A stretch of 63,276 nucleotides of DNA from a virus: the IMG/VR virus record IMGVR_UViG_3300032334_002666, positions 1-63,276 of that record. One strand, written 5' to 3'. Both the position numbers and the translations under genes were made by a program. Within the stretch, counting starts at the first letter, position 1. Each line of letters opens with the position of its first letter. Shown piece by piece: positions 1-63,276 of the stretch. Under the pieces are notes generated by a model. That model searched no databases, was not told the DNA's origin, and saw only the letters and a program-made list of their open reading frames with translations.

Positions 1-2
1 TA

Positions 3-239
3 TCAAAAGACTTTAGATTAGTTGAACTTCCAAGCTTTGTAAAGTCAGAGGATATTATAAACTTGATTAAGAGTTCAAACTATGAAGAGTTTAAAAAAGA
101 AACACCGACATCGGTCTCTGCTGAATTTTTTAATTTACAAAAGGAGGTAGGTAAACATACTGATGTAAATGAAGCTAATCAGGACATACGTTTTAACGAG
201 CCTGATATAGCAGAAGATTCGACAGATGATATAGTTTAA
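3..239 (+). CDS. C-terminal end of an unidentified protein (5' end outside window)
   Basis: An open frame runs from the window edge to a TAA and gives about 78 residues ending in the acidic tail DSTDDIV. It is hydrophilic, with many Glu, Asp and Asn, and no recognisable motif. It lies 45 nt upstream of the metallophosphoesterase gene on the same strand, so it is probably the last part of an upstream virion or packaging gene. I cannot assign a function from this fragment. Confidence 0.6.
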   Translation, partial: SKDFRLVELPSFVKSEDIINLIKSSNYEEFKKETPTSVSAEFFNLQKEVGKHTDVNEANQDIRFNEPDIAEDSTDDIV

Positions 240-284
240 AACTTTAATTGATTCTCGAATATAATATACAAAACTTTCCAGTCT

Positions 285-1844
285 ATGAGGTTTAAAGAAT
301 TAGAAGAGTCAGATATTACCTATTTTACCGAAGTATACTATAATAAAGATATTTCATGGGATAATCGATTACGTCAATTATCTGAAAAGTTTGAGTGTTC
401 AACCAGAACACTAGAGAGATGGGCGTCAAACCTTAAATTGACAACACCTACCCAAGAGGAATCACCACAATATCAAATAGCTCAAGAGAGAGAATACAAT
501 AAGAAATCCAAGAGATTTATTATTAGTTGGGCACAAAATAACACAGGAGTACACCCTGCGTTTATTGAAAACATGAAAGCGTATGCTGATTTTATTAATG
601 CAGACATTCATATAATCGCAGGTCGATATAAAAATCCAACCTCTGTCTGGACCAATAATCAGGAAGAGAGCGAATTTTGGGATCCAATCGTCGTTCCCTA
701 CCTAGATGCAAATCGTCATAATATACATAAATATCTTTCTATTATGTCAGACGTTAAGATTCAGCCAACTGCTGTTAATCCTATGACTGGACTAGAGGGA
801 ATGAGTGGAATTAATTCATGTGTAGTAGGTTCGCCTAAAATGCAAATGGAAATGGTTCCTGTGTTGGAGGGTAATGCACCAAAAATGATGATTACAACTG
901 GCGCCTGTACAAATAAGAATTATACAGATTCTAAGGCAGGTAAGAAAGGAGAATTTCATCATACTCTAGGATTTGTTATTGTTGAAATTAAGAATGACGA
1001 AATATTCTTTATGCGACAGGTAACTGCAACTGATTCAGGAAGCTTTACCGATCTTTTTTATAATACTACTAATTGTGAAGTATCTCGAATTTCTGAAATA
1101 TCTGCAATTATCCTAGGTGACCTACACTATGGCAAACACGATCAAGAGGTATTAAATAAGACTCTTGACTTTATGAATATTCTTCATCCTGAACATGTCA
1201 TCCTACACGATGTTTTTGATGGAACCTCAATTAGTCACCATGAAGAAAAGGATCCATTTATACAATATCAAAAGGAATTAGACGGCACCAATTCACTAAA
1301 GAAGGAGGTTGACGATATGATAATTGGTCTGGCCGATTTTGAAGACTATAATACTGTAATTGTTCGAAGTAATCACGATGATTTCCTAGACCGATGGTTA
1401 AAGAACACTGACTGGCGAAAAACGGTTACTCCTAAAAACTCTCTAGAATATATGCTCTATTCTGCGGCTATTCTTGGAGGAGAGGCACCAAATGGTGTTA
1501 TTCCTTGGGTGATAAACAAGGCATATCCTCACTTTATTACACTGGGCAGAAGCGATAGTTACATCGTTAATGATTGGGAATTAGGCCAGCATGGAGACAT
1601 AGGAGCAAGCGGTAGTCGAGGATCCCTGCAACAATTTAGAAAACTAAATACTAAAATTGTAGTTGGTCACTATCACTCACCTGGAAGAAAGGATGGAGCT
1701 CTTGCTGTAGGGACTACTAGTAAATTAAGATGCGGCTATAATATTGGCCCGAGCTCATGGTTACATTCACACGTAATTATTCACAAAGATTCAAAAGCAC
1801 AACACATTAACTTTATAAAAGGCGGGTATACTACTCTAAAATAA
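285..1844 (+). CDS. Calcineurin-like metallophosphoesterase with N-terminal helix-turn-helix
   Basis: 519 residues. Residues about 25-50 read like a helix-turn-helix (RLRQLSEKFECSTRTLERWA). From about residue 275 the metallophosphoesterase motifs follow in order: GDLHYG, HDVFDG, SNHDD, GQHG and GHYHSP, which are the usual two-metal ligands (D-x-H, D, NHD, H, GHxH). The fold hydrolyses phosphomono- or diesters; the substrate cannot be read from sequence. It is distinct from the SbcD/gp47 nuclease at 36.9 kb. The combination of a DNA-binding-like N-terminus and a phosphoesterase is compatible with a nuclease or a regulator. An AAAACTTT element lies at 238-245, 47 nt before the ATG. Confidence 0.8.
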   Translation: MRFKELEESDITYFTEVYYNKDISWDNRLRQLSEKFECSTRTLERWASNLKLTTPTQEESPQYQIAQEREYNKKSKRFIISWAQNNTGVHPAFIENMKAYADFINADIHIIAGRYKNPTSVWTNNQEESEFWDPIVVPYLDANRHNIHKYLSIMSDVKIQPTAVNPMTGLEGMSGINSCVVGSPKMQMEMVPVLEGNAPKMMITTGACTNKNYTDSKAGKKGEFHHTLGFVIVEIKNDEIFFMRQVTATDSGSFTDLFYNTTNCEVSRISEISAIILGDLHYGKHDQEVLNKTLDFMNILHPEHVILHDVFDGTSISHHEEKDPFIQYQKELDGTNSLKKEVDDMIIGLADFEDYNTVIVRSNHDDFLDRWLKNTDWRKTVTPKNSLEYMLYSAAILGGEAPNGVIPWVINKAYPHFITLGRSDSYIVNDWELGQHGDIGASGSRGSLQQFRKLNTKIVVGHYHSPGRKDGALAVGTTSKLRCGYNIGPSSWLHSHVIIHKDSKAQHINFIKGGYTTLK

Positions 1845-1850
1845 ATAACT
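1840..1850 (+). promoter_or_regulatory. Late-promoter-like motif
   Basis: The sequence AATAAATAACT matches the core of the motif repeated upstream of virion genes in this window and lies 31 nt before the ATG of the small zinc-ribbon gene. It overlaps the stop codon of the upstream gene. It is the weakest member of the set because the A-run after the core is interrupted. Confidence 0.4.
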
Positions 1851-1870
1851 TAGAAATAGGTAATATTTTT

Positions 1871-2038
1871 ATGAAGTATATTTTAAACCAGGCAAAATAC
1901 CTATTTGAAAAGGTAACTAATACTCGTGTTATATGTGATAAATGTGGATGGAATTGGGCAATCGCCGATGGCGGTAAGGATGTGTACGTATGTCACAAAT
2001 GCTGGACTAATAACACCCCAAAAGAAGCTTTAAAATAA
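1871..2038 (+). CDS. Small zinc-ribbon protein
   Basis: 55 residues from ATG to TAA. It contains two CxxC knuckles (CDKCGW and CHKCW) separated by about 15 residues, a rubredoxin/zinc-ribbon arrangement. The pattern CDKCGW-x-W-x-IADGG-x-CHKC is, from memory, a recurring module in phage small proteins, usually without a known role. A late-promoter-like motif precedes it, so it may be a minor virion or assembly protein. The function is not known. Confidence 0.7.
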   Translation: MKYILNQAKYLFEKVTNTRVICDKCGWNWAIADGGKDVYVCHKCWTNNTPKEALK

Positions 2039-2047
2039 TCAAGTAGT

Positions 2048-2239
2048 GTGGCCAAGAAAAATGATAGTCAACAAAATTTTGAAGATTACCGTAAAGGTAA
2101 AGCAAAATTAAAGAACGCAGTTCTACAACATCCAGAAGAGAGTAATGGCGGAAAGTCAGTATATGACTTTATGCAGGGCGAGGTTAAACGCAATATGTGG
2201 GTCATTCCTTATGCGCAGTTTAAAAAGAGAGATAAATAA
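2048..2239 (+). CDS. Small basic hypothetical protein
   Basis: 63 residues starting at GTG (MAKKNDSQQN...), 9 nt after the preceding stop codon. It is lysine-rich and hydrophilic with no recognised domain. The tight spacing between two virion-region genes supports it as real. The late promoter of the next gene overlaps its 3' end. No function can be given. Confidence 0.55.
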   Translation: MAKKNDSQQNFEDYRKGKAKLKNAVLQHPEESNGGKSVYDFMQGEVKRNMWVIPYAQFKKRDK

Positions 2240-2245
2240 TTAAAA
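2231..2245 (+). promoter_or_regulatory. Late-promoter-like motif
   Basis: GATAAATAATTAAAA lies 28 nt upstream of the ATG at 2259. It belongs to the window-wide motif family resembling the T4 late promoter TATAAATA. Confidence 0.6.
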
Positions 2246-2258
2246 TCTCAAAGATAAT

Positions 2259-4208
2259 ATGAGTTTTGAAGCATATTTAAGAAACTGGCTTAGTCTCACT
2301 GAATCAATCGTAAATGAGACTACTGAAGAGAAGGAGGATAAGAAATCATCTGAATTTGAAGATATCCTTAATATTATTGAGTCAGGAATAGGCGGAGAAA
2401 CCTCAGATAAAACGGCTAGAACTACATCATTCGAATCAATCGAACAGGTATTACAAAAAGTAGACATACTTACTCTAGAAAAAATAAAGGATAATCCACA
2501 ATTACAAAAGGTGTTGCTAGCAATGGTTGCGCCTGGAAAAGTTGAGTGGATGGGTGAATACTTGACTAAATCTAAGAAAAATTTAAACGCTCTATCATCC
2601 GATAAGAAGAAGACAGATCCTTCTCTTAATTTTGAAGGGTATAAAAGGTTTACTTTACGTGAGGCTGATGTTAAGAGTCGAATCTATAAGATGCACTTGA
2701 TATTTAAGTACGCATCTGATCTTCCTGAATTAGACAAAGAGACAAATCTCTTATTAGCACTAAAACAATTAGATGCTTCCTTAATTACTTCAACTGAGGC
2801 GAATCAGCCAACTATTAAGATCAATAAGATTGGAAGTATTGATAATACTGTCGAGTCAAATGAGTTTGGAGTAATTGATTCAAATGGGGAGTCTAGGATA
2901 ATGAAGAAGGAAGAACTTTCTGATCTTCTTGAGAAGAATCCTGAGATTGCAGAAAAGGCTAAAGCCTTGGCTAATGATTCCTATAAGAAAAAACTAGGTA
3001 AGCTCGTACAGAGAACGGAAGATACTATCAGAAAGGAAGTAGCTGATTCAATGAAAGAGACTGAGAGAGTAATTTCGGACTTGCCGAATGATGAAAAGAC
3101 AATGGAGAAACTACAAGTCGATTGGAAACCTCTAATCGATGCACTAGGTTACTCCAAATTCTTCAGCGGTCCAATTAAGGCAAAGGAGAAGGAGGTAACG
3201 AAGAACGAACGCCCGAGTCTAAGAAAAAAGAATAGGATTAAAGAAAAATTGATGAGCGCACTAAGTTCATCTCTACTTCCACCCATGGCAAATGGTGAGA
3301 TATCTGCTCCAGGCGGAGATTACTATAAATTATTTAAGAAATTAGAGGGACAGAACGCTGCATGGCTAGAAGCAGCAATTAAAGAAGTATTAGTAGATTC
3401 AGCTAGGATTGCACAATTTAATAACTCAGCAAGAACTGCTGAGAGCTCACTCGAAGAGAACCAGTTAGCATATCTACAAATATGTAGCTCATGGATAACT
3501 AAATATATTGAGAGTGAAGTTGATGGAGAGCTCTCTAAGCGAGATACAGATAATGCAATCGCTAAAATTAAGTCAATTACTCAACAAAAAGAGAAGGAGA
3601 TTAAAAACTATTATCTTTCAAAGGATTTCAATATGAAGAACTTTAAAGGTATTCAGCTCAAACCTGACCTGCGCCTTCCTCTCTATCAAAGGGTTAGATT
3701 AGCGGTTAGCGAGGCAGACAGAATAGCTGAGAGTCCACTAAAAAACCTGCTTAAGGGTCTTGGCCAAATAGCAGTTGGATTATTTTCAACTATACCTGAT
3801 AGAGGTGATATGGCACTAGCTAAAAAGAATGCTGATCAAAATAGAGCAATCTTCAATGGTCTGTATAGTATTATTAAAGGCGGAGTATATGGCGTAAGCA
3901 AACAAGGAGGCCGAGACTTTGAAAAAGGAGTAGAAAAAGTTACGAACAAGTTAAGACTTGATGCAGTTGGATTGACACCATATGAAAAAGGTGAAGGCCC
4001 TAAATTCTATAAGTCAGCCGAAAAGAAAACAAATGAAGATGCTGTGCCTGCATCAACATCACCAGGAGCCACTTTCCAAACACCTGCTACCCTACCTTCT
4101 AATAATATGGATACATTTGCACTTGCTGGTCCAGGTAAAAAGATCAAACCGAAGAAAATCGTAAAGAAGGTTTCTAATTTTAGCGATTTTCTGAAAAGTA
4201 AGGACTAA
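2259..4208 (+). CDS. Large helical virion-associated protein with capsid-targeting-like N-terminus
   Basis: 649 residues, strongly charged and mostly predicted helical, with long Lys/Glu stretches at about 60-330 and a Pro/Thr-rich then Lys-rich C-terminus. The N-terminus MSFEAYLRNWLSLTES fits the aromatic-x-x-aromatic...E pattern shared by several proteins in this window and resembling the T4 capsid-targeting sequence. It has its own late promoter and precedes baseplate genes. An internal head protein or an inner structural component is plausible; I recognise no enzymatic motif. Confidence 0.7.
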   Translation: MSFEAYLRNWLSLTESIVNETTEEKEDKKSSEFEDILNIIESGIGGETSDKTARTTSFESIEQVLQKVDILTLEKIKDNPQLQKVLLAMVAPGKVEWMGEYLTKSKKNLNALSSDKKKTDPSLNFEGYKRFTLREADVKSRIYKMHLIFKYASDLPELDKETNLLLALKQLDASLITSTEANQPTIKINKIGSIDNTVESNEFGVIDSNGESRIMKKEELSDLLEKNPEIAEKAKALANDSYKKKLGKLVQRTEDTIRKEVADSMKETERVISDLPNDEKTMEKLQVDWKPLIDALGYSKFFSGPIKAKEKEVTKNERPSLRKKNRIKEKLMSALSSSLLPPMANGEISAPGGDYYKLFKKLEGQNAAWLEAAIKEVLVDSARIAQFNNSARTAESSLEENQLAYLQICSSWITKYIESEVDGELSKRDTDNAIAKIKSITQQKEKEIKNYYLSKDFNMKNFKGIQLKPDLRLPLYQRVRLAVSEADRIAESPLKNLLKGLGQIAVGLFSTIPDRGDMALAKKNADQNRAIFNGLYSIIKGGVYGVSKQGGRDFEKGVEKVTNKLRLDAVGLTPYEKGEGPKFYKSAEKKTNEDAVPASTSPGATFQTPATLPSNNMDTFALAGPGKKIKPKKIVKKVSNFSDFLKSKD

Positions 4209-4228
4209 TCCTAAACTTTTTAAAGCCT

Positions 4229-4243
4229 AATAAATAATAAAAA
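4229..4243 (+). promoter_or_regulatory. Late-promoter-like motif
   Basis: AATAAATAATAAAAA lies 25 nt upstream of the ATG at 4254, in the 45-nt gap between two virion genes. An AAACTTTTTAAAG stretch lies just before it. Confidence 0.65.
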
Positions 4244-4253
4244 CTAGATTCTT

Positions 4254-6137
4254 ATGGATATCCTTAGTGCAGCAGTAGGTAATGGCGGAGTATCCGATAA
4301 TATTTTAAATTTATCGTCAGTTCAATCTCTTGGACAGTCGACTGAAGTTACTGGTGGAAAAACTGCGCAGACCGGTGAAGTTAAAGGAGATGGGTCAAAG
4401 ACAATTAAGATAATTGGTACAGAATCAATATTTAATCCATTCTATATTTTTAGATACTCTGAATTTGGTGCAGGAACAACTGCAAATACTTCTGGAGACT
4501 ATGATCTAAAGAGACATAACCTAAGTTATGAGGGTTCAAATGCTCTACTCGGTAGAGTACAAGAAGCTGCTGAAAAATTAAAGCGTCAGCAGGCAGTAGT
4601 TGTACAAAACCCAACTGCTATTGCAATTAAGACATGGGCAGATCAGCAGGCAACATTAGGTTCAAATCATAAGGGCCCTTTATATCCATATCCATATTCC
4701 CTAACTGATTTTACTCACTGTAAATATTATGGACTTGTTCCAAATAATAGGCTACTTACACTTAGGAGATATCCAGTACCAGTAGAAGATAACTTACAAG
4801 TACATCAAGACAAGTTACCGTTGGTTCCGATTGCGCAAGCTGTTACTTGGTGGGGAGGAGATACTAGCAATACACTAGATGGAATCTTAGGTATGACCTT
4901 TGGTTTTAAATGGAAAGCATATCCTAAAGAGGGAGAAGAAATACAGGATGTTCAAGGTAATGAACTTATTTTAGAAGATGCGCTGGATGCTGCTGGAATA
5001 ACAAATCCTACTGCTCGACAGGCATTAATTGCTTCTTTTGCAAATATGAATGATCAAAATCCATTTGCAGTATCAGGATATGATAAAGTATTACAGGATA
5101 ATTCTGTGAAACAACAAGAATCTGGTGCATACGCTAATCGTATACTCGGACCAATTAATGTTATTACTGAGACGAAGATAAGAGATAGAGGATTTAGTTT
5201 TGAACAAAAAATAGAGCTTGTTTTTGAATATAAATTAAGAGCGATTGGAACAGTTAATCCTAAAGTAGCAATGCTTGATTTACTAAGTAATTTTCTATCT
5301 TTGACATATAATAGAGCTTCTTTTTGGGGAGGAGGATATCGTTATTTTCAAAGAACTGGTGCTCTTCTTCCTGGATTTAATACTGATAATATGGAAAAAG
5401 GAGATTATGCATCAGCGACCAAAGATATTACTTCGATGTTGACTCAAATGATTGCTGCAGGTGGTGATGATCTTAAGGGATTTATTAATGGCGTTTCAAA
5501 TGATGCTAAGAATGCATCTAGTTTTACTGAAGGGTTTAAAAAGATTGCAGGAGATATTGCAGGAAGTAAGGTCGGACAAAATCTTATTGCAAGTAGAATC
5601 GGTAAACTTCATCAGGCACCATTAATAATGAGAGCCTTGGCAGACGGTCGTGCAGTTGGTGAATGGCACTTAACTGTCGGTAATCCAATGGATCCAATCG
5701 CGGTAATAGGTAATTTATGTATGGATTCTACAACTATTTCATTTGGAGAAGAACTCGGAGCACATGATTTTCCAATTAATGTAAAATTTAAAGTTTCATT
5801 AAGTCACGGAAGACCTAGAGCAAAACAGGATATTGAATCAATGTTCAATCATGGTGGAGGAGATCTTTCATTTACTGCTCTGCAGCCTCCAGCAAGTGCA
5901 CAAAATTCATATGGTGAATATAATAGTAGAAGAATTGCAGATACTACCGGTTCAGTATCAGCTAGTTTTAATTCAGCAACAACTACTGCTGATACTGCGG
6001 TCGGTGACAATGGACTTACTTCTGGCCAAAATTTAGCTAATTATTTTAGACCGGCAGTAGAAAGAAAATACGGTGCAGGGTTTGGAAAATCTGGAATATT
6101 ACCAGATTACTTTACAAAATTATATACAAAAGATTAA
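4254..6137 (+). CDS. Large baseplate/tail-tube-initiator-like structural protein
   Basis: 627 residues, Gly/Asn/Ala-rich, typical of virion proteins. The central part (about 300-370) includes FSFEQKIELVFEYKLR. The C-terminal part (about 450-530) contains a tube-like stretch with VGNPMDPIAVIGNLCM and FPINVKFKVSLSHGRPR, which recalls the end of T4 gp48/gp54-type tube-baseplate proteins. It is followed after 5 nt by the gp53-like gene and then the hub and spike genes, so a baseplate location is likely. Assignment to gp48 or gp54 is inference from context and local resemblance only. Confidence 0.6.
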   Translation: MDILSAAVGNGGVSDNILNLSSVQSLGQSTEVTGGKTAQTGEVKGDGSKTIKIIGTESIFNPFYIFRYSEFGAGTTANTSGDYDLKRHNLSYEGSNALLGRVQEAAEKLKRQQAVVVQNPTAIAIKTWADQQATLGSNHKGPLYPYPYSLTDFTHCKYYGLVPNNRLLTLRRYPVPVEDNLQVHQDKLPLVPIAQAVTWWGGDTSNTLDGILGMTFGFKWKAYPKEGEEIQDVQGNELILEDALDAAGITNPTARQALIASFANMNDQNPFAVSGYDKVLQDNSVKQQESGAYANRILGPINVITETKIRDRGFSFEQKIELVFEYKLRAIGTVNPKVAMLDLLSNFLSLTYNRASFWGGGYRYFQRTGALLPGFNTDNMEKGDYASATKDITSMLTQMIAAGGDDLKGFINGVSNDAKNASSFTEGFKKIAGDIAGSKVGQNLIASRIGKLHQAPLIMRALADGRAVGEWHLTVGNPMDPIAVIGNLCMDSTTISFGEELGAHDFPINVKFKVSLSHGRPRAKQDIESMFNHGGGDLSFTALQPPASAQNSYGEYNSRRIADTTGSVSASFNSATTTADTAVGDNGLTSGQNLANYFRPAVERKYGAGFGKSGILPDYFTKLYTKD

Positions 6138-6142
6138 GAAAA

Positions 6143-6727
6143 ATGTTAGTAAGTAAATTATTAAGAGTTAAAAAACTTTTTACTACGTCCACTGGTGAAT
6201 CAATTATTGATTTAATTAGTTCAACGTTTACGTTTGGCGAAAATGGATCAACCTCAGGACCAGTTCTTGTTTCTGAATATGAAACAATGAGACCTGATCT
6301 TCTATCAAATCGAGTGTATTCAACGCAGGATTACTGGGAAACTATCTTAAAATTCAATGGAATATCGAATCCTTTTTCATTAGATCAAGGAGAAATATTA
6401 CTTGTCCCATCATATTCAATAATGGAAAAAATGATAAAACCGCCTAGGGAAGTAAAAGAAAAAGGTACTGAACCTGCTAAAAAGAATGAGAGTGCAGTGA
6501 TTAAGCCAAAATCTGCAAAAGACAAGCAGAGGCTAGAATCTCTTAGAACAAAGGCACCTGAAATAGTTCCACCGAATGTAAACCTTACTGGTGCACAAAA
6601 TGTTAAAGTAGTAAACGGTCGAGTAATATTAGGCGGAGACATGACTCAGACAAGTTCAACAAATACTAATCAGTCTTCAACTAGATCAAGAGTACAAGAT
6701 CAGTTAAAAAATAGTCCAAATTTCTAA
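6143..6727 (+). CDS. gp53-like baseplate wedge protein
   Basis: 194 residues. The segment RPDLLSNRVYSTQDYWETIL at about 50-69, followed by KFNGISNPF and GEILLVP, matches the LysM-like core of T4 gp53 (PEELANAIYG...YWVLLMCN). In T4 this wedge subunit helps join wedges around the hub. The C-terminal half is Lys/Pro/Thr-rich and probably disordered. The gene sits between the large baseplate gene and the hub gene with 3-5 nt gaps, as expected for one translation unit. Confidence 0.65.
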   Translation: MLVSKLLRVKKLFTTSTGESIIDLISSTFTFGENGSTSGPVLVSEYETMRPDLLSNRVYSTQDYWETILKFNGISNPFSLDQGEILLVPSYSIMEKMIKPPREVKEKGTEPAKKNESAVIKPKSAKDKQRLESLRTKAPEIVPPNVNLTGAQNVKVVNGRVILGGDMTQTSSTNTNQSSTRSRVQDQLKNSPNF

Positions 6728-6730
6728 GCA

Positions 6731-8233
6731 ATGGCATTTAGTCAAGTAATAAAGACTCATTTTCAACCCAAGATCAAGTTAATTGAACTTGGAGACTTTG
6801 ATAACTCTTCTGGGAGCACAACACCCACGATTAGTCGTCAAAACCAAAACACACAAGACTTTGGCCAAAAGGCTGGTGTAAATAAGCCATTTGTTAAATT
6901 AGGAGGAAAATCAATAACTGAAGTTGACTATTTAACTCTTGATGAGTCTGGATTTATGCCTAGTGTAAATCTAGTGTTTACTGATACTGCTGGAGAATTT
7001 TCTGGAAACTATTTTCCTAAAAGAAACTTAATGGTTAGTCTTTTTATTAATAGCGGTAACCCAAAATTAAAACCGATTAGATCAGATTATACGATAACTA
7101 GTGTAAAGTCTATTCCTATAAAAAATAGAGGCGATAATGTCACATTAAGTAAAGGAATAACTTATCATATAAAGGCTGAGTTATTTGTTCCTAGACTATA
7201 CAACAACATCTCTAGGAGCTATTCTAATATGACATCGATGGATGCAATAAAAGCTATCTGTTCTGACCTTGGTCTAGGTTATGCGCAAAATGAATTTACA
7301 ACAACTGATGTTATGACTTGGATTAATTTTAATACTAGCCCAGCAAATTTCTTACGAGAAATTGTAAGTTATTCATATCAAGACGATAATTCGTTCTTTA
7401 CTGGTTTTATTAGTAAAGAATTAATCTTTAACTTAGTTAATGTAAATGAACAATTGCGCCAGGTCGAGGTAGATGATACTTTTACAAGTAATTCGAATCC
7501 AATGTCTCAAAATATTACACAGGCTCAAAAAGATAGCCCTCTTCAAGCGGGATTATCTGAGGCGACTGTTCCCAACTTTCTAACAAATCAAAGAACTAGC
7601 ATAAATCATCCAAATTATATTTATGAGGCTAATTTAATATCTGATCATGGTGCAGTTCTTAAAAAGGAAGGATATAAGAAGAAGATTTATTACTATGATC
7701 ATTTTGATGAGAGTGAAGATCAAAAGAAGAAATTTAAGGAATTTTTCGTAGCTCCAACAAATACGGAAGGTACATCAGATGCCTCAATGTTAATTCCAGA
7801 CGATGAAGGGATGGATGAGGTTGGAAATAAGAAATGGATGAATATTAACTATGGAAACACTCATGAAAATTGGAATGCAGCTCGAGTTTTTAATCATCAT
7901 AACTTAAAAGAACTTGAGAAAATAAAGCTTAGAGTCCTATTAAAAGGAGTAAATTTTCAAGTAATTAAAGGAATGACTGTTCCAGTATTAATGACAACGT
8001 CGATGGCTGAAAAAATAAAAAAGGAGACTGACCCGACTGGAAAGGAAGATGTTGATCCAAATAAACAAAAGATGGAGGATGAGACTCTTGATGCAGAATT
8101 GACTGGCTGGTACTATGTAAAAGAGGCAAAATATACTTTTGATCCTAGTGACGAACATATATTCTATACTGAATTAATTTTAGCTCGAAGAGAATGGATA
8201 CCGCCAAAAATAAAATTCACAGCAAATGCATAA
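6731..8233 (+). CDS. Baseplate hub protein (gp27-like)
   Basis: 500 residues. The middle section (about 170-250) has the features of the gpD/gp27 hub family: a short alpha/beta domain with MTSMDAIKAICSDLGL, WINFNTSPANFLREIV and then YQDDNSFFTGFI. Hub proteins form the ring that continues the tail tube and holds the spike trimer. The gene lies two genes before the OB-fold spike gene, which matches that role. It overlaps the next gene by 8 nt. Confidence 0.65.
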   Translation: MAFSQVIKTHFQPKIKLIELGDFDNSSGSTTPTISRQNQNTQDFGQKAGVNKPFVKLGGKSITEVDYLTLDESGFMPSVNLVFTDTAGEFSGNYFPKRNLMVSLFINSGNPKLKPIRSDYTITSVKSIPIKNRGDNVTLSKGITYHIKAELFVPRLYNNISRSYSNMTSMDAIKAICSDLGLGYAQNEFTTTDVMTWINFNTSPANFLREIVSYSYQDDNSFFTGFISKELIFNLVNVNEQLRQVEVDDTFTSNSNPMSQNITQAQKDSPLQAGLSEATVPNFLTNQRTSINHPNYIYEANLISDHGAVLKKEGYKKKIYYYDHFDESEDQKKKFKEFFVAPTNTEGTSDASMLIPDDEGMDEVGNKKWMNINYGNTHENWNAARVFNHHNLKELEKIKLRVLLKGVNFQVIKGMTVPVLMTTSMAEKIKKETDPTGKEDVDPNKQKMEDETLDAELTGWYYVKEAKYTFDPSDEHIFYTELILARREWIPPKIKFTANA

Positions 8234-9344
8234 TTTTTACGGAGTACGAAATAAGGTTGATAATTTTAGAAAAGGTTTTTTTCTTGATCCATATGATCAG
8301 CCAACATATTTAACATTTGCCCTAGACTTTAGGTTTGAAGGACTTGATGTTGATTCGCTAGCGGATGATGGATTATGGAAAAGTCCTCTATTTGAAAAAG
8401 GATCAAAAAATAATTGGTATAGCGCACAAACTCACTTGGGATCCCTTGGATATAAAGACAAGGAGGCAGGCTTAGCTAAATTTAAGTCTATTCTAGAATA
8501 CTTAACATTTAATGCTCCATGGTATTTTCAGTCTATTCAAGGATTAAGTAAATTATGGGGAAATGCAACAGATATGACAACCGCTTACAAAGGTAAGGAA
8601 GCAATCCTAACAATTGAAACATTGGAAGCAATTGACCTAAGAATAACTGAGATTGCTAGCTTATACAGATCTGCAGTATATGATAAAGTGTATATGAGAG
8701 AATTGGTGCCAGACAACTTACGATGGTTTTGTGTAGACATATATGTAGCTGAGGCTAGGAATATCAGGTATAATCCAGCAGGCTCTTTTAGTAATATGAC
8801 AAGTGCTCTTGGTATAGACACAAGTGGTTTAAATAGAACACTTACTGACGCTAGTGCAGGACTAGGTTCACTATTAGGAAATCAGCAATTGGATCAAAGT
8901 AATCCAATGAAACAATTTGGATACTTAAAGTTTAAGTGTAGACAGTGTGAGTTTGATTTTTCAGACACTTTTGTTGGAGGAGACACTATGGATGTTGCTA
9001 CAGGCAAGATAAAAGAACCAAATGGAGGTAAATTTAAGATCAAAGTTGGATATTTTGAGGAGGAGAGTGAATATCATGATTCTACTAAAATTGCAGATGA
9101 CTATGTGACGAATGCACTAAAAAATCCATGGAGCGCAATGAATACTGCAGCAGATATTCAGACAAGAATAGGCGGAGCCTCTGATTTACCATTTGTTGGA
9201 GGATTTGTAGATAAGGGGGTACAGGGATTGCAGGAGAAACTTAAATCTATTGGTGGACTAGTTAATCCAGCACTGGGGGCAGCATTCGGTGGACCAAATA
9301 TTAAGAATATTGGTGATTTATACCCTACGAATAATCCTAAATAA
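8226..9344 (+). CDS. Baseplate/tail-tube cap-like structural protein
   Basis: 372 residues. The start overlaps the end of the hub gene. A helical stretch at about 125-180 (LEAIDLRITEIASLYRSAVY...RWFCVDIYVAE) is followed by a beta-rich part containing FGYLKFKCRQCEFDFSDTF, resembling tube-initiator or tube-cap proteins of contractile phages. The C-terminus is Gly-rich. Context between hub and spike supports a baseplate role; the precise T4 counterpart (gp48 or gp54) is uncertain. Confidence 0.55.
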   Translation: MHNFYGVRNKVDNFRKGFFLDPYDQPTYLTFALDFRFEGLDVDSLADDGLWKSPLFEKGSKNNWYSAQTHLGSLGYKDKEAGLAKFKSILEYLTFNAPWYFQSIQGLSKLWGNATDMTTAYKGKEAILTIETLEAIDLRITEIASLYRSAVYDKVYMRELVPDNLRWFCVDIYVAEARNIRYNPAGSFSNMTSALGIDTSGLNRTLTDASAGLGSLLGNQQLDQSNPMKQFGYLKFKCRQCEFDFSDTFVGGDTMDVATGKIKEPNGGKFKIKVGYFEEESEYHDSTKIADDYVTNALKNPWSAMNTAADIQTRIGGASDLPFVGGFVDKGVQGLQEKLKSIGGLVNPALGAAFGGPNIKNIGDLYPTNNPK

Positions 9345-9376
9345 AACTAAGTTAATAATCAAAGTAAAAATTAAAG

Positions 9377-10051
9377 ATGCTAGACCGAAATCACGATATA
9401 TCGAATAGAGACTTAGATGACTTAAGAGACAAGCAGTTCTTAGGGGTTGTTGAGCTTGTAGATGATCCTCGAAAAGAGGGTAGAGCCAGAGTTAGGGTAT
9501 ATAGTATTCACGATGATTTAGAGGCTGGTGATATTCCATGGGCGTATCCAAAGAATAAGGCTCTATTTTTTGGTCAAGACGGTCGTGCTGGATCTATCTC
9601 TATTCCTAAAGTAGGAAGTATCGTTGCTGTAAGATTCGATAACGGTAATCCATATTCTCCTGAATACTTCGCGATTCATGAATTGGCACAAGACGTAAAG
9701 GATGAGCTAAATACTGAATATGAAGGAAGTCATATTGTTCTCTTCGATGGGGACCAAGAATTAAAGTTATGGTTTAGCGTAGGAAAAGGCTTGACGATTT
9801 CAGTAAAAGGAGCAAGCATAAATCTTGCGCCAGATAACCTAATAACAGTAAAGACTGATAATAAAGTTGTGATTGATTGTCCTAATATTGAACTTGGTTC
9901 AACTACATCAGCTGCGCTATCTGAATATGTGATAAAAGGTGAAACTTTCTTAGAACTTTTTAATGCTCATATACATCCTGCAGCAGGTGGACCACCAGCT
10001 CCTCCTCTTATTGCAGACGTAGTAATAAGTAAAACAACAAAAACTAAATAA
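9377..10051 (+). CDS. Baseplate central spike protein (gp5-like, no lysozyme domain)
   Basis: 224 residues. Residues about 15-110 form an OB-fold domain (FLGVVELVDDPRKEGRARVR, then GDIPWAYP, SIPKVGSIVAVRFDNGNPYSPEY) typical of T4 gp5/VgrG. A beta-helix-like stretch (about 120-180) follows, then a His/Pro-rich tip (HIHPAAGGPPAPP). T4 gp5 carries an internal lysozyme domain; here it is absent, so wall penetration would be purely mechanical or use another enzyme. The leader (AAAGTAAAAATTAAAG) has no Shine-Dalgarno sequence. Confidence 0.8.
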   Translation: MLDRNHDISNRDLDDLRDKQFLGVVELVDDPRKEGRARVRVYSIHDDLEAGDIPWAYPKNKALFFGQDGRAGSISIPKVGSIVAVRFDNGNPYSPEYFAIHELAQDVKDELNTEYEGSHIVLFDGDQELKLWFSVGKGLTISVKGASINLAPDNLITVKTDNKVVIDCPNIELGSTTSAALSEYVIKGETFLELFNAHIHPAAGGPPAPPLIADVVISKTTKTK

Positions 10052-10053
10052 GG

Positions 10054-10635
10054 ATGGCACTAGAAGATCAGGCAAAGGCAGTAACTCAATTAGGATCACT
10101 TGGAACAGATATTCCAAAACTAAACGCCGATGCCGTAATTGAAAATATTATTAAAAAGGACGAGACTCTTGGTAAATACTTAGTAATGATTGATGCGGCA
10201 AAAGCTGAAAAGATTGAGCGAGGAATGACTAAAGAAGAGGCAGATAAAGCGGCAGAGGAAGCTAAGAAGAAGATTTTAGAAGAGGTAAAGAAAAATCTTA
10301 AACCTGCAGTTGAAGAAGATATTATTAAGATAAAGCAGGAGTACAAGATCGCAAAGGAGGCACTTGATTCTATTCCAGTTGAAGTTCAGGCGACTGTTGC
10401 TACTGCTGCACTACCGGCAGCTCTGCCACCGGCTGTTCCTAATCCAGTATATACACTAGGAATTGCTCTACAAACAAAAAAGAGTCTATTAAAGACCTTA
10501 AATATTGTGCTCACTTCCCTAACAACAGTAATGATGCTGGCAAATAAGCTAAAGTTTGAATTGCCGGCAGCAATATTAAAACTGGTTGAAACCCTTTCAA
10601 TAGTTACAAAAGGTTTATCGCTTATTCCAGGCTAA
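10054..10635 (+). CDS. Ala-rich helical tail/baseplate-associated protein
   Basis: 193 residues beginning 2 nt after the spike gene stop. Residues 30-115 are a charged helical region rich in Glu, Lys and Ala. Residues about 120-193 are hydrophobic with several Leu/Val/Ala stretches, possibly membrane-interacting. Coupling to the spike gene suggests a tail function such as a tape or hub accessory, but no family is recognised. Its last 14 nt overlap the convergent minus-strand gene. Confidence 0.6.
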   Translation: MALEDQAKAVTQLGSLGTDIPKLNADAVIENIIKKDETLGKYLVMIDAAKAEKIERGMTKEEADKAAEEAKKKILEEVKKNLKPAVEEDIIKIKQEYKIAKEALDSIPVEVQATVATAALPAALPPAVPNPVYTLGIALQTKKSLLKTLNIVLTSLTTVMMLANKLKFELPAAILKLVETLSIVTKGLSLIPG

Positions 10636-10909
10636 TCCCATTATCGAGCTTATACTCTTCCCAGTCAGTCTTATTCATTAAGTTCGGAAAGCGTTCACCT
10701 CCATTACACGATTCCTTAACATATAGTTTTCCTGGAATATCACAACCGCAATAGGAACAGTATCCAAATTTTACACAGTCGTCTTTACAAATCATTGCCC
10801 GATAGGCAACCTGTTCCTTTTCATGTTCAGGCAAGAGATACATCTTGTCACCAAGCATCTTGATGTTGCCCTCTATATAGTGCCCGATATTCTTTAGCGT
10901 AATCTTCAT
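10622..10909 (-). CDS. Cysteine-rich putative metal-binding protein
   Basis: 95 residues. It carries a cluster of Cys residues from about 42 to 69 (CKDDC, YCSYCGC, then ESC) followed by GGERFPNLM, a pattern I recall from small phage and Bacteroidota proteins of unknown role. It probably binds zinc or an iron-sulphur cluster. Its ATG overlaps the stop of the NeuB-like gene by 4 nt (ATGA), so the two are translationally coupled. Confidence 0.7.
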   Translation of the reverse strand: MKITLKNIGHYIEGNIKMLGDKMYLLPEHEKEQVAYRAMICKDDCVKFGYCSYCGCDIPGKLYVKESCNGGERFPNLMNKTDWEEYKLDNGISLE

Positions 10910-11667
10910 TTTCCCTTAAGTTCTTTTTCCTTTTTACTCAGCTTACGGGCCTCATAGCCTCCTCTAGAGTTATCTATTTGAGCTAGATCGTTTACCAATT
11001 GACAATATTCACTAAATACTCCAGGACTACCTAAATAGTACTCTATAGTGTCATCAGTTACCTCAATTGTATATTCTAGGAATTTTGCTTCTAATATACG
11101 AGCAGCAATAAGTAGAGAAGTATTTGCAAAGTGATTATTTTTAAATCCAGTAGAATACTTTTTTTCAAATTCAATTGAGATTCCCTGAAGATATTTTATG
11201 TAGTCAAGTCGAGCCTCTCCTTGAGAATGATGAATTACTAGGTCAGGTTGAGCAGTTTCAATTGCTCGATCAATCTCTTTTTGTGTACTTGAACCAGTAT
11301 AGAGGACTAGATAGTCTGAGCTTTCTCGAGCATGACTAAGAAGATTAGTGTCCTTAATACAGTCGGATGGAATTCCTACCATGTAGCCAAGTTTACCATT
11401 CGGTAACCTAGAATAGTAAGGTCGAGTAAGGTTGATTGCTCGGATTGAGGTCACTATTGGAAACCATGAGATGTTTCGTGCTCTACAAAAATTGTCGAGT
11501 TCATCGCACATATTAACATTGATCATCGCACATTTATAGAGATCAATTGCGATATAATCTACATGAGTACCATCAAATGACTCAATTAAATTTTGCACGA
11601 TCTTTAAATTATTAAGATCGTCAGTCGCCTTCCAATCAATTGATACACATAACTTAGCTTTTTCCAT
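10906..11667 (-). CDS. NeuB-like (N-acetylneuraminate synthase family) TIM-barrel protein
   Basis: 253 residues from the ATG at 11667; an in-frame TTG at 11694 would add nine residues rich in Lys. The order of motifs follows sialic acid synthases: a conserved IPSDCIKDTNLLSHA, then the hallmark YTGSSTQKEIDRAIE (family: STGmatxxEIxxAi), then YSTGFKNNHFA, and a C-terminal SPGVFSEYCQLVNDLA that matches the SLeP-x-E segment before the family's end. NeuB condenses phosphoenolpyruvate with N-acetylmannosamine. The protein is about 80 residues shorter than cellular NeuB and lacks the C-terminal antifreeze-like domain, and the K-F-Q motif near the N-terminus is not obvious, so activity is uncertain. 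It is divergent from the J-protein gene. Confidence 0.6.
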   Translation of the reverse strand: MEKAKLCVSIDWKATDDLNNLKIVQNLIESFDGTHVDYIAIDLYKCAMINVNMCDELDNFCRARNISWFPIVTSIRAINLTRPYYSRLPNGKLGYMVGIPSDCIKDTNLLSHARESSDYLVLYTGSSTQKEIDRAIETAQPDLVIHHSQGEARLDYIKYLQGISIEFEKKYSTGFKNNHFANTSLLIAARILEAKFLEYTIEVTDDTIEYYLGSPGVFSEYCQLVNDLAQIDNSRGGYEARKLSKKEKELKGK

Positions 11668-11730
11668 AGAACCTTTTCTTTTTTTCTTATACAATATAAG
11701 TTAGATCAGGTTTAGAAAAAATCCCAATTA

Positions 11731-12741
11731 ATGGATCACTATGCAAACTTAGGAGTTTCTAAAACGGCGACTCATGAAGAAATTAAAAAAGCTTATCGAA
11801 AGCTTGCAGTAAAATATCATCCAGATAAGACAGATGGTGATAAAGATCTAGAGGAACTTTTTAAAAAGATCTCTGACTCGTATACTATATTAGGTGATGA
11901 GAAGAAGAGGGAAGAATACGATAAGAAGACATCAAATCCCTGGAGTTCAAGTGGATTTGGTGAGACTTCAAATGGATTTGGATTTGATGAATTTGTTAGA
12001 AATTTTTCAGATTCAGACTTTAGACGAAGGTCGAATGATCGGGCTAGAAAAACGCAAGGTCGGCCTCACCCAACTCCACCAAGTACAGATCATCTTAATA
12101 TCTATGTGCATGATAAATTAGAATTAAAGGATGCAATGTTAGGAAAAAAGATTGAATTAAGTTTTACCAGAGAAAAGATAAACTATACTGGTAAATCAGG
12201 TAGTGTGTTGACTTTTGATAAGATCAAAGAGGAAAGGGATATTATAATTACGATCGATCTTAGGAAAAAGTATATTATCATTAAACAGGATGGAGATGCA
12301 CATACTGTTTCAGCAAGAGTGGCAAAGCTCGGTAATGAAGAGGTAGTTAGTCAATTAAATATGTGGGGAGATCTTGAACAGGTTCCGCTAATTGGAGATC
12401 TACATGTTACATTAGAACTAATTATTCCAGAAAACGTAAAAATTGAAGGCACTAGAATAATTCAGGTAATTGATATCCCATTGAGTAGTGTAATATTCAG
12501 TGAAGGAAAAACAAAGATTGAAACAATCGTTAATAAGAAATACGAGGTGGATTTTAATAGTCCTCGATCTGCATCAAACTTAAAATTCTCAATACCAAAT
12601 GAAGGAATATGCAATGAACAGGGCAAGCTCGGAGAATATCTGGTCAAGTTTAACGTAGTATTACCTCAAATCGACGACATATCAGAAGAAGATTTCTTAA
12701 AATTAAAATCGGTATTGTCAGAATACGAAAATAAAACTTAA
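11731..12741 (+). CDS. DnaJ-like co-chaperone (type B J-protein)
   Basis: 336 residues. Residues 1-68 form a complete J-domain with the invariant HPD ([11 protein letters not shown]) that stimulates Hsp70 ATPase. A Gly/Phe/Ser-rich linker (about 70-105) follows, then a beta-rich C-terminal substrate-binding part with the usual late [12 protein letters not shown] segment. The Cys-rich zinc domain of DnaJ is missing, so it is CbpA-like. No phage Hsp70 is seen in the window, so it probably recruits host DnaK. It lies directly before the prohead protease-scaffold and capsid genes. Confidence 0.85.
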
Positions 12742-12760
12742 AAAGTTTCAAATAGCTCTT

Positions 12761-12776
12761 AATAAATAATAAAAAA
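12761..12776 (+). promoter_or_regulatory. Late-promoter-like motif
   Basis: AATAAATAATAAAAAA lies 27 nt upstream of the TTG start at 12788. That spacing equals the others in the family and supports the TTG as the real start. It probably drives both the protease-scaffold and the capsid gene, since no such motif lies directly before the capsid gene. Confidence 0.7.
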
Positions 12777-12787
12777 TATTTTGGGCT

Positions 12788-14761
12788 TTGACAAATCAAA
12801 ATTTAGCACAAATTAACTACGGCGACTGGGTACTAGTTGTTGAAAATGTTGGTGAGAAACTTCGAGTAAGTGAATCATCAGCGTCTGGTGCAGTACTTGA
12901 AGGAGTATGTGCAGTATTCGGTCAAATGAATAATAACCGACGAGTCTATGAAAAATCAGAATACCTTCCACACCTTTCCTATCTTCAAGATAAGATCTCA
13001 AAAAGACAATTAGTTGGAACAGTTGATCACCCTCAGCATTTTGAACCAAAATTAAGCGAAGCTTCACATATTATCGAATCTCTTACTTATGATGGCGGTG
13101 ACAAAGTATACATTAAAGTTCGACTATTAGAAAACACTCCTCATGGTAAATTAGCTAAAGCGTTGCTTGATGGAGGAGTTCAACTATCAGTTTCTTCAAG
13201 AGCAGCTGGTCAAGTTAGCGAGAGCGGTATGGTAAAATTACAGAGGATCTTTACTTATGACTTAGTAGGTGAACCTGGTTTTACTGAAGCAGTTTTACGT
13301 AAGACTGTTAGTGAATCCCTAAAGAGTGACTTTTCAATGATTACTGAGAGCTACAATACAATGAAGGAAAATTCATTTATTCAAAAATCTGGATTAATGG
13401 ATATTTCAGAAAGTTTAAACTTCGCAGATAATTTTAAAGTTTATAAGATAAATAAATTAGAAAATAGTTCAGGAATAAAATTCCAAGGGACTCTACAAGA
13501 ACAAAAAAATAATAACACGATGGCCGAGTTTGTAACAAAAGAACAAATGGATAAATACTCAGAAGTTCTTAAAACACAATTCAATGGGATTAAAAAAGAA
13601 CTTAAGAATCACAAGTCTGTTTTAGAGTCTGCTCAATCAAACGGATCTAGTAATTCTGAGCTAGTTGGATTTGTTAATTATTTAGCAGAATCATTAGAGG
13701 GAGTTATTAATTTTACTGATTATCTTTCTCATAAATTAAATGAATCAGTTAAATATACAGAACATGTATCTGAAACAGTTAATAATTCAATTGAATACTC
13801 TTCTTATTTAGGAGAAAAATTGAATCAGTCAGTTAATTATCAAGACTATATTTCAGAAAAATTAAACGAGTCTATTAATTATACTGAATACGTTAAAGAA
13901 AACGTAAACAACTCTATTAAATATCAAAATTATTTGGCTGAAGAGCTTGATAAAGGATTACAATATGTTGAATACGTTGCTGAAGGAGCTAATCGTTCAA
14001 TTGAATTTGGAGAATATCTTTCAGAAAACATTAACTTAAATCGTGATTATTCTCAGTATCTAGCTGAAACAGTCGGTAAAACAATCGGTTACGCTGAATA
14101 TCTTGCTGAATCTTTAGGAGAAGGAGCAACATTAGGTAAAAGAAATATCTTAGGAGGAGTTTCTAAATTAGATGAATCTAACTCTATTGATAACTTAATT
14201 TCTAAAGTTGACCAAGTAATTACTGAGGTAAATGATAAATCTTCTAAAGCAGTTCTTGAAAGTAAATATCCTTTCTTAAAGGTTATGAACGAAGCTAACA
14301 AGAAAAGTTTCTTTGGATTAGAGTCAAACACTAAACAAGCAATTGTTGAAGCACTTAATGGTTCAGTATGGTTTAACGAAAACGATATCGTTGGAATCAT
14401 GGAAGCAGTAGTAAATCACAAAGAGCAAAATATCCCTACATATATCCGATTCATGCCAGCAGAATACAAACCTACTTGGAATGAAATGAATGAGAGTGAA
14501 AAAAGTAAAGTTCATGCTAAAGCACAACTTTATAATGTAAACACTCCATACCAAGTTAAATCATTCTGGGATGATATTGATATGAGAGGTATCAATGAAA
14601 GAATTGAAATTCAAAAACATAATACTAAAAAAATGCAACAACTCAACGAAAGCCAAAGTACAGAAGGCCTAGTACCTGTTGAACAGGTTGTTGAGATGCA
14701 GAGAGGTTACTCTCAAGGTTACCTAGAGACTATGCTGAGAAGCGCAAACTCTAGATTGTAA
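12788..14761 (+). CDS. Prohead protease-scaffold fusion (gp21-like N-terminus)
   Basis: 657 residues from a TTG start. Residues 30-170 resemble T4 gp21: MNNNRRVYEKS (gp21: VNRNKRLYPK), the catalytic His in VDHP (H81), and the Ser region SVSSRAAG (S136/S137; gp21: GVSSRGLG). In T4 this serine protease matures the prohead. Residues about 245-657 do not belong to gp21: a coiled region, eleven exact 14-residue repeats (294-447), and a helical C-terminus, which fit a scaffold or core protein like gp22. An internal ATG at 13520 (MAEFVTKEQMD) preceded by AAAAAAATAATAACACG could start a separate scaffold product. Confidence 0.8.
   Translation: MTNQNLAQINYGDWVLVVENVGEKLRVSESSASGAVLEGVCAVFGQMNNNRRVYEKSEYLPHLSYLQDKISKRQLVGTVDHPQHFEPKLSEASHIIESLTYDGGDKVYIKVRLLENTPHGKLAKALLDGGVQLSVSSRAAGQVSESGMVKLQRIFTYDLVGEPGFTEAVLRKTVSESLKSDFSMITESYNTMKENSFIQKSGLMDISESLNFADNFKVYKINKLENSSGIKFQGTLQEQKNNNTMAEFVTKEQMDKYSEVLKTQFNGIKKELKNHKSVLESAQSNGSSNSELVGFVNYLAESLEGVINFTDYLSHKLNESVKYTEHVSETVNNSIEYSSYLGEKLNQSVNYQDYISEKLNESINYTEYVKENVNNSIKYQNYLAEELDKGLQYVEYVAEGANRSIEFGEYLSENINLNRDYSQYLAETVGKTIGYAEYLAESLGEGATLGKRNILGGVSKLDESNSIDNLISKVDQVITEVNDKSSKAVLESKYPFLKVMNEANKKSFFGLESNTKQAIVEALNGSVWFNENDIVGIMEAVVNHKEQNIPTYIRFMPAEYKPTWNEMNESEKSKVHAKAQLYNVNTPYQVKSFWDDIDMRGINERIEIQKHNTKKMQQLNESQSTEGLVPVEQVVEMQRGYSQGYLETMLRSANSRL
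13667..14128 (+). repeat. Eleven tandem 14-residue (42-nt) repeats in the scaffold part
   Basis: Residues 294-447 are eleven consecutive 14-residue units without any indel; consensus (N/E)Yx-(E/D)YL-x-E-x-LN-x-SI. Examples are NYQDYISEKLNESI, NYTEYVKENVNNSI and GYAEYLAESLGEGA. Fourteen residues is two heptads, with aromatic residues at positions 2 and 5 and hydrophobics at 6, 10 and 14, so a regular helical rod or coiled coil is expected. Several units contain LAE or VAE followed by Ser, Thr or Gly, similar to gp21-type cleavage sites. Confidence 0.9.
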
Positions 14762-14787
14762 CAAAAACTAAAAAAACATTTTAACAA

Positions 14788-16428
14788 ATGGCACGTACTA
14801 AAATTTTTAAGCGTTCAAGCGATGCTCGCTTAGCGAACACATGGCAGCCGATTTTAGAAGGTTACGGTGCTGATGTTGCAAAGACTCCATGGTTAGCTGA
14901 GTACGCTCACAACCACGCTATCTTTGATAACACTACACCAATCTTTGAAAACACTGCTCCAGGTGTATTCTTCCAAACTCCAGGTTCTCTTGGTGGTTTT
15001 ATGGGAAATCCATCAGCTCCAACATCAGCAATGACTCCGTTCACTGCAGGTGCTAAGAATTCTTTCTCAGCTGATGCTAACGGTTCTGGTGATAAATTTC
15101 CATCACTTTTACCAGTTGCTATTCAAGTAGCAGCAAAAACTATTGGTTTTGATCTAGTTCCAGTTATCCCTATGGATTCTCCAGTTGGATTCCTTCCTTA
15201 CTTGGATTATTTATATGCAGGTGGTAGAACTGGTACAGGCGAGTTTGATCCTTACTTAGTTAAAATTGAAGGTGTTACTTCAGCATCATTCAACCCAACA
15301 CCAGCTCCAGGTGATACTGCAACAGTTTCTGGATCAGGTGCAGGAGATTTTGTTCTTCACTTCGTAGGATACTCTCGTGTAGACGGTCAATTGATTCTTA
15401 AAGTAGTATCTGATACAGGTACAAATACTTTATCCACTTCACTTACAGGTAACACTATTACTATTAATGGTGATACTTCTGGTAACGTAACTGGAGTTTC
15501 TCTAGTTTCTGCATTAGAAAACCATATTTCTGGTTTTACTTCAGTATCTGATGCTGATTATGCAACTACTCCATTCAATGGTTCTTACCTTCCTTCTACA
15601 GGAAACGTACCAGGATCAATGAGAAGAGAAGAAGGTGAAAACTCTAAATTCCGTCAAATGGGATTAAGAATGTTCACTAAATTTGTTGAAGCTGAAACTG
15701 ATCAAGTATCAATTTCTGCAACAGTTGAGCAAATCCAAGACTTGAACAGAGTTTGGAATTATGATGTTATCTCTATGTTGGAAAACGTAGCAGTTAATGA
15801 CTTAGCTCAATCAATCAACAAAAGATTAGTTGATAAAGTATTACAACTTGCTGATGTTCACTCTACAGAAGTTAACTTAGTTGAAGGTACAGGTATTACT
15901 ACTCTTGACCTGACTGCTGGTGGATTTGATAACACTTCTACATTACAAAGAAGATTGGTTACTAAAGTTCTTGAAATGGCAAACTTGATTTACCATAGAG
16001 GACGTTTTGGAGCTGGTACTTTCTTAGTAACTAACGGACGTGTTGCTTCTGCAATGGCTGATGTTGCTGGTTACTCAATCGCACAAGTTCCAACTGATAT
16101 GGGTGGAGTTGCAGGTAACCTTTACCCAGCTGGTAAAGTTTACGGAGTACAAGTTTACGTTGATCCTAACATGGCTTGGGGAGACTCAAGAATCATGATT
16201 GGACGTAAAGGTGCTGACGAAGAACCGGGTGTTAAATTCATGCCATACATCATGGCTGAATCTCTTCAGACTATCTCTGAAGGTACATTCTCTCCAAAAA
16301 TCGGTATGAAATCAAGATACGCGATTACTGAAGCAGGATGGCATCCTGAAACTCAATACATTAGTATTGATGTTACTGGTGCTGCTCTTGGAGTTCTTAC
16401 AGGTTCTACTGCGTTAGTAAGTATCTAA
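14788..16428 (+). CDS. Major capsid protein (gp23-like)
   Basis: 546 residues. The N-terminus LANTWQPILEGYG aligns with T4 gp23 LLNKWKPLLEGEG. The HK97-like core is recognisable from NSKFRQMGLRMFTKFVEAET through QIQDLNRVWNYDVISMLENV to the C-terminal GMKSRYAITEAGW (gp23: GFKTRYGIGINPF). Residues about 150-260 form an inserted beta-rich, Thr/Gly/Ser-rich domain. A possible protease site, ILE-G, lies at residues 22-25, but T4 cleaves further downstream. The gene follows the protease-scaffold gene by 26 nt and ends in a strong terminator. The A-rich leader has no Shine-Dalgarno sequence although this should be the most abundant phage protein. Confidence 0.93.
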   Translation: MARTKIFKRSSDARLANTWQPILEGYGADVAKTPWLAEYAHNHAIFDNTTPIFENTAPGVFFQTPGSLGGFMGNPSAPTSAMTPFTAGAKNSFSADANGSGDKFPSLLPVAIQVAAKTIGFDLVPVIPMDSPVGFLPYLDYLYAGGRTGTGEFDPYLVKIEGVTSASFNPTPAPGDTATVSGSGAGDFVLHFVGYSRVDGQLILKVVSDTGTNTLSTSLTGNTITINGDTSGNVTGVSLVSALENHISGFTSVSDADYATTPFNGSYLPSTGNVPGSMRREEGENSKFRQMGLRMFTKFVEAETDQVSISATVEQIQDLNRVWNYDVISMLENVAVNDLAQSINKRLVDKVLQLADVHSTEVNLVEGTGITTLDLTAGGFDNTSTLQRRLVTKVLEMANLIYHRGRFGAGTFLVTNGRVASAMADVAGYSIAQVPTDMGGVAGNLYPAGKVYGVQVYVDPNMAWGDSRIMIGRKGADEEPGVKFMPYIMAESLQTISEGTFSPKIGMKSRYAITEAGWHPETQYISIDVTGAALGVLTGSTALVSI

Positions 16429-16452
16429 TCATATTTACTTTAGATAAATTAA

Positions 16453-16480
16453 AGAGGATTCTTTCGAATCCTCTTTTTTT
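16453..16480 (+). terminator. Intrinsic terminator after the capsid gene
   Basis: A 9-bp perfect stem (AGAGGATTC / GAATCCTCT) with a TTTC loop is followed by a run of seven T. It ends capsid transcription just before the next late promoter. Confidence 0.9.
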
Positions 16481-16489
16481 GTTTATAGA

Positions 16490-16506
16490 GATAAATAATA
16501 AAAAAC
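16490..16506 (+). promoter_or_regulatory. Late-promoter-like motif
   Basis: GATAAATAATAAAAAAC lies 28 nt upstream of the ATG at 16518 and 10 nt after the capsid terminator, giving the Dps-like gene independent late expression. Confidence 0.75.
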
Positions 16507-16517
16507 TTATAGAAATT

Positions 16518-16886
16518 ATGACAAGTTTAATGTCAACATTCTTAGGAATCCAATCTCAATTTAAAGTGTTTCATTGGCAGACACAATCTTATGCTAAACA
16601 TCAAGCATATGGTGGAATCTATGATACTCTTAGCGACTTGTCTGACGAGTTTATGGAAACATATATGGGTAAATATGGTAGAGTTGCTCTAGAAGGAGAA
16701 ACTGATGCTATCCTATTAGGAAATATTGGAGAAGTTAACATAGAGGAATTCTTGGACACTATTGTAGAATTCTTATTATCTTTTAATCATAAACTAGATG
16801 GTAACAAGGACAGTGATCTCCTAAACATCAGAGATGAGATGTTAGGTGCTATTAATAAACTTAAATATTTACTAACTTTAAAATGA
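16518..16886 (+). CDS. Dps/ferritin-like four-helix protein
   Basis: 122 residues. The start is the ATG at 16518; a longer frame from TTG at 16479 would run through the promoter and is rejected. The segment QSQFKVFHWQTQSYAKHQAY followed by LSDLSDEFMETYMGKYGR has the spacing of helix 1-2 ligands in Dps/ferritin-like proteins (His, Asp, Glu). Dps binds iron and DNA in cells; the phage family is of unknown function. Expression from a late promoter suggests a virion or late role. Confidence 0.65.
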   Translation: MTSLMSTFLGIQSQFKVFHWQTQSYAKHQAYGGIYDTLSDLSDEFMETYMGKYGRVALEGETDAILLGNIGEVNIEEFLDTIVEFLLSFNHKLDGNKDSDLLNIRDEMLGAINKLKYLLTLK

Positions 16887-16895
16887 CTTTTGAGT

Positions 16896-17411
16896 ATGTC
16901 GTTTATTAATTGGGGACATGAGACTCCTGAACAAAAGGAAATTAGAAGAAGAATGGAAGATGAGATGATGTTTGAACAGGCATCTTATAATGCTGCGGTA
17001 GCCGCGGTAGCTGCCGCCGGCTCAGGAGGAAATACTTTATTCTTAGTTCCACCACCTGAACCTGGAGAAACTTTATATTATATCAGACTGCTTGATTTTG
17101 CACATGGATTAGTATTTATGTTAGACGGATTTTTCTATGTGAATGATTCTACTCATATCGTACAGAGATTTTATGATTTGGCCAACCCAACCGTTGATAT
17201 TCTATCAACCGGCCACTCTGGAGGCCCTACATATCTCTACTATCCTGGATGGTTGTGTTTTGATGAAGGAGGATGTAATATAACTAGTCTTCCATATGCA
17301 TTCGGTTCAACTATAGGAGATTATAACATGTTTGGTAGTACTTCGTCTAGTAACGGATTAGTAGGTGGATTTGGTCCAGTTACTTATGTCTTCAGCACTA
17401 CTCCATTTTAA
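16896..17411 (+). CDS. Hypothetical virion-region protein
   Basis: 171 residues from the ATG at 16896 (MSFINWGHETPEQKE); an upstream in-frame TTG at 16890 is less likely. A charged helix (residues 8-32) is followed by an Ala/Gly-rich linker and then a beta-rich part dense in Tyr, Phe, Gly and Ser (YYIRLLDFAHGLVFML, VNDSTHIVQRFYDL), typical of virion decoration or fibre-tip proteins. It begins 9 nt after the Dps-like gene and ends before a terminator. No family is recognised. Confidence 0.6.
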   Translation: MSFINWGHETPEQKEIRRRMEDEMMFEQASYNAAVAAVAAAGSGGNTLFLVPPPEPGETLYYIRLLDFAHGLVFMLDGFFYVNDSTHIVQRFYDLANPTVDILSTGHSGGPTYLYYPGWLCFDEGGCNITSLPYAFGSTIGDYNMFGSTSSSNGLVGGFGPVTYVFSTTPF

Positions 17412-17434
17412 TCCATAAGATAATTATAGACAAG

Positions 17435-17461
17435 AAAAGGATCCCAGTAGGATCCTTTTTT
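17435..17461. terminator. Bidirectional terminator between convergent operons
   Basis: A 10-bp perfect stem (AAAAGGATCC / GGATCCTTTT) with a CAGTA loop is flanked by A and T runs, so it can stop transcription from both sides. It separates the capsid block from the minus-strand topoisomerase operon. Confidence 0.85.
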
Positions 17462-17499
17462 AGTATGGTGGGCTCGCCTAGAGGAGAAAGTAAAATTAG

Positions 17500-17652
17500 C
17501 TACAGAATTTTGAAGAAATAATGTTTGCGTTTTTGAGCTCTTAAATCAGGAATCTTGAGTTCACTATCACGATCGTACCATCCTAGTTCTGAGTAATGAC
17601 TTTGCGGGTCAGATACAGCATATAATACTCTGCCCCATCTAGGGTCGCCCAT
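17500..17652 (-). CDS. Small hypothetical protein
   Basis: 50 residues from ATG (MGDPRWGRVLYAVSDPQSHY) to TAG. It is basic at the C-terminus (AQKRKHYFFKIL). It starts 5 nt after the stop of the DIP1984-like gene and is the last gene of the minus-strand operon before the terminator, which supports it as coding. No motif is recognised. Confidence 0.5.
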   Translation of the reverse strand: MGDPRWGRVLYAVSDPQSHYSELGWYDRDSELKIPDLRAQKRKHYFFKIL

Positions 17653-17657
17653 GTATT

Positions 17658-18086
17658 TTAAATGCTAGTAGTATGATTAAATTGATCTAGTTTTTCTTGA
17701 AGTTTTTCAATATTTTCTTCAAGCTCTTCGATTTTTGTATCTTGCCACATAATATTTAATTCAGCAACCATTTGAGAGGTTGTGCTTTCATATCGATCAC
17801 GATAAACACCGTGTGTCGTATTTACTACTTTTACTCGTTGTACAAAAGTTTTCATCTCTGAAAGAGCAAAGATATCGCGTCTTACTGGAGAAGATGCTTC
17901 ATGAATCCGTGTTTTTAGGTCGACTAATTGGTCAACTTCAGTTTGTACTTGTCCAAAAAGTTCAGTTGAACTATATGGTCTTTCAGATCCCTCTTGAATA
18001 GAGTTATATTTCTGAATCTTGTCCCAAAGCTTTTGGATCTTAGCTACTTTTTTGTTCTTTTCTTTTAGTGCTTGTGCGATTGTCAT
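17658..18086 (-). CDS. DIP1984/septicolysin-family-like coiled-coil protein
   Basis: 142 residues from the ATG at 18086 (MTIAQALKEKNKKVAKIQKL), which has the usual A-rich leader; a longer frame from 18140 adds 18 residues overlapping the previous gene. The organisation recalls the DIP1984 family: an N-terminal amphipathic helix, a KYNSIQEGSERPY loop, a second helix with EVDQLVDLKTRIHEA, the conserved RRDIFALSEMK, and a C-terminal coiled coil. The family's function is poorly known. Confidence 0.6.
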   Translation of the reverse strand: MTIAQALKEKNKKVAKIQKLWDKIQKYNSIQEGSERPYSSTELFGQVQTEVDQLVDLKTRIHEASSPVRRDIFALSEMKTFVQRVKVVNTTHGVYRDRYESTTSQMVAELNIMWQDTKIEELEENIEKLQEKLDQFNHTTSI

Positions 18087-18339
18087 ATTGTGGGTTTTTA
18101 TTTTTTTTAGATACTCTCTTTCGGTATTTTTCCAAGTCATTGACTAGAACAACAGTCGGTTTGAATCCATCATAAATAGGATCATCTAGCCATGATTGAT
18201 ATATCAACTGACCAATTGAATCATTTGAAATAAATATTTTTTTTCTGTCAGCTGTCGCAACAACATAATCGTTTGATATTACAGTTTGAGAAAAAGCCGG
18301 AGCTCCAATCAATAGTAAGGGAAATAATAATTTTTTCAT
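18040..18339 (-). CDS. Secreted/periplasmic hypothetical protein
   Basis: 99 residues. The N-terminus MKKLLFPLLLIGAPAFSQ is a clear Sec signal peptide with a probable cut after FSQ or AFS. The mature part is short, with a basic Lys/Arg-rich tail. Its 3' end overlaps the start of the DIP1984-like gene by 47 nt. It is one of several exported small proteins in this operon and might modify the host envelope. No family is recognised. Confidence 0.6.
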   Translation of the reverse strand: MKKLLFPLLLIGAPAFSQTVISNDYVVATADRKKIFISNDSIGQLIYQSWLDDPIYDGFKPTVVLVNDLEKYRKRVSKKNKNPQYDNRTSTKRKEQKSS

Positions 18340-18344
18340 GATTT

Positions 18345-18575
18345 TTATACTATTACTTCATGATATGGTTTCCACTCAATTTTATCTTCTTCACCTCTAA
18401 AGGCAAAAACTATCTCGCCAGACTCATCTTTGCCGATTGCAATAAAGCCATATCCTTCACAAATATATGATGTACAGTGTTCATTAGGTACGTCTTTGGC
18501 AATCTCAAGTATATCAAAATCTCCTGGAAGATCTTGTAAATGAAGCTCACAAAATTGTTTTGAAAATTCGGCCAT
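18345..18575 (-). CDS. Hypothetical protein
   Basis: 76 residues, acidic, no signal peptide. It contains FCELHLQDLPGDFDILEIA and a GYGFIAIG strand. The start overlaps the lipoprotein stop by one base (TAATG), so the two are coupled. No function is recognised. Confidence 0.6.
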   Translation of the reverse strand: MAEFSKQFCELHLQDLPGDFDILEIAKDVPNEHCTSYICEGYGFIAIGKDESGEIVFAFRGEEDKIEWKPYHEVIV

Positions 18576-18841
18576 TATTTTTTAGTTTCAACAATATTAT
18601 AAGTTCCTTCCATTACACCAAAACTTGACTCTTCATGGAATTTATAGGTTTCGGCAACGTCAGTTGAATTCATAGGACGAGTCAAGTACCAAATCTCAGT
18701 CTCTTTCCAAGTGATATTAACAAGCTTACGACCTGCTGGAAGATTGATAGTTCCTTCACCACCAAAGTTTTTTACTCGTGAGTTTTCAGTACATGCAGCA
18801 AGTGAAATTGCAAGCAGGATAAAAATAGATATTCTTTTCAT
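18575..18841 (-). CDS. Small lipoprotein
   Basis: 88 residues. MKRISIFILLAISLAAC is a lipoprotein signal with lipobox LAAC (Cys17). The mature part has KNFGGEGTINLPAGRKLVNITWKETEIW..., a compact beta domain that I recall from many phage small lipoproteins. It would be anchored in a host membrane; roles such as superinfection exclusion are possible but not shown. It starts 11 nt after gp52. Confidence 0.75.
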   Translation of the reverse strand: MKRISIFILLAISLAACTENSRVKNFGGEGTINLPAGRKLVNITWKETEIWYLTRPMNSTDVAETYKFHEESSFGVMEGTYNIVETKK

Positions 18842-18852
18842 TATTGTGATTT

Positions 18853-20220
18853 TTAGTTATTATACTCTTTTTGCAGGGCTTTTTTCAATTCTTGTAAATC
18901 TTCCCTGTACATTTGTAATGGTTCTCTCTTCTTGATCTCCTCAAGCTCCCTCTCTTTTTGAAACTCTGCACTTATTAAGTCTTCATATGTTTCTTTAGTA
19001 AGTGAATGAATCGGCATTCCTAATAGGTATTGGTATGATCCATTTATCTCATCAAAGTCAGCAGTTTGTAGATAGAGAATAATCTCTTTTCGAGGCACAT
19101 TATTGATTTTTAATTTACCCTCAATTATTGCTTTAACGAAACGTGCTCTATTTGAGAGAAGAGTAAGTTCCTGATTTAGGGTATCGATAATAAACTGTTT
19201 TCTCTTATCATAAAAAGAGAGCCTAAATTTTACAAAATATTCGATAATTTCGCTAGCTGAGCTAAATATCTTAAGTTTACCAAATTCGTCAAGAACAGTA
19301 AAGTTTTCAGTCTGACGCTCTTCCATCTTAAGTAGTCTTTTCAGTCTAACTGAATCGCTTAACGTCTTAAGATCTTCTCTTCTAAACTTAATGACATAAT
19401 TAATATTAGACTTGCAATTATTCTCATAGCTTGCTATTCTTCTAGAATCCTCAAGGTCTATTAGGTGCTGATCAAATTTCTCATATGTGATAGATGGAGG
19501 AAGCTCGGTAATAGACACAGTAGTTGTGTTTTTTACTTCATACTTTCCGCTAAACACCCAAGAAAACTTTTCAGGATCAACTAGGTCACAGGCTCCAATA
19601 AATTCTCTATTCCATGGAGTCGGTTCTGCATATTTCTTTTGATCTAGTGATTTTAAGCAGGCATCTATCAGGCTAACTGGATTGCGATTTAATATATTTG
19701 TTGCGAAACCTACAGCAATCCCGCTACCGCCATTTAGGAGGACAGTCGGGATAATAGGTAGAAAATATTTAGGTTCAATCTCATTGCCTTCTTCGTATCG
19801 GGATTCTAATAATTCAAAATCCTTATATAAGAGTCTAAAGTTCTTATGTAGTTTAGTTGCAATATATCGAGCGGCTGCAGCTTCTGGTGAACGTAGGGAT
19901 CCAAACTGACCAATATCTTCTAATACTGGCATTGAATTCTTAAATTTTTGAGCCATTCCTACAATAGCTGAATTTAGAGATCCATCACCATGATGATAAA
20001 AAGCATCGGCTGCTACTCTACCTGCAAGTTGAAAGATTTTCATTGGTTTTTCAGAACCGTTTTTCCAAACCTTATTTGCAACAAAGATTACTTTACGTTG
20101 AGTCGGTTTAAATCCATCGATTACTGACGGAATTGCTCTTTCCTCAACAACGTATACTGCATATTCTTTGTAGTCGTTGTCTAGATAATCGGTTACTGTT
20201 TTTATTTCGGGCTTTCGCAT
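18853..20220 (-). CDS. 52: DNA topoisomerase II medium subunit (gp52-like, GyrA/ParC homologue)
   Basis: 455 residues (T4 gp52: 442). It contains the GyrA N-terminal winged-helix motifs: IPSVIDGFKPTQRKVIF, YHHGDGSLNSAIVGMAQKF and the catalytic region FGSLRSPEAAAARYIATKL, in which the Tyr of ARYI forms the covalent link to DNA. The C-terminal GyrA beta-pinwheel is absent, as in T4. It cooperates with the gp39/60-like subunit encoded upstream in the same operon to relax DNA during replication. Confidence 0.93.
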   Translation of the reverse strand: MRKPEIKTVTDYLDNDYKEYAVYVVEERAIPSVIDGFKPTQRKVIFVANKVWKNGSEKPMKIFQLAGRVAADAFYHHGDGSLNSAIVGMAQKFKNSMPVLEDIGQFGSLRSPEAAAARYIATKLHKNFRLLYKDFELLESRYEEGNEIEPKYFLPIIPTVLLNGGSGIAVGFATNILNRNPVSLIDACLKSLDQKKYAEPTPWNREFIGACDLVDPEKFSWVFSGKYEVKNTTTVSITELPPSITYEKFDQHLIDLEDSRRIASYENNCKSNINYVIKFRREDLKTLSDSVRLKRLLKMEERQTENFTVLDEFGKLKIFSSASEIIEYFVKFRLSFYDKRKQFIIDTLNQELTLLSNRARFVKAIIEGKLKINNVPRKEIILYLQTADFDEINGSYQYLLGMPIHSLTKETYEDLISAEFQKERELEEIKKREPLQMYREDLQELKKALQKEYNN

Positions 20221-20540
20221 TTAAAATATTTGTTTTCTATAAGATACTCATAAAGACCTGGAAGATCCTTGATTATTTCGACCTGTTCACCGCTATCAGT
20301 AGAATATGCCTGCATTTCAGGATTACCAATACCGTCCTGTAAATAGTTTTTCTCATACATAAACCAGTCAAACCAGTCTAAACCTTCAGCGGTTAGGATC
20401 TCTCCCCAAAGATAGTTAATTACAATACTATATCCTTCAGTAAACTCTATTAGATCTATACCATTTTCGTATGAACTATCGAGTCTAGCAGAATTTTTAA
20501 CCATCAAGTCAACAATATGTTTAAATTTTTCAAAAGTCAT
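20202..20540 (-). CDS. Hypothetical protein
   Basis: 112 residues, acidic and Trp/Tyr-rich (FTEGYSIVINYLWGEIL, LDWFDWFMYEKNYL, EIIKDLPGLYEYLIENKYF). The last 19 nt overlap the gp52 start. The sequence looks like a small soluble host- or phage-interaction protein seen in other T4-like phages; no function is recognised. Confidence 0.6.
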   Translation of the reverse strand: MTFEKFKHIVDLMVKNSARLDSSYENGIDLIEFTEGYSIVINYLWGEILTAEGLDWFDWFMYEKNYLQDGIGNPEMQAYSTDSGEQVEIIKDLPGLYEYLIENKYFKCESPK

Positions 20541-20565
20541 ATTATGGGATTTTTCTATCTTCTAC

Positions 20566-20682
20566 TTAGGCGAATACAAAGGTTTTAAGCATCCAGGCAA
20601 CGGTGACGATTACTGAGCCCATTATTAACATCCAAATAAAGACGAATTTTGGTCTTCTTTCAAATTCATTGTAATACTTCAT
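20566..20682 (-). CDS. Single-span membrane microprotein
   Basis: 38 residues from ATG to TAA: MKYYNEFERRPK, then one hydrophobic span of about 22 residues (FVFIWMLIMGSVIVTVAWML). The ATG overlaps the stop codon of the topoisomerase large-subunit gene by one base (TAATG), a strong coupling sign. The role is unknown; it would insert in the host inner membrane. Confidence 0.65.
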   Translation of the reverse strand: MKYYNEFERRPKFVFIWMLIMGSVIVTVAWMLKTFVFA

Positions 20683-22550
20683 TAATTTTTATTATTTCCA
20701 AGAATCCTGTCCTTTCTAGGTTGAGAATCCTTACCGAACCACGACTCAAGGGACTCTTTATAGTCTTTATCGTTCTTTATTTGAACTAGGTTTGGATTTT
20801 TGATTATTTCTTCGTATTCAGCGTCCTCTAGAGCACCAAGTCCCTTTTTATATTCAATATCCCAAGCGGAAGCCTTATTCTTCTTTGTCCACTTGTCAAA
20901 TTCTTCATTTGTGTAAAAATTAAGCGAGTCTTTGCCTTTTTTAGCGACTACTAGTGGAGTCATTACTTTATATACTCGACCTTGATCAAAAAGTTCGGGC
21001 CAAAAGCGATTAAAGAAGTTAATTAAGGTTGCAGCGATGTGGCTACCGTCTGGATCGGCATCAGTGTAGATATAGATGCGACCATACCGTAATCCTTTAG
21101 GTTCTTCGCCTAGTTTTAGTCCAAGTGAGGCCATTAGCTGCACGGCTTCATCATTTTTAGCAATTTCAGAAGGTTTCATCTCACTAACGTTGATAAATTT
21201 ACCTTTTAGTGGAAAAGCACCAATTATTTGAGTGTCTCTAAACTTACGAACTGCTGAAACTGCTGAAAGACCTTCATATATGCCTAAGATACACACTCCG
21301 CGATCACCTTTACGCTGTGCATCGATCAATTTAGGTATTTTGGTCTTATCCAAGTCTTTATTTAGCTTTCTAAGCTCTGCTCGCTCTTGAGCAAGTGCTT
21401 TTTTCTCAATCCAATCTAGAACTGACTGTATTATTTCTGACTTAAAGACTAGTTTTGCTAACCTATCTGTTACCTCATGCTTAGTACCGAAATCTTTGAC
21501 TTCAGTGATGAGTTTTTCCTTAGTTTGTGAGCTAAAGAATGAGTTTACAATAGTCGAATCAATAAAGACATAGAGGTGGTTTCTAATATCACTCGGCTTA
21601 ACATCAACTCTGTGCTTTTTCTTAATCATTTCTCGCAATTGTGCGATTAGCTGATTAGTGATATATTCAACGTGAGTTCCGCCGTCTTTAGTGTGTACTG
21701 AATTAACAAAACTTACGTTTTGAAAGCCATTTTCTGACTTTGCAAAGCCTACTTTCCAATCTTTTGTCTCGTCAAAGAAGTATTCATCAGCATATAACTG
21801 AATGTATTCTTCAAAACTTTTGAATTTGAGTAAATAGTCCTTTTTTACGCCGTCTTTTATCTTAGTTAGCTTTAAGGTAAGCTTATTGTTACATGCAACT
21901 AGGTCCAAACAACGTTTAAATAGGATTTGAAAGGACTTTTCATCGATTAATCGCATTTTAAATCTCTCAAGATCTGGAAAAAAGGAAATTTCAGTAAATC
22001 CTCTCTTCGCTGGAGTTATTTTTGCAGTAGTTCGCTTACCCATATTATCAGTAAAGGTTTGGTCGAACCTATTTTTACCATCACAGGTAGATATTGAGAA
22101 CTTTTTACTAAAGATATTAGTTAGTGTTGATCCTACACCATTGGTACCAGCAACAGTTCTCTGTTCAGTGTCATCAAAATTAGATCCAGCTTTTAGATTT
22201 GAGAAAATCATTTCAGGAATCCACTCTTTATGGACTGGATGCTTCTCTACTGGAATTCCACCGTTATCCCAGATTGAAATCTCAGTAGTATCTAGATTAA
22301 GAGTCACTCGGATCTCATTTAATTTAGGATTTCGACGATGTTCATCGACTGAATTGGAAACAATTTCATCAAATAATTTAATAAATCCTGGATTATAGTT
22401 AACCTCCTCAATGGTTACCTTTTCTCCATCGTAGAGATATTGATCTCCAGTATGGGTGACAATTGAGCCAACATACATCGATGGACGAAGTAGGACGTGT
22501 TCGACGTCAGTTAATTTTTGATACTGAGTTTCTATTGATTTCCTAGCCAT
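20682..22550 (-). CDS. 39: DNA topoisomerase II large subunit (gp39/gp60-like, GyrB homologue)
   Basis: 622 residues. It has the GHKL ATPase motifs (IVSNSVDEHRR, WDNGGIPVEKH, NGVGSTLTNIFS) followed by a transducer and a TOPRIM domain (CILGIYEGLSAVSAV, YTDADPDGSHIAATLINFF). In T4 these parts are split between genes 39 and 60; here they form one polypeptide. It overlaps the helicase stop codon by one base. Confidence 0.93.
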   Translation of the reverse strand: MARKSIETQYQKLTDVEHVLLRPSMYVGSIVTHTGDQYLYDGEKVTIEEVNYNPGFIKLFDEIVSNSVDEHRRNPKLNEIRVTLNLDTTEISIWDNGGIPVEKHPVHKEWIPEMIFSNLKAGSNFDDTEQRTVAGTNGVGSTLTNIFSKKFSISTCDGKNRFDQTFTDNMGKRTTAKITPAKRGFTEISFFPDLERFKMRLIDEKSFQILFKRCLDLVACNNKLTLKLTKIKDGVKKDYLLKFKSFEEYIQLYADEYFFDETKDWKVGFAKSENGFQNVSFVNSVHTKDGGTHVEYITNQLIAQLREMIKKKHRVDVKPSDIRNHLYVFIDSTIVNSFFSSQTKEKLITEVKDFGTKHEVTDRLAKLVFKSEIIQSVLDWIEKKALAQERAELRKLNKDLDKTKIPKLIDAQRKGDRGVCILGIYEGLSAVSAVRKFRDTQIIGAFPLKGKFINVSEMKPSEIAKNDEAVQLMASLGLKLGEEPKGLRYGRIYIYTDADPDGSHIAATLINFFNRFWPELFDQGRVYKVMTPLVVAKKGKDSLNFYTNEEFDKWTKKNKASAWDIEYKKGLGALEDAEYEEIIKNPNLVQIKNDKDYKESLESWFGKDSQPRKDRILGNNKN

Positions 22551-24142
22551 TATTTTTTTGCTAATTTTTTTATTTTTAGTGCATCTAAAAAATATTGAGG
22601 CACATTTTTATTTTCAAGAATTTGATCAAAACACTCGTCTAAGATATAGGTCTCTGCCCAATCGTCATCGTTTCTTATTGATCTACCATATGCTTGCAAA
22701 AGGTCCACCAGGGTCTTCCAATTGTACCACTCTGGGCGAGTATCTAACCGTTTCTTTATCTTTGTACTAACAAGATTTGGAAAAGGTACTTTTAGGATTA
22801 CTTGAAATCTAGAAAGTTCATCCTTTAAGTCGACACCATTAATCATTGATGGAGAGACAAGTACTGTTTCTAGACTAGAAGTTAAGTGATCGGCTAGTGA
22901 TTTTTCTCTAGTAAAGGAATCATGAAAGATTAGTCGTTTATCTTTTATCGAACCTTGTATCCATTTACTGAATTCATAGTTAGAGGTATGGATAATTCCT
23001 TTATGCTCATGATTCTTTTCTAGTATTTTTCCTATTATTGGAATTGCTCTAGCAAAAGTCTCCTTCTTATTATAGTAGGACATTTTGCCAAATTTCAAAT
23101 ATATTACTGGTCGAGCCTCCGCTTTAAATGGACAAGGTAGAGCAAGATAAGTTGATTCATGATCTTCTATTCCCATAATAAATGAAAATAATTCACGATC
23201 AAGTAGAGTACCTGACATTAGGATCACATGGTCATATTGGTCCCAGAATAATTCCTTAAGATAAAGATTTCCCCAAATAGGCTCAACGATAATTCGGGTC
23301 TTGCCGTATTGATCTAGATCTTTTTCAAATGTCCAATTGGTTTTATAGTTTTCTTTATCGTTAACAAATCGATTATACTTACACATTGACTTATCAACAT
23401 GATCAGCTTTCTTAATTAGCTCAATCTTCTTTTTCTTAGCTCTAGTCTCTTTGGCTTCATCCAATAGTTCGCCTGCCTTTTGCTCTAGAAGAGGAACAAG
23501 TATACTACTTGTCCAGGCAGATAATTCCTGAAGAGACGAAACATTATCAAGATCACGTTCCATCCAATCTTGCCAAATATCCAATATTTTTAAACTACGT
23601 TCAGAATATGTAGATAGAATAAAATCACAAAATGTTTCCTCAAATGCATGGGCTTCATCAATTATTAGAAGCTTTGAATTGCGTTCAGCCATCATCTCCG
23701 GCGAATACATAGAATATGCAGTAACTAGGTGGAAATTTGCAAGACTGACAGGACTCTTTAGAAATTTAGATTGTGCAATCTTATGGGGGCATATATTACA
23801 CCGCTTTTCATTTGCTTTATTAATTACTTGTGCATCGCCACAACCCATACCTTGAGTACGACACCAATAATTATTTTTACCTTTAAGATTAGCAGCAAAA
23901 GTAAAATCTTTTACGTATTGATCTTGTAGAATTTTAGTATTGGTAACAATATCAGTTTTTGATTTTTTAGAGTGTTCACCACGATACCACTCTGCAACCA
24001 TGATTGCAGCATAAGATTTTCCTACACCAGTTGGAGCATCCACCATAATAAATTTTTTGCCATCCTTAATAGATGACTTTACAAAGTCCAATATTTGGAC
24101 TTGTTGGGGTCTTGGTGAAAACTCAAGAGGAATATCACTCAT
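22550..24142 (-). CDS. XPD/DinG-type superfamily 2 helicase with Fe-S cluster motif
   Basis: 530 residues. Walker A is DAPTGVGKSYAA (residues about 35-46), the DEAH box is LLIIDEAHAFEE, and the C-terminal helicase motifs are SGTLLDRE, SPSMINGVDL and the motif VI segment AYGRSIRNDDDW. Four Cys residues between Walker A and DEAH (YWCRTQGMGC, then RCNICPHK) match the iron-sulphur domain of XPD/DinG helicases, which unwind 5'-3'. It is not the T4 Dda, gp41 or UvsW type. It overlaps both neighbours and stands near the start of the topoisomerase operon. Confidence 0.88.
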   Translation of the reverse strand: MSDIPLEFSPRPQQVQILDFVKSSIKDGKKFIMVDAPTGVGKSYAAIMVAEWYRGEHSKKSKTDIVTNTKILQDQYVKDFTFAANLKGKNNYWCRTQGMGCGDAQVINKANEKRCNICPHKIAQSKFLKSPVSLANFHLVTAYSMYSPEMMAERNSKLLIIDEAHAFEETFCDFILSTYSERSLKILDIWQDWMERDLDNVSSLQELSAWTSSILVPLLEQKAGELLDEAKETRAKKKKIELIKKADHVDKSMCKYNRFVNDKENYKTNWTFEKDLDQYGKTRIIVEPIWGNLYLKELFWDQYDHVILMSGTLLDRELFSFIMGIEDHESTYLALPCPFKAEARPVIYLKFGKMSYYNKKETFARAIPIIGKILEKNHEHKGIIHTSNYEFSKWIQGSIKDKRLIFHDSFTREKSLADHLTSSLETVLVSPSMINGVDLKDELSRFQVILKVPFPNLVSTKIKKRLDTRPEWYNWKTLVDLLQAYGRSIRNDDDWAETYILDECFDQILENKNVPQYFLDALKIKKLAKK

Positions 24143-24321
24143 ATTGTAGGTTCCAGTTTTTTCATTATTATTTTAATGTCCTCCTTAATCTCCCTTATTG
24201 AAGGGTCAAGTGAATTTTTTAATTCTTCCTTATTCATTGATTCAAAGACTTGACGACAACACTCTTTAATTATCGTACGTTCTCTTTTTGAAAAACCAGG
24301 TTTTAACAGTCTTCTAAACAT
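24139..24321 (-). CDS. Small basic hypothetical protein
   Basis: 60 residues, Lys/Arg/Glu-rich and helical (MFRRLLKPGFSKRERTIIKE). It overlaps the helicase start by 4 nt (ATGA) and is the first gene of the minus-strand operon that ends at 17.5 kb. A TATAAATA motif lies immediately upstream. No domain is recognised. Confidence 0.55.
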   Translation of the reverse strand: MFRRLLKPGFSKRERTIIKECCRQVFESMNKEELKNSLDPSIREIKEDIKIIMKKLEPTI

Positions 24322-24326
24322 TATGC

Positions 24327-24337
24327 ATTATTTATAG
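24327..24337 (-). promoter_or_regulatory. Exact T4-late-type TATAAATA motif
   Basis: On the minus strand CTATAAATAAT precedes the ATG at 24321 by only about 15 nt from the motif start, against 24-31 nt elsewhere. If it is a promoter, the transcript would start at or just inside the gene, giving a leaderless message. It could also be a chance AT-rich match. Confidence 0.35.
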
Positions 24338-24359
24338 GGTACAGTAATAAAACTCAAAA

Positions 24360-25154
24360 TTAGTGGGAGGTTTTAAGTTGACTCTCATGATACCACATTC
24401 TTCTACCGTTTTTGTCAGTAAACCATTGGCCTTTGCCATAGCACTGCATCCACTCATCAAAACCTCCTTCTGGAACCTGGAATGGATTCGTCCAATCTTT
24501 TAATTGACCTCCACCTAGCACATAGGCTTCCCTAGGTAGTTGTTCACATAGCTCAAGTATTGCAGGATTCACGGTAAGCGCAGTACGTGCATCTATGAAA
24601 GGATCCTGCTCTGCATGGAAGAGAATCTCAGCTCGGAGATAGTTTCCTATCCCATTGAAATATAGTTGATTCATGAGCACAAGATGAATAGGTTTATCGA
24701 ATTCTTTCTTGTATAGATTAAGTAGGATGTTTTCTCGAAATTGGCTTGGTTCTTTTACTGGACACGGTCCTCTGTTAGTAGACCAGTCGTCAACTACCTT
24801 CCATCTAGCAAATCGACGAGTGTCAACTAGACATAGACTATAGTTGTCAATACTACTAAATTTCATGTGAGTATGTTTAGGCATATAGTCACGGTGACAT
24901 AGTGCCCAATGACCAGACATGCCCATTGAACAGCTAATCTTCATAAATACTTCACCTCCTTGAATTAGTGAGAGCAATAACTCCTTACCTCTAGACTCAG
25001 AAGTGATCCTAAATATTTGAAGATCGGTTGGCTGGACAATTCCTAGTTTACGACTCATGGCACTTTCTGAAAAAGCGATTGACGTAAAATCTTTTTTCTC
25101 ACAGGCGGAATTTATAAAATCCGCCATTATTTTTATTTCTGCTAGTTCTGGCAT
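24360..25154 (-). CDS. Fpg/Nei-type DNA glycosylase with zincless finger
   Basis: 264 residues. The N-terminus MPELAE supplies the catalytic Pro2 and Glu3 of the MutM/Nei family. The H2TH region has QLYFNGIGNYLRAEILF, matching the family's N-x-GIGNxxxxEIL signature. The C-terminus should be a zinc finger (C-x2-C...C-x2-C), but the equivalent WMQCYGKGQWFTDKNGRRMW lacks the four Cys, while the Arg in NGRR is retained, as in the zincless finger of NEIL1-type enzymes. It would excise oxidised bases. It stands alone between the helicase operon and a plus-strand late gene. Confidence 0.85.
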   Translation of the reverse strand: MPELAEIKIMADFINSACEKKDFTSIAFSESAMSRKLGIVQPTDLQIFRITSESRGKELLLSLIQGGEVFMKISCSMGMSGHWALCHRDYMPKHTHMKFSSIDNYSLCLVDTRRFARWKVVDDWSTNRGPCPVKEPSQFRENILLNLYKKEFDKPIHLVLMNQLYFNGIGNYLRAEILFHAEQDPFIDARTALTVNPAILELCEQLPREAYVLGGGQLKDWTNPFQVPEGGFDEWMQCYGKGQWFTDKNGRRMWYHESQLKTSH

Positions 25155-25188
25155 ATTATTAAAATACTAAAAAAATCGACATAGTTAA

Positions 25189-25205
25189 GATAAATAATAA
25201 AAAAA
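25189..25205 (+). promoter_or_regulatory. Late-promoter-like motif
   Basis: GATAAATAATAAAAAAA lies 26 nt upstream of the ATG at 25215. It is one of the best matches to the window consensus. Confidence 0.75.
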
Positions 25206-25214
25206 TATTAGAAC

Positions 25215-25613
25215 ATGAGTTTTGTACTTAATTTTAAAAACTGGTCTAAAGTAAACGAAGAAGCGATGGATGCAACTGCTGCAAATAATGGAACTAAAGC
25301 ATTTAACGCAATTAGAGCAGCAATGTCTGGAATTGGAACGGATGAACCTGGTGTTGAAAAGGGAGTAATGATGATCTTAACATTAGAAGATTATAAGACA
25401 TGTCTAGCTTTAGTAAAAGCAGCAAGTACTATGTTTGATACATATGAGACGATCATGGAATATATTGCAACTGACATGAGTTATGGTGATGAGTATGATG
25501 AAGATCAGGCAGCACCGGTTCAAAACTGGGGACAACTGGACAATAATCCATATTTAAACAGAATGTCCGCTCACTTACGAAAATTTAGCGGAAAAGAAGT
25601 TATTTGGAAATAA
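25215..25613 (+). CDS. Capsid-targeting-like protein with annexin-like GTDE motif
   Basis: 132 residues. The N-terminus MSFVLNFKNWSKVNEEA fits the shared capsid-targeting-like pattern. Residues about 28-75 (AFNAIRAAMSGIGTDEPGVE, then MMILTLEDYKTCLALVKA) resemble one annexin repeat around its GxGTDE signature; in annexins this loop binds calcium and membranes. The same motif is known to occur in phage proteins of unclear role. It is monocistronic, with its own late promoter and a terminator, suggesting high late expression as an internal or virion protein. Confidence 0.65.
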   Translation: MSFVLNFKNWSKVNEEAMDATAANNGTKAFNAIRAAMSGIGTDEPGVEKGVMMILTLEDYKTCLALVKAASTMFDTYETIMEYIATDMSYGDEYDEDQAAPVQNWGQLDNNPYLNRMSAHLRKFSGKEVIWK

Positions 25614-25634
25614 GAATAAATTTTTTAATCAAAT

Positions 25635-25664
25635 AAAAAAGCATCACCTTTGTGATGCTTTTTT
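25635..25664. terminator. Bidirectional terminator
   Basis: The stem AAAAAAGCATCAC / GTGATGCTTTTTT with a CTTT loop is symmetric, with A and T runs on both sides. It ends the annexin-like gene and also overlaps the 3' end of the convergent rhomboid gene. Confidence 0.9.
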
Positions 25665-26378
25665 GATTAATAAGAAAAGTAAACCTGTTACAAATCCTCC
25701 AATGTGAGCATAGTCACTACCATCAAGGATATTAGTATTCTTGAATATGCTGAATAGTGTAAATCCTATACAATATGCCGCAAGTAAATTAAAGCCAATC
25801 TTTTTCAAGTTAGTTAAGTTCAATAGCAAATAGATTGCAATAATTCCATAAAGAGCAGAAGACGCTCCGCATGTTTTAGAAATCACTCGATTATATTCTC
25901 TAACTATTACTATATCACTTTCATCAAGAGTAGATAAGTATTCTTGAGATACTCTGTGATCATTTATCTCAATAGTAGAAGGTTTAATATGTAGAGCTGA
26001 AAGCGACTTTTCAATCTTTTGCTTGTTTTGGTGATATGCATAGTTTGTTGTAGAGTATCCAACAATTCCACATAATATATAGATCAAAAACATATTCTTG
26101 GTTCCAAACTTTACTTCAATTGACGGAGCAAAGATTAAGAATAGAATCATATTAAACAAGATATGAGTAAAATTGATAGAGTGAGTGAATCCACTAGTGA
26201 TTATAGCAAGAGGATTAAAATACTCAGAATAGGTAGGATATGCACCAAGATAGTTAGTCAAATTAATACTAGCACAATAGTAAGTAACTAGTGTTAATGC
26301 ATAAACGAGTAAGTTTATTGAAACCAGGTATTTTACTCCGATTGGAAGTGAAGATACATATTTTTTAATTGCTTTCAT
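25644..26378 (-). CDS. Rhomboid-family intramembrane serine protease
   Basis: 244 residues from the ATG at 26378 (MKAIKKYVSSLPIG); an in-frame ATG at 26420 would add 14 residues. About six hydrophobic segments are visible. Rhomboid hallmarks are the helix-2 segment HSINFTHILFNMILFLIFAPSIE, the catalytic Ser motif GASSALYG (residue about 172-179), and the catalytic His in YAHIGGFVTGLLF. A soluble insertion of about 55 residues lies before the Ser helix. Rhomboids cut transmembrane segments; phage-encoded ones are unusual. It is a single minus-strand gene between two late genes, so it is probably expressed early. Confidence 0.85.
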   Translation of the reverse strand: MKAIKKYVSSLPIGVKYLVSINLLVYALTLVTYYCASINLTNYLGAYPTYSEYFNPLAIITSGFTHSINFTHILFNMILFLIFAPSIEVKFGTKNMFLIYILCGIVGYSTTNYAYHQNKQKIEKSLSALHIKPSTIEINDHRVSQEYLSTLDESDIVIVREYNRVISKTCGASSALYGIIAIYLLLNLTNLKKIGFNLLAAYCIGFTLFSIFKNTNILDGSDYAHIGGFVTGLLFLLIKKASQR

Positions 26379-26426
26379 ACACTCTATTTTAATTCTAAAA
26401 TACATAAAAAAGTAGGTCATTTAAAA

Positions 26427-26443
26427 AATAAATAACTAAAAAA
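26427..26443 (+). promoter_or_regulatory. Late-promoter-like motif
   Basis: AATAAATAACTAAAAAA lies 28 nt upstream of the ATG at 26455, in the divergent gap next to the rhomboid gene. Confidence 0.65.
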
Positions 26444-26454
26444 GTATTTTTATT

Positions 26455-28050
26455 ATGTCATACTTATTAAATTACAAAAATTGGAGAACTCTCCATGAAT
26501 CAGTGTCTCTAAATGAATCATTAGACACAAATATTCTTACTTGGGCTTCAGCTATACCTAGTGTTAAAATAGGAAATGAAATAATTGGATCAGCTGATGA
26601 TACAACGATTACTCTTAATTTAGATAAGACTCAAAATAATGCTACTTTTGAGACTATGACACGGATAGTCGGGCAAGAGGCATTACCTAATTTTATATTT
26701 GGAAATAGCAATATCAATAGTGAACTTAAGTATGAAAGAATGTTTGGATTAATTTTAGCTGGACTCGGTCAGTATGCTGGATCATTTGATGCTATCTCAG
26801 ATGTTAGTAAAATTGAGGCACTTATACCTAAACTTAATTTTAGTTTAACGAAATCCCCTGAACCAATACAATTAATTGGAAAATCGTCAGAGATGATTGA
26901 CACTGAAGGACTAGTACAATTTGGACAAAGAATTCTTACTCCAGGAATTACTAAGTCGTCTACTGTACGTAGCATATGTGGATATATTAATGCATTTAAT
27001 CTTCAAAACTGGGCATCCGGTTCCTTTGAACAATATGATCCGACTAAAATATTAACATCTGAAAACATAGTTAACTTAACTTCATCTAATAGAGAAGTAC
27101 TAACTGTAGAAAAAGGATATGTGATATTAGTTAGTCCAGCAAGTTCAAGCTTAACTGGCGGAGATAGAGGAACCACTACTGAGTTGACACAAGGAGAAGA
27201 GGCAAAAACTGGATCAGTAGCTATTGCATTTACTACAGGTAGAGCAGATATTGATGATAAAGGAGTTAAAGTTGATGCAACTCACCCTAATGTAAAAGAG
27301 ATTGGTGATAAAATCATTAGTTATTTAGGAGACTCCGGTATTGCTGATACAATGACACTTATTTCATCAGCAAGTCCAGACTATGGAACTATTAAAAATG
27401 TAACAGGCTGGGAGAAATCATATGTAAAAGGTACAACTGGAACATCTGATCCTGGTGCTGGAGCAGATGACGCAGGTAAAAATATAAAACTTGCGTACGA
27501 TAGAGGTGTTACTTTTAGAAATGCATTAACTGCATATTTAGGAGGACACTTAAAAGCTAACAGTATTTCAGTTTCTTGGAAGATATCAACGGCTGAACCA
27601 AATGGAGGAAAAAATATCTCCTACTCAATTGCAACAAAGAGTGTTGCCGCTCAACCAATTACTAAAACTACTTATCAAGGAGCAAAGGTAGCGATTAATA
27701 AAGCAGACAATGGAATCTATGTATACAAGGTTAAGTTTAATGCTGCTGCACTTGTAGAAGCAGGAAAGGGTAAATCTCAACCATATGAATCGTTAAAAAT
27801 AGGAGATATGATTAGAATCAAAGGAGCTCTAACTGATCCTAGAACAGGTAAAACTGTTTTTAGTGATAAAGGAAAGGACGAAGTTGAAGTAAAAGTAACA
27901 CGAGTAGAGGATAATAAAGTATATGTACAAGTGCCTAAGAAAGATGAAGATGATAAAGTGATCGAAGGTCAATTTGTAGATAAAGAAATCGTTAAAGAAA
28001 GATACCTCGGATTAGCTGCAAAACAGGCTAAACCTGTAGCCGGCGTTTAA
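26455..28050 (+). CDS. Capsid-targeting-like protein with OmpA-like domain
   Basis: 531 residues. The N-terminus MSYLLNYKNWRTLHESVSLN is nearly the same as that of the annexin-like protein. Residues about 260-400 look like an OmpA C-terminal (peptidoglycan-binding) fold: VAIAFTTGRADIDDKGVK, a middle strand MTLISSASPDYG, then NIKLAYDRGVTFRNALTAYL (family: N..LS..RA..V...L). The last 120 residues form a basic beta-rich domain (KIGDMIRIKGALTDPRTGK). Monocistronic with late promoter and terminator. It could be an internal head or virion protein that contacts the cell wall. Confidence 0.6.
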   Translation: MSYLLNYKNWRTLHESVSLNESLDTNILTWASAIPSVKIGNEIIGSADDTTITLNLDKTQNNATFETMTRIVGQEALPNFIFGNSNINSELKYERMFGLILAGLGQYAGSFDAISDVSKIEALIPKLNFSLTKSPEPIQLIGKSSEMIDTEGLVQFGQRILTPGITKSSTVRSICGYINAFNLQNWASGSFEQYDPTKILTSENIVNLTSSNREVLTVEKGYVILVSPASSSLTGGDRGTTTELTQGEEAKTGSVAIAFTTGRADIDDKGVKVDATHPNVKEIGDKIISYLGDSGIADTMTLISSASPDYGTIKNVTGWEKSYVKGTTGTSDPGAGADDAGKNIKLAYDRGVTFRNALTAYLGGHLKANSISVSWKISTAEPNGGKNISYSIATKSVAAQPITKTTYQGAKVAINKADNGIYVYKVKFNAAALVEAGKGKSQPYESLKIGDMIRIKGALTDPRTGKTVFSDKGKDEVEVKVTRVEDNKVYVQVPKKDEDDKVIEGQFVDKEIVKERYLGLAAKQAKPVAGV

Positions 28051-28066
28051 AACAAGCTTATTAATT

Positions 28067-28097
28067 AAAAAGGGAATCTTAACGATTCCCTTTTTTT
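28067..28097. terminator. Bidirectional terminator
   Basis: AAAAAGGGAATC / GATTCCCTTTTT stem with a TTAAC loop and a T run, located between the convergent OmpA-like and CAP genes. Confidence 0.9.
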
Positions 28098-28630
28098 GTT
28101 ACTTGACATACGTAGTCATTGTATGTAGTATGCCCTTTATCCAGTGCATGATAAGTTGCATCTAATCTAAGTTCACCAGTCTTGGGATTGATTATGATAA
28201 TTGAAACAATTGTAGCAATGTTATATTCAGGTCGAGATATTGCTCTTTCATGAGTAGGAGAGTGAATCCATCCCTGAACCGTTTTTTCAGCAAGAGTTTC
28301 ATAATCTAGGTCATGAACTTCATTGATTACAAATAATGCATTTTTTCCAGAAGTAATAAAAGTATATAAACATTCAGCATTACTCCAATAACCTACGCTA
28401 TCTGAGTGAGTCGGCCAAGTTTTAACTATATTTCGATATGCTACTCGAGTACAAAAATCTCTCATTAACGAGTCCTCAAATACAGCAAATGCTTTTGCTC
28501 CTTTGGAGATTCGATATTCATTGATTTTTTTCCAAATAAGAGAGTCTAATTTAGTGGATTCAATTCTTTCAATTTGAGAGATTGAAGAGAATGAAAGTAA
28601 TGCAAAGAATGCTATTGCTATTGTTTTCAT
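28079..28630 (-). CDS. Secreted CAP/SCP-domain protein
   Basis: 183 residues from the ATG at 28630, where MKTIAIAFFALLSFSSISQ is a good Sec signal peptide; a frame from 28660 would bury the signal. The mature part matches the CAP superfamily: INEYRISKGAKAF, WPTHSDS (CAP His), NAECLYTF (CAP Glu), and QGWIHSPTHERAI (family: WxxSxxHxxNI) with a second His. CAP proteins are extracellular, with roles ranging from sterol binding to peptidase-like activity. Such a secreted protein is unusual for a phage and may act on or in the host envelope. Confidence 0.7.
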   Translation of the reverse strand: MKTIAIAFFALLSFSSISQIERIESTKLDSLIWKKINEYRISKGAKAFAVFEDSLMRDFCTRVAYRNIVKTWPTHSDSVGYWSNAECLYTFITSGKNALFVINEVHDLDYETLAEKTVQGWIHSPTHERAISRPEYNIATIVSIIIINPKTGELRLDATYHALDKGHTTYNDYVCQVTKKGNR

Positions 28631-28689
28631 GATAAAACTTTTAATTTGTTTATATAGCAATAATACAACAAATTCTCGAATTTTAAAAA

Positions 28690-28705
28690 GATAAATAATA
28701 AAAAA
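28690..28705 (+). promoter_or_regulatory. Late-promoter-like motif
   Basis: GATAAATAATAAAAAA lies 26 nt upstream of the ATG at 28716 and matches the consensus fully. Confidence 0.75.
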
Positions 28706-28715
28706 TTCAATTGTA

Positions 28716-28946
28716 ATGGCAAATCCAGTTATGAACTACAACCAGTTTATGGCAGCATTCAAAAAAGCTGAAACGGGATACCGTGGAAAAGCAAACGTTG
28801 GTGCTAATGATAAAACAGGTTCTATGAAAATTAACCAAGGTTTGGTTGAAGGTCCAGTTAAAGGAAAAGGTACTCCTCAACTTGACAAGTACACTAAACA
28901 ATACATGACTACTGCGAAGAATAAAAACGTAGTTGGTAAGAAGTAA
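28716..28946 (+). CDS. Small basic late protein, probable head/DNA-associated
   Basis: 76 residues, with about 15 Lys, Gly-rich and without hydrophobic core (MANPVMNYNQFMAAFKKAET...). MNYNQFMAAFKKAE is a loose match to the capsid-targeting pattern. It is first in a late operon that continues through 31.7 kb, including the tail tube gene. Small basic proteins with such N-termini are packaged with DNA in T4 (internal proteins); that role here is inference. Confidence 0.6.
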   Translation: MANPVMNYNQFMAAFKKAETGYRGKANVGANDKTGSMKINQGLVEGPVKGKGTPQLDKYTKQYMTTAKNKNVVGKK

Positions 28947-28964
28947 TTAACAAAATCTAAGACT

Positions 28965-29222
28965 ATGAATAGATTAATTACAAGCTTTGAGCAATATGCT
29001 CTACTTGAAAAGAAGGGCGACCTTAAGAAGCTAGTCGGAAAAGATGAAGACGAAGAACTTACAGTAAATGACGCTAAGAAAATTGGCGTTAAAGTTGCTA
29101 ATATGGAAGGTGAAGACAAGAAGAAATTTGTTGGAATTATTAACTTTTTAGGGGCTTCATGTAATATCTATAACGAGCTTTGGAAGAACTATAAACGTAC
29201 ACGAGACCGTAAAAAAGACTAA
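28965..29222 (+). CDS. Small charged protein with capsid-targeting-like N-terminus
   Basis: 85 residues. MNRLITSFEQYALLEKKGD has the aromatic-x-x-aromatic-x-Leu-Leu-Glu pattern. The remainder is Lys/Asp/Glu-rich and helical, ending in a basic tail (KNYKRTRDRKKD). The stop overlaps the next ATG (TAATG). Perhaps an internal protein or assembly factor. Confidence 0.6.
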   Translation: MNRLITSFEQYALLEKKGDLKKLVGKDEDEELTVNDAKKIGVKVANMEGEDKKKFVGIINFLGASCNIYNELWKNYKRTRDRKKD

Positions 29223-30391
29223 TGAATAAAGTATTTGAAAAAGCGTATTCTGATGAAATTAGTTCAAAGGACGGAGGTTTCATCTTTCAAGCTATCTTAA
29301 ATTATGACTTAACTTGGTCAATAATAGATGGCGAAACTGCTCTTGATCAAAAAAATATTCAAGGCTGGTTAAAGCAGGTCGACGTTTTTCCGGATATGAA
29401 ATTTGATGAGGGTCATGCGACCCTCACTTATATTATCCTGAGTGAAGTAAATCTACTTAAAAGAAAGTTTGAACTTGCGAGTGAAGCAATTAAGAGATTA
29501 CTTAATCCTGACTATGCTAAAGAAATGGATGGTCTTCCTGCAGAACAAGCACCTGAAGAGGAAATACCAAAACCGGTTGAGTCTGACTTAACTGACGATG
29601 ATTGGAATAACTTATTACCCGCAGGCCCAGCTGATCCATTGGGTTTACCTGCACCACAAAAGCAGTTAGGCCAAGGTCAAAAACAGCTTGGGGCTGGACA
29701 AAAGATGTTAGGTCAAGGTCAAGCTATGCTACCTGCACCACAAAAACAATTACCTCCAGCTACTTCTGAATCAAGAGTAGATGAAGTTCTCTTCACTACT
29801 AAATTGACATCAGCTCAAATCAAGGCAATTAACGATAAGTATTTTAAGAATACTCGATATGAAGTTAGATTTACAGTAAATAGAATGGTGCTTCGTGAAG
29901 TTTCAACAAGTGGACTCGATACAGGTTCACCAAATGTTACTCTAAAACTTTCTACTGGAATGGTGGATACACTTGATGGAACTGCAATTAATAGCTGGGA
30001 CGGATTTAATGTTAAGGTGACTGGTAAAAATACTCTATTTAACGATCAATCCCTGACAATCAATAACCAGACTGACCCTAAGATCTCTGAGATCCTAGTA
30101 TATGATCCAATTGAAAACGTAAATGAATTAATTTTTAGAACAATATTACCTTCACTAGTGATTGACTTTAAAGGAGACAGGGTACAAATTGATAATTATT
30201 CTAATAGATCTTCACAAGTATCGATTAGATCAAATATAGATTTTGATAATTTGTTTAATATTGAAGATACTTTACAGTCTGAAATAGTTGATACTGAAGA
30301 GGGAGAAGATACTGAACAGGAAGATGAGACGATAGAAACGTCAGAACCAGTATTGCCCAAACAAAATATTGAGTCAAAGACAAATAAATAA
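29222..30391 (+). CDS. Virion-region protein with Gln-Leu-Gly heptad repeats and acidic tail
   Basis: 389 residues. Residues 1-105 are helical and acidic. Residues 146-180 are five 7-residue units (QKQLGQG, QKQLGAG, QKMLGQG, QAMLPAP, QKQLPPA). Residues about 190-340 are a beta-rich domain. The last 40 residues are very acidic (EEGEDTEQEDETIETSEP). It is coupled to the upstream gene and precedes the tail tube gene by 19 nt. A structural or assembly role is likely, but no family is recognised. Confidence 0.6.
   Translation: MNKVFEKAYSDEISSKDGGFIFQAILNYDLTWSIIDGETALDQKNIQGWLKQVDVFPDMKFDEGHATLTYIILSEVNLLKRKFELASEAIKRLLNPDYAKEMDGLPAEQAPEEEIPKPVESDLTDDDWNNLLPAGPADPLGLPAPQKQLGQGQKQLGAGQKMLGQGQAMLPAPQKQLPPATSESRVDEVLFTTKLTSAQIKAINDKYFKNTRYEVRFTVNRMVLREVSTSGLDTGSPNVTLKLSTGMVDTLDGTAINSWDGFNVKVTGKNTLFNDQSLTINNQTDPKISEILVYDPIENVNELIFRTILPSLVIDFKGDRVQIDNYSNRSSQVSIRSNIDFDNLFNIEDTLQSEIVDTEEGEDTEQEDETIETSEPVLPKQNIESKTNK
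29657..29761 (+). repeat. Five 21-nt (7-residue) repeats
   Basis: In-frame units QKQLGQG / QKQLGAG / QKMLGQG / QAMLPAP / QKQLPPA. They form a flexible Gln/Gly/Pro linker between two domains of the protein at 29222-30391. Repeats of this kind can expand or contract by slippage. Confidence 0.75.
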
Positions 30392-30399
30392 CTAAAATA
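30382..30399 (+). promoter_or_regulatory. Late-promoter-like motif
   Basis: AAATAAATAACTAAAATA lies 28 nt upstream of the tail tube ATG at 30411. It overlaps the end of the preceding gene. Confidence 0.65.
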
Positions 30400-30410
30400 A
30401 TCGATACACA

Positions 30411-30986
30411 ATGGCAGGTTTACCATATTGGAGCAACTCATTAGCTTCTAGAGAATACTACGAACCGATATATCAAAATCAGTTTGAAGTAATCTTGACT
30501 CCTCCTCCAGTAATTACTGGATCAGAAGTTGCTCTTCTAGTAGAACATGTAACTAAGATTTCCGGTTTACCTGAAATCAATTCAGCTGGTGAGCTAGTTG
30601 AACAAAAGTACAAGTTTGCTACTAGATCTTATGCTGGAGCTATTCCAGACAAGACTACAGCTGACTTGGAAATAACTTTTACAGTCAACTTAAATGAAGA
30701 AAACAACGCATATATCTATAACATCTTAAGAGCATGGAACGATATCTTATACAATCCTTTGACTGGTAGTCAAGGTCTAAAGAGAGACTATGTTGGTTCA
30801 CTATCAGTACACGTTTCAAATAAAACTGGAGAGATCTTTAGAGAGTGGTCGTTTGCATCAATTATCCCAATGGACAAGTTATCAGAGCTTAAACTTGACT
30901 ATACTGAAAAGGGTGTTTATGAAGTGACTGCAAAATATAGAGCAGATAGCTGGACTGAAACTAGAATCGGTCAAATTAACGTATAA
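30411..30986 (+). CDS. 19: Tail tube protein (gp19-like)
   Basis: 191 residues, close to T4 gp19 (163). Typical features are the N-terminal NQFEVILTPPP strand, HVTKISGLPE (tube proteins: v..v.lPg), the long strand DKTTADLEITFTVNLNEENN, WNDILYNPLTG, and the C-terminal PMDKLSELKLDYTEKGVYEV. The protein forms the inner tube through which DNA passes. It has its own late promoter within the operon, consistent with a need for high copy number. Confidence 0.9.
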   Translation: MAGLPYWSNSLASREYYEPIYQNQFEVILTPPPVITGSEVALLVEHVTKISGLPEINSAGELVEQKYKFATRSYAGAIPDKTTADLEITFTVNLNEENNAYIYNILRAWNDILYNPLTGSQGLKRDYVGSLSVHVSNKTGEIFREWSFASIIPMDKLSELKLDYTEKGVYEVTAKYRADSWTETRIGQINV

Positions 30987-31001
30987 AAAATTTAAGATAA
31001 A

Positions 31002-31739
31002 ATGGAAATGTTTGATACACATCGTCGAGATATCCTAAATTTCGATAATTATATGGACCTTAAAAAACCTGGATTTGGTGGACCATCTTCAATGATGCCG
31101 CTAAGAGACGGAAAAGGTAAGATAATTAATACTAAACCTAAATTAGCTGGATTTCAGAGAACAGTCGAACGCGATCCTGCTTTTTCTCATCCAGTATACG
31201 ATCCTACATATAAAGCTATGACTGGCGATCTTGTATATAAGCAAGAGGGTAGAAAAGCTTTTACTTATGATGATCAAAGAACAGGTATTCCAGTAGTTCA
31301 AATGGATCCGCTTAAGGAAGGAAAAGCTTATTCTTCTTTTCAGAGATTTGTTAACGAAGCTGAAGATGAAGTCGAAGATGAACTAGAAAATGATGATCAA
31401 GATATATACGATCCAATAGCGAAAGCCAACGCTGAGTACGAATCACCGATGGATCGTATGTATAATTCAGAAGACTGGGTAAGTGCACAAAGAGATGCTG
31501 AAGGTTTTGATGATGAGGAAGAAGAAGAAACTAGAACAGAGGCAACTCGTTCAAATAATACAATATCTGATTTACGTCAAATTGAAGATAAATTAAGACG
31601 CTTTGAAGCAGGTGAAAACTTTGATGAAGAGGAAGAAGACTTTGGTGCAAATCCAATGGCTTCACCATTTGGAGAAGTTCCAGATTGGGTAAAAGACCTA
31701 CATAATTCGCCTGAAGATCAAGTTGGAGAAGAATATTAA
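31002..31739 (+). CDS. Acidic protein downstream of tail tube
   Basis: 245 residues, very acidic in the second half (DEVEDELENDDQDIYD, DDEEEEETRTEA, FDEEEEDFG). An internal stretch, YSSFQRFVNEAED, is a good match to the capsid-targeting/cleavage pattern though not N-terminal. The first 100 residues are Gly/Pro/Lys-rich and lack a clear fold. Expressed with the tail tube and followed by a terminator. Possibly a chaperone or scaffold-like assembly protein; no family is recognised. Confidence 0.6.
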   Translation: MEMFDTHRRDILNFDNYMDLKKPGFGGPSSMMPLRDGKGKIINTKPKLAGFQRTVERDPAFSHPVYDPTYKAMTGDLVYKQEGRKAFTYDDQRTGIPVVQMDPLKEGKAYSSFQRFVNEAEDEVEDELENDDQDIYDPIAKANAEYESPMDRMYNSEDWVSAQRDAEGFDDEEEEETRTEATRSNNTISDLRQIEDKLRRFEAGENFDEEEEDFGANPMASPFGEVPDWVKDLHNSPEDQVGEEY

Positions 31740-31743
31740 AAAC

Positions 31744-31775
31744 AAAAAACCTCATATCCAATATGAGGTTTTTTT
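31744..31775. terminator. Bidirectional terminator
   Basis: The stem AAAAAACCTCATAT / ATATGAGGTTTTTT with a CCA loop is 14 bp and perfect. It separates the tail tube operon from the convergent nucleotide-metabolism operon. Confidence 0.9.
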
Positions 31776-32172
31776 AGATAATTATTTTTTCAATTGATTT
31801 ATCTGAAATATCAAGTGGCTCAGGATCAGAAGTAGGAGCAATCAACTGATAATTAAATTCAAAATCTGGATACTCTTCTGATATGAAATCAATAGTATTT
31901 AAAATACTTACAGTAGATAAGTTTGAGTTTAAATAGATTATTTGATCGTATTTTTCATTCTTAACATTAATTGCCTTATCTAATAATTTTTTAATCTCAT
32001 AGTTTAATAAGAAGGACTGTACTTTATTTGGAATAATAAATTTTGTACTGAATTTGTCTTTAATTAATTTACTTACATTTAGGATATAGTCACTTTTATC
32101 TTTCTTATTAAAAGTTAAGATGAAGCTCTTATAATCTTTAACAAAGACTAGCGATATTTTTCGTTTGTCCAT
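31774..32172 (-). CDS. Hypothetical protein
   Basis: 132 residues, Ile/Lys/Asp-rich, starting just after the dCMP deaminase stop. It has alternating strands and helices (SLVFVKDYKSFILTF, YDQIIYLNSNLSTVSILNTI) suggestive of a small alpha/beta domain, but no motif. As the last gene in the operon with two nucleotide enzymes it may have an accessory role. Confidence 0.55.
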   Translation of the reverse strand: MDKRKISLVFVKDYKSFILTFNKKDKSDYILNVSKLIKDKFSTKFIIPNKVQSFLLNYEIKKLLDKAINVKNEKYDQIIYLNSNLSTVSILNTIDFISEEYPDFEFNYQLIAPTSDPEPLDISDKSIEKIII

Positions 32173-32173
32173 T

Positions 32174-32593
32174 TTATACTTCTAATTTTACAATATCTAC
32201 ACCAGCTGCCTTTAGGATCTTGATGCCAGAAGTATCTCGATATTCTTCTCGATAGATAACAAACTTAATTCCGGCTTGAATAATCAATTTTGAACACTCT
32301 TTACATGGTGAATAGGTCACATATAATGTAGCTCCATCAGTACTTTGTGTAGATCTAGCAACTTTCATCATTGCATTGGCCTCAGCGTGTAGAACATACC
32401 AGTGAGTATTATCATTAGCATCTTCACAGTCATTTGGAAAACCTTTAGGGGTACCATTAAATCCATCTGAAATAATTGTCCCGTCCTTAACAATTAGGGC
32501 ACCAACTTTCTTACGCTTACAACATGAAAGATTAGACCACTCAGTAGCCATTTTTAGGTAAGTAAGGTGATATTTAAGATCCTTATTTGTCAT
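32174..32593 (-). CDS. cd: dCMP deaminase
   Basis: 139 residues. Zinc-dependent cytidine/deoxycytidylate deaminase: the ligand and catalytic motif HAEANAM (His and Glu) and the second motif SPCKECSK (two Cys ligands). Upstream FNGTPKGFPNDCE is typical of dCMP deaminases (GYNGTPRGFxxC). It converts dCMP to dUMP, feeding dTMP synthesis. It is shorter than T4 Cd (193), lacking the latter's extra zinc site. It sits two genes downstream of the gp42/TS-like gene. Confidence 0.92.
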   Translation of the reverse strand: MTNKDLKYHLTYLKMATEWSNLSCCKRKKVGALIVKDGTIISDGFNGTPKGFPNDCEDANDNTHWYVLHAEANAMMKVARSTQSTDGATLYVTYSPCKECSKLIIQAGIKFVIYREEYRDTSGIKILKAAGVDIVKLEV

Positions 32594-32786
32594 CTTTTAT
32601 ACTATTAGTTATGCCATTTGGCACAATACCATTGATAATTACGATAATTCCTACCCATTGTGAATAGGATATTGCAGGACCAAATACTTTAGCTAAGTCA
32701 TTCCAATCATATACTAGATTAGAGAGCAGAGCAAGTATTAGGAGCTTAGCTACGGTGGTGATGATTGAGATAATTGCTTTTTTCAT
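32583..32786 (-). CDS. Small two-span membrane protein
   Basis: 67 residues from the ATG at 32786 (MKKAIISIITTVAKLLILAL); a longer frame from a TTG is rejected because the ATG overlaps the previous stop as ATGA. Two hydrophobic segments are seen (about 4-22 and 41-58). It is placed between two nucleotide-metabolism genes; the function is unknown. Holin-like topology cannot be excluded, but the operon context does not favour it. Confidence 0.55.
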   Translation of the reverse strand: MKKAIISIITTVAKLLILALLSNLVYDWNDLAKVFGPAISYSQWVGIIVIINGIVPNGITNSIKDDK

Positions 32787-33652
32787 AAGTTTATATTTTT
32801 TAGGATCCAATTATATAGAGGATCAGATAGTTGAGAATATTCAGATTGTCCATCAAATAGTGATGAAAAATGACCGGTTGGGGAGCCATCAATTTTAATT
32901 AAGTTTAAGTGGACTCCTGGAATACTTAGAGGTTCAAACTTTTTAGTAATCATCTTATTTGCAATTTCAAAATGTCTCTCATAGATATGAGAAGAGTTTG
33001 CAATGTGAGTATATGTTCCTAACTCTAATTCAGGATATCCTGTATAGGACTTAAGATGAGACAGCATTTGAGATTGTAGAATAGCAAAAAATGCAATATC
33101 TGTTGGAAGGCCTAAGATGACGTCATTACTTCGCATGCTTACCGTAAAATTAAGCTTGTTGTTTCTGATTTGAAAGATTCCATACATGGTACAAACAAAA
33201 TCCTTATTTCCTGATCTTTGGTGGATAGGCAAATTAAAGTGCAGGACAGCTTGTCGTGAATCTTTATCTTGAGCTAATGATTCTAATGCCCATCGATATT
33301 GATTAACACCGTGTTCATTAGGATTATTAAAGAGGAGGTATCCATATGATGAGTTTACAGTAGCATCACTATTTTGAATAGATTCCCAAAACTTTGCAAA
33401 TTTTGAGATATATTCGACATCATTTCTACCCATAAAATACCATAGAAATTCAGCTGCAATATACTTGAATTGAGAAGATCTAAATGGATTAGTATAGAGA
33501 CATGATAGAGGATTCTCAATAACTAGAGCAACATCACATATTTCATTGATCGTCATATCTCTAGGCTGTGTCACGTATTCTGGCTCAGTCATTAGGTCAT
33601 GTAAGAGCTCTTCATAGACTCCAGCGAATGTATTTGCTTGATATATTACCAT
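32783..33652 (-). CDS. Thymidylate synthase-fold enzyme, probable dCMP hydroxymethylase/methylase (gp42-like)
   Basis: 289 residues. TS-fold residues are catalytic Cys154 in DFVCTMYG, phosphate-binding Arg133 (DSRQAV) and Arg174 (MRSND), and the HIY motif (SSHIYERHFEI). Two features follow T4 gp42 rather than ThyA: NSSYGYLLF (gp42: NSNYGWAIW) and DFVCT...IRNNKLNFTVSMRSND (gp42: DFMCT...IRDKKINAVVNMRSND). Most telling is GLPTD with Asp185 where ThyA has Asn (GLPFN); in T4 gp42 the equivalent Asp gives specificity for dCMP. It may therefore make 5-hydroxymethyl- or 5-methyl-dCMP. A plain dTMP synthase remains possible. Confidence 0.8.
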   Translation of the reverse strand: MVIYQANTFAGVYEELLHDLMTEPEYVTQPRDMTINEICDVALVIENPLSCLYTNPFRSSQFKYIAAEFLWYFMGRNDVEYISKFAKFWESIQNSDATVNSSYGYLLFNNPNEHGVNQYRWALESLAQDKDSRQAVLHFNLPIHQRSGNKDFVCTMYGIFQIRNNKLNFTVSMRSNDVILGLPTDIAFFAILQSQMLSHLKSYTGYPELELGTYTHIANSSHIYERHFEIANKMITKKFEPLSIPGVHLNLIKIDGSPTGHFSSLFDGQSEYSQLSDPLYNWILKNINL

Positions 33653-33700
33653 AACTTAGTTTCTATTTTTATACATGCTACTTTAAAAAAGTTTTAAAAT

Positions 33701-33717
33701 TAAATAAATATAATAAA
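33701..33717 (+). promoter_or_regulatory. Late-promoter-like motif
   Basis: TAAATAAATATAATAAA lies 28 nt upstream of the ATG at 33731. The region is divergent; the minus-strand AAAACTTT element of the gp42-like gene is at 33688-33695. Confidence 0.6.
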
Positions 33718-33730
33718 GAACGCATAATAT

Positions 33731-35251
33731 ATGGCAGTCAGTCACGTGTATCCAGTAATAGATTTTACACTATTAGATTATGATAAGATCCCGGTCGGAA
33801 CCTTCCTGATTGGATTCGATAGTAGTAATGGAGGAAAGCTATGTAAAATGGATCATGTAGGAACTATTACAATAATTGAGAGTGGATTACTGCCCTCGCT
33901 AACTGGTCTTATTTACAAAGGATTATGGGATGCCTCAATTAATTTCCCTACTTTAACAAGCAGCGTGGGAACACCTGGAGATTTTTATATCGTTTCTGTT
34001 CTAGGAACAACTAATCTTAATGGAACTACTGATTGGCAAGTAGGTGACTGGGCTATTTTTGAAGGAGGAATATGGACTAAAGTCGACAATCATGATATTC
34101 AAACATATAACACTGTAAAGGATGAAGGTACAGTTCTTCCACAAAGATCAGTACTAAAGTTCACAGGAACTGGTGTAACTGCCAGTGATATTGGTGGAGA
34201 GACTCAAGTAAACATTCCAATTCAACCAGCTTATAAAACTGCACAAGATGAAGGCTCATCATTAACGCAGAGAGATACTATTAACTTTGTCGGTGGAGGA
34301 GTAACGGTAACTGATACTGGTACTAAAACACAAGTGAGTATTCCTACTCAGCAGGCATATACTACTATTCAAGAAGAAGGAAGCGCATTAACCCAGCAGA
34401 GCGTTATTGATTTTCAAGGTGCTGGTATAACTGCATCTGATGGAGTAGGTAAAACAATTATAACTGTTCCAATTCAGCCAGCGTATTCAATAATTAAAGA
34501 TGAAGGTAGCTCAGTAACTCAACGAAGCACTATTAACTTTGTAGGTGGAGGAGTAACTGCAAGTGATATTGGCGGTGAAACACAGGTGAGTATTCCTACT
34601 CAGCAGGCATATACTACTATTCAAGAAGAAGGATCGAGTTTGACTCAAACAAATATTCTTGATTTTCAAGGTGCTGGTGTAACTGCAACAAACGGAGTCG
34701 GTAAAACTATTGTAACTATTCCTGGAAGTGGGTCAACTACTAATTTTGGACTACATGCACAAACTAGTACAAGTACACCTGTTACAAATACATTATCTGA
34801 ATTATCTCTATTAGGTGGAGGAGTAGGAACATTAACCGTCCCAGCTAATGGGTTTAACGTAGGGGATAGTTTCCATGCAGTAGGCACCGGCCATATATCA
34901 TCAAATAATAATCATAAACTTAGAATAAGAGTTAAAACTGGCGTAATTGTTCTTGCTGATACTGGTGATATAACCATGCCATCAACTACTTCTAAGCATT
35001 GGAAACTTGATATTGAATTTACAGTTAGGGCAATCGGCGGATCTGGAGTAGCAAGTATTGCTACTGGAGGCAGTTTTATATATACTAAAAATTCAAGTAA
35101 TGCATTTGAAGGGGTCACATTTTCAACAGAAACTACTACTGGATTCAATACAACAATTAGTAATACGCTGACTGTTACTGCTCAATGGGATACAGCAAGT
35201 ACTGGTGATTCAATCTATTCAGAGATATTTACGTTGACTAAAGTTTATTAA
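33731..35251 (+). CDS. Tail fibre/receptor-binding-like protein with 42-residue repeats
   Basis: 506 residues. The N-terminal domain (about 55-120) contains YKGLWDASINFPTL, GTPGDFYIV and WQVGDWAIFEGGIWTKV, a module common in phage fibres. Residues 126-335 are five tandem 42-residue repeats. After a Gly/Ser linker, residues about 345-506 form a beta-rich C-terminal head (jelly-roll-like) that could bind a receptor. It is a lone plus-strand late gene between two replication blocks, and its stop codon overlaps that of convergent gp46. Confidence 0.75.
   Translation: MAVSHVYPVIDFTLLDYDKIPVGTFLIGFDSSNGGKLCKMDHVGTITIIESGLLPSLTGLIYKGLWDASINFPTLTSSVGTPGDFYIVSVLGTTNLNGTTDWQVGDWAIFEGGIWTKVDNHDIQTYNTVKDEGTVLPQRSVLKFTGTGVTASDIGGETQVNIPIQPAYKTAQDEGSSLTQRDTINFVGGGVTVTDTGTKTQVSIPTQQAYTTIQEEGSALTQQSVIDFQGAGITASDGVGKTIITVPIQPAYSIIKDEGSSVTQRSTINFVGGGVTASDIGGETQVSIPTQQAYTTIQEEGSSLTQTNILDFQGAGVTATNGVGKTIVTIPGSGSTTNFGLHAQTSTSTPVTNTLSELSLLGGGVGTLTVPANGFNVGDSFHAVGTGHISSNNNHKLRIRVKTGVIVLADTGDITMPSTTSKHWKLDIEFTVRAIGGSGVASIATGGSFIYTKNSSNAFEGVTFSTETTTGFNTTISNTLTVTAQWDTASTGDSIYSEIFTLTKVY
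34106..34735 (+). repeat. Five tandem 126-nt (42-residue) repeats in the fibre gene
   Basis: Each unit starts Y-x-T/I-x-(D/E)EG-(S/T) and carries (L/V)-(T/P)Q...(N/D)F-x-G-x-G(V/I)T..., with no indels over 210 residues. Units 2 and 4 resemble each other most, as do units 3 and 5, and a stretch of more than 40 nt around GTATTCCTACTCAGCAGGCA is identical at about 34336 and 34588 (offset 252 nt = 2 x 126), implying a recent two-unit duplication. Confidence 0.9.
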
Positions 35252-36915
35252 ATCTTGATAATTTCCATCTCTGAAAAGTGATCGTTTTGAGTAACACAGA
35301 TTCGGTGATCAAATAGTTCTTCAGGCAAGGATTCATGGGATACTACAAATATTGTCATATTATATTTAGTAGAATATTCTTTAAGAATTGAGATTGCGCG
35401 ATAAACATTAGTCTTATCGAGAGAACTAAAGATTTCATCTAGAAACATTACGTTCATTGTACTGTGCTTCATTTTAATTATTTCAATAAAGGCAAGTAAT
35501 ACTATTAGATTCATCTTTTTTCGCTGACCACTCGATAAACTTTCAGGAGAAATTTGCATTCCTAAATAGGTGATATGCGGATCAAACTCGTTATCGAATT
35601 CAAATGAGAATTTAAACTCTAATTTTTCAGAGATCTCAAGAATTCTAGCATTTAGGGTAGGAATTATTCTGTCGATCATGTCTCGCTTGATTCCATTTTC
35701 AGATAGTAAATCGTCTAGGCTTAGCGCAATTGATCGGGTTGAAGCCAGTTGAGAAGAAGCTTGAATATCTTCCCTTATTTGATCACCAAGACTCTTAATT
35801 ATTCCGGAGATAGAAGATATTTCCTCAGATCCGTCGCTTTCCTGAGCAGCCTCTAGTGATGACTCCAAAGCTTTAAGTTCGGCCCTCTTATCAGAGTAGT
35901 TTGAATCGATATCACTTCGATCCAATAATAGAGTTGTTAGGCTCTCATTGACTTCATCTGCAAGTTTCTGCTTATCCTCAAGAGATTCCTTTAATTTAAT
36001 AATTTTAGATTCAATCTTCTCTTTTATTTCGATTGAAGAGTCTGAATGCAGGTCATTAAGACAGTGAGGACACCGGTTTTTAGCATAGATTAGGAGACGA
36101 CTCGATAAGTCTCTGATTTCTGATTTTATCGTATTAAGTTCTTCTTGAGCAACTTTATTTACACTAGTTTGAGAATCTATCTTTTCTTTAAGACTAGTCT
36201 TTTCAAGAAGGGCAGCATCGACTTCTACTTTTTTATTTGCAATATCGGCTGTTAATTTATCAGTAAGTTCCTCCTTTTTCTTACTTAATTTTTCTTTTAG
36301 TGCTTCAAGTTGACTAGTGTATGTTACTAAGTTAGATTGACTGCTTTTTAAAGTTGCAGTAAGAATATCGAGCTCAGATTTATTTTCTCTTAACTCGTCT
36401 TTTACTTTACTTCGCATATCTGAAAGAATATCAATTCCAAAGATACGATCAATAATTTTTCGTTTATCGTCTTTACTTAGGTTCACAAATGATTTAAAAT
36501 CATCAAATGATAGACTGATAGTATTACAAAAAACTGAGAATGGGATTCTAGCTAGTTCTTCTTCAATAAATTCATCTACTTTTCTCTTGTCTGGAAGATT
36601 AAAATGGCTTCCGTTTATTTTAATGTCGCTAAAATTTGGATCGATTCCTCTATCTAACTCTACGATTTCTCCAGAATTGGTTACAAACTTGACATTAGTA
36701 TAAGCATTACGATTGATCCAATTAGGAATATCTTTCATCTTACGAATTGCAGAGCGCCCATATATTGAGACAGTTAGTGCTTCTTTGATTGAAGATTTAC
36801 CTGCACCATTTTCTCCTTCAACTAGGATTAAACCTGCTTTATCATCAAACTTAAATGTTTGTAATTTATTCCCATATGATAGGATATTCTTGTATGAAAA
36901 TTCAGTTAATCTCAT
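35248..36915 (-). CDS. 46: Recombination nuclease ATPase subunit (gp46/SbcC/Rad50-like)
   Basis: 555 residues (T4 gp46: 560). Walker A is GENGAGKSSIKEAL (residues 34-47), the signature is SLSSGQRKKMNL, Walker B is NVMFLDEIFSSLD, with a late His in VVSHE. Between them are two long coiled-coil arms meeting at a zinc hook CPHC. With gp47 it resects DNA ends for recombination-dependent replication. It overlaps the gp47 gene by one base. Confidence 0.94.
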   Translation of the reverse strand: MRLTEFSYKNILSYGNKLQTFKFDDKAGLILVEGENGAGKSSIKEALTVSIYGRSAIRKMKDIPNWINRNAYTNVKFVTNSGEIVELDRGIDPNFSDIKINGSHFNLPDKRKVDEFIEEELARIPFSVFCNTISLSFDDFKSFVNLSKDDKRKIIDRIFGIDILSDMRSKVKDELRENKSELDILTATLKSSQSNLVTYTSQLEALKEKLSKKKEELTDKLTADIANKKVEVDAALLEKTSLKEKIDSQTSVNKVAQEELNTIKSEIRDLSSRLLIYAKNRCPHCLNDLHSDSSIEIKEKIESKIIKLKESLEDKQKLADEVNESLTTLLLDRSDIDSNYSDKRAELKALESSLEAAQESDGSEEISSISGIIKSLGDQIREDIQASSQLASTRSIALSLDDLLSENGIKRDMIDRIIPTLNARILEISEKLEFKFSFEFDNEFDPHITYLGMQISPESLSSGQRKKMNLIVLLAFIEIIKMKHSTMNVMFLDEIFSSLDKTNVYRAISILKEYSTKYNMTIFVVSHESLPEELFDHRICVTQNDHFSEMEIIKI

Positions 36916-38024
36916 TAATCGTATTGTTTTGTGTTTCTTAATGAATCATAAATCTCTTTGAATTTATCAACTATTTGAGTCGATTGATCAGTAGGAAGAT
37001 TCATAAGCTTGATGCGTTCTTCTAATAGAGTGAAAATGTTGTATTCGTAATTTGAATCTAGTTCAAGCTCGCTCTTATTTTTTAATTGATCTTGCGAATA
37101 TGAAGCAAATTCAAGCCGGCGATGTCCATAGCTTTTTACCAGTTCTGTAAATTGTGAAAGTGGAAACTTCTTTGAAAATTCCGACTCGATCATAATATCA
37201 ACGAAATTATTTACGAATTCCTGTTGAATCTGGTCAGGTGTTAATTCAAGCAGATCTAATACTTCAAATCTAAGATGACGTGGTGAAAAATCATTTGGGA
37301 TAAATTTCTCAGTTACCTCTTTACCGCTTACATCAAGAACATAGAATCCTTTTTGATTTCCGCGATCACCTCTATCCATTTCGTATGGAGTTCCAACATA
37401 GAGAACGTTTCCTTTTTCTTGTCGAATATGGATATGACCAGAATAGATTCGAGTAAATTGGTTAAGTTCAGATTGTTCTAATCCGTGTTCAAGTTTAGTG
37501 ACTTTCGTTAGGTTAAAACCTTTAACATCAGCATGACAAAAAACATATTTGGCTGACCGATATGATTGGATTTGATTTTTTAACTCTTCTAGTTTCTCAA
37601 TCCACGGCAACATTAAAAAGTTATGAGAATTGATAGTTAATATCTCAGGCTTCTCATAAATCTTAAAATTAGAATACATGCGATCAAATCCCTCTAGTGA
37701 GTGAGTATCGGTTCGGTCTTTATAATATACATCATGATTGCCTAATATTACAAAGACGCCTCGTTTAAACTTCTTTGTGAATACTTCAGCAATCTTTAGG
37801 GAAAGCTTGTAAATTCGGGTATTAGTAGATTCTCTAACATGGTTCCAGTCACCTACTTGTACTAGAATATCTGTCTCTGGATCAAAGCCTTCCTCCTCTA
37901 TCTGTTTAAGAAAATAGTCGATAAGATATGTTGTTTGAATATCTGACCACTCGACTGAGTTATTACGTACGCCTAAGTGAAGATCACCAAGTACAAATAT
38001 TTTTCTAATGTTATCTAATTTCAT
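36915..38024 (-). CDS. 47: Recombination nuclease catalytic subunit (gp47/SbcD/Mre11-like)
   Basis: 369 residues (T4 gp47: 339). Metallophosphoesterase motifs in order: GDLHLG, VGDWNHV, LGNHDVYY, FCHADV and SGHIHIRQ. This is the nuclease partner of gp46 and is encoded just upstream of it. It overlaps the preceding small gene by 4 nt (ATGA). Confidence 0.93.
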   Translation of the reverse strand: MKLDNIRKIFVLGDLHLGVRNNSVEWSDIQTTYLIDYFLKQIEEEGFDPETDILVQVGDWNHVRESTNTRIYKLSLKIAEVFTKKFKRGVFVILGNHDVYYKDRTDTHSLEGFDRMYSNFKIYEKPEILTINSHNFLMLPWIEKLEELKNQIQSYRSAKYVFCHADVKGFNLTKVTKLEHGLEQSELNQFTRIYSGHIHIRQEKGNVLYVGTPYEMDRGDRGNQKGFYVLDVSGKEVTEKFIPNDFSPRHLRFEVLDLLELTPDQIQQEFVNNFVDIMIESEFSKKFPLSQFTELVKSYGHRRLEFASYSQDQLKNKSELELDSNYEYNIFTLLEERIKLMNLPTDQSTQIVDKFKEIYDSLRNTKQYD

Positions 38025-38248
38025 CCTTGAGTTGCTAGCTGATCAATATCTATTACTTTTGAAATACTCGTAAGTTTCGCCATAAATATCTTAAGATCGG
38101 CTGCTGTTGCAAAAGCATAAGTAGTTGGCAATATTGAATTAGCATCATAGAAAGTTACATCAGTTGTCGAAGTCTCCTCAAATCGATATACTTGTTCAAG
38201 ATTAAGGTAAACTGATCCGGTGGTATGTGTTAATTTAATGTAAGTCAT
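38021..38248 (-). CDS. Small hypothetical protein
   Basis: 75 residues, Thr-rich, with beta-type pattern (YIKLTHTTGSVYLNLEQVYR). It overlaps both neighbours (4 nt with gp47, 1 nt with the upstream gene), so it is an integral part of the replication/recombination operon. No function is recognised. Confidence 0.6.
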   Translation of the reverse strand: MTYIKLTHTTGSVYLNLEQVYRFEETSTTDVTFYDANSILPTTYAFATAADLKIFMAKLTSISKVIDIDQLATQG

Positions 38249-38793
38249 TAGTGTATTCTTTTTTTATGCATTTTTCCTTCTAGAAATTTATACTTCTTAT
38301 TTAGCTCAAGGATCAAGATTTCTTGAATCTCAGTATCTAGTGAATCAAAGATCTTTTTGTATTCCATTGATGAAATCGATGAGATTGCTTCAAGGATATA
38401 GATTGGACTGTAGAAATTTATACCACGATTAGCAATATCTAGATTCTCGTGTACTCTATTGAAGATTAAGTTAAGGTCCTCCTTTGAGAATTTTATTTTT
38501 GATATTGCTGGATCTTGAGTTAACTCAATTGTATATCGACTAAGGACCTCATCTTTTTGTAAAAATTCAAAGATTATGTCTAGGATAAATTTTGATTCTA
38601 ATTGCTCTTCGTAATCATATAGGTCCTTCAAATAATTATCTGAATAATCGGATGATACTGATATCTTTTTTGAGAATTCATATTCTTCTGAATCTTTTAG
38701 CTTATCACCATTGTAATAGCTATTATTAAATATTTTGTCCTCTCTTATTGGATCGTTAGGCAGATCCTTTGTAAATTCTTCGTCTTCGCTCAT
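38248..38793 (-). CDS. Acidic helical protein beside the replicative helicase
   Basis: 181 residues. The first 70 residues are very acidic and Ser/Tyr/Asp-rich; the rest is helical (KFILDIIFEFLQKDEVLSRY, DLNLIFNRVHENLDIANRG). It begins 14 nt downstream of the gp41-like helicase gene. Position would fit a helicase accessory factor, but I see no clear similarity to T4 gp59. Confidence 0.55.
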   Translation of the reverse strand: MSEDEEFTKDLPNDPIREDKIFNNSYYNGDKLKDSEEYEFSKKISVSSDYSDNYLKDLYDYEEQLESKFILDIIFEFLQKDEVLSRYTIELTQDPAISKIKFSKEDLNLIFNRVHENLDIANRGINFYSPIYILEAISSISSMEYKKIFDSLDTEIQEILILELNKKYKFLEGKMHKKRIH

Positions 38794-38807
38794 TCATATG
38801 AATTATT

Positions 38808-40292
38808 TTATATGGAATTAAAGAGAGCATCATAGTCATCTTCAATTATATTATCAACTATAGCGGGTTCTGGAGAATTAGTTATTTCAGAATATTCAGA
38901 CCTTAATTCGTCTGCCATTCTACTTACTTCTTCATCATCACTATAAAATTCGCTATTTTGTCCACTCTCTTCAGAAAGTCTAAAATAGTCTTTATGCATT
39001 GTGTAAAATTTATAACTTTCTTCGTAACCATTGTCACGATTGGCAATTACTTTAATTTTCATTCTACTCTCTAATGGACTTCTCATTAGGCCAAATAGAG
39101 CATCAACTGTATGGATTAGACCAAATGACTCAGCTACTGAATCCATACCTAAATCAAAATTATCAATATCTTCTCGACGAATTTGAGTGGCACTTATTAT
39201 ACACCATTCATTTCGCATAGCAACACCTCTAAGTTCTTCAGAAATAGCTTTGATCTTTTCATAAAGACCATTTTGAGTATTAATAGGTCGTAATAGGTTT
39301 AGATAATCTACTACGACTACTTTAAACTTCTTATTCATCTTTTGCTCAAGTCGAACAAAATAATTTTCAATATCAATTGCAGTAGCTCCACCAGTAGGAA
39401 ACTCCTTAACGATTAACTCGCCAATGTTTTTACCGGAATCCTTAAGCTCTTGAATCTTGTTTTGAACAAGCTTAGATGCAGCTTCATCTGTGATCATTGC
39501 ATAGTCTTCGGATTTTATATTTAAAATATTCGATCCGATTCGCTTCATATATGAACGATCAGCTAATTCAACTGTGACTAATCCAGTAACGTTTCCAGAA
39601 AGAAATGATCGAGCTGCAATATTTCCAAGAACCATTGATTTACCAACTTTAGGTCGACCTTGAAAAACTACAAGTGCTTTTGAGTTCCACCCTCCTCCTT
39701 GAACTTTATCTAGAAAAGCAAAGCCAGTTGGGCTTCCTGATTTTGAAATTTGGATATGAGATTCTGGATTAAAGAAATTTAGGCCAGTATCTGCGCTTGA
39801 GAAGTTTAGAGCAAGTTTAGTACTAATATCGTTTCTAATCTTTTCAGAGATCTTATCAATATTTCCTGGATCAATTGGAGTGGTTTTTAGATAGGTAAGT
39901 AGATCAAAGACAGTTAAGTTTAAATTTCTTAAGAGAATAAATGATCTAACATATTTGTAAAGATAATCATAATTATATTCATTTAGATTAAATGCATACA
40001 ATTCACTAAATTCATCTTCATCTAAATTAACATTGCCTAGGTCAAGATAACTTCTGAGTTCTTTTTTATTTGGAATCTTCTCGTATTCTTTAAAAAACTT
40101 TATTGCTACTTTAAATGATTCTTGTCGGTCATCATCATTAAAATAACTAGGCTTCATCATTGTGATTAATTCTTCACGTCTTAAAGAGTCATGATTAGAT
40201 GGCTTTAGATCATTAAGGTCATTATCGGAATTTAGGATAAAATTCCAAACCATCTTTTCAAGAGAGTCAATATTTTCTGTAAAATCAATCAT
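38808..40292 (-). CDS. 41: Replicative DnaB-type helicase (gp41-like)
   Basis: 494 residues (T4 gp41: 475). RecA-type core: Walker A FQGRPKVGKSMVLGNIAA, Walker B FKVVVVDYLNLLRP, then SATQIRRED and GLMRSP. An N-terminal helical domain of about 180 residues precedes it. As the 5'-3' hexameric helicase it drives the fork. The C-terminal end EDDYDALFNSI resembles the acidic tail of the ssDNA-binding protein in this window (EDDEYDSLFSNL). The start overlaps the upstream gene by 8 nt. Confidence 0.92.
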   Translation of the reverse strand: MIDFTENIDSLEKMVWNFILNSDNDLNDLKPSNHDSLRREELITMMKPSYFNDDDRQESFKVAIKFFKEYEKIPNKKELRSYLDLGNVNLDEDEFSELYAFNLNEYNYDYLYKYVRSFILLRNLNLTVFDLLTYLKTTPIDPGNIDKISEKIRNDISTKLALNFSSADTGLNFFNPESHIQISKSGSPTGFAFLDKVQGGGWNSKALVVFQGRPKVGKSMVLGNIAARSFLSGNVTGLVTVELADRSYMKRIGSNILNIKSEDYAMITDEAASKLVQNKIQELKDSGKNIGELIVKEFPTGGATAIDIENYFVRLEQKMNKKFKVVVVDYLNLLRPINTQNGLYEKIKAISEELRGVAMRNEWCIISATQIRREDIDNFDLGMDSVAESFGLIHTVDALFGLMRSPLESRMKIKVIANRDNGYEESYKFYTMHKDYFRLSEESGQNSEFYSDDEEVSRMADELRSEYSEITNSPEPAIVDNIIEDDYDALFNSI

Positions 40293-40617
40293 TCGTTAGA
40301 TAAAAATAAGTTAGTCCTTTTTTTGTAAAATATATGAAGTCACCTTCAGTCGTAAGATAATCATCAGCGATCATTGTCTTTAATGATTTAACTAAGTTTG
40401 TTTTAAAAGTTTCATCTTTGATCTTATCTCCAAATACATACTTTAGAGATTTGGATGAAAATTTTATGTTTTTTAGCTCTAAACTCTTTTCTTTGGAGTT
40501 AGCCACTCGTATTATGTACTGTAATATCTCAAAAAGGAGGGTAAACTCGTCGCTTAGTCCCTCCTCATTGTACAGATTCAAATAATACTTTATTGGTAAA
40601 TTAGAGTGCAGCGTCAT
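40285..40617 (-). CDS. Hypothetical protein between uvsX and gp41
   Basis: 110 residues, Lys/Leu/Asn-rich. The helix-rich layout ending in a beta hairpin (DYLTTEGDFIYFTKKGLTYFY) resembles a winged-helix fold, but no signature is present. It overlaps uvsX by 17 nt and gp41 by 8 nt, so it is co-translated with both. It may be a recombination or loading accessory. Confidence 0.55.
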   Translation of the reverse strand: MTLHSNLPIKYYLNLYNEEGLSDEFTLLFEILQYIIRVANSKEKSLELKNIKFSSKSLKYVFGDKIKDETFKTNLVKSLKTMIADDYLTTEGDFIYFTKKGLTYFYLTND

Positions 40618-41806
40618 CTTCGTCGTCAGTTAAGTCGTTAAGTTCACTAGTCTCTAATAAGTCGATTTCATCTTGTGTTTCTGGAAATTTAAAAGTAGGT
40701 TTAATTACTTTTTCATCAAGCTCCATTAATACATCGTGGGTAAATAATCTACCTGTAAAAAATTCTTTGACTGGTACAAGATCTCCATTATGTCGAATAA
40801 CGTAGCTCTTTCCAAGTTTCTTAGGTAGGAAATAGAATGTCTCTCCATCTACTTTAAATTCGGAACAAATTGATTGCTCGTCACTCTTTAATTTTGAAAA
40901 TTCTTTTTCAGTTAACTTATTTCCTCGACCAACTCCGCAATTTTCCCAATTGACAAACTGTTCAAGTCCTACATATTGATTCATTCCTTTATGGAACGAG
41001 ATATGGAATTCAATATCAATTGGTTTAGCGAGACGATTTTTTCTGGTTTTGGATCGAACGATAATTCCGGTGGTAGTCTTAGCCTCATCTCTTAGGGTTC
41101 CTTTACTTAACATTAAGATAATTGATGCTGAGAACTCAGGACCTCCTCCACCAGACATTCCTTTAGGAGTATACTGATCCATTGAAGCATAAGTATGATT
41201 AGTAAAGATAAATGGGACTTTTAAATTAGATAGCTCAAGAGTAAACGACTTAAATAGTGATCTCATCTCTTTAGAACGGAGACCCATATCCGATGCGTTT
41301 TTACCAGCATCCATATCTCTTTTACTCTTATCAGTATCGAGCATTCCTACTGAGTCAACAAAGATTGCAGCCTTTAATCCTGGATTATCTCGCATAGTTT
41401 CAATAAAATCATTAATGAAGAATTTAACATCACTGATTAAACCCATACGAAGGTATTTTAATTTTTCTAGATCTACTCCAAATTTGATATAATCTGATCT
41501 ATCGATTGCACCTTCAGTGTCAATATAGAAAACAAAATAGTCTTTCTTTTGAAGCTCTCTAACTGCATTTAAGCAAAGGAATGTTTTACCTGCACCAGAA
41601 TCTCCAGCGATTCCAATACTTCGAGTGTTTGGATATCCACCGAATACTGATCCTGAGATTTGAGCATTTAAGAGATAATTTCCAGTTGGAATATAATCAT
41701 CAATATCTGAAAATCCCATTAGGGTGATCTTGGTTTTTACCTTCTTTTCTAGGAGGTCATTGAATTTATTAAAAGCATTAATTGCGTCGTTTGTTGACTT
41801 TGCCAT
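40601..41806 (-). CDS. uvsX: RecA-like recombinase (UvsX)
   Basis: 401 residues (T4 UvsX: 391). Walker A is GIAGDSGAGKTFLCL (residues about 65-79), Walker B AAIFVDSVGML, with YIDTEGAID and the L2-like region TPKGMSGGGGPEFSASI. It coats ssDNA and exchanges strands, central to recombination-dependent replication. The C-terminus is acidic (LTDDEDDAAL). An AACTTTT element lies about 44 nt upstream of the ATG. Confidence 0.94.
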   Translation of the reverse strand: MAKSTNDAINAFNKFNDLLEKKVKTKITLMGFSDIDDYIPTGNYLLNAQISGSVFGGYPNTRSIGIAGDSGAGKTFLCLNAVRELQKKDYFVFYIDTEGAIDRSDYIKFGVDLEKLKYLRMGLISDVKFFINDFIETMRDNPGLKAAIFVDSVGMLDTDKSKRDMDAGKNASDMGLRSKEMRSLFKSFTLELSNLKVPFIFTNHTYASMDQYTPKGMSGGGGPEFSASIILMLSKGTLRDEAKTTTGIIVRSKTRKNRLAKPIDIEFHISFHKGMNQYVGLEQFVNWENCGVGRGNKLTEKEFSKLKSDEQSICSEFKVDGETFYFLPKKLGKSYVIRHNGDLVPVKEFFTGRLFTHDVLMELDEKVIKPTFKFPETQDEIDLLETSELNDLTDDEDDAAL

Positions 41807-41850
41807 AATTATGTATTTTAATATATTCTACTAGAGAAAGGGTAAAAGTT

Positions 41851-42408
41851 CTATTCTGAAATATAAGAAAGTAATAAAATAGAACAGGAAAGAGTTAGGG
41901 TATCACAAATTTCTCCTCGCATAACTCTACTAAATCGTACTTTGTCGATTGAATGCATTTTAGATTCTGGATCAATTATTTTAGGCATAAATCCAGTAGG
42001 GTCTTCACTATAATTAGTTAAGTTAAGAGCGTAACACTTATAGGTCTTAGTAAAAGGAATAGTGTGCTGTATTTGTCCTAAATAAAAAATATCATTTACA
42101 TCAATATCAGATAAACCTAATTCAGAATCTATACAATCAGAAAGAGATTCATGATATGTATTAAATTCGTCAGGTTTAAGAGACGCGGTGATACACCTTT
42201 TATTTTCTCCATTTAAAACATAATCATGATACTTTGCAAGATATACATTTTTTATTTGGTCGTTTTCATTAACGTCAAAAGGAAGCAAACAAATTGCTTC
42301 CCTCGATGACGAAATTCTTTTGAAACTTCCCTTATCTCCAGTAAAATTTAGGACTTTAAACTTATCGTCTGAATATTCTTCGTTTGAATTAAATTGGTCA
42401 TTCTTCAT
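41851..42408 (-). CDS. Possible NUDIX-fold protein
   Basis: 185 residues. The stretch around residues 30-130 has the strand order of NUDIX proteins (REAICLLPFDVNEN, NVYLAKYHDYVLNG) and a degenerate box ESLSDCIDSELGL followed by IFYLGQIQHTIPFTKTYKCY. The usual REXXEE glutamates are not all present, so catalytic activity is doubtful. It overlaps the upstream gene by 11 nt. Confidence 0.45.
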   Translation of the reverse strand: MKNDQFNSNEEYSDDKFKVLNFTGDKGSFKRISSSREAICLLPFDVNENDQIKNVYLAKYHDYVLNGENKRCITASLKPDEFNTYHESLSDCIDSELGLSDIDVNDIFYLGQIQHTIPFTKTYKCYALNLTNYSEDPTGFMPKIIDPESKMHSIDKVRFSRVMRGEICDTLTLSCSILLLSYISE

Positions 42409-43036
42409 GTATCTCAGTAATATTTACAGTAGGGCCAGTCTTTCTTTGTTTTGGTGGTTGAGGAACTACCATTGTTGAAATAGAAGATTGTACTACTGTT
42501 TTATTTATCGCTCTAAATACATAATCAGATAATTCGCCAAGAAACTTATCTTTATCCTTTGCATTAGAATACATCATTTTTAAAAAATCCTGGTCAGGTA
42601 GGCTAATAGTCACCTGTAAATCTATATTTCTTTCCTCAGAATTAAACATTTCAAACATATTTGATGCTGCAGGCTGAGGCTGTACTTGTTGTTGAACCGA
42701 CTGAGGATTTCCGATTGGTCCTGGACCGCCCATTGGACCATTTTCCAAAGGTACTTGTGGAGCAATTGGTCGAGGTGGACCGGAAATAGATTCAACCTCG
42801 GCTCTAGTCAAAGGCTGCATGTCTCCATGTATCATCAATAGACTAGTATTTAATTGAGAGGTATCTACACTTGACCCATCATCAAATACTGCAAAAAATC
42901 GGTCTCCTCGAGGTTCGATATTTCTACACGTAACTAGTTTACCTAATAACTCAGGTCGATTTGTTTTGATCCACTGGAATTTTGCTCCAGAGAAATTCTC
43001 CATTAAGGAAATTAATTTGTTTTCGTCAAAGTGCAT
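42398..43036 (-). CDS. Hypothetical protein with Pro/Gln-rich linker
   Basis: 212 residues from the ATG at 43036 (MHFDENKLISLMENF), which has an A-rich leader directly after the upstream stop; a longer frame from 43120 would lie over the neighbouring gene and is rejected. An N-terminal domain with a beta-like stretch (RFFAVFDDGSSVDTSQLN) is followed by a Pro/Gly/Gln-rich linker (about 85-125) and a helical C-terminal domain. No family is recognised. Confidence 0.55.
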   Translation of the reverse strand: MHFDENKLISLMENFSGAKFQWIKTNRPELLGKLVTCRNIEPRGDRFFAVFDDGSSVDTSQLNTSLLMIHGDMQPLTRAEVESISGPPRPIAPQVPLENGPMGGPGPIGNPQSVQQQVQPQPAASNMFEMFNSEERNIDLQVTISLPDQDFLKMMYSNAKDKDKFLGELSDYVFRAINKTVVQSSISTMVVPQPPKQRKTGPTVNITEIHEE

Positions 43037-43052
43037 TTGATCTTGGTTTTTT

Positions 43053-43385
43053 TTAGGAATTAAGTTCTTCCATAGTTGAGGCAGATTTATTGTCCTCAAT
43101 CGCTTTAAGAAATTCATCATCTAATGGTCCATTATTTGGAATGTTTGATCCTGGTGGGACAATTGAAATAGTTGGAAAATGATCCGCTGGAACTGCTCCA
43201 GTTGAAGTATTCCATAATGGATTATACATTTCACCAGTAACCCGACTAGACAATAGTCTATCTTTAGCTAAGGGCAATGCTGAAATCTTTTTTCTAACCT
43301 CCTTAATTTGTTGAGGAGATGGCGAGTTCTTACATGCGTCTAAGAAACCTTCGAGCCAGTTTACAAAATCTTGTGCTGTGTTCAT
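43053..43385 (-). CDS. Hypothetical protein downstream of the polymerase fragment
   Basis: 110 residues. The N-terminal half is helical (MNTAQDFVNWLEGFLDACKN, IKEVRKKISALP) and the C-terminal half is Pro/Asn-rich. It starts 9 nt after the polymerase part A stop. It has none of the polymerase motifs, so it is not the missing C-terminal half. No function is recognised. Confidence 0.6.
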   Translation of the reverse strand: MNTAQDFVNWLEGFLDACKNSPSPQQIKEVRKKISALPLAKDRLLSSRVTGEMYNPLWNTSTGAVPADHFPTISIVPPGSNIPNNGPLDDEFLKAIEDNKSASTMEELNS

Positions 43386-43394
43386 ATTATTTGG

Positions 43395-44816
43395 TTATTT
43401 TGAGTTTTTTAATTGTTTAATCTCACCCTGAGTTTTGATACGTTCATCATATAATCTAGTAAGAATTTTTCTAGCAACTGAATCAGTTTTACTTGAAAAC
43501 ATAGTATCGTTTTTAGTATGGATTTCAGTGCCATCTTTTTTGACCTTATCGGTTTTTCCAAGATAGGTATCCGGTGAAATATTAAATTGGATTTGAATAT
43601 TTGGATACATTGAAGAGAAATCATAACATGCAACTGCGCCATAATATCCAGGAATTGGATCTTTTACATAGGCTCCAGCATAGGTACCATCAATTACCTC
43701 TTCTCCCCAAGGAAGTTTCATCATCTTCATGTTCTTATTTAGGAATTCACGGCACATTAAGATCTCAGCAATATACACTGGACTAAATACTTTGTTTACT
43801 TCTACTTGAGCGACATTTGCCATTGCAAAGGCAACATCCATTAGGGCAAGTTTATCCTCTATTAATTTAACTAGGATAACGTCAATCACGTTATACATAG
43901 TAAAGAGATAAGTATCCTTTTGGAATTCCATAAATGAAGAATAATCATGATGTAGTTTTGCAGTACCTAACACTAAGTCTGCGATATAGTCTAGTTTATA
44001 GTTTTCTACTACTTTATATGGCTTCATTTTTTCAAAGACTTGCATATAATCGAGAACACCTAAATGGGTAGGAATCTTAACCTTTGAAACAGTTGATCGA
44101 GTTGGCATGTTCTCCATCATATCGATCTTTAGATTCTTACCTCGATTCATCAAGTACTTCCAGTCAAATTCAGTAACATTCCAACCAGTAACAAAATTAA
44201 AGTGAGGCATGATCTTATGAAAGTAGAACGCCATTAATTCGTCTTCACTCTTAAAGAATTTATATTTGATTTTAAAATCTTGATTAAAGAGACGCGCATC
44301 TTCTGGTTTTTTAGGAACAGTTTTTCGGAAGTAGTCATTAACTCCTTTTTCCATTTGAACTATTTGTTCTGGAGTAAGTCCATCCGGTTGATCTTCGGTA
44401 TTTAGGATAGAGAGAATGTAGGTAACATTATCTTCATTGCAAAATGAGATAAGTCCAACCGGCATTCGGGCTTTATCTGGCTCTGGAAAAGAGTCATCGA
44501 TTAGTTTAATCTCAATATCAAGATATGTTTTCTTAGGAAAATTATCAAAATTGTAGACCATTTCAAGTTCTTCAGCAGTTAATTTCTCTTGAATCAACTC
44601 TTGAATTCTAAACTGATTCATGTATTGACCTTGAGAGTTACCTTTCTTTACAAACTTACCATTCCAGTTTTTGGTGGCAGTTGGTGTTTGAGATTCCACC
44701 CAATTGTACATTTCATGATCCATTAATCTTTTACGAATAAACTCAATCTTTCCACTCTCATTATAATATGAGATTGTTAATACATTGTCATTAAGTATTT
44801 CTGCACCAATTATCAT
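43395..44816 (-). CDS. 43A: DNA polymerase family B, N-terminal part only (gp43A-like)
   Basis: 473 residues (T4 gp43: 898). It contains the N-terminal domain, the 3'-5' exonuclease motifs (TYLDIEI with Asp/Glu, NFVTGWNVTEFDWKYL, YNVIDVILVKLIED) and polymerase motif A YDFSSMYPNIQIQFNISPD. The fingers helix ILTRLYDERIKTQGEIKQLK then runs into a clean TAA. Motifs B (KxxxNxxYG) and C (DTDS) are absent here and not found elsewhere in the window. This is the arrangement of split T4-type polymerases (43A/43B); the second part must be encoded outside the window. Confidence 0.88.
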   Translation of the reverse strand: MIIGAEILNDNVLTISYYNESGKIEFIRKRLMDHEMYNWVESQTPTATKNWNGKFVKKGNSQGQYMNQFRIQELIQEKLTAEELEMVYNFDNFPKKTYLDIEIKLIDDSFPEPDKARMPVGLISFCNEDNVTYILSILNTEDQPDGLTPEQIVQMEKGVNDYFRKTVPKKPEDARLFNQDFKIKYKFFKSEDELMAFYFHKIMPHFNFVTGWNVTEFDWKYLMNRGKNLKIDMMENMPTRSTVSKVKIPTHLGVLDYMQVFEKMKPYKVVENYKLDYIADLVLGTAKLHHDYSSFMEFQKDTYLFTMYNVIDVILVKLIEDKLALMDVAFAMANVAQVEVNKVFSPVYIAEILMCREFLNKNMKMMKLPWGEEVIDGTYAGAYVKDPIPGYYGAVACYDFSSMYPNIQIQFNISPDTYLGKTDKVKKDGTEIHTKNDTMFSSKTDSVARKILTRLYDERIKTQGEIKQLKNSK

Positions 44817-45046
44817 ACTCTAGGTTTAAATAGTTCGTTAATGTGTCCACAGTTTGAACAGGCAATTACTGGAATTGGAGCAATAGAGTCGTGTTCCGCG
44901 CCTGACATAAACTTAGATACTTTTTTAATCATCATTTTTTCTTCAAATACTCGTCCTTTGCACTCTTCGCATTCAATATACGGAGCGTCTGCTAAATTAA
45001 CATTTAATTGAGGTTGAGCTTGACCGCCACTTTGTAATGGATCCAT
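44813..45046 (-). CDS. Small zinc-ribbon protein upstream of the polymerase
   Basis: 77 residues. Two CxxC pairs (CEECKG and CSNCGH) about 34 residues apart form a zinc ribbon. It overlaps the polymerase ATG by 4 nt (ATGA), so it is translated with it. A role in replication or transcription is suggested only by position. Confidence 0.65.
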   Translation of the reverse strand: MDPLQSGGQAQPQLNVNLADAPYIECEECKGRVFEEKMMIKKVSKFMSGAEHDSIAPIPVIACSNCGHINELFKPRV

Positions 45047-45062
45047 AGTTATTATACTTTTT

Positions 45063-45530
45063 TTAATATCCTCTTTTCTGTCTTTCGCGATTTTCTGCGT
45101 TCTTTGCCATGTACATATTGTACATTTCTTGAGGAGTCATGCCGATTGAAATAGCATAATTCATAAAGAAGTGTAGCATGTCAACTATTTCAAATTTACA
45201 TTCCAATTGGTCACCTTCAGAAAGATCGGAAAACTTCATGAAACTATATTTACTAAAGTCACTCTTCCAATATTTCCAAATAGCGTTTCCGCTACCGTCT
45301 TTGATTCCACCAAGTGCATCAGTTGCCTCATGGATTTCATCAACTATTGCGTGGGTATTGGCATGCCAAAATGACATGATCTCGCGAAGAGTCATATTGT
45401 CAAAATTCCATCCATATACAGTGCTTTGAGTATCCTTTTGGAGAGCCATAATGTCTCCTAGAGTATCAGTGCTTTGTGAATATAGATCTTCGATCTTAAG
45501 ATCGGCACAAGTATTATCGATATTTGCCAT
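45063..45530 (-). CDS. 56: dCTPase/dUTPase (gp56-like all-alpha NTP pyrophosphatase)
   Basis: 155 residues (T4 gp56: 171). The C-terminal half matches T4 gp56 block by block: IWKYWKSDF (gp56 VWKKWKARY), DLSEGDQLECKFEIVDMLHF (gp56 EMSPEDQLEIKFELVDIFHF), ISIGMTPQEMYNMYMAKNAE and ERQKRGY (gp56 ERQDNGY). Metal ligands are the EIHEA and EIVD acidic residues. The enzyme hydrolyses dCTP and dUTP to monophosphates, supplying dCMP for modification and keeping unmodified C out of phage DNA. It is first in the minus-strand replication operon. Confidence 0.88.
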   Translation of the reverse strand: MANIDNTCADLKIEDLYSQSTDTLGDIMALQKDTQSTVYGWNFDNMTLREIMSFWHANTHAIVDEIHEATDALGGIKDGSGNAIWKYWKSDFSKYSFMKFSDLSEGDQLECKFEIVDMLHFFMNYAISIGMTPQEMYNMYMAKNAENRERQKRGY

Positions 45531-45616
45531 TCTTATTGTATTTTGTTATCTTATACTGTAAAACGAGTCGAGGATCTTAATTTTTCAATTTTTTTAGATT
45601 TATTGATGCTATTTAA

Positions 45617-45633
45617 GATAAATAATTAAAAAT
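45617..45633 (+). promoter_or_regulatory. Late-promoter-like motif
   Basis: GATAAATAATTAAAAAT lies 29 nt upstream of the sheath ATG at 45646. Confidence 0.7.
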
Positions 45634-45645
45634 ATCTATACCGAG

Positions 45646-48600
45646 ATGGCTGAACCAAGGATAAACTTAAATAATTACAAGTCTAGTGGTGTTTACACAG
45701 TTGAAATCGATGCAAGTGAGAACGTAGTTTTACCTCTTACAACTGGTCGTTTGATCGTAGGATCAAGTAGAGTTGGACCCTTTAATACTGTTGTATTGAT
45801 TAATGACATTAGAACTTTACGAGCAGTATTTGGAGAAATCGATCCAAAATTAGAAAAAGCAGGAAGTTACTTCCATAGAACAATTGAGGTTGCTCTAAGA
45901 GAAGGACCAGTATTTGCAATGAATGTATTGCCTTTAGATACTTATATTGCTATTCCTGCATCAAATTTGGACCAGGCTGCATTCACTACATTCAATACTG
46001 AATCTGCTGCAAATAATGATGGTACTAACCAGTATCCAATCGTTGAATTCTTTAATCGTCAGAGATTATGGTTTGCAGACGCAGATAAAGTAAATAAATC
46101 TAAAAACTTAGCATTAGGTGATGATTATATCACTACTCCTGGAGGATTTGGTATAACTACTTCTGCATCAAACAAGGTTCTTTCATTTGCAAACTTAGGA
46201 CAATCTAATATGACTGTATGGGTAAGAAAAGCAAATGTTTCTGGCTTTGATGTTACTGCTACCGAATGGTATGCAAGTGTTGGTGGAGGATCAGTTGAAT
46301 TTCCATCGTTTCTTCACCCAGATGATTTTATCTCTGACTATTTTGTTGAGGTAATCGTAGTTAATGGAGATTGGACAAATTACTTAAAACTTTCAAATGA
46401 CCCGATCTATAAATCCTACTTTGATGCCTCTGGTTTAAAGAGTGCTAATTCAGCAAACTTTTTTGCATTAAGAGAAATCAGAGTAATTAATAGAACAATC
46501 GGATGTTTAATCCCTGATTTTAGAGATCAGAGTGGAGTAACAGTTTCAATTGACAGACTGGTAAACAGAGCATTCCCAACAACTGGATTAATTTGTGCAC
46601 TAGACACTGAAAAATTAGACTTAATTGATCTTACGAATGATACTTTTCTTGATACTGATGTATATACTCATAGAGTTGATATAATTGGTCAAGGTATTGA
46701 TGAACTAGCATACTACGCTGATAATGGAGGTTTTGATAACGTCTATATTGGAGGAATAACACCGACCGGCTTTACTACAAACGGTTTAGGTACAGTATAT
46801 TCTACTGCAACTGGTGTTGCAACCACAAGTGCTGGTGGCGGTACTGGCTTAACGGTAGATATTACTGCTACTCTTGGTGTAATTACTAGTATTGTTGTAA
46901 ATAATCCTGGAACTGGATATGAAGTAGGTGATACTATCACTATCGTTGGAGGTACCATTCCTGAGATTTTAACAGTTACTGCAGTTACATACGCTAACCC
47001 AGCAGTTAATGCAACTCCATTAATTGATACAATAAGTTATTCTAGACCAGTTGATGCTGAATTAGTATTTGAAATGGATAGTACTATAGTAGAAGCTACC
47101 TTTTTATTAGGTACCGGTGTAGCAGTTGGTGATCAATACCTTATCACTGCAGCAACAGACTATATTGTTGCAATGGAAGGAAGTAAGTTATATGAAGCAT
47201 ATACAAAAGGTTTCCTAAAAACTGGAGATACTAGTTCAGACGGTATTAACCCGACTCGTTATTTAAAAGTGGTTGATAATTTAACGGTTCTTACTTTTAA
47301 ATATATCAAAATTGAAGTATACTCAGGAATATCATTGACTTCACAAGTTAATGCTAATGCGTATAACGTATCTGGTTCAGATTACTTTAAAGTTGCCCTA
47401 GCTGACGGTGACGATTTTAGTCACACCTTTGACTTGACGGATACTGCAATATTTGCAAGTTATTCAATTGCTCAGCCTAATGTGTTGACTCTTGAATTAG
47501 ATGGAGCAATCAGTGTACCAAATAAAGCACTAGTTAATAAATATATTAAGCCAAATAGTTATATCAAAGCTGCAACAACTGATGGTAGATCAAGATTATT
47601 AAAAATAGTATCAGTATTTACACCAGATCCTTTACTTGCTCCAGATACTATTAAAGTTACAACAATGGCGCCTTCAGTAGACGAAGTAACTGGATTAGAT
47701 ACTACTGGATTAGAGATTCAAGTGTATATTGGAATTCCTAATTTCGTGACTAACTTAAAAGGTCAAAAATTAGCAGCATTCAAATTAAGAAATGATGTTT
47801 TACCTGATGGTACAGCGGATCGATTAGAAGGAACTGGCGGAATCTTAGATTATCTTTTCACAGATACTTTAATCCCACAAGCACTTTCAAATGGAGAATT
47901 AATTGATTTTAGATATGTAGTCGATTCTTATTCAGGTACAATATCTGCTTCTTCTAAATATCAACTTGCTAAATTAGCTGCAGTAAATGGTCAAGCAATG
48001 GCACTTTTAAATGCTCCATCAATGCAACAATTTGAGAAATCAGTTGACCCTAGCTTTATTGATACTACTAATAAATTGGTATCTACTGAGTTAATCGCAG
48101 CAGGTGGTAATACTACACTGAATCCAAGCTTCCTTTATAAGTTTGCTGAAGAGGATGTTAAAGGAGTTCCATTATCTTCTTATGCATCATATCACTTCCC
48201 TAACCTAATCGTAAGAAGCGGAAGCAAGAATATCTCAGTTCCTCAAGCAGGATATATTTCTAACTTATACGTTAGAAAATTCAAAAATGGTACTCCATTC
48301 TTGATTGTAGCTGGTGGAAAACGTGGAGCTCTTAATGATCCAGAAATAGTCGGATTAGAATATGATCTTACTGATGATGATAGAGATTACTTAGAGCCAG
48401 CTGGATTTAACTTAACAGTTAAGCGTAGAGGATTTGGAATTATCTTGTTCTCTAATAACACTGCATACCAAAGAATTAATTCAGCTCTTAATAATGCTCA
48501 CGTTAGAGATAACTTATCTACTATTGAGAGAGACCTTGAGAAAATCTTATTTAACTTCTTGTTTGATTTCAATGATGAGATTACAAGATTAAGAGTAAGA

Positions 48601-48834
48601 ACAATTGTTGAAAACTACTTAAACGCTGTAGTTAATGCAAAAGGAGTTTCTACATATGAAGTAATATTTGATAGTTCAAATAATACAAATGAAGTAATTT
48701 CTGCAAATGCAGCAATTATAGATATTCGAGTAGATTTCCCAAGAGGAATTCAAAAATTCATCAACCGAATTACTATTACAAGAGTAGGAGGATCGTTGAG
48801 TTCAGATGCTACTGGATTTATTCCAAGTTTCTAA
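45646..48834 (+). CDS. 18: Tail sheath protein (gp18-like), enlarged
   Basis: 1062 residues against 659 in T4. The N-terminal part has GVYTVEIDASENVVLPLTTG and FGEIDPKLEKAGSYFHRTI. The conserved C-terminal sheath domain (about 880-1055) includes NLTVKRRGFGIILFSNNTA, INSALNNAHVRDNLSTIERD, LFNFLFDFND and ANAAIIDIRVDFPRGIQKF. The middle contains extra beta-rich insertions, among them a module VDITATLGVITSIVVNNPGT with GYEVGDTITI near residue 400, also known from phage fibres. Insertions would decorate the outside of the sheath. It has its own late promoter and a strong terminator. Confidence 0.92.
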   Translation: MAEPRINLNNYKSSGVYTVEIDASENVVLPLTTGRLIVGSSRVGPFNTVVLINDIRTLRAVFGEIDPKLEKAGSYFHRTIEVALREGPVFAMNVLPLDTYIAIPASNLDQAAFTTFNTESAANNDGTNQYPIVEFFNRQRLWFADADKVNKSKNLALGDDYITTPGGFGITTSASNKVLSFANLGQSNMTVWVRKANVSGFDVTATEWYASVGGGSVEFPSFLHPDDFISDYFVEVIVVNGDWTNYLKLSNDPIYKSYFDASGLKSANSANFFALREIRVINRTIGCLIPDFRDQSGVTVSIDRLVNRAFPTTGLICALDTEKLDLIDLTNDTFLDTDVYTHRVDIIGQGIDELAYYADNGGFDNVYIGGITPTGFTTNGLGTVYSTATGVATTSAGGGTGLTVDITATLGVITSIVVNNPGTGYEVGDTITIVGGTIPEILTVTAVTYANPAVNATPLIDTISYSRPVDAELVFEMDSTIVEATFLLGTGVAVGDQYLITAATDYIVAMEGSKLYEAYTKGFLKTGDTSSDGINPTRYLKVVDNLTVLTFKYIKIEVYSGISLTSQVNANAYNVSGSDYFKVALADGDDFSHTFDLTDTAIFASYSIAQPNVLTLELDGAISVPNKALVNKYIKPNSYIKAATTDGRSRLLKIVSVFTPDPLLAPDTIKVTTMAPSVDEVTGLDTTGLEIQVYIGIPNFVTNLKGQKLAAFKLRNDVLPDGTADRLEGTGGILDYLFTDTLIPQALSNGELIDFRYVVDSYSGTISASSKYQLAKLAAVNGQAMALLNAPSMQQFEKSVDPSFIDTTNKLVSTELIAAGGNTTLNPSFLYKFAEEDVKGVPLSSYASYHFPNLIVRSGSKNISVPQAGYISNLYVRKFKNGTPFLIVAGGKRGALNDPEIVGLEYDLTDDDRDYLEPAGFNLTVKRRGFGIILFSNNTAYQRINSALNNAHVRDNLSTIERDLEKILFNFLFDFNDEITRLRVRTIVENYLNAVVNAKGVSTYEVIFDSSNNTNEVISANAAIIDIRVDFPRGIQKFINRITITRVGGSLSSDATGFIPSF

Positions 48835-48853
48835 GAATAAAGAACAATTATAG

Positions 48854-48882
48854 AAAAAGAGATCTTCGGATCTCTTTTTTTG
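48854..48882 (+). terminator. Intrinsic terminator after the sheath gene
   Basis: The stem AAAAAGAGATC / GATCTC plus T run has an extra-stable TTCG loop. It lies 20 nt after the sheath stop codon. Confidence 0.92.
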
Positions 48883-48886
48883 GTTT

Positions 48887-48902
48887 GATAAATAATAAAA
48901 AA
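48887..48902 (+). promoter_or_regulatory. Late-promoter-like motif
   Basis: GATAAATAATAAAAAA lies 24 nt upstream of the ATG at 48911 and only 5 nt after the sheath terminator. Confidence 0.75.
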
Positions 48903-48910
48903 TAAAGAGT

Positions 48911-49519
48911 ATGAGTTATACTAGAGAACAGGTTGAATCTGCCGTAAAAGCAAAAGGATACGTATGGTTTGAGGATGCATCTAATAAATCGTATGATGTA
49001 AATATTGTAGGTGTGAGAAACACAGCACCGTCGGTTTATAAAAAAGTGACTAATGTTTTTGATGATCACCTTACTATATCATTTAAAGATGAAAAGGGAG
49101 TTCAGCAATATTATTGTTGGCTGGCAACATGTGATCCTGGTAAAAAAGGAGTTCAGCAATTCCATAATAAGAATGGTGTTGCAAGATTAGTACCAGGTCA
49201 GTACAGAGGAGTATGGAAAATTGATTTACATCAAGGAAAGTACGAAGCCCTATGCCAAAGAAATGGTAATGTTACTGTTTGGAGAGATGCAAATAAAGAT
49301 CTTATTTTTGAAGAGAATAAAACTGATACTGGAATGTTTGGTATCAATATCCACAAAGCTGGGCAAGATTCTACTTGGGTAGAAAACTGGTCAGAAGGAT
49401 GTCAAGTATTTAAAAGAGTAAAAGATTTTGATGCTTTCGTAGTTATCTGTAAAAAGGCAGCTAAGATCCATGGAAATAAATTTAGTTATACGCTATTGGA
49501 GTCAACTGATATAAAATAA
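48911..49519 (+). CDS. L,D-transpeptidase (YkuD)-like protein, candidate lysis or wall enzyme
   Basis: 202 residues, no signal peptide. Residues about 140-170 have GMFGINIHKAG followed after 13 residues by SEGCQVF, which matches the YkuD arrangement of a His followed by [ST]xGC with the catalytic Cys. The N-terminal 30 residues are helical (YTREQVESAVKAKGYVW) and may be a wall- or substrate-binding part. L,D-transpeptidase-like phage proteins can act on peptidoglycan; no other lysin is evident here, so this is a lysis candidate. It is monocistronic between a late promoter and a terminator. Confidence 0.55.
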   Translation: MSYTREQVESAVKAKGYVWFEDASNKSYDVNIVGVRNTAPSVYKKVTNVFDDHLTISFKDEKGVQQYYCWLATCDPGKKGVQQFHNKNGVARLVPGQYRGVWKIDLHQGKYEALCQRNGNVTVWRDANKDLIFEENKTDTGMFGINIHKAGQDSTWVENWSEGCQVFKRVKDFDAFVVICKKAAKIHGNKFSYTLLESTDIK

Positions 49520-49548
49520 AAAAGAGGAGCTAAATGCTCCTCTTTTGT
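49518..49548. terminator. Bidirectional terminator
   Basis: The stem AAAAGAGGAGC / GCTCCTCTTTT with a TAAAT loop separates the YkuD-like gene from the convergent GroES gene. Confidence 0.9.
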
Positions 49549-49549
49549 T

Positions 49550-49849
49550 TTATTCAAATTCCTCTAGGGAAATATCGTCAATATCATCGAGTATTCCGAT
49601 AATTTCATTTGCCATAATAACATAGTGCTTTTCTCCTTTGTACATTAGCTCTAATCCAGCATAACGATTAAATAAGATTTGATCACCAGGTTTAACTAGC
49701 ATTTCATTATTTTTGGTCCCAGTACCAGCATTGACTACAACACCGACATTTGGTTTTTTTATAGCTTTTTCAGGAAGCATGATTCCTTGACTCGTACGAG
49801 TCTCTTTGTGCCTAGGTTTAACTAGGACTCTTTCATATAGAGGTGTCAT
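49550..49849 (-). CDS. groES: Co-chaperonin GroES-like
   Basis: 99 residues, the length of bacterial GroES. It shows PLYERVLVKP at the start, the mobile loop SQGIMLPEKA that docks to GroEL, VNAGTG, VKPGDQILFNRYAG and the C-terminal IIGILDD. T4 encodes only the distant gp31; this one is much closer to cellular GroES. It overlaps RNase H by 4 nt. Its partner GroEL is encoded 9 kb away in the same minus-strand block. Confidence 0.93.
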   Translation of the reverse strand: MTPLYERVLVKPRHKETRTSQGIMLPEKAIKKPNVGVVVNAGTGTKNNEMLVKPGDQILFNRYAGLELMYKGEKHYVIMANEIIGILDDIDDISLEEFE

Positions 49850-50985
49850 AGTACTGATAAATTATTTTTTAAATTTGTAAATTCTCTAGGATTATAAGCA
49901 GTCATTCGATATGACTCAAAGAATTCAATTAGGGCATCTCTGATTTCATCAGGAAATACTTTAATTGAGAGACGAGTTAGCTTAAGGTTAAACAATAAGT
50001 GCTCTCTAATCTCATCTATTTTATCCTGATCCTTGATCTTATTAACTATTTGAATTTCTGAAACAATGCTGGAAATTACCTCTTCATTCAAGTCATCTAG
50101 TTGAGAGATAATTTGATCTCCAAACTTTTCATGAACTGCAGAGATTACTTTTTTAGCTTTAGTTGGTGAAACACTTGTTATCTTTGGAATATTATCTGAC
50201 TTGTCGCCTAATAATATTTTACTTAATACTTCATCAACAAAATCTACTTTGTACTCTACATAATCTTTGTTGATTAGATTAGAGATAGTTTTTTCAATTG
50301 TTGCTCCAGTGATATGATCGTCGCTTAGTGAGAAAAAGTTATCTATTTCTTCGTTAGCAGCGGTAGGAATTAATTGGGATGGGACAAAAAGTCTCTTGGT
50401 TTTAGCCATTTGCTTAGGCGTAATCACAAGTACATTTTTATCAGTAATCCCAGTAGTCTGTTTAATATCTTGGTCTACTGTGTAGATCAAGATGTCACAT
50501 TTTAAAACATCGCATAGGTATGCAATGATATCGTCACCTTCAGTACCTTTAAATTTATATTGGTTAATTCCAGACCTGGCAACAAGTGGTGCCATAATTA
50601 CATTCTGAAAATAATCAAAGAAAAGGTATTGATGATCGTCGTATTTACGAGTTCCTTTGTATTTAAACTCAGTAGGAGCAGAAGTAGTCTTAAAATCTGA
50701 ATTCTTAAAGAATTCATTAGTGTACTCTTTTCTCCAACTTGCTGAATCAAAAACAATGTGGACTTTTTCCGGATTAGACGAAATGGGGGCAATTAAAGAA
50801 TTTAGGTAAGTAAAACAAAAATTTCTAAATGTTATTCTTACGTGATCCTTTAATATAAATCCTCCATCATTAAATAAGTCATTAACATAATAAGCATCAC
50901 CAGTTCTTTTATCCTTGAAGGACAACGACTTAGTGACGCTTATTGCGACATTAATAAAAGCGTTACCGTCTATAATTAAGTCCAT
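49846..50985 (-). CDS. rnh: RNase H / 5'-3' exonuclease (T4 Rnh, FEN-like)
   Basis: 379 residues (T4 RNase H: 305). 5'-nuclease motifs: LIIDGNAFINV, VHIVFDSASWRKEY, the acidic metal cluster FKGTEGDDIIAYLCD and YTVDQDIKQ, and the H3TH region ILLGDKSDNIPKI. It removes RNA primers and flaps in lagging-strand synthesis. Upstream neighbours are a small gene and the ssDNA-binding protein, a functional grouping. Confidence 0.9.
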   Translation of the reverse strand: MDLIIDGNAFINVAISVTKSLSFKDKRTGDAYYVNDLFNDGGFILKDHVRITFRNFCFTYLNSLIAPISSNPEKVHIVFDSASWRKEYTNEFFKNSDFKTTSAPTEFKYKGTRKYDDHQYLFFDYFQNVIMAPLVARSGINQYKFKGTEGDDIIAYLCDVLKCDILIYTVDQDIKQTTGITDKNVLVITPKQMAKTKRLFVPSQLIPTAANEEIDNFFSLSDDHITGATIEKTISNLINKDYVEYKVDFVDEVLSKILLGDKSDNIPKITSVSPTKAKKVISAVHEKFGDQIISQLDDLNEEVISSIVSEIQIVNKIKDQDKIDEIREHLLFNLKLTRLSIKVFPDEIRDALIEFFESYRMTAYNPREFTNLKNNLSVL

Positions 50986-50993
50986 GTTAACTT

Positions 50994-51284
50994 TTATTTT
51001 TGAGGTTCAGTGTCAGTTTTTTCGCTAGTCTTACGAATTGATCGAATTGCAGCAGAAAGAGTTTCAGATTCTAATAGATTGAATGCTCCTTTAGCTTGAG
51101 AATAATTAGCAGATGCGATTAGAACAAATAGAGCTTGACTAATATTCATTTTAGTTATAAACTCTTCATATGCGTTATCATCAGCGTATGTAATTGTCCC
51201 AAACAGGATATTTTGCTGAGCCTGTTCTCCTTGCTGGATATTCTCTTTTTCAAGAGAAACTTGAGCTTCTTTATTTTCTTCCAT
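50994..51284 (-). CDS. Hypothetical protein between ssDNA-binding protein and RNase H
   Basis: 96 residues. A Gln/Glu-rich N-terminus is followed by a compact helical part (NAYEEFITKMNISQALFVLI, AKGAFNLLESETLSAAIRSI) and a charged tail. It lies 17 nt after gp32 and 8 nt before rnh. It may be a replication accessory; no family is recognised. Confidence 0.6.
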   Translation of the reverse strand: MEENKEAQVSLEKENIQQGEQAQQNILFGTITYADDNAYEEFITKMNISQALFVLIASANYSQAKGAFNLLESETLSAAIRSIRKTSEKTDTEPQK

Positions 51285-51301
51285 AATTGATACGAATTAT
51301 T

Positions 51302-52318
51302 TTATAAGTTTGAGAATAGTGAATCATATTCATCGTCTTCAGAACCAGCAGTGGTCGATTCTGCCGGAGACTCAGTAACAGATGATGCAGGGGTACTTGC
51401 AAACTCTAGATCATCATTGACGCTTGCTTTTGGAGCATTTGATTTTCCAGGTTTCATTTTAGAACGAATTAATTCATTCATTTTAGTATCCTTACTTCTT
51501 TCAAGAATCATCTCAAGAACTTCTCTTTGAGGAACCGCTGCAACTATTGCCTCAGCTACTTTAGTGAAGGTCTCTTCTGTCCAATCTTGGTGAAAGTATT
51601 CATCCATTTTTGGAGTATTCTTTGTCATGAACTCGGTTACAAGCTTAATTGATTTTTCATCATTTTTGACCTGTACTTGAGTATCACCAATTTTAAATAC
51701 TAATGGAGTAACTTCATCCATGAACTTACATTTAGCCCAGTCTCTAAACTCTTTGGTTTTCTTACCGACTACACAAAGTAAATCTTTTCCTTCAAGTAAG
51801 TGATAAGGATTTACTTTTTTGCTTGTTGAGAATCCATCTAATTCTTCAGGATTTACCAATTGGTCGATTAACATACCAATTTGATTTCTGAATTTAAAGA
51901 TTTTAATAGTCCCTTCAAGATCAGGTCTTTGTGGATCCTTCTTGATGTAAACGGCTGAGTGATTAGTACTCCATCGTGAGAAGTTTTTACCAATTTCTTC
52001 AGCAATTTCAGGTTCTTCTTTTTTCAAAGATCTTAAAACTGATTCCATTGTCCATAAGATTGAAGGTTTTTCAACATTCGATGGACAGTCAATAATCAAG
52101 GATTCCTTAGTTAAAGGATTCCAAAATTTAGCAGTGTACTTAGTGTACTTGCTTTTTGTTTTGTCAAACACATAAGGGATAAATCTAAATACTGATTTAT
52201 ACGAACCATTGTGCGCATTTGGATCCGGGTCATAAACGTTCGGATCTACTTTTTTACCGCCACCAGCTTGAGGCTTTCTTGAAAAGTTCTCTTCTGGTAA
52301 ATCAAAAAAATCTGTCAT
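51302..52318 (-). CDS. 32: Single-stranded DNA-binding protein (gp32-like)
   Basis: 338 residues (T4 gp32: 301). The OB-fold core begins at GSYKSVFRFIPYVFDK, with AVYIKKDPQRPDLEGTIKIF matching T4 ILVVKDPAAPENEGKVFKY. The C-terminus is an acidic tail EDDEYDSLFSNL like T4 DLDDLLNDL, the contact point for replication partners. The zinc-binding Cys cluster of T4 gp32 is not present. The leader ATAACAACAAAAATT has no Shine-Dalgarno sequence. An AAAACTTT element lies at 52363-52370. Confidence 0.88.
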   Translation of the reverse strand: MTDFFDLPEENFSRKPQAGGGKKVDPNVYDPDPNAHNGSYKSVFRFIPYVFDKTKSKYTKYTAKFWNPLTKESLIIDCPSNVEKPSILWTMESVLRSLKKEEPEIAEEIGKNFSRWSTNHSAVYIKKDPQRPDLEGTIKIFKFRNQIGMLIDQLVNPEELDGFSTSKKVNPYHLLEGKDLLCVVGKKTKEFRDWAKCKFMDEVTPLVFKIGDTQVQVKNDEKSIKLVTEFMTKNTPKMDEYFHQDWTEETFTKVAEAIVAAVPQREVLEMILERSKDTKMNELIRSKMKPGKSNAPKASVNDDLEFASTPASSVTESPAESTTAGSEDDEYDSLFSNL

Positions 52319-52375
52319 AATTTTTGTTGTTATTTTTATAGTCTTGTACTACATATATTACTAAAGTTTTAAGAA

Positions 52376-52407
52376 AACAAAAAAAAAGCCTCAAAAAGAG
52401 GCTTTTT
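52376..52407 (-). terminator. Intrinsic terminator after the histone-like gene
   Basis: On the minus strand AAAAAGCCTC / GAGGCTTTTT with a five-T loop is followed by a longer T run. It ends the 52.4-54.2 kb late minus-strand unit before the gp32 promoter region. Confidence 0.85.
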
Positions 52408-52433
52408 CATAGTTTAAAGGTAGAGGGTAATTC

Positions 52434-52703
52434 TTATTTTGCTGAGATCTCGTCAGTTAATGTTTGACGAAGATTCTTTGCACCTTCTTGAAGCTTAGTC
52501 ATTTCAGCTTTAATTGCAGGATGCTTAATTGCTTTACGGATCTCTTGCATTTTCTTTTTAAGTCTGTTACCAGCGCTTTTTACACCTTTTCCGTAATATT
52601 TATCAGCATCTTCTTCTGCTGTTGAAATAAGAGAAATAATTGGATCAAAGATTGCAGCTTGAACAGAGGCAATTTCAGCTTTTAGTTTTTCAAAATCGTT
52701 CAT
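52434..52703 (-). CDS. Histone H1-like (Hc1-like) DNA-binding protein
   Basis: 89 residues, Lys-rich and helical. The segment DADKYYGKGVKSAGNRLKKK followed by MQEIRKAIK matches the Bacteroidota histone H1-like pattern (EADAxKFYxKGNKAAGTRLRKxMQEIKxLA). Cellular relatives are thought to bind DNA. In the phage it could compact phage or host DNA. It lies next to genes with capsid-targeting-like N-termini and ends at a terminator. Confidence 0.75.
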   Translation of the reverse strand: MNDFEKLKAEIASVQAAIFDPIISLISTAEEDADKYYGKGVKSAGNRLKKKMQEIRKAIKHPAIKAEMTKLQEGAKNLRQTLTDEISAK

Positions 52704-52749
52704 ATTTAATACTTTTTATAGTTTTTTACTAAAAAATATGAAGTGGTTT

Positions 52750-53499
52750 TTAAATTGAGGTAACTATATGGTCTACCTTATTTGAAAAAGTAGCATCTGG
52801 ATACTGTTCTAGTGCTTGAGTAACCCATACTTTCATTACATGACTATATTCATCTTGACTAATATATCCAGATTGAATAAATGGAATTAGATAATTATCA
52901 AATACTTGGTCCAATGGAATATTTTGGGCTTGTGAGCTTGCATACATTCCTTCAACCATTGATTCTATTTCATCGCTTAATAGGAAATATTTATAGCTCT
53001 TTTTAGCACTATGTCTCTTCATTTTATCACTCACATGAGAATTAAAAGGATTTCGATTAAGACCTAATTGATCTAGATGATTAGTTTCATGAGTAAGGAT
53101 ATCTAATAATCGATAATATAATTTACTATATAGTATCGGTTCCTCCTTTGGATTTAAGATAATATGAAATGTGATTTTAGGTACTTTTAATTTTGATTTA
53201 CTCATTTTGGTATTAGCATCAATGCAGTACCCTAAGCGGTCAAAATTTATTTTTTCCCAAGGAAGACCTTTAAAGTGGCTATCTTGCTCAAGATCAGGTG
53301 ATCCATCTGCTCTAACATTTAGAATCAGGTCAAATATAAATGGTTCTGTAAATTCCATTCCAGAAAAAATAGTATATTGTGTACTCTCATCTAGATAGGA
53401 AGTACGTAATTTCTCAATCAGTGTTTGAGAAAGATCTTTAATAAATTGGGATTTTTGATCCATGCTCTCGTTTATAAATTCGATAAATGACTTAATCAT
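52750..53499 (-). CDS. Putative zinc metallopeptidase with capsid-targeting-like N-terminus
   Basis: 249 residues. MIKSFIEFINESMDQ is a close match to T4 capsid-targeting sequences (MKTYQEFIAE). Around residue 137 ILTHETNHLDQL supplies HExxH, and a later LSDEIESMVEGM could give the third zinc ligand Glu. The start overlaps the upstream stop by one base (TAATG). It could be an injected or head-located peptidase; the substrate is unknown. Confidence 0.65.
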   Translation of the reverse strand: MIKSFIEFINESMDQKSQFIKDLSQTLIEKLRTSYLDESTQYTIFSGMEFTEPFIFDLILNVRADGSPDLEQDSHFKGLPWEKINFDRLGYCIDANTKMSKSKLKVPKITFHIILNPKEEPILYSKLYYRLLDILTHETNHLDQLGLNRNPFNSHVSDKMKRHSAKKSYKYFLLSDEIESMVEGMYASSQAQNIPLDQVFDNYLIPFIQSGYISQDEYSHVMKVWVTQALEQYPDATFSNKVDHIVTSI

Positions 53500-53990
53500 T
53501 ACTTTTTATGTTTTATGAAGGTGACGTCGATGTCTTCAGTAGTAGGTGTATTATTTGAAAAAACAACTGTGACGTCTGGTAGCTGCTTAGCTATAATATT
53601 TGAAGCAGATGCATTTTTTAGCTTTTCAATAAATGGTAAATCTTCGCTTGAGATATTTACACGGTCGCCTTTAACAATGTCAATTAGACTTTTTTGACGA
53701 ACTTCAATTTCAGGTCCAGTTAACTTTTTCTTATCTGAATCTATTATATTTTCTTGAGCCCAAGTCTTTAGTTTTTCTGCATCAATTGAATAACATGGAT
53801 ATTCAACAACTACACTACCATCTGGGTATTTACGACGACTGTTTCCAATATCATCATGTCCAGTCATAAATAGAAATTTATATTCAATTGCCTTCTTTAC
53901 TGGCGCAGCTGGTGCGCCTGGCATAGGAGGCATTCCCATGTCCTGTTCAATAATAAATTCTGAATACTTACGGATATGTTTATTTTTCAT
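53499..53990 (-). CDS. Hypothetical protein with capsid-targeting-like N-terminus
   Basis: 163 residues. MKNKHIRKYSEFIIEQDMG fits the pattern (Y-x-x-F-I-I-E), followed by a Met/Pro/Gly/Ala-rich linker (MPPMPGAPAAP) and a compact alpha/beta domain of about 125 residues (EYKFLFMTGHDDIGNSRRKY, then VVVEYPCYSIDAEKLKTWAQ). No family is recognised. It overlaps the upstream gene by 11 nt. Confidence 0.6.
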   Translation of the reverse strand: MKNKHIRKYSEFIIEQDMGMPPMPGAPAAPVKKAIEYKFLFMTGHDDIGNSRRKYPDGSVVVEYPCYSIDAEKLKTWAQENIIDSDKKKLTGPEIEVRQKSLIDIVKGDRVNISSEDLPFIEKLKNASASNIIAKQLPDVTVVFSNNTPTTEDIDVTFIKHKK

Positions 53991-54213
53991 CTTTATTAGA
54001 GTCTTTCTTTTTTTCTATGATGATTCCGTCTCGCTGGTTCCACATGTTTTTATTAACACGTATGTCACCATATTTACTATCAAGAACAATCGCACCGTCA
54101 TTAACTTTCTTTACCGTAAATCGAGTAGCTGCGTATCTAACTAAATCACCTTTTTCAATAGATTCAAATTCATGATCTTTACTTTCATTTATAAATTGAT
54201 TGAAATTAAGCAT
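53980..54213 (-). CDS. Small SH3-like protein with capsid-targeting-like N-terminus
   Basis: 77 residues. MLNFNQFINESKDHE is another close match to the T4 capsid-targeting pattern. The rest (EKGDLVRYAATRFTVKKVND, then VLDSKYGDIRV) reads like a small beta-barrel of SH3/KOW type. It is first in a three-gene minus-strand unit with its own late promoter, inside an otherwise early block. Confidence 0.65.
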   Translation of the reverse strand: MLNFNQFINESKDHEFESIEKGDLVRYAATRFTVKKVNDGAIVLDSKYGDIRVNKNMWNQRDGIIIEKKKDSNKDEK

Positions 54214-54220
54214 GAAAAAA

Positions 54221-54239
54221 TATTTTTTATTATTTATCT
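54221..54239 (-). promoter_or_regulatory. Late-promoter-like motif, minus strand
   Basis: On the minus strand AGATAAATAATAAAAAATA lies 26 nt upstream of the ATG at 54213. It is the only clear minus-strand member of the family and it precedes capsid-targeting-like genes, linking motif and class of gene. Confidence 0.75.
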
Positions 54240-54243
54240 AAAC

Positions 54244-54273
54244 AAAAAAGCAGCAAAAGTAATTTGCTGCTTT
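54244..54273 (-). terminator. Intrinsic terminator after nrdA
   Basis: On the minus strand AAAGCAGCAAA / TTTGCTGCTTT with a short loop is followed by TTTTTTG. It stops early transcription from nrdA just upstream of the late promoter. Confidence 0.85.
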
Positions 54274-54295
54274 GATATTTATTTTAATTTTGATT

Positions 54296-56101
54296 CTATC
54301 CATCGCAACTTAGACAGTCAACCATTGCTCTAGCTGAAATATCTCCACGTAATACTGATTCGGTTCTCATATAATACAGAGTTTTAATTCCAGCATTGTA
54401 TGCTTCTAGGTGAACTTGATTTATAAATTTAGGCTCAGCCTCAGTAGGAAAGGCTAGATTCAAAGAAACGGACTGATCAATATACTGTTGTCTTAATCCA
54501 GCTTGACGAACTAGTTCTAATTGATTTAACTCTTTAAACGTAAGGTACACATCCTTTAACGGGATATAGCTAGATTGATCTATTTCTGGAAGCCTATTAA
54601 ATTTACTTAGGGTAATAGGATTTCCAGCTTCTCCTAATTTTACAAAGTAATTATCAATACACTCTAGATCTTGTACAGATCCGCCGTCTTCTAGAATTTG
54701 ATCCCAAGTATCTTTAGTATTGAACCCTAATTTATCAAGGACCTTTTCTAAGGAAGGATTTTTTCTAATAAAGGTACCTTTTGCTGTTTGCTCAGTAAAT
54801 ACATTTGCTGCCCATGGTTCAATACCAGCAGAGACGTTTCCAGAAAGCTTAGAGTTAGATACAGTAGGTGCAACTGCACGCTGATGAGTATTTCTCATTC
54901 CTGTACCAACACACCATAGGGGCTCACCATATTCCCTTGCCATATCTCTACTTGCACGTTCGCTTTCAATTTTAAGCTGTGAAAATATTTTACGAGTCTC
55001 AAATTGAGCAGGTAGAGAATCGAATGGGATATTTTTATTTTGTAAATAGGTATGCCATCCTAATACACCTAATCCAAGAGCTCTACCCTTTTCGGCAGAT
55101 CGAACTGAATTTTCAAATCCTCTCATGTATTTAGCGCGTTGAATAAATTCTTCAAGCACTCCATCTAGGAACCATGTTGCGGTGTAGATCAGGTCAGTAT
55201 CTTTCCACTCTTCATATTTTGCAAGATTTAGAGAGGAAAGGCAGCACACGAATGAGTGATTTTCATCTGTATGTAGAGTGATCTCACTACAAATATTTGT
55301 CATATAAACCTTAAGGCCGTTCTTTTTGTATGCTTCAGGATTTTGACGATTGACGTTTCCTTTGTACATAATATATGGCTCACCGCTAGATCTACGTTTT
55401 CTTAACACCGCTGTCCATCGACGACGAGCTTCTTTATCGCCATGCTCTAGTTTTTGCATAAAGTCATCAGATACGACAACACACTGATGAAGATTTAAAC
55501 ACTGTCGATTAATATCTCCCTTAGGTTCTCTAATTTCTAGCCAATCCCAAAAATCTCCATGCTCAATATCCATATTCACAGAAGCAGCACCCCTACGAAC
55601 ATTTCCTTGATTTGTTGCAAGAACAGAGGAATCGTATATTTTACAGAAAGGAACAAGTCCGTCAGATGTACCGTTTTGAGAAATAGTAGAACCTGCTGGA
55701 CGTATTTGATTTACACCAACCCCGACGCCTCCACCATGTTTAGCTAGGAGCATAAGTTCTAGGTTCTTTCCTCCAATATCTGCTATTGAGTCAGCAACGT
55801 CAATGCCGAAACATGAAATAGGAAGACCTCGTTCAGTACCAGTATTTGAAAATACCGGAGTTGCTAAATTTAACCAGCCTTTCCACATATAGTCAAAAAA
55901 CTTAGATGCCATTTCTGGCTTACGAAGTCTCTTCGCAACGGCAGTTGATACTCTCCAATAAGCGTCTTTAGGTGTTTCACCCTCAAGTAGGTATCCTCTA
56001 GATACTGTTTTAACATATACTTCAGTATTTGCCCATACTGGAAAGTGAACGCCGATTTCCCAACCTAGTGATTCTCCGTGATTCATTTCATTTTCTTCCA
56101 T
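54296..56101 (-). CDS. nrdA: Ribonucleoside-diphosphate reductase large subunit (NrdA), short form
   Basis: 601 residues (T4 NrdA: 754). Class I catalytic features are LATPVFSNTGTERGLPISCF (first active-site Cys), HGGGVGVGVNQIRPAG, SVRSAEKGRALGLGVLGWHT, and the C-terminal pair CLSCDG that is re-reduced by thioredoxin or glutaredoxin. The N-terminal ATP-cone for allosteric activity control is missing: the protein starts about 60 residues before the first active-site Cys segment. The enzyme would thus not be shut down by dATP, suitable for a phage. It overlaps the small upstream gene. Confidence 0.92.
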   Translation of the reverse strand: MEENEMNHGESLGWEIGVHFPVWANTEVYVKTVSRGYLLEGETPKDAYWRVSTAVAKRLRKPEMASKFFDYMWKGWLNLATPVFSNTGTERGLPISCFGIDVADSIADIGGKNLELMLLAKHGGGVGVGVNQIRPAGSTISQNGTSDGLVPFCKIYDSSVLATNQGNVRRGAASVNMDIEHGDFWDWLEIREPKGDINRQCLNLHQCVVVSDDFMQKLEHGDKEARRRWTAVLRKRRSSGEPYIMYKGNVNRQNPEAYKKNGLKVYMTNICSEITLHTDENHSFVCCLSSLNLAKYEEWKDTDLIYTATWFLDGVLEEFIQRAKYMRGFENSVRSAEKGRALGLGVLGWHTYLQNKNIPFDSLPAQFETRKIFSQLKIESERASRDMAREYGEPLWCVGTGMRNTHQRAVAPTVSNSKLSGNVSAGIEPWAANVFTEQTAKGTFIRKNPSLEKVLDKLGFNTKDTWDQILEDGGSVQDLECIDNYFVKLGEAGNPITLSKFNRLPEIDQSSYIPLKDVYLTFKELNQLELVRQAGLRQQYIDQSVSLNLAFPTEAEPKFINQVHLEAYNAGIKTLYYMRTESVLRGDISARAMVDCLSCDG

Positions 56102-56258
56102 CTTCTTTATTATTCGTTAATTTATTTAATTTTTCTGCTATTCTAGGAGAGACAATAATCCATGAAGCTGGGCTACGTTTGCCAGCTTCATCTAACATAC
56201 GACAATATTCACCAATTGGTGTTAATTTACCAGAGTTCCTCTTCTGACCAGTTTTCAT
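56088..56258 (-). CDS. Small protein between nrdB and nrdA
   Basis: 56 residues from the ATG at 56258 (MKTGQKRNSGKLTPIGEYCR), overlapping the nrdB end by 32 nt and the nrdA start by 14 nt. It is basic, with SPASWIIVSPRIAEKLNKL. A longer upstream frame lies wholly over nrdB and is not favoured. Function unknown; real coding is moderately supported by overlap geometry. Confidence 0.45.
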   Translation of the reverse strand: MKTGQKRNSGKLTPIGEYCRMLDEAGKRSPASWIIVSPRIAEKLNKLTNNKEDGRK

Positions 56259-57231
56259 TTTCTCCGGCTTTAGCGTAATCAGTAGGGCGAATTGCAAAGA
56301 AGTCAGTATGGGTATGTCCACCAGTAAGATGATAAAACCAGTCAAGTTCTGATGCTGAATCTTCGTTATATTCAAAAATTGAGGCGTATCCTAATTCGTT
56401 TAGTTTTTCGTTTGCTCTCTTTTTAATAAAGGCTTTTAGGTTTTCTGCTTTAAGATTTTCAAGATCTCCAAGTTCAAACATTTTATCAATGAAAGTAAGC
56501 TCCATCTCTACCATTAAGACAGCAGCTTCTTCTACTTGTGTTTGAACAGATTCCCTAAGTCCTGGATATTCGTCACACATATGTCGAAATAACTGGCAGC
56601 CCATTTTAGAGTGAAGAGACTCATCTCTAACTGACCATTTCATTTGCTGACCAATTCCCTTTAAGAAATTTCTCATTTGAAAAGAATATAGGACAGCAAA
56701 GGATGAGTAGAGGGATACTCCTTCAGCAAATGCGGAAAATATAGCAAGTGACTTTGCCACATCTCTACGGGCATCTGATGAATCAGCTAGATCAATATGG
56801 GTATAATCGCTAGCTGTAGATAATAAAAATTCAAATTTAGCAGCAATGGTAGGTTCATGCATAAATGCTTTAAAATCATCTAAGCCTAGGGTTTCATTTA
56901 AGTAAGAATAGGCAACGGCATGTATTGTCTCTTGTGAACCAAATATCATTGCCATTTGCTTGATTTCATATTTAGGAAACCACTTAGTAACCATGCCAGT
57001 CCAATAGTCACTTACTGCGCATTCAGTTTGAGCAAAACCTAAAAGAATATTACCAACTAGGTTTTTTTCAGAGGGTGTTAAATTTTCATTCCAATCTTTA
57101 ATATCACCCTGCATTGAAATTTCAGTATGCAGCCAAAATGCTTGTGCTTGTAGTAACCAACCTTCCGTGTAATATATTGGATATTCAAAGGGTTTATATT
57201 CGAGTCGTTCTTTAAAGAGGGAACTTGCCAT
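56227..57231 (-). CDS. nrdB: Ribonucleotide reductase small subunit (NrdB)
   Basis: 334 residues. Diiron/dimetal carboxylate ligands: Glu in FAQTECAVSDYW (first ligand position, 31 residues before the next), ETIH with radical Tyr four residues later (ETIHAVAY), Glu in FAEGVSLY, and ESLH. The radical Tyr is retained, but the first ligand is Glu rather than the Asp of E. coli NrdB. It partners with NrdA to make dNDPs. The C-terminal ENENWSEEELW would dock to NrdA. Confidence 0.93.
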   Translation of the reverse strand: MASSLFKERLEYKPFEYPIYYTEGWLLQAQAFWLHTEISMQGDIKDWNENLTPSEKNLVGNILLGFAQTECAVSDYWTGMVTKWFPKYEIKQMAMIFGSQETIHAVAYSYLNETLGLDDFKAFMHEPTIAAKFEFLLSTASDYTHIDLADSSDARRDVAKSLAIFSAFAEGVSLYSSFAVLYSFQMRNFLKGIGQQMKWSVRDESLHSKMGCQLFRHMCDEYPGLRESVQTQVEEAAVLMVEMELTFIDKMFELGDLENLKAENLKAFIKKRANEKLNELGYASIFEYNEDSASELDWFYHLTGGHTHTDFFAIRPTDYAKAGENENWSEEELW

Positions 57232-57340
57232 GTGTTTTACTTGTTTTTTTAGACAACACTGCTAATACTATCAGCGCTGCAGATTGTTAAATTTTTTAAT
57301 TTTACCGTCTTAATCTAGATCGAACTGGTTTAGTTCTTGG

Positions 57341-57350
57341 TTATTTATCT
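57341..57350 (-). promoter_or_regulatory. Possible late-like motif upstream of nrdB
   Basis: AGATAAATAA on the minus strand lies about 110 nt before the nrdB ATG, far outside the 24-31 nt spacing of the others, and the following A-run is missing. The 152-nt gap 57232-57383 otherwise shows only AT-rich leader sequence and a 16-codon frame that I do not call. Confidence 0.25.
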
Positions 57351-57383
57351 TGTCCTTCATTTGAGTAAGAGCTCTTTTAAAAA

Positions 57384-58541
57384 TTAATTTTCAGAGTCTT
57401 CAACGAATTCAAATTTTAAGCTTTTATTTAGGATATCTACTCTAGAAACCCTAACATATGGAAACTTATTTATGTTATTTTCAAGATCTTTTCTTTTTAG
57501 TGATACTTCATAGTTTTCACCATCTATATCAATTGAAATAGAATTTTTCTTAGTGTTAACCTCGTATGCAAAACGTCTAGACTCAGTTTTTTCTCTAAGC
57601 TGTTGCCATGCTAATTTTTCAGTATTAACACTTTCTGGATTTAGAGTAAGGACTATTCTAAATTGTCCACCTTTCGATGTAATATCTTTTACATATACAT
57701 TGAGTGAATCACCAGTTCGTAAAGTTCGTTTGATTGTCTCATAGTCATCAAATTCGGTTTGATGTACAAGACCAGTAAAATATCCATCAATCTCAACGAA
57801 TACACCAAAGTCATATGGTTTATTAGTAAGCGTTCCAGTATATTCTCGATTGAAGTCAAGATTTTCAATCATTGTAGGCATCGAATGAGTAACATACTTC
57901 TTATATGAAAGAATGAATAGGTCATTTGCTTGATCGTAGTTGTCAACCATTACTGTCAATGTCTTGTTTAACATATCATTAAAGTTATGGACTACGTTAG
58001 CTGCTGCATGCGACCCTGGAATAAAGCACTCAATCTCTTTGTTATAGAGAGCAAGGTATCCTCCTTTAATTAGTTTAGTAATGGTTACATCGAACCATTT
58101 ATTCTCGGCAAGATTAGTAAATAGGTCTTGTTTGTATGAGATGGATAGTGCTTTTCTTTCAGATCCATAGTTTTCACCAAACTTGGTTGATTTATAAACC
58201 ATAATTAAAAACTCTCTATCCTCTCCTTGAGAAAGAGTCTCAATATTTTTTGAGTATTCTCTAAAAGGAATAATGATTGGTGTCTTAGAAGTTACCTCCT
58301 CTGCATGAATTAGTTTATCCTGAAAAGAGATAATGTTTGCTTGTACTCGGTATACGCCACTTTCCTGTAGGTCTTTTGCTGAAACGTCACCAGTTTTCTC
58401 ATATCTATTCATTAGATCATATAGCTCTTGTGCATATGGCTCATGGCAATAGATTTTAACTCCGGCTTTTTTATCTTCGGCTGTAAGGTTAACACGTGTA
58501 TTGTATTTACCTAATGTTGTGAATTGATCAATAGTTGTCAT
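57384..58541 (-). CDS. S1-domain RNA-binding protein (ribosomal protein S1-like)
   Basis: 385 residues. Two S1-type OB domains are seen: residues about 150-215 (WFDVTITKLIKGGYLALYNK, then CFIPGSHAA) and about 225-295 (REYTGTLTNKPYDFGVFVEI, GLVHQTEF, then GDSLNVYVKDI). The N-terminal 140 residues may include a further degenerate S1 fold. Ribosomal S1 brings mRNAs lacking strong Shine-Dalgarno sequences to the 30S subunit; a phage copy could favour phage messages. An AAAACTTT element lies at 58580-58587, and the gene stands alone after a terminator. Confidence 0.8.
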   Translation of the reverse strand: MTTIDQFTTLGKYNTRVNLTAEDKKAGVKIYCHEPYAQELYDLMNRYEKTGDVSAKDLQESGVYRVQANIISFQDKLIHAEEVTSKTPIIIPFREYSKNIETLSQGEDREFLIMVYKSTKFGENYGSERKALSISYKQDLFTNLAENKWFDVTITKLIKGGYLALYNKEIECFIPGSHAAANVVHNFNDMLNKTLTVMVDNYDQANDLFILSYKKYVTHSMPTMIENLDFNREYTGTLTNKPYDFGVFVEIDGYFTGLVHQTEFDDYETIKRTLRTGDSLNVYVKDITSKGGQFRIVLTLNPESVNTEKLAWQQLREKTESRRFAYEVNTKKNSISIDIDGENYEVSLKRKDLENNINKFPYVRVSRVDILNKSLKFEFVEDSEN

Positions 58542-58595
58542 TGCGAATTAATTTATAATTTATACACTCGTTGTTGGATAAAGTTTTTATAAAAA

Positions 58596-58625
58596 ACAAA
58601 AAAGAGATAGTTTCCTATCTCTTTT
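58596..58625 (-). terminator. Intrinsic terminator after groEL
   Basis: On the minus strand AAAAGAGATAG / CTATCTCTTTT with a GAAA loop is followed by TTGTTTTTTAT. It lies 22 nt after the groEL stop codon. Confidence 0.9.
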
Positions 58626-58646
58626 ACTTTTTAATATTGGTTGGTC

Positions 58647-61040
<2,394 letters not shown>

Positions 61041-61057
<17 letters not shown>

Positions 61058-61775
61058 ACTCTTCTACTACACAAAGTCCTGATAGTTTTAAAAGAGTTTG
61101 AATTCCAGCAAAAACATCTCGCTGGCAGTATTCAGCAATTCTTTGAGTATCCCCATCTTGCCAAAATACTCGACTGACTTCTTCACCTTTAATATCTCCT
61201 TTTGGAGTCTCAAGACCAATCGAAGTCACTAATAATTCAAGTGAAACGAATCCCTCTTGCCATGCACCAAAGCTCCATAATTCAGAGGTATCAACAAATG
61301 GCATTTCCCAAGGTTTAAGATTTTGAATTTGTAAGCCTTTAGGTAAGGATCTTCCATGGATTAGGAGACGTTTACACATCATCGGTATATCAAATCTCTT
61401 GATATTATGTCCTGAAAATTTAAGAGCAGCGAACTTATCAAATACTTTTTGAATTCCATCAAGTACTTCATCTTCATGTTCTGAACAGTAACTTTTTAGG
61501 ATCACATTAGGATCCTCTCCAACAAAGGTTAATCGACCAAATGTTGCACAAACTATTCTAGCAAATTCTGGAGTTAATGCAGCTTTTGCTTCATATAACT
61601 GTTCGTCTGTCATCTCTCGATTCTCATCAAATCGGGAACGAAGATAGTCACAACGTTTAGACCATAATTCAGCCATTTTTGGTTTGTTAAGAGCTAATTG
61701 ATCAAGTGATGCGTATTCTGATGCTGTTTCTAGATCAAAGAATACGACTTTTGCTAATTCTGCTGGTGTATACAT
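61041..61775 (-). CDS. DnaQ-like 3'-5' exonuclease (DEDD family)
   Basis: 244 residues. Exo motifs: VVFFDLETA (D, E), FSGHNIKRFDIPMM (D), and AEYCQRDVFAGI (D). The protein resembles stand-alone proofreading-type exonucleases. It precedes the PD-(D/E)XK nuclease, so both may act in DNA end metabolism or host DNA degradation. Confidence 0.85.
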
Positions 61776-61784
61776 ACTTTAAAT

Positions 61785-61907
61785 TTAATCGGGTTGGTTA
61801 TCTAAGTCGTCGGCTTCATTTATTACTCTACTTGAAAATTTCATTACAAGTAAGGTGATAATAGTGCTTATTACTATTAAAACTAATGTAAGTGCTAAAA
61901 GTTTCAT
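61785..61907 (-). CDS. Single-span membrane microprotein
   Basis: 40 residues: MKLLALTLVLIVISTIITLL is a hydrophobic span, followed by a basic then acidic tail ending NQPD. The ATG overlaps the stop of the upstream gene (ATGA), which supports it as real. No function is recognised. Confidence 0.6.
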   Translation of the reverse strand: MKLLALTLVLIVISTIITLLVMKFSSRVINEADDLDNQPD

Positions 61908-62155
61908 TTTTCTACTACTTTAATTATTAAACCGCTATGATATACTTCAGTTTTACCATTACAAAGCTCAATTGAAGTAAATCCATTACTATAATGATTT
62001 ACGTTTCTTGCATCAATTGAGAGTTGACCTTTGATAAAGACTACTAGGTCACACTCTTTTGATTTCTTATTGTAACCATACATGAGTCCTCCAAATGAAG
62101 AAAATATAATTAGCATTAATCCAATGAGTTGCCAATTTAATTTTAAATGTTTCAT
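61904..62155 (-). CDS. Membrane-anchored hypothetical protein
   Basis: 83 residues. A single N-terminal transmembrane span (WQLIGLMLIIFSSFGGLMYG) is followed by a beta-rich outer part containing two Cys. Coupled to the downstream microprotein gene. Function unknown. Confidence 0.6.
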   Translation of the reverse strand: MKHLKLNWQLIGLMLIIFSSFGGLMYGYNKKSKECDLVVFIKGQLSIDARNVNHYSNGFTSIELCNGKTEVYHSGLIIKVVEK

Positions 62156-62173
62156 ATTTTTATTTTTAGTTTA

Positions 62174-62794
62174 TTAATCCCACCAGCCTTTCATACCTGA
62201 TCCATCGAACCATTTATCCCAAAGGTCTTCTGTTTCTAGATCAACATTTTGAGACTTGGCTTTATCTAGGAGCATCACATAATGAGAGTGTTCTTGACCA
62301 TCAAAGATAGTCCAGAGTTCTTTCCATTCCTTTTCTTCAAGTTCACGAGATAAGGCGTAGATTTTGCTATTCATCTCCTTAATGCTAGCAGGTTGATCCT
62401 CTTCATCTTTATCTCCAAAGATTCCATATGAAAGATCTACAGTATATCCTAAAGTCTCTTCAGCTAAATCAATATAGTCATCCGTTGATTGTCGGTTTAG
62501 GATCTCAATAGCTCTCTTGATCTTGGCTACTTTTTTTAATCTAGGTCCATCTACTTCGTTTCCATGGTGTTCTAGTGTATGAGCAAGTGGTTCAAGAGAA
62601 CGAGATAAGATTCTCATTTGAAAGCTTGAGTCCCATGAGCGGTAGTTCCAAATTACCTTCCAGAAAAAGAAGATATTTTTGACTCCATTGGGTAGGTCAT
62701 AACGAAGGAAATCCCAAGTCTGCCAGTACCATTTCTGACGATTTACCATTCTCTCTAATGATTTAAAGAATGTGTCTGCAAATTTAATTTCCAT
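62174..62794 (-). CDS. Hypothetical protein, Trp-rich
   Basis: 206 residues with many Trp (MVNRQKWYWQTWDFLRYDLP, IFFFWKVIWNYRSWDSSFQM). The layout, a Trp-rich region with D-L-P followed by helices and a short-spaced C-terminal helix, is one I recall from large phages as a conserved protein of unknown function. The A/T-rich leader ends in AAAATATT before the ATG. Confidence 0.6.
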   Translation of the reverse strand: MEIKFADTFFKSLERMVNRQKWYWQTWDFLRYDLPNGVKNIFFFWKVIWNYRSWDSSFQMRILSRSLEPLAHTLEHHGNEVDGPRLKKVAKIKRAIEILNRQSTDDYIDLAEETLGYTVDLSYGIFGDKDEEDQPASIKEMNSKIYALSRELEEKEWKELWTIFDGQEHSHYVMLLDKAKSQNVDLETEDLWDKWFDGSGMKGWWD

Positions 62795-62810
62795 AATATT
62801 TTATTTTTTT

Positions 62811-63276
62811 TTAACTAAATTCAGTTGAAGTAGACACTCTAAGTCCATCTACGATAAGATCAAAATATTTGCTTTGATCGTATCCATAGTCTCGGTGATA
62901 GCCCTCTTTTTTCATGTGATCAAGATAGGCTTGATTATAAATGTGACCATCAGGTTCTCCCCAACTAAAAGCCATCTCGATAAACTCTTCGATATCTTCC
63001 TCTGCTCCATACTCATCAACCACTCGACCGCTACGAATAAAACTTAAGAGCTCCTCCTTATTTCGGTAATATTTCTCTTTATTGAAATTCCAGCAAAACC
63101 GCCAGCCCATACTTCGTTTGCCTAGATGAATCGATGTCTCTTCAATAAATTCACTCCAAGGGGAATGGTACTCCCAGACAGATTCACTATTTTCTAGCGT
63201 GCAAAAGCCTCTCTCGATTGTTTCTGGCGAAATATCTAATGCTTCTATTCTCTCTTGGAGTTTAAATTTTTTCTCA
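62811..63276 (-). CDS. Hypothetical protein, 5' end outside window
   Basis: The open frame continues to the window edge, so the ATG at 63110 is probably internal. About 154 residues are visible, including SVWEYHSPWSEFIEETSIHL, GKRSMGWRFCWNF, FIRSGRVVDEYGAEEDIEEF and FSWGEPDGHIYN. The sequence is Trp/Glu-rich and recalls a conserved phage protein of unknown role. It is upstream of and on the same strand as the other minus-strand genes. Confidence 0.6.
   Translation of the reverse strand, partial: EKKFKLQERIEALDISPETIERGFCTLENSESVWEYHSPWSEFIEETSIHLGKRSMGWRFCWNFNKEKYYRNKEELLSFIRSGRVVDEYGAEEDIEEFIEMAFSWGEPDGHIYNQAYLDHMKKEGYHRDYGYDQSKYFDLIVDGLRVSTSTEFS

Follow-up and report, generated by a model that had tools for sequence, protein, structure and literature searches.

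The window, i.e. the whole stretch of 63,276 nucleotides of viral DNA that was analysed, carries on its plus strand an open reading frame with a TTG start and a TAA stop which encodes a prohead protease fused to a scaffold-like part, followed by the gene for a gp23-like major capsid protein (Table 1). The computed mass of the fused product, 74.3 kDa, is slightly above the approximately 73 kDa given in an earlier reading made from the letters alone (the sequence-only reading), whose main observation, that a protease is here fused to a scaffold in place of the separate genes 21 and 22 of T4, agrees with the layout of that phage. The scaffold part is located between the protease domain and the capsid gene, and an [IL]xE site marks the end of the capsid propeptide in nearly all relatives. 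The TTG start is plausible, since the TAATAAATAATAAAAAA element is conserved in relatives and change 5' of the TTG is strongly suppressed: in a simple, home-made test of synonymous change that uses correlated pairs, this region gave the lowest ratio of synonymous-type change (0.04).

Directly 5' of the fused gene lies a gene for a DnaJ-like chaperone with DnaJ and DnaJ_C domains (11731-12741), and directly 3' of the capsid gene one with a match to a starvation-inducible regulator family (phrog_858; 16479-16886). Elsewhere, the window encodes a phage-borne DNA gyrase B-like topoisomerase subunit (20682-22550, minus strand) and a very large tail-sheath-like protein of 1062 residues (45646-48834), with sheath matches confined to its C-terminal third.

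Table 1. Features of the protease-scaffold locus in the window.
Feature	Position	Strand	Evidence or remark
Promoter-like/leader non-coding element TAATAAATAATAAAAAA, 5' of the gene	12760..12787	+	kept across relatives
Fused prohead protease-scaffold gene	12788..14761	+	657 aa; full-length fused relatives
Protease domain, residues ~33-170, gp21/S77 fold, triad H81/S136/D158	12884..13297	+	Pfam, HMM, AF2, Foldseek
Candidate autocleavage site [L/V/I]xE-S (V174-S-E-S177) at protease end	13307..13318	+	conservation
GATAAATAAA, candidate promoter within the gene, 73 nt 5' of ATG 13520	13447..13456	+	match to element before other genes
A-rich leader of internal start	13495..13519	+	start context, conservation, synonymous change
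Internal start codon ATG (Met245)	13520..13522	+	M in 126/126 + 64/64 relatives
Predicted free scaffold, 413 aa, 47.2 kDa	13520..14761	+	without known domain family
Eleven 14-residue repeats ([YF]xxY[LIV]xE...), long predicted helix	13661..14122	+	most with L/I-x-E motif
C-terminal helical domain with FW motif, putative shell-binding end	14258..14617	+	pLDDT ~80
gp23-like major capsid protein, conserved [IL]xE propeptide site (PIFE/N)	14788..16428	+	Pfam Gp23, E 1.4e-36

Distribution of the fused gene

Full-length fused relatives were detected by tblastn in huge-phage records of 735, 642, 636, 634 and 462 kb, four of which match genomes of the Mahaphage paper (PMC7162821). The first three scans of IMG/VR yielded 163 fused open frames of at least 500 residues, 127 of them unique, and a later scan provided 80 further loci (L180-L259). 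The latter were fetched afterwards and form a held-out clade, about 40% identical to the protein of the 462 kb phage. With the distant phage PTm1 left out, 126 and 64, i.e. about 190, unique relatives were checked for the internal methionine described below; such counts share descent and do not represent independent events.

Every intact relative found is fused, those of the 634-735 kb Mahaphages included, and fused proteins are also present in Lak-B2 (code 15), PTm1, SP-15 and LIS04. Protease and scaffold are separate genes in T4, syn9, SH-Ab 15599 and PAU; the occurrence of two distinct genes in relatives, which had been named at the outset as evidence against the proposal, is thereby true only of distant phages (T4, syn9, PAU). 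No fission of the gene at the internal methionine was found in close relatives, and two loci lacking an ORF call turned out to be intact fusions. At locus L187, an in-frame TAA within the repeats (3530-3532) splits the scaffold, representing either a natural variant or a sequencing error. A scan based on PTm1 retrieved PTm1 itself as the only match. Judging from these sequences, a branch of large T4-like phages commonly carries the fusion. The fusion itself is already in the databases, since PTm1 is annotated accordingly and a UniProt entry 93% identical to the window protein and also of 657 residues exists (A0A6J5PWK8, Peptidase U9, uncultured Caudovirales phage); this entry is named as a protease only, and its row gives no internal product.

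The protease domain

By profile, catalytic triad and predicted fold, the protease part is a member of the S77/gp21 family. Residues 33-146 match Pfam Peptidase_S77 with 36.6 bits (cut-off 27), and a match to PHROG_207 ('head maturation protease') spans residues 29-399. An HMM profile built from 40 relatives matched one solved structure, that of T4 gp21 (5jbl, E 1.6e-6). The same structure was the top Foldseek hit in the PDB (E 6e-8, TMt ~0.7) for the protease domain of the AlphaFold2 model, in which residues 36-170 are well predicted (pLDDT ~85); herpesvirus proteases ranked after it, with E values of about 2e-3 and weaker. Of the residues singled out by the sequence-only reading for a gp21-like protease (H81 and S136/S137), H81 and S136 are indeed the aligned counterparts of H85 and S140 in T4 gp21. 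Both are invariant in an alignment with the T4, syn9, PAU and PTm1 proteases, as is D158, the third catalytic residue, which that reading did not mention.

The T4 protease gp21 cleaves after L/I-X-E (PMC9026906). At the candidate autocleavage site of the window protein, the glutamate is conserved in 126/126 relatives, the following serine in 125/126, and leucine, valine or isoleucine at P3 in 124/126. The glutamate (E176) is invariant in the alignment with T4 gp21 too, where its counterpart lies within ITES.

A repetitive scaffold-like part

The approximately 400 residues after the protease are helical and repetitive. The predicted structure features a disordered linker (221-250), a helix (251-282) and a long helix (290-445, low confidence). 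Autocorrelation of the protein sequence peaks at lags 14 and 28, above the 99% shuffle limit; no tandem repeats of note were found at the DNA level, the 14-residue repeat being detectable in the protein only. The scaffold contains 16 L/IxE motifs, compared to 6.6 in shuffled sequences, mostly with one motif per repeat, and relatives are alike in this respect. The number of repeats was also considered as a possible measure of genome size; 14 is the usual number in Mahaphages and 8-16 the range in the window group, with no clear relation in a comparison in which most relatives are fragments.

The C-terminal helical domain (residues 490-610) is better predicted than the long helix, and its FW motif is common to the window protein, PTm1 and the Lak fused proteins. 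In Prevotella phage Lak-B2 (code 15; L008, 3869-5626), the protease is likewise fused, here to an extended acidic stretch of low complexity, with the same C-terminal FW domain and no 14-residue repeat. When the scaffold part was used by itself as a tblastn query, matches were confined to the six huge-phage records and to Tenacibaculum phages, and comparison with four gp22 sequences by hhalign gave a probability of homology to T4 gp22 of 0.5%. Position and motif content suggest that the scaffold works like gp22, with a negative result for homology.

A conserved, probable internal start

The sequence-only reading had proposed that the in-frame ATG at 13520, preceded by an A-rich leader, could serve as an internal start, from which the product would be MAEFVTKEQMDK. 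This proposal is strongly supported by a methionine invariant in 190 relatives, a start-like context and suppressed synonymous change. A counterpart of Met245 is present in all of the 126 unique relatives other than PTm1, and in 64 of 64 members of the held-out clade (61/61 unique sequences plus L185, L195 and L187, which were read by eye). Among the 15 methionine columns of the gene, that of Met245 alone is conserved at 100%, the next best reaching 97.6%, and among 42 well-occupied linker columns it is one of three that are fully invariant, the two others being located at the protease end. The residues beside it vary (TMA, NMN, HMT, KMD, TMG), and its spacing to the V-T motif that follows it changes. 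In the AF2 model, Met245 lies in the disordered linker, directly before the helix at 251-282.

The leader acaagaacaaaaaaataataacacg contains 70% A in its last 20 nt, compared to means of 54% for the 63 real starts of the window and 35% for internal ATGs; of the latter, 1 of 339 (0.3%) has as high an A content. A start-context matrix built from the 63 real ATG starts (AUC 0.96 against internal ATGs) ranks ATG 13520 higher than 52% of real starts and 98.8% of internal ATGs (all but 4 of 339), so that the feature stands well above chance by both measures. In three groups of relatives, the homologous ATG was the best-scoring one within the gene in 42/60, 49/66 and 46/61 cases. Adenines at -3, -6, -12 and -13 raise initiation in Flavobacterium johnsoniae, with A enriched at -14 to -11 (PMC6847099), and the largest relatives have predicted Bacteroidetes hosts (PMC7162821). 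The window leader fits this pattern, with A at -3, -6 and -11 to -15; across relatives, A is found in 99% at -11 and -14, and in 75% at -3 (vs 37% for other methionine codons). Moreover, predicted RNA structure is weaker around ATG 13520 than elsewhere in the gene.

An A-run of this kind could also act as a frameshift or slippage site, with a -1 shift ending the protease early and re-initiation coupled at ATG 13520, and the window leader does contain A_AAA_AAT with an immediate TAA in the -1 frame. Such coupling is disfavoured and in our view most improbable, as the run is not conserved: interruptions occur in many relatives (CAAATAATTC, GGAAAATAAT and the Mahaphage leaders) that keep the methionine.

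Applied along the gene, the same correlated-pair test of synonymous change gave for the held-out clade a lowest ratio of 0.25, located 5 codons before the internal ATG, with nearly all of the lowest windows surrounding the ATG. In the window clade, the leader shows a dip (ratio 0.22, 1.8 percentile), and a second internal dip, the lowest inside the coding part (ratio 0.12), falls on the codons AAG ATA AAT AAx, which constitute the element that precedes at least 10 genes of the window phage by about 24-29 nt. The sign of constraint is not uniform among clades, since in Mahaphages the codons beside the ATG are not unusually constrained and the dip lies 8-20 codons upstream. There, suppressed synonymous change at codons -20 to -8 (e.g. 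L003, ~4523-4562) covers AACTTTAGGATATATGAAATGTCCGATGAG, which may represent a variant promoter or a signal of another kind. Suppression in the held-out and window clades supports a translation start, and the dips of the window clade perhaps reflect a promoter as well.

If only the full-length fusion were translated, free scaffold would arise solely by self-cleavage in the linker (e.g. at LQE238 or ISE208), and the conserved methionine would be a feature of the protein. Linker L/IxE motifs are present in 107/126 relatives, compared to 61 expected, the [LIV]xE-S site where the protease ends is conserved, and HK97-like and P2-like phages manage with a scaffold linked to another function (PMC8508860). 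Nevertheless, we consider this improbable, as it leaves unexplained both an invariant methionine in a disordered, variable linker and a start-like leader with suppressed synonymous change, and forces one protease per scaffold. T4 needs about 580 copies of gp22 and about 55-100 of gp21 (PMC9958956, PMC5694885), and a T4-like ratio, which is beyond a fusion alone, counts for an internal start. A fusion can exist without one, as indicated by PTm1, which is fused and lacks the boundary methionine, and by the fused SP-15 and LIS04 genes, in which no convincing Shine-Dalgarno sequence was found before the nearest or internal methionine. For the window gene and the about 190 related sequences, those of the largest known phages among them, it is very probable that the conserved internal start signal gives rise to additional free scaffold. 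The fusion, the protease family and fold, the internal methionine with its start-like context, the repeats and the motifs are all read directly from sequence.

Promoter-like elements

At least 10 gene starts of the window are preceded, at a distance of about 24-29 nt, by the sequence [GA]ATAAATA (sites at 2231, 4229, 12761, 25189, 26427, 28690, 30383, 33703, 45617 and 48887), and the TAATAAATAATAAAAAA element is also found at 4228, before the gene at 4254. The [GA]ATAAATA element resembles the T4 late promoter TATAAATA and is probably a promoter of the window phage. In the Mahaphage clade (loci L092-L171, L001 and L003-L005), a strong promoter-like motif, AATATATA, precedes 85/399 genes, compared to 0.2 expected from coding sequence.

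Free scaffold might be produced mainly from its own transcript, by way of a promoter inside the protease gene, as for herpes UL26.5. The candidate, GATAAATAAA at 13447, matches sequences preceding many genes, its codons ATA AAT are invariant in 26/26 members of the window clade, and no ATG, GTG or TTG intervenes in the window between it and ATG 13520. Another clade has GATATATAGA at the same place, which is like its own upstream motif and ranks first within the gene in 16/20 cases. However, the spacing of 73 nt differs from the 24-29 nt seen at other genes, the FxxY protein motif is itself conserved at the GATAAATAAA site, and the held-out clade has no clear element and Mahaphages a weak one. 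As a general feature across clades, an internal promoter was rejected, support being found in two clades only. We regard it as a possible but somewhat unlikely main source of free scaffold, weaker than internal initiation.

A model for prohead assembly

Taken together, these observations make it highly likely that one gene specifies two products, a protease-scaffold fusion and an excess of free scaffold from the conserved internal start. The gene would then be a single-gene counterpart of the T4 21-22 cassette. Translation from the 5' start would yield a small amount of the 74 kDa protein, whose scaffold tail would carry the protease into the growing prohead, and ATG 13520, in its unstructured A-rich leader, would give rise in the same frame to free scaffold of 47 kDa in excess, the ribosomes initiating there independently of Shine-Dalgarno pairing. 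Fusion and free scaffold would copolymerise under the gp23-like shell via the repeat helix and the shared C-terminus. Upon closure of the shell, the protease would be released at [LIV]xE sites, reduce the core to short peptides by cutting at the L/I-x-E sites of the 14-residue repeats, and also trim the capsid protein. Here, we infer the synthesis of both proteins, their ratio, their copolymerisation and the order of cleavage.

An internal start would explain how an excess of scaffold is obtained for T4-type heads despite fusion of protease and scaffold, and would add an unannotated protein, predicted from sequence, to hundreds of huge-phage genomes. In the largest phages, it would also provide a candidate for the scaffold; the word protease is absent from the 2020 paper that described them (PMC7162821), and as of 2017 a gp22 counterpart had been confirmed in no phiKZ-type giant phage. 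A more far-reaching proposal, tentative and rather unlikely to hold in full, is that the largest known phages possess a nested protease/scaffold gene with an internal start and, in some clades at least, an internal promoter, and that their scaffold, a ladder of 14-residue cut sites, forms a self-shredding core that recreates or preserves the herpes UL26/UL26.5 arrangement. If true, disassembly of the core would be programmed, each 14-residue unit presenting a cut site to the attached protease, and the ladder provides a simple and testable idea for the removal of a very large core.

Comparison with known systems

The window locus and T4 share the gene order 21-22-23, the family, fold and triad of the protease, and the presence of L/I-x-E motifs both in the scaffold and in the propeptide of the capsid protein. 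Moreover, a second start in the same frame exists in T4 gp21 as well, although this is located inside the protease and not at the scaffold boundary as in the window. T4 also differs in that genes 21 and 22 are two genes about 30 nt apart, and the sequence of gp22 is not demonstrably homologous to the window scaffold. In Tenacibaculum phage PTm1, the 'prohead core scaffolding protein and protease' is likewise fused, located 5' of the capsid gene and equipped with the FW domain, but it lacks the boundary methionine and has other repeats. Listeria phage LIS04 (L172, 3417-5096) and Bacillus phage SP-15 (L173, 3402-5108) also have a peptidase fused to a coiled-coil part 5' of the capsid gene, annotated in SP-15 as a hypothetical protein; neither the 14-residue repeats nor a Shine-Dalgarno-led internal start was seen in them.

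The C protease of phage lambda belongs to a different family from the window protease. The parallel with lambda C/Nu3 drawn in the sequence-only reading nevertheless stands at the sequence level, as a probable in-frame internal start with a conserved methionine at the scaffold boundary, although the window leader is A-rich and not of the Shine-Dalgarno type. In lambda, the scaffold gene overlaps the protease gene in the same frame (Shaw and Murialdo 1980, as cited in PMC8508860).

The herpesvirus genes UL26/UL26.5 (UL80/UL80.5 in HCMV) also encode a protein in which a scaffold follows an N-terminal protease belonging to the same fold superfamily, together with a shorter, 3' co-terminal scaffold protein, which is in excess in herpesviruses (VP21 being about 10% of scaffold) and predicted to be so here. 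Self-cleavage between protease and scaffold is known in herpesviruses and represented here by candidate sites, and the products are similar in size (635 and 329 residues vs 657 and 413). Differences lie in the fold of the proteases, more distant from the window domain than that of gp21, in their Ser-His-His triad, and in the internal promoter from which the short product is made, for which GATAAATAAA is a candidate only. A nested gene as proposed here would tie T4-like phages to the protease/scaffold logic of both lambda and the herpesviruses, and bears on whether this logic is ancestral or convergent: the UL26/UL26.5 arrangement would have been recreated in T4-type phages, or kept there from a common ancestor. 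UL26/UL26.5 is at least as close an analogue of the window gene as lambda C/Nu3.
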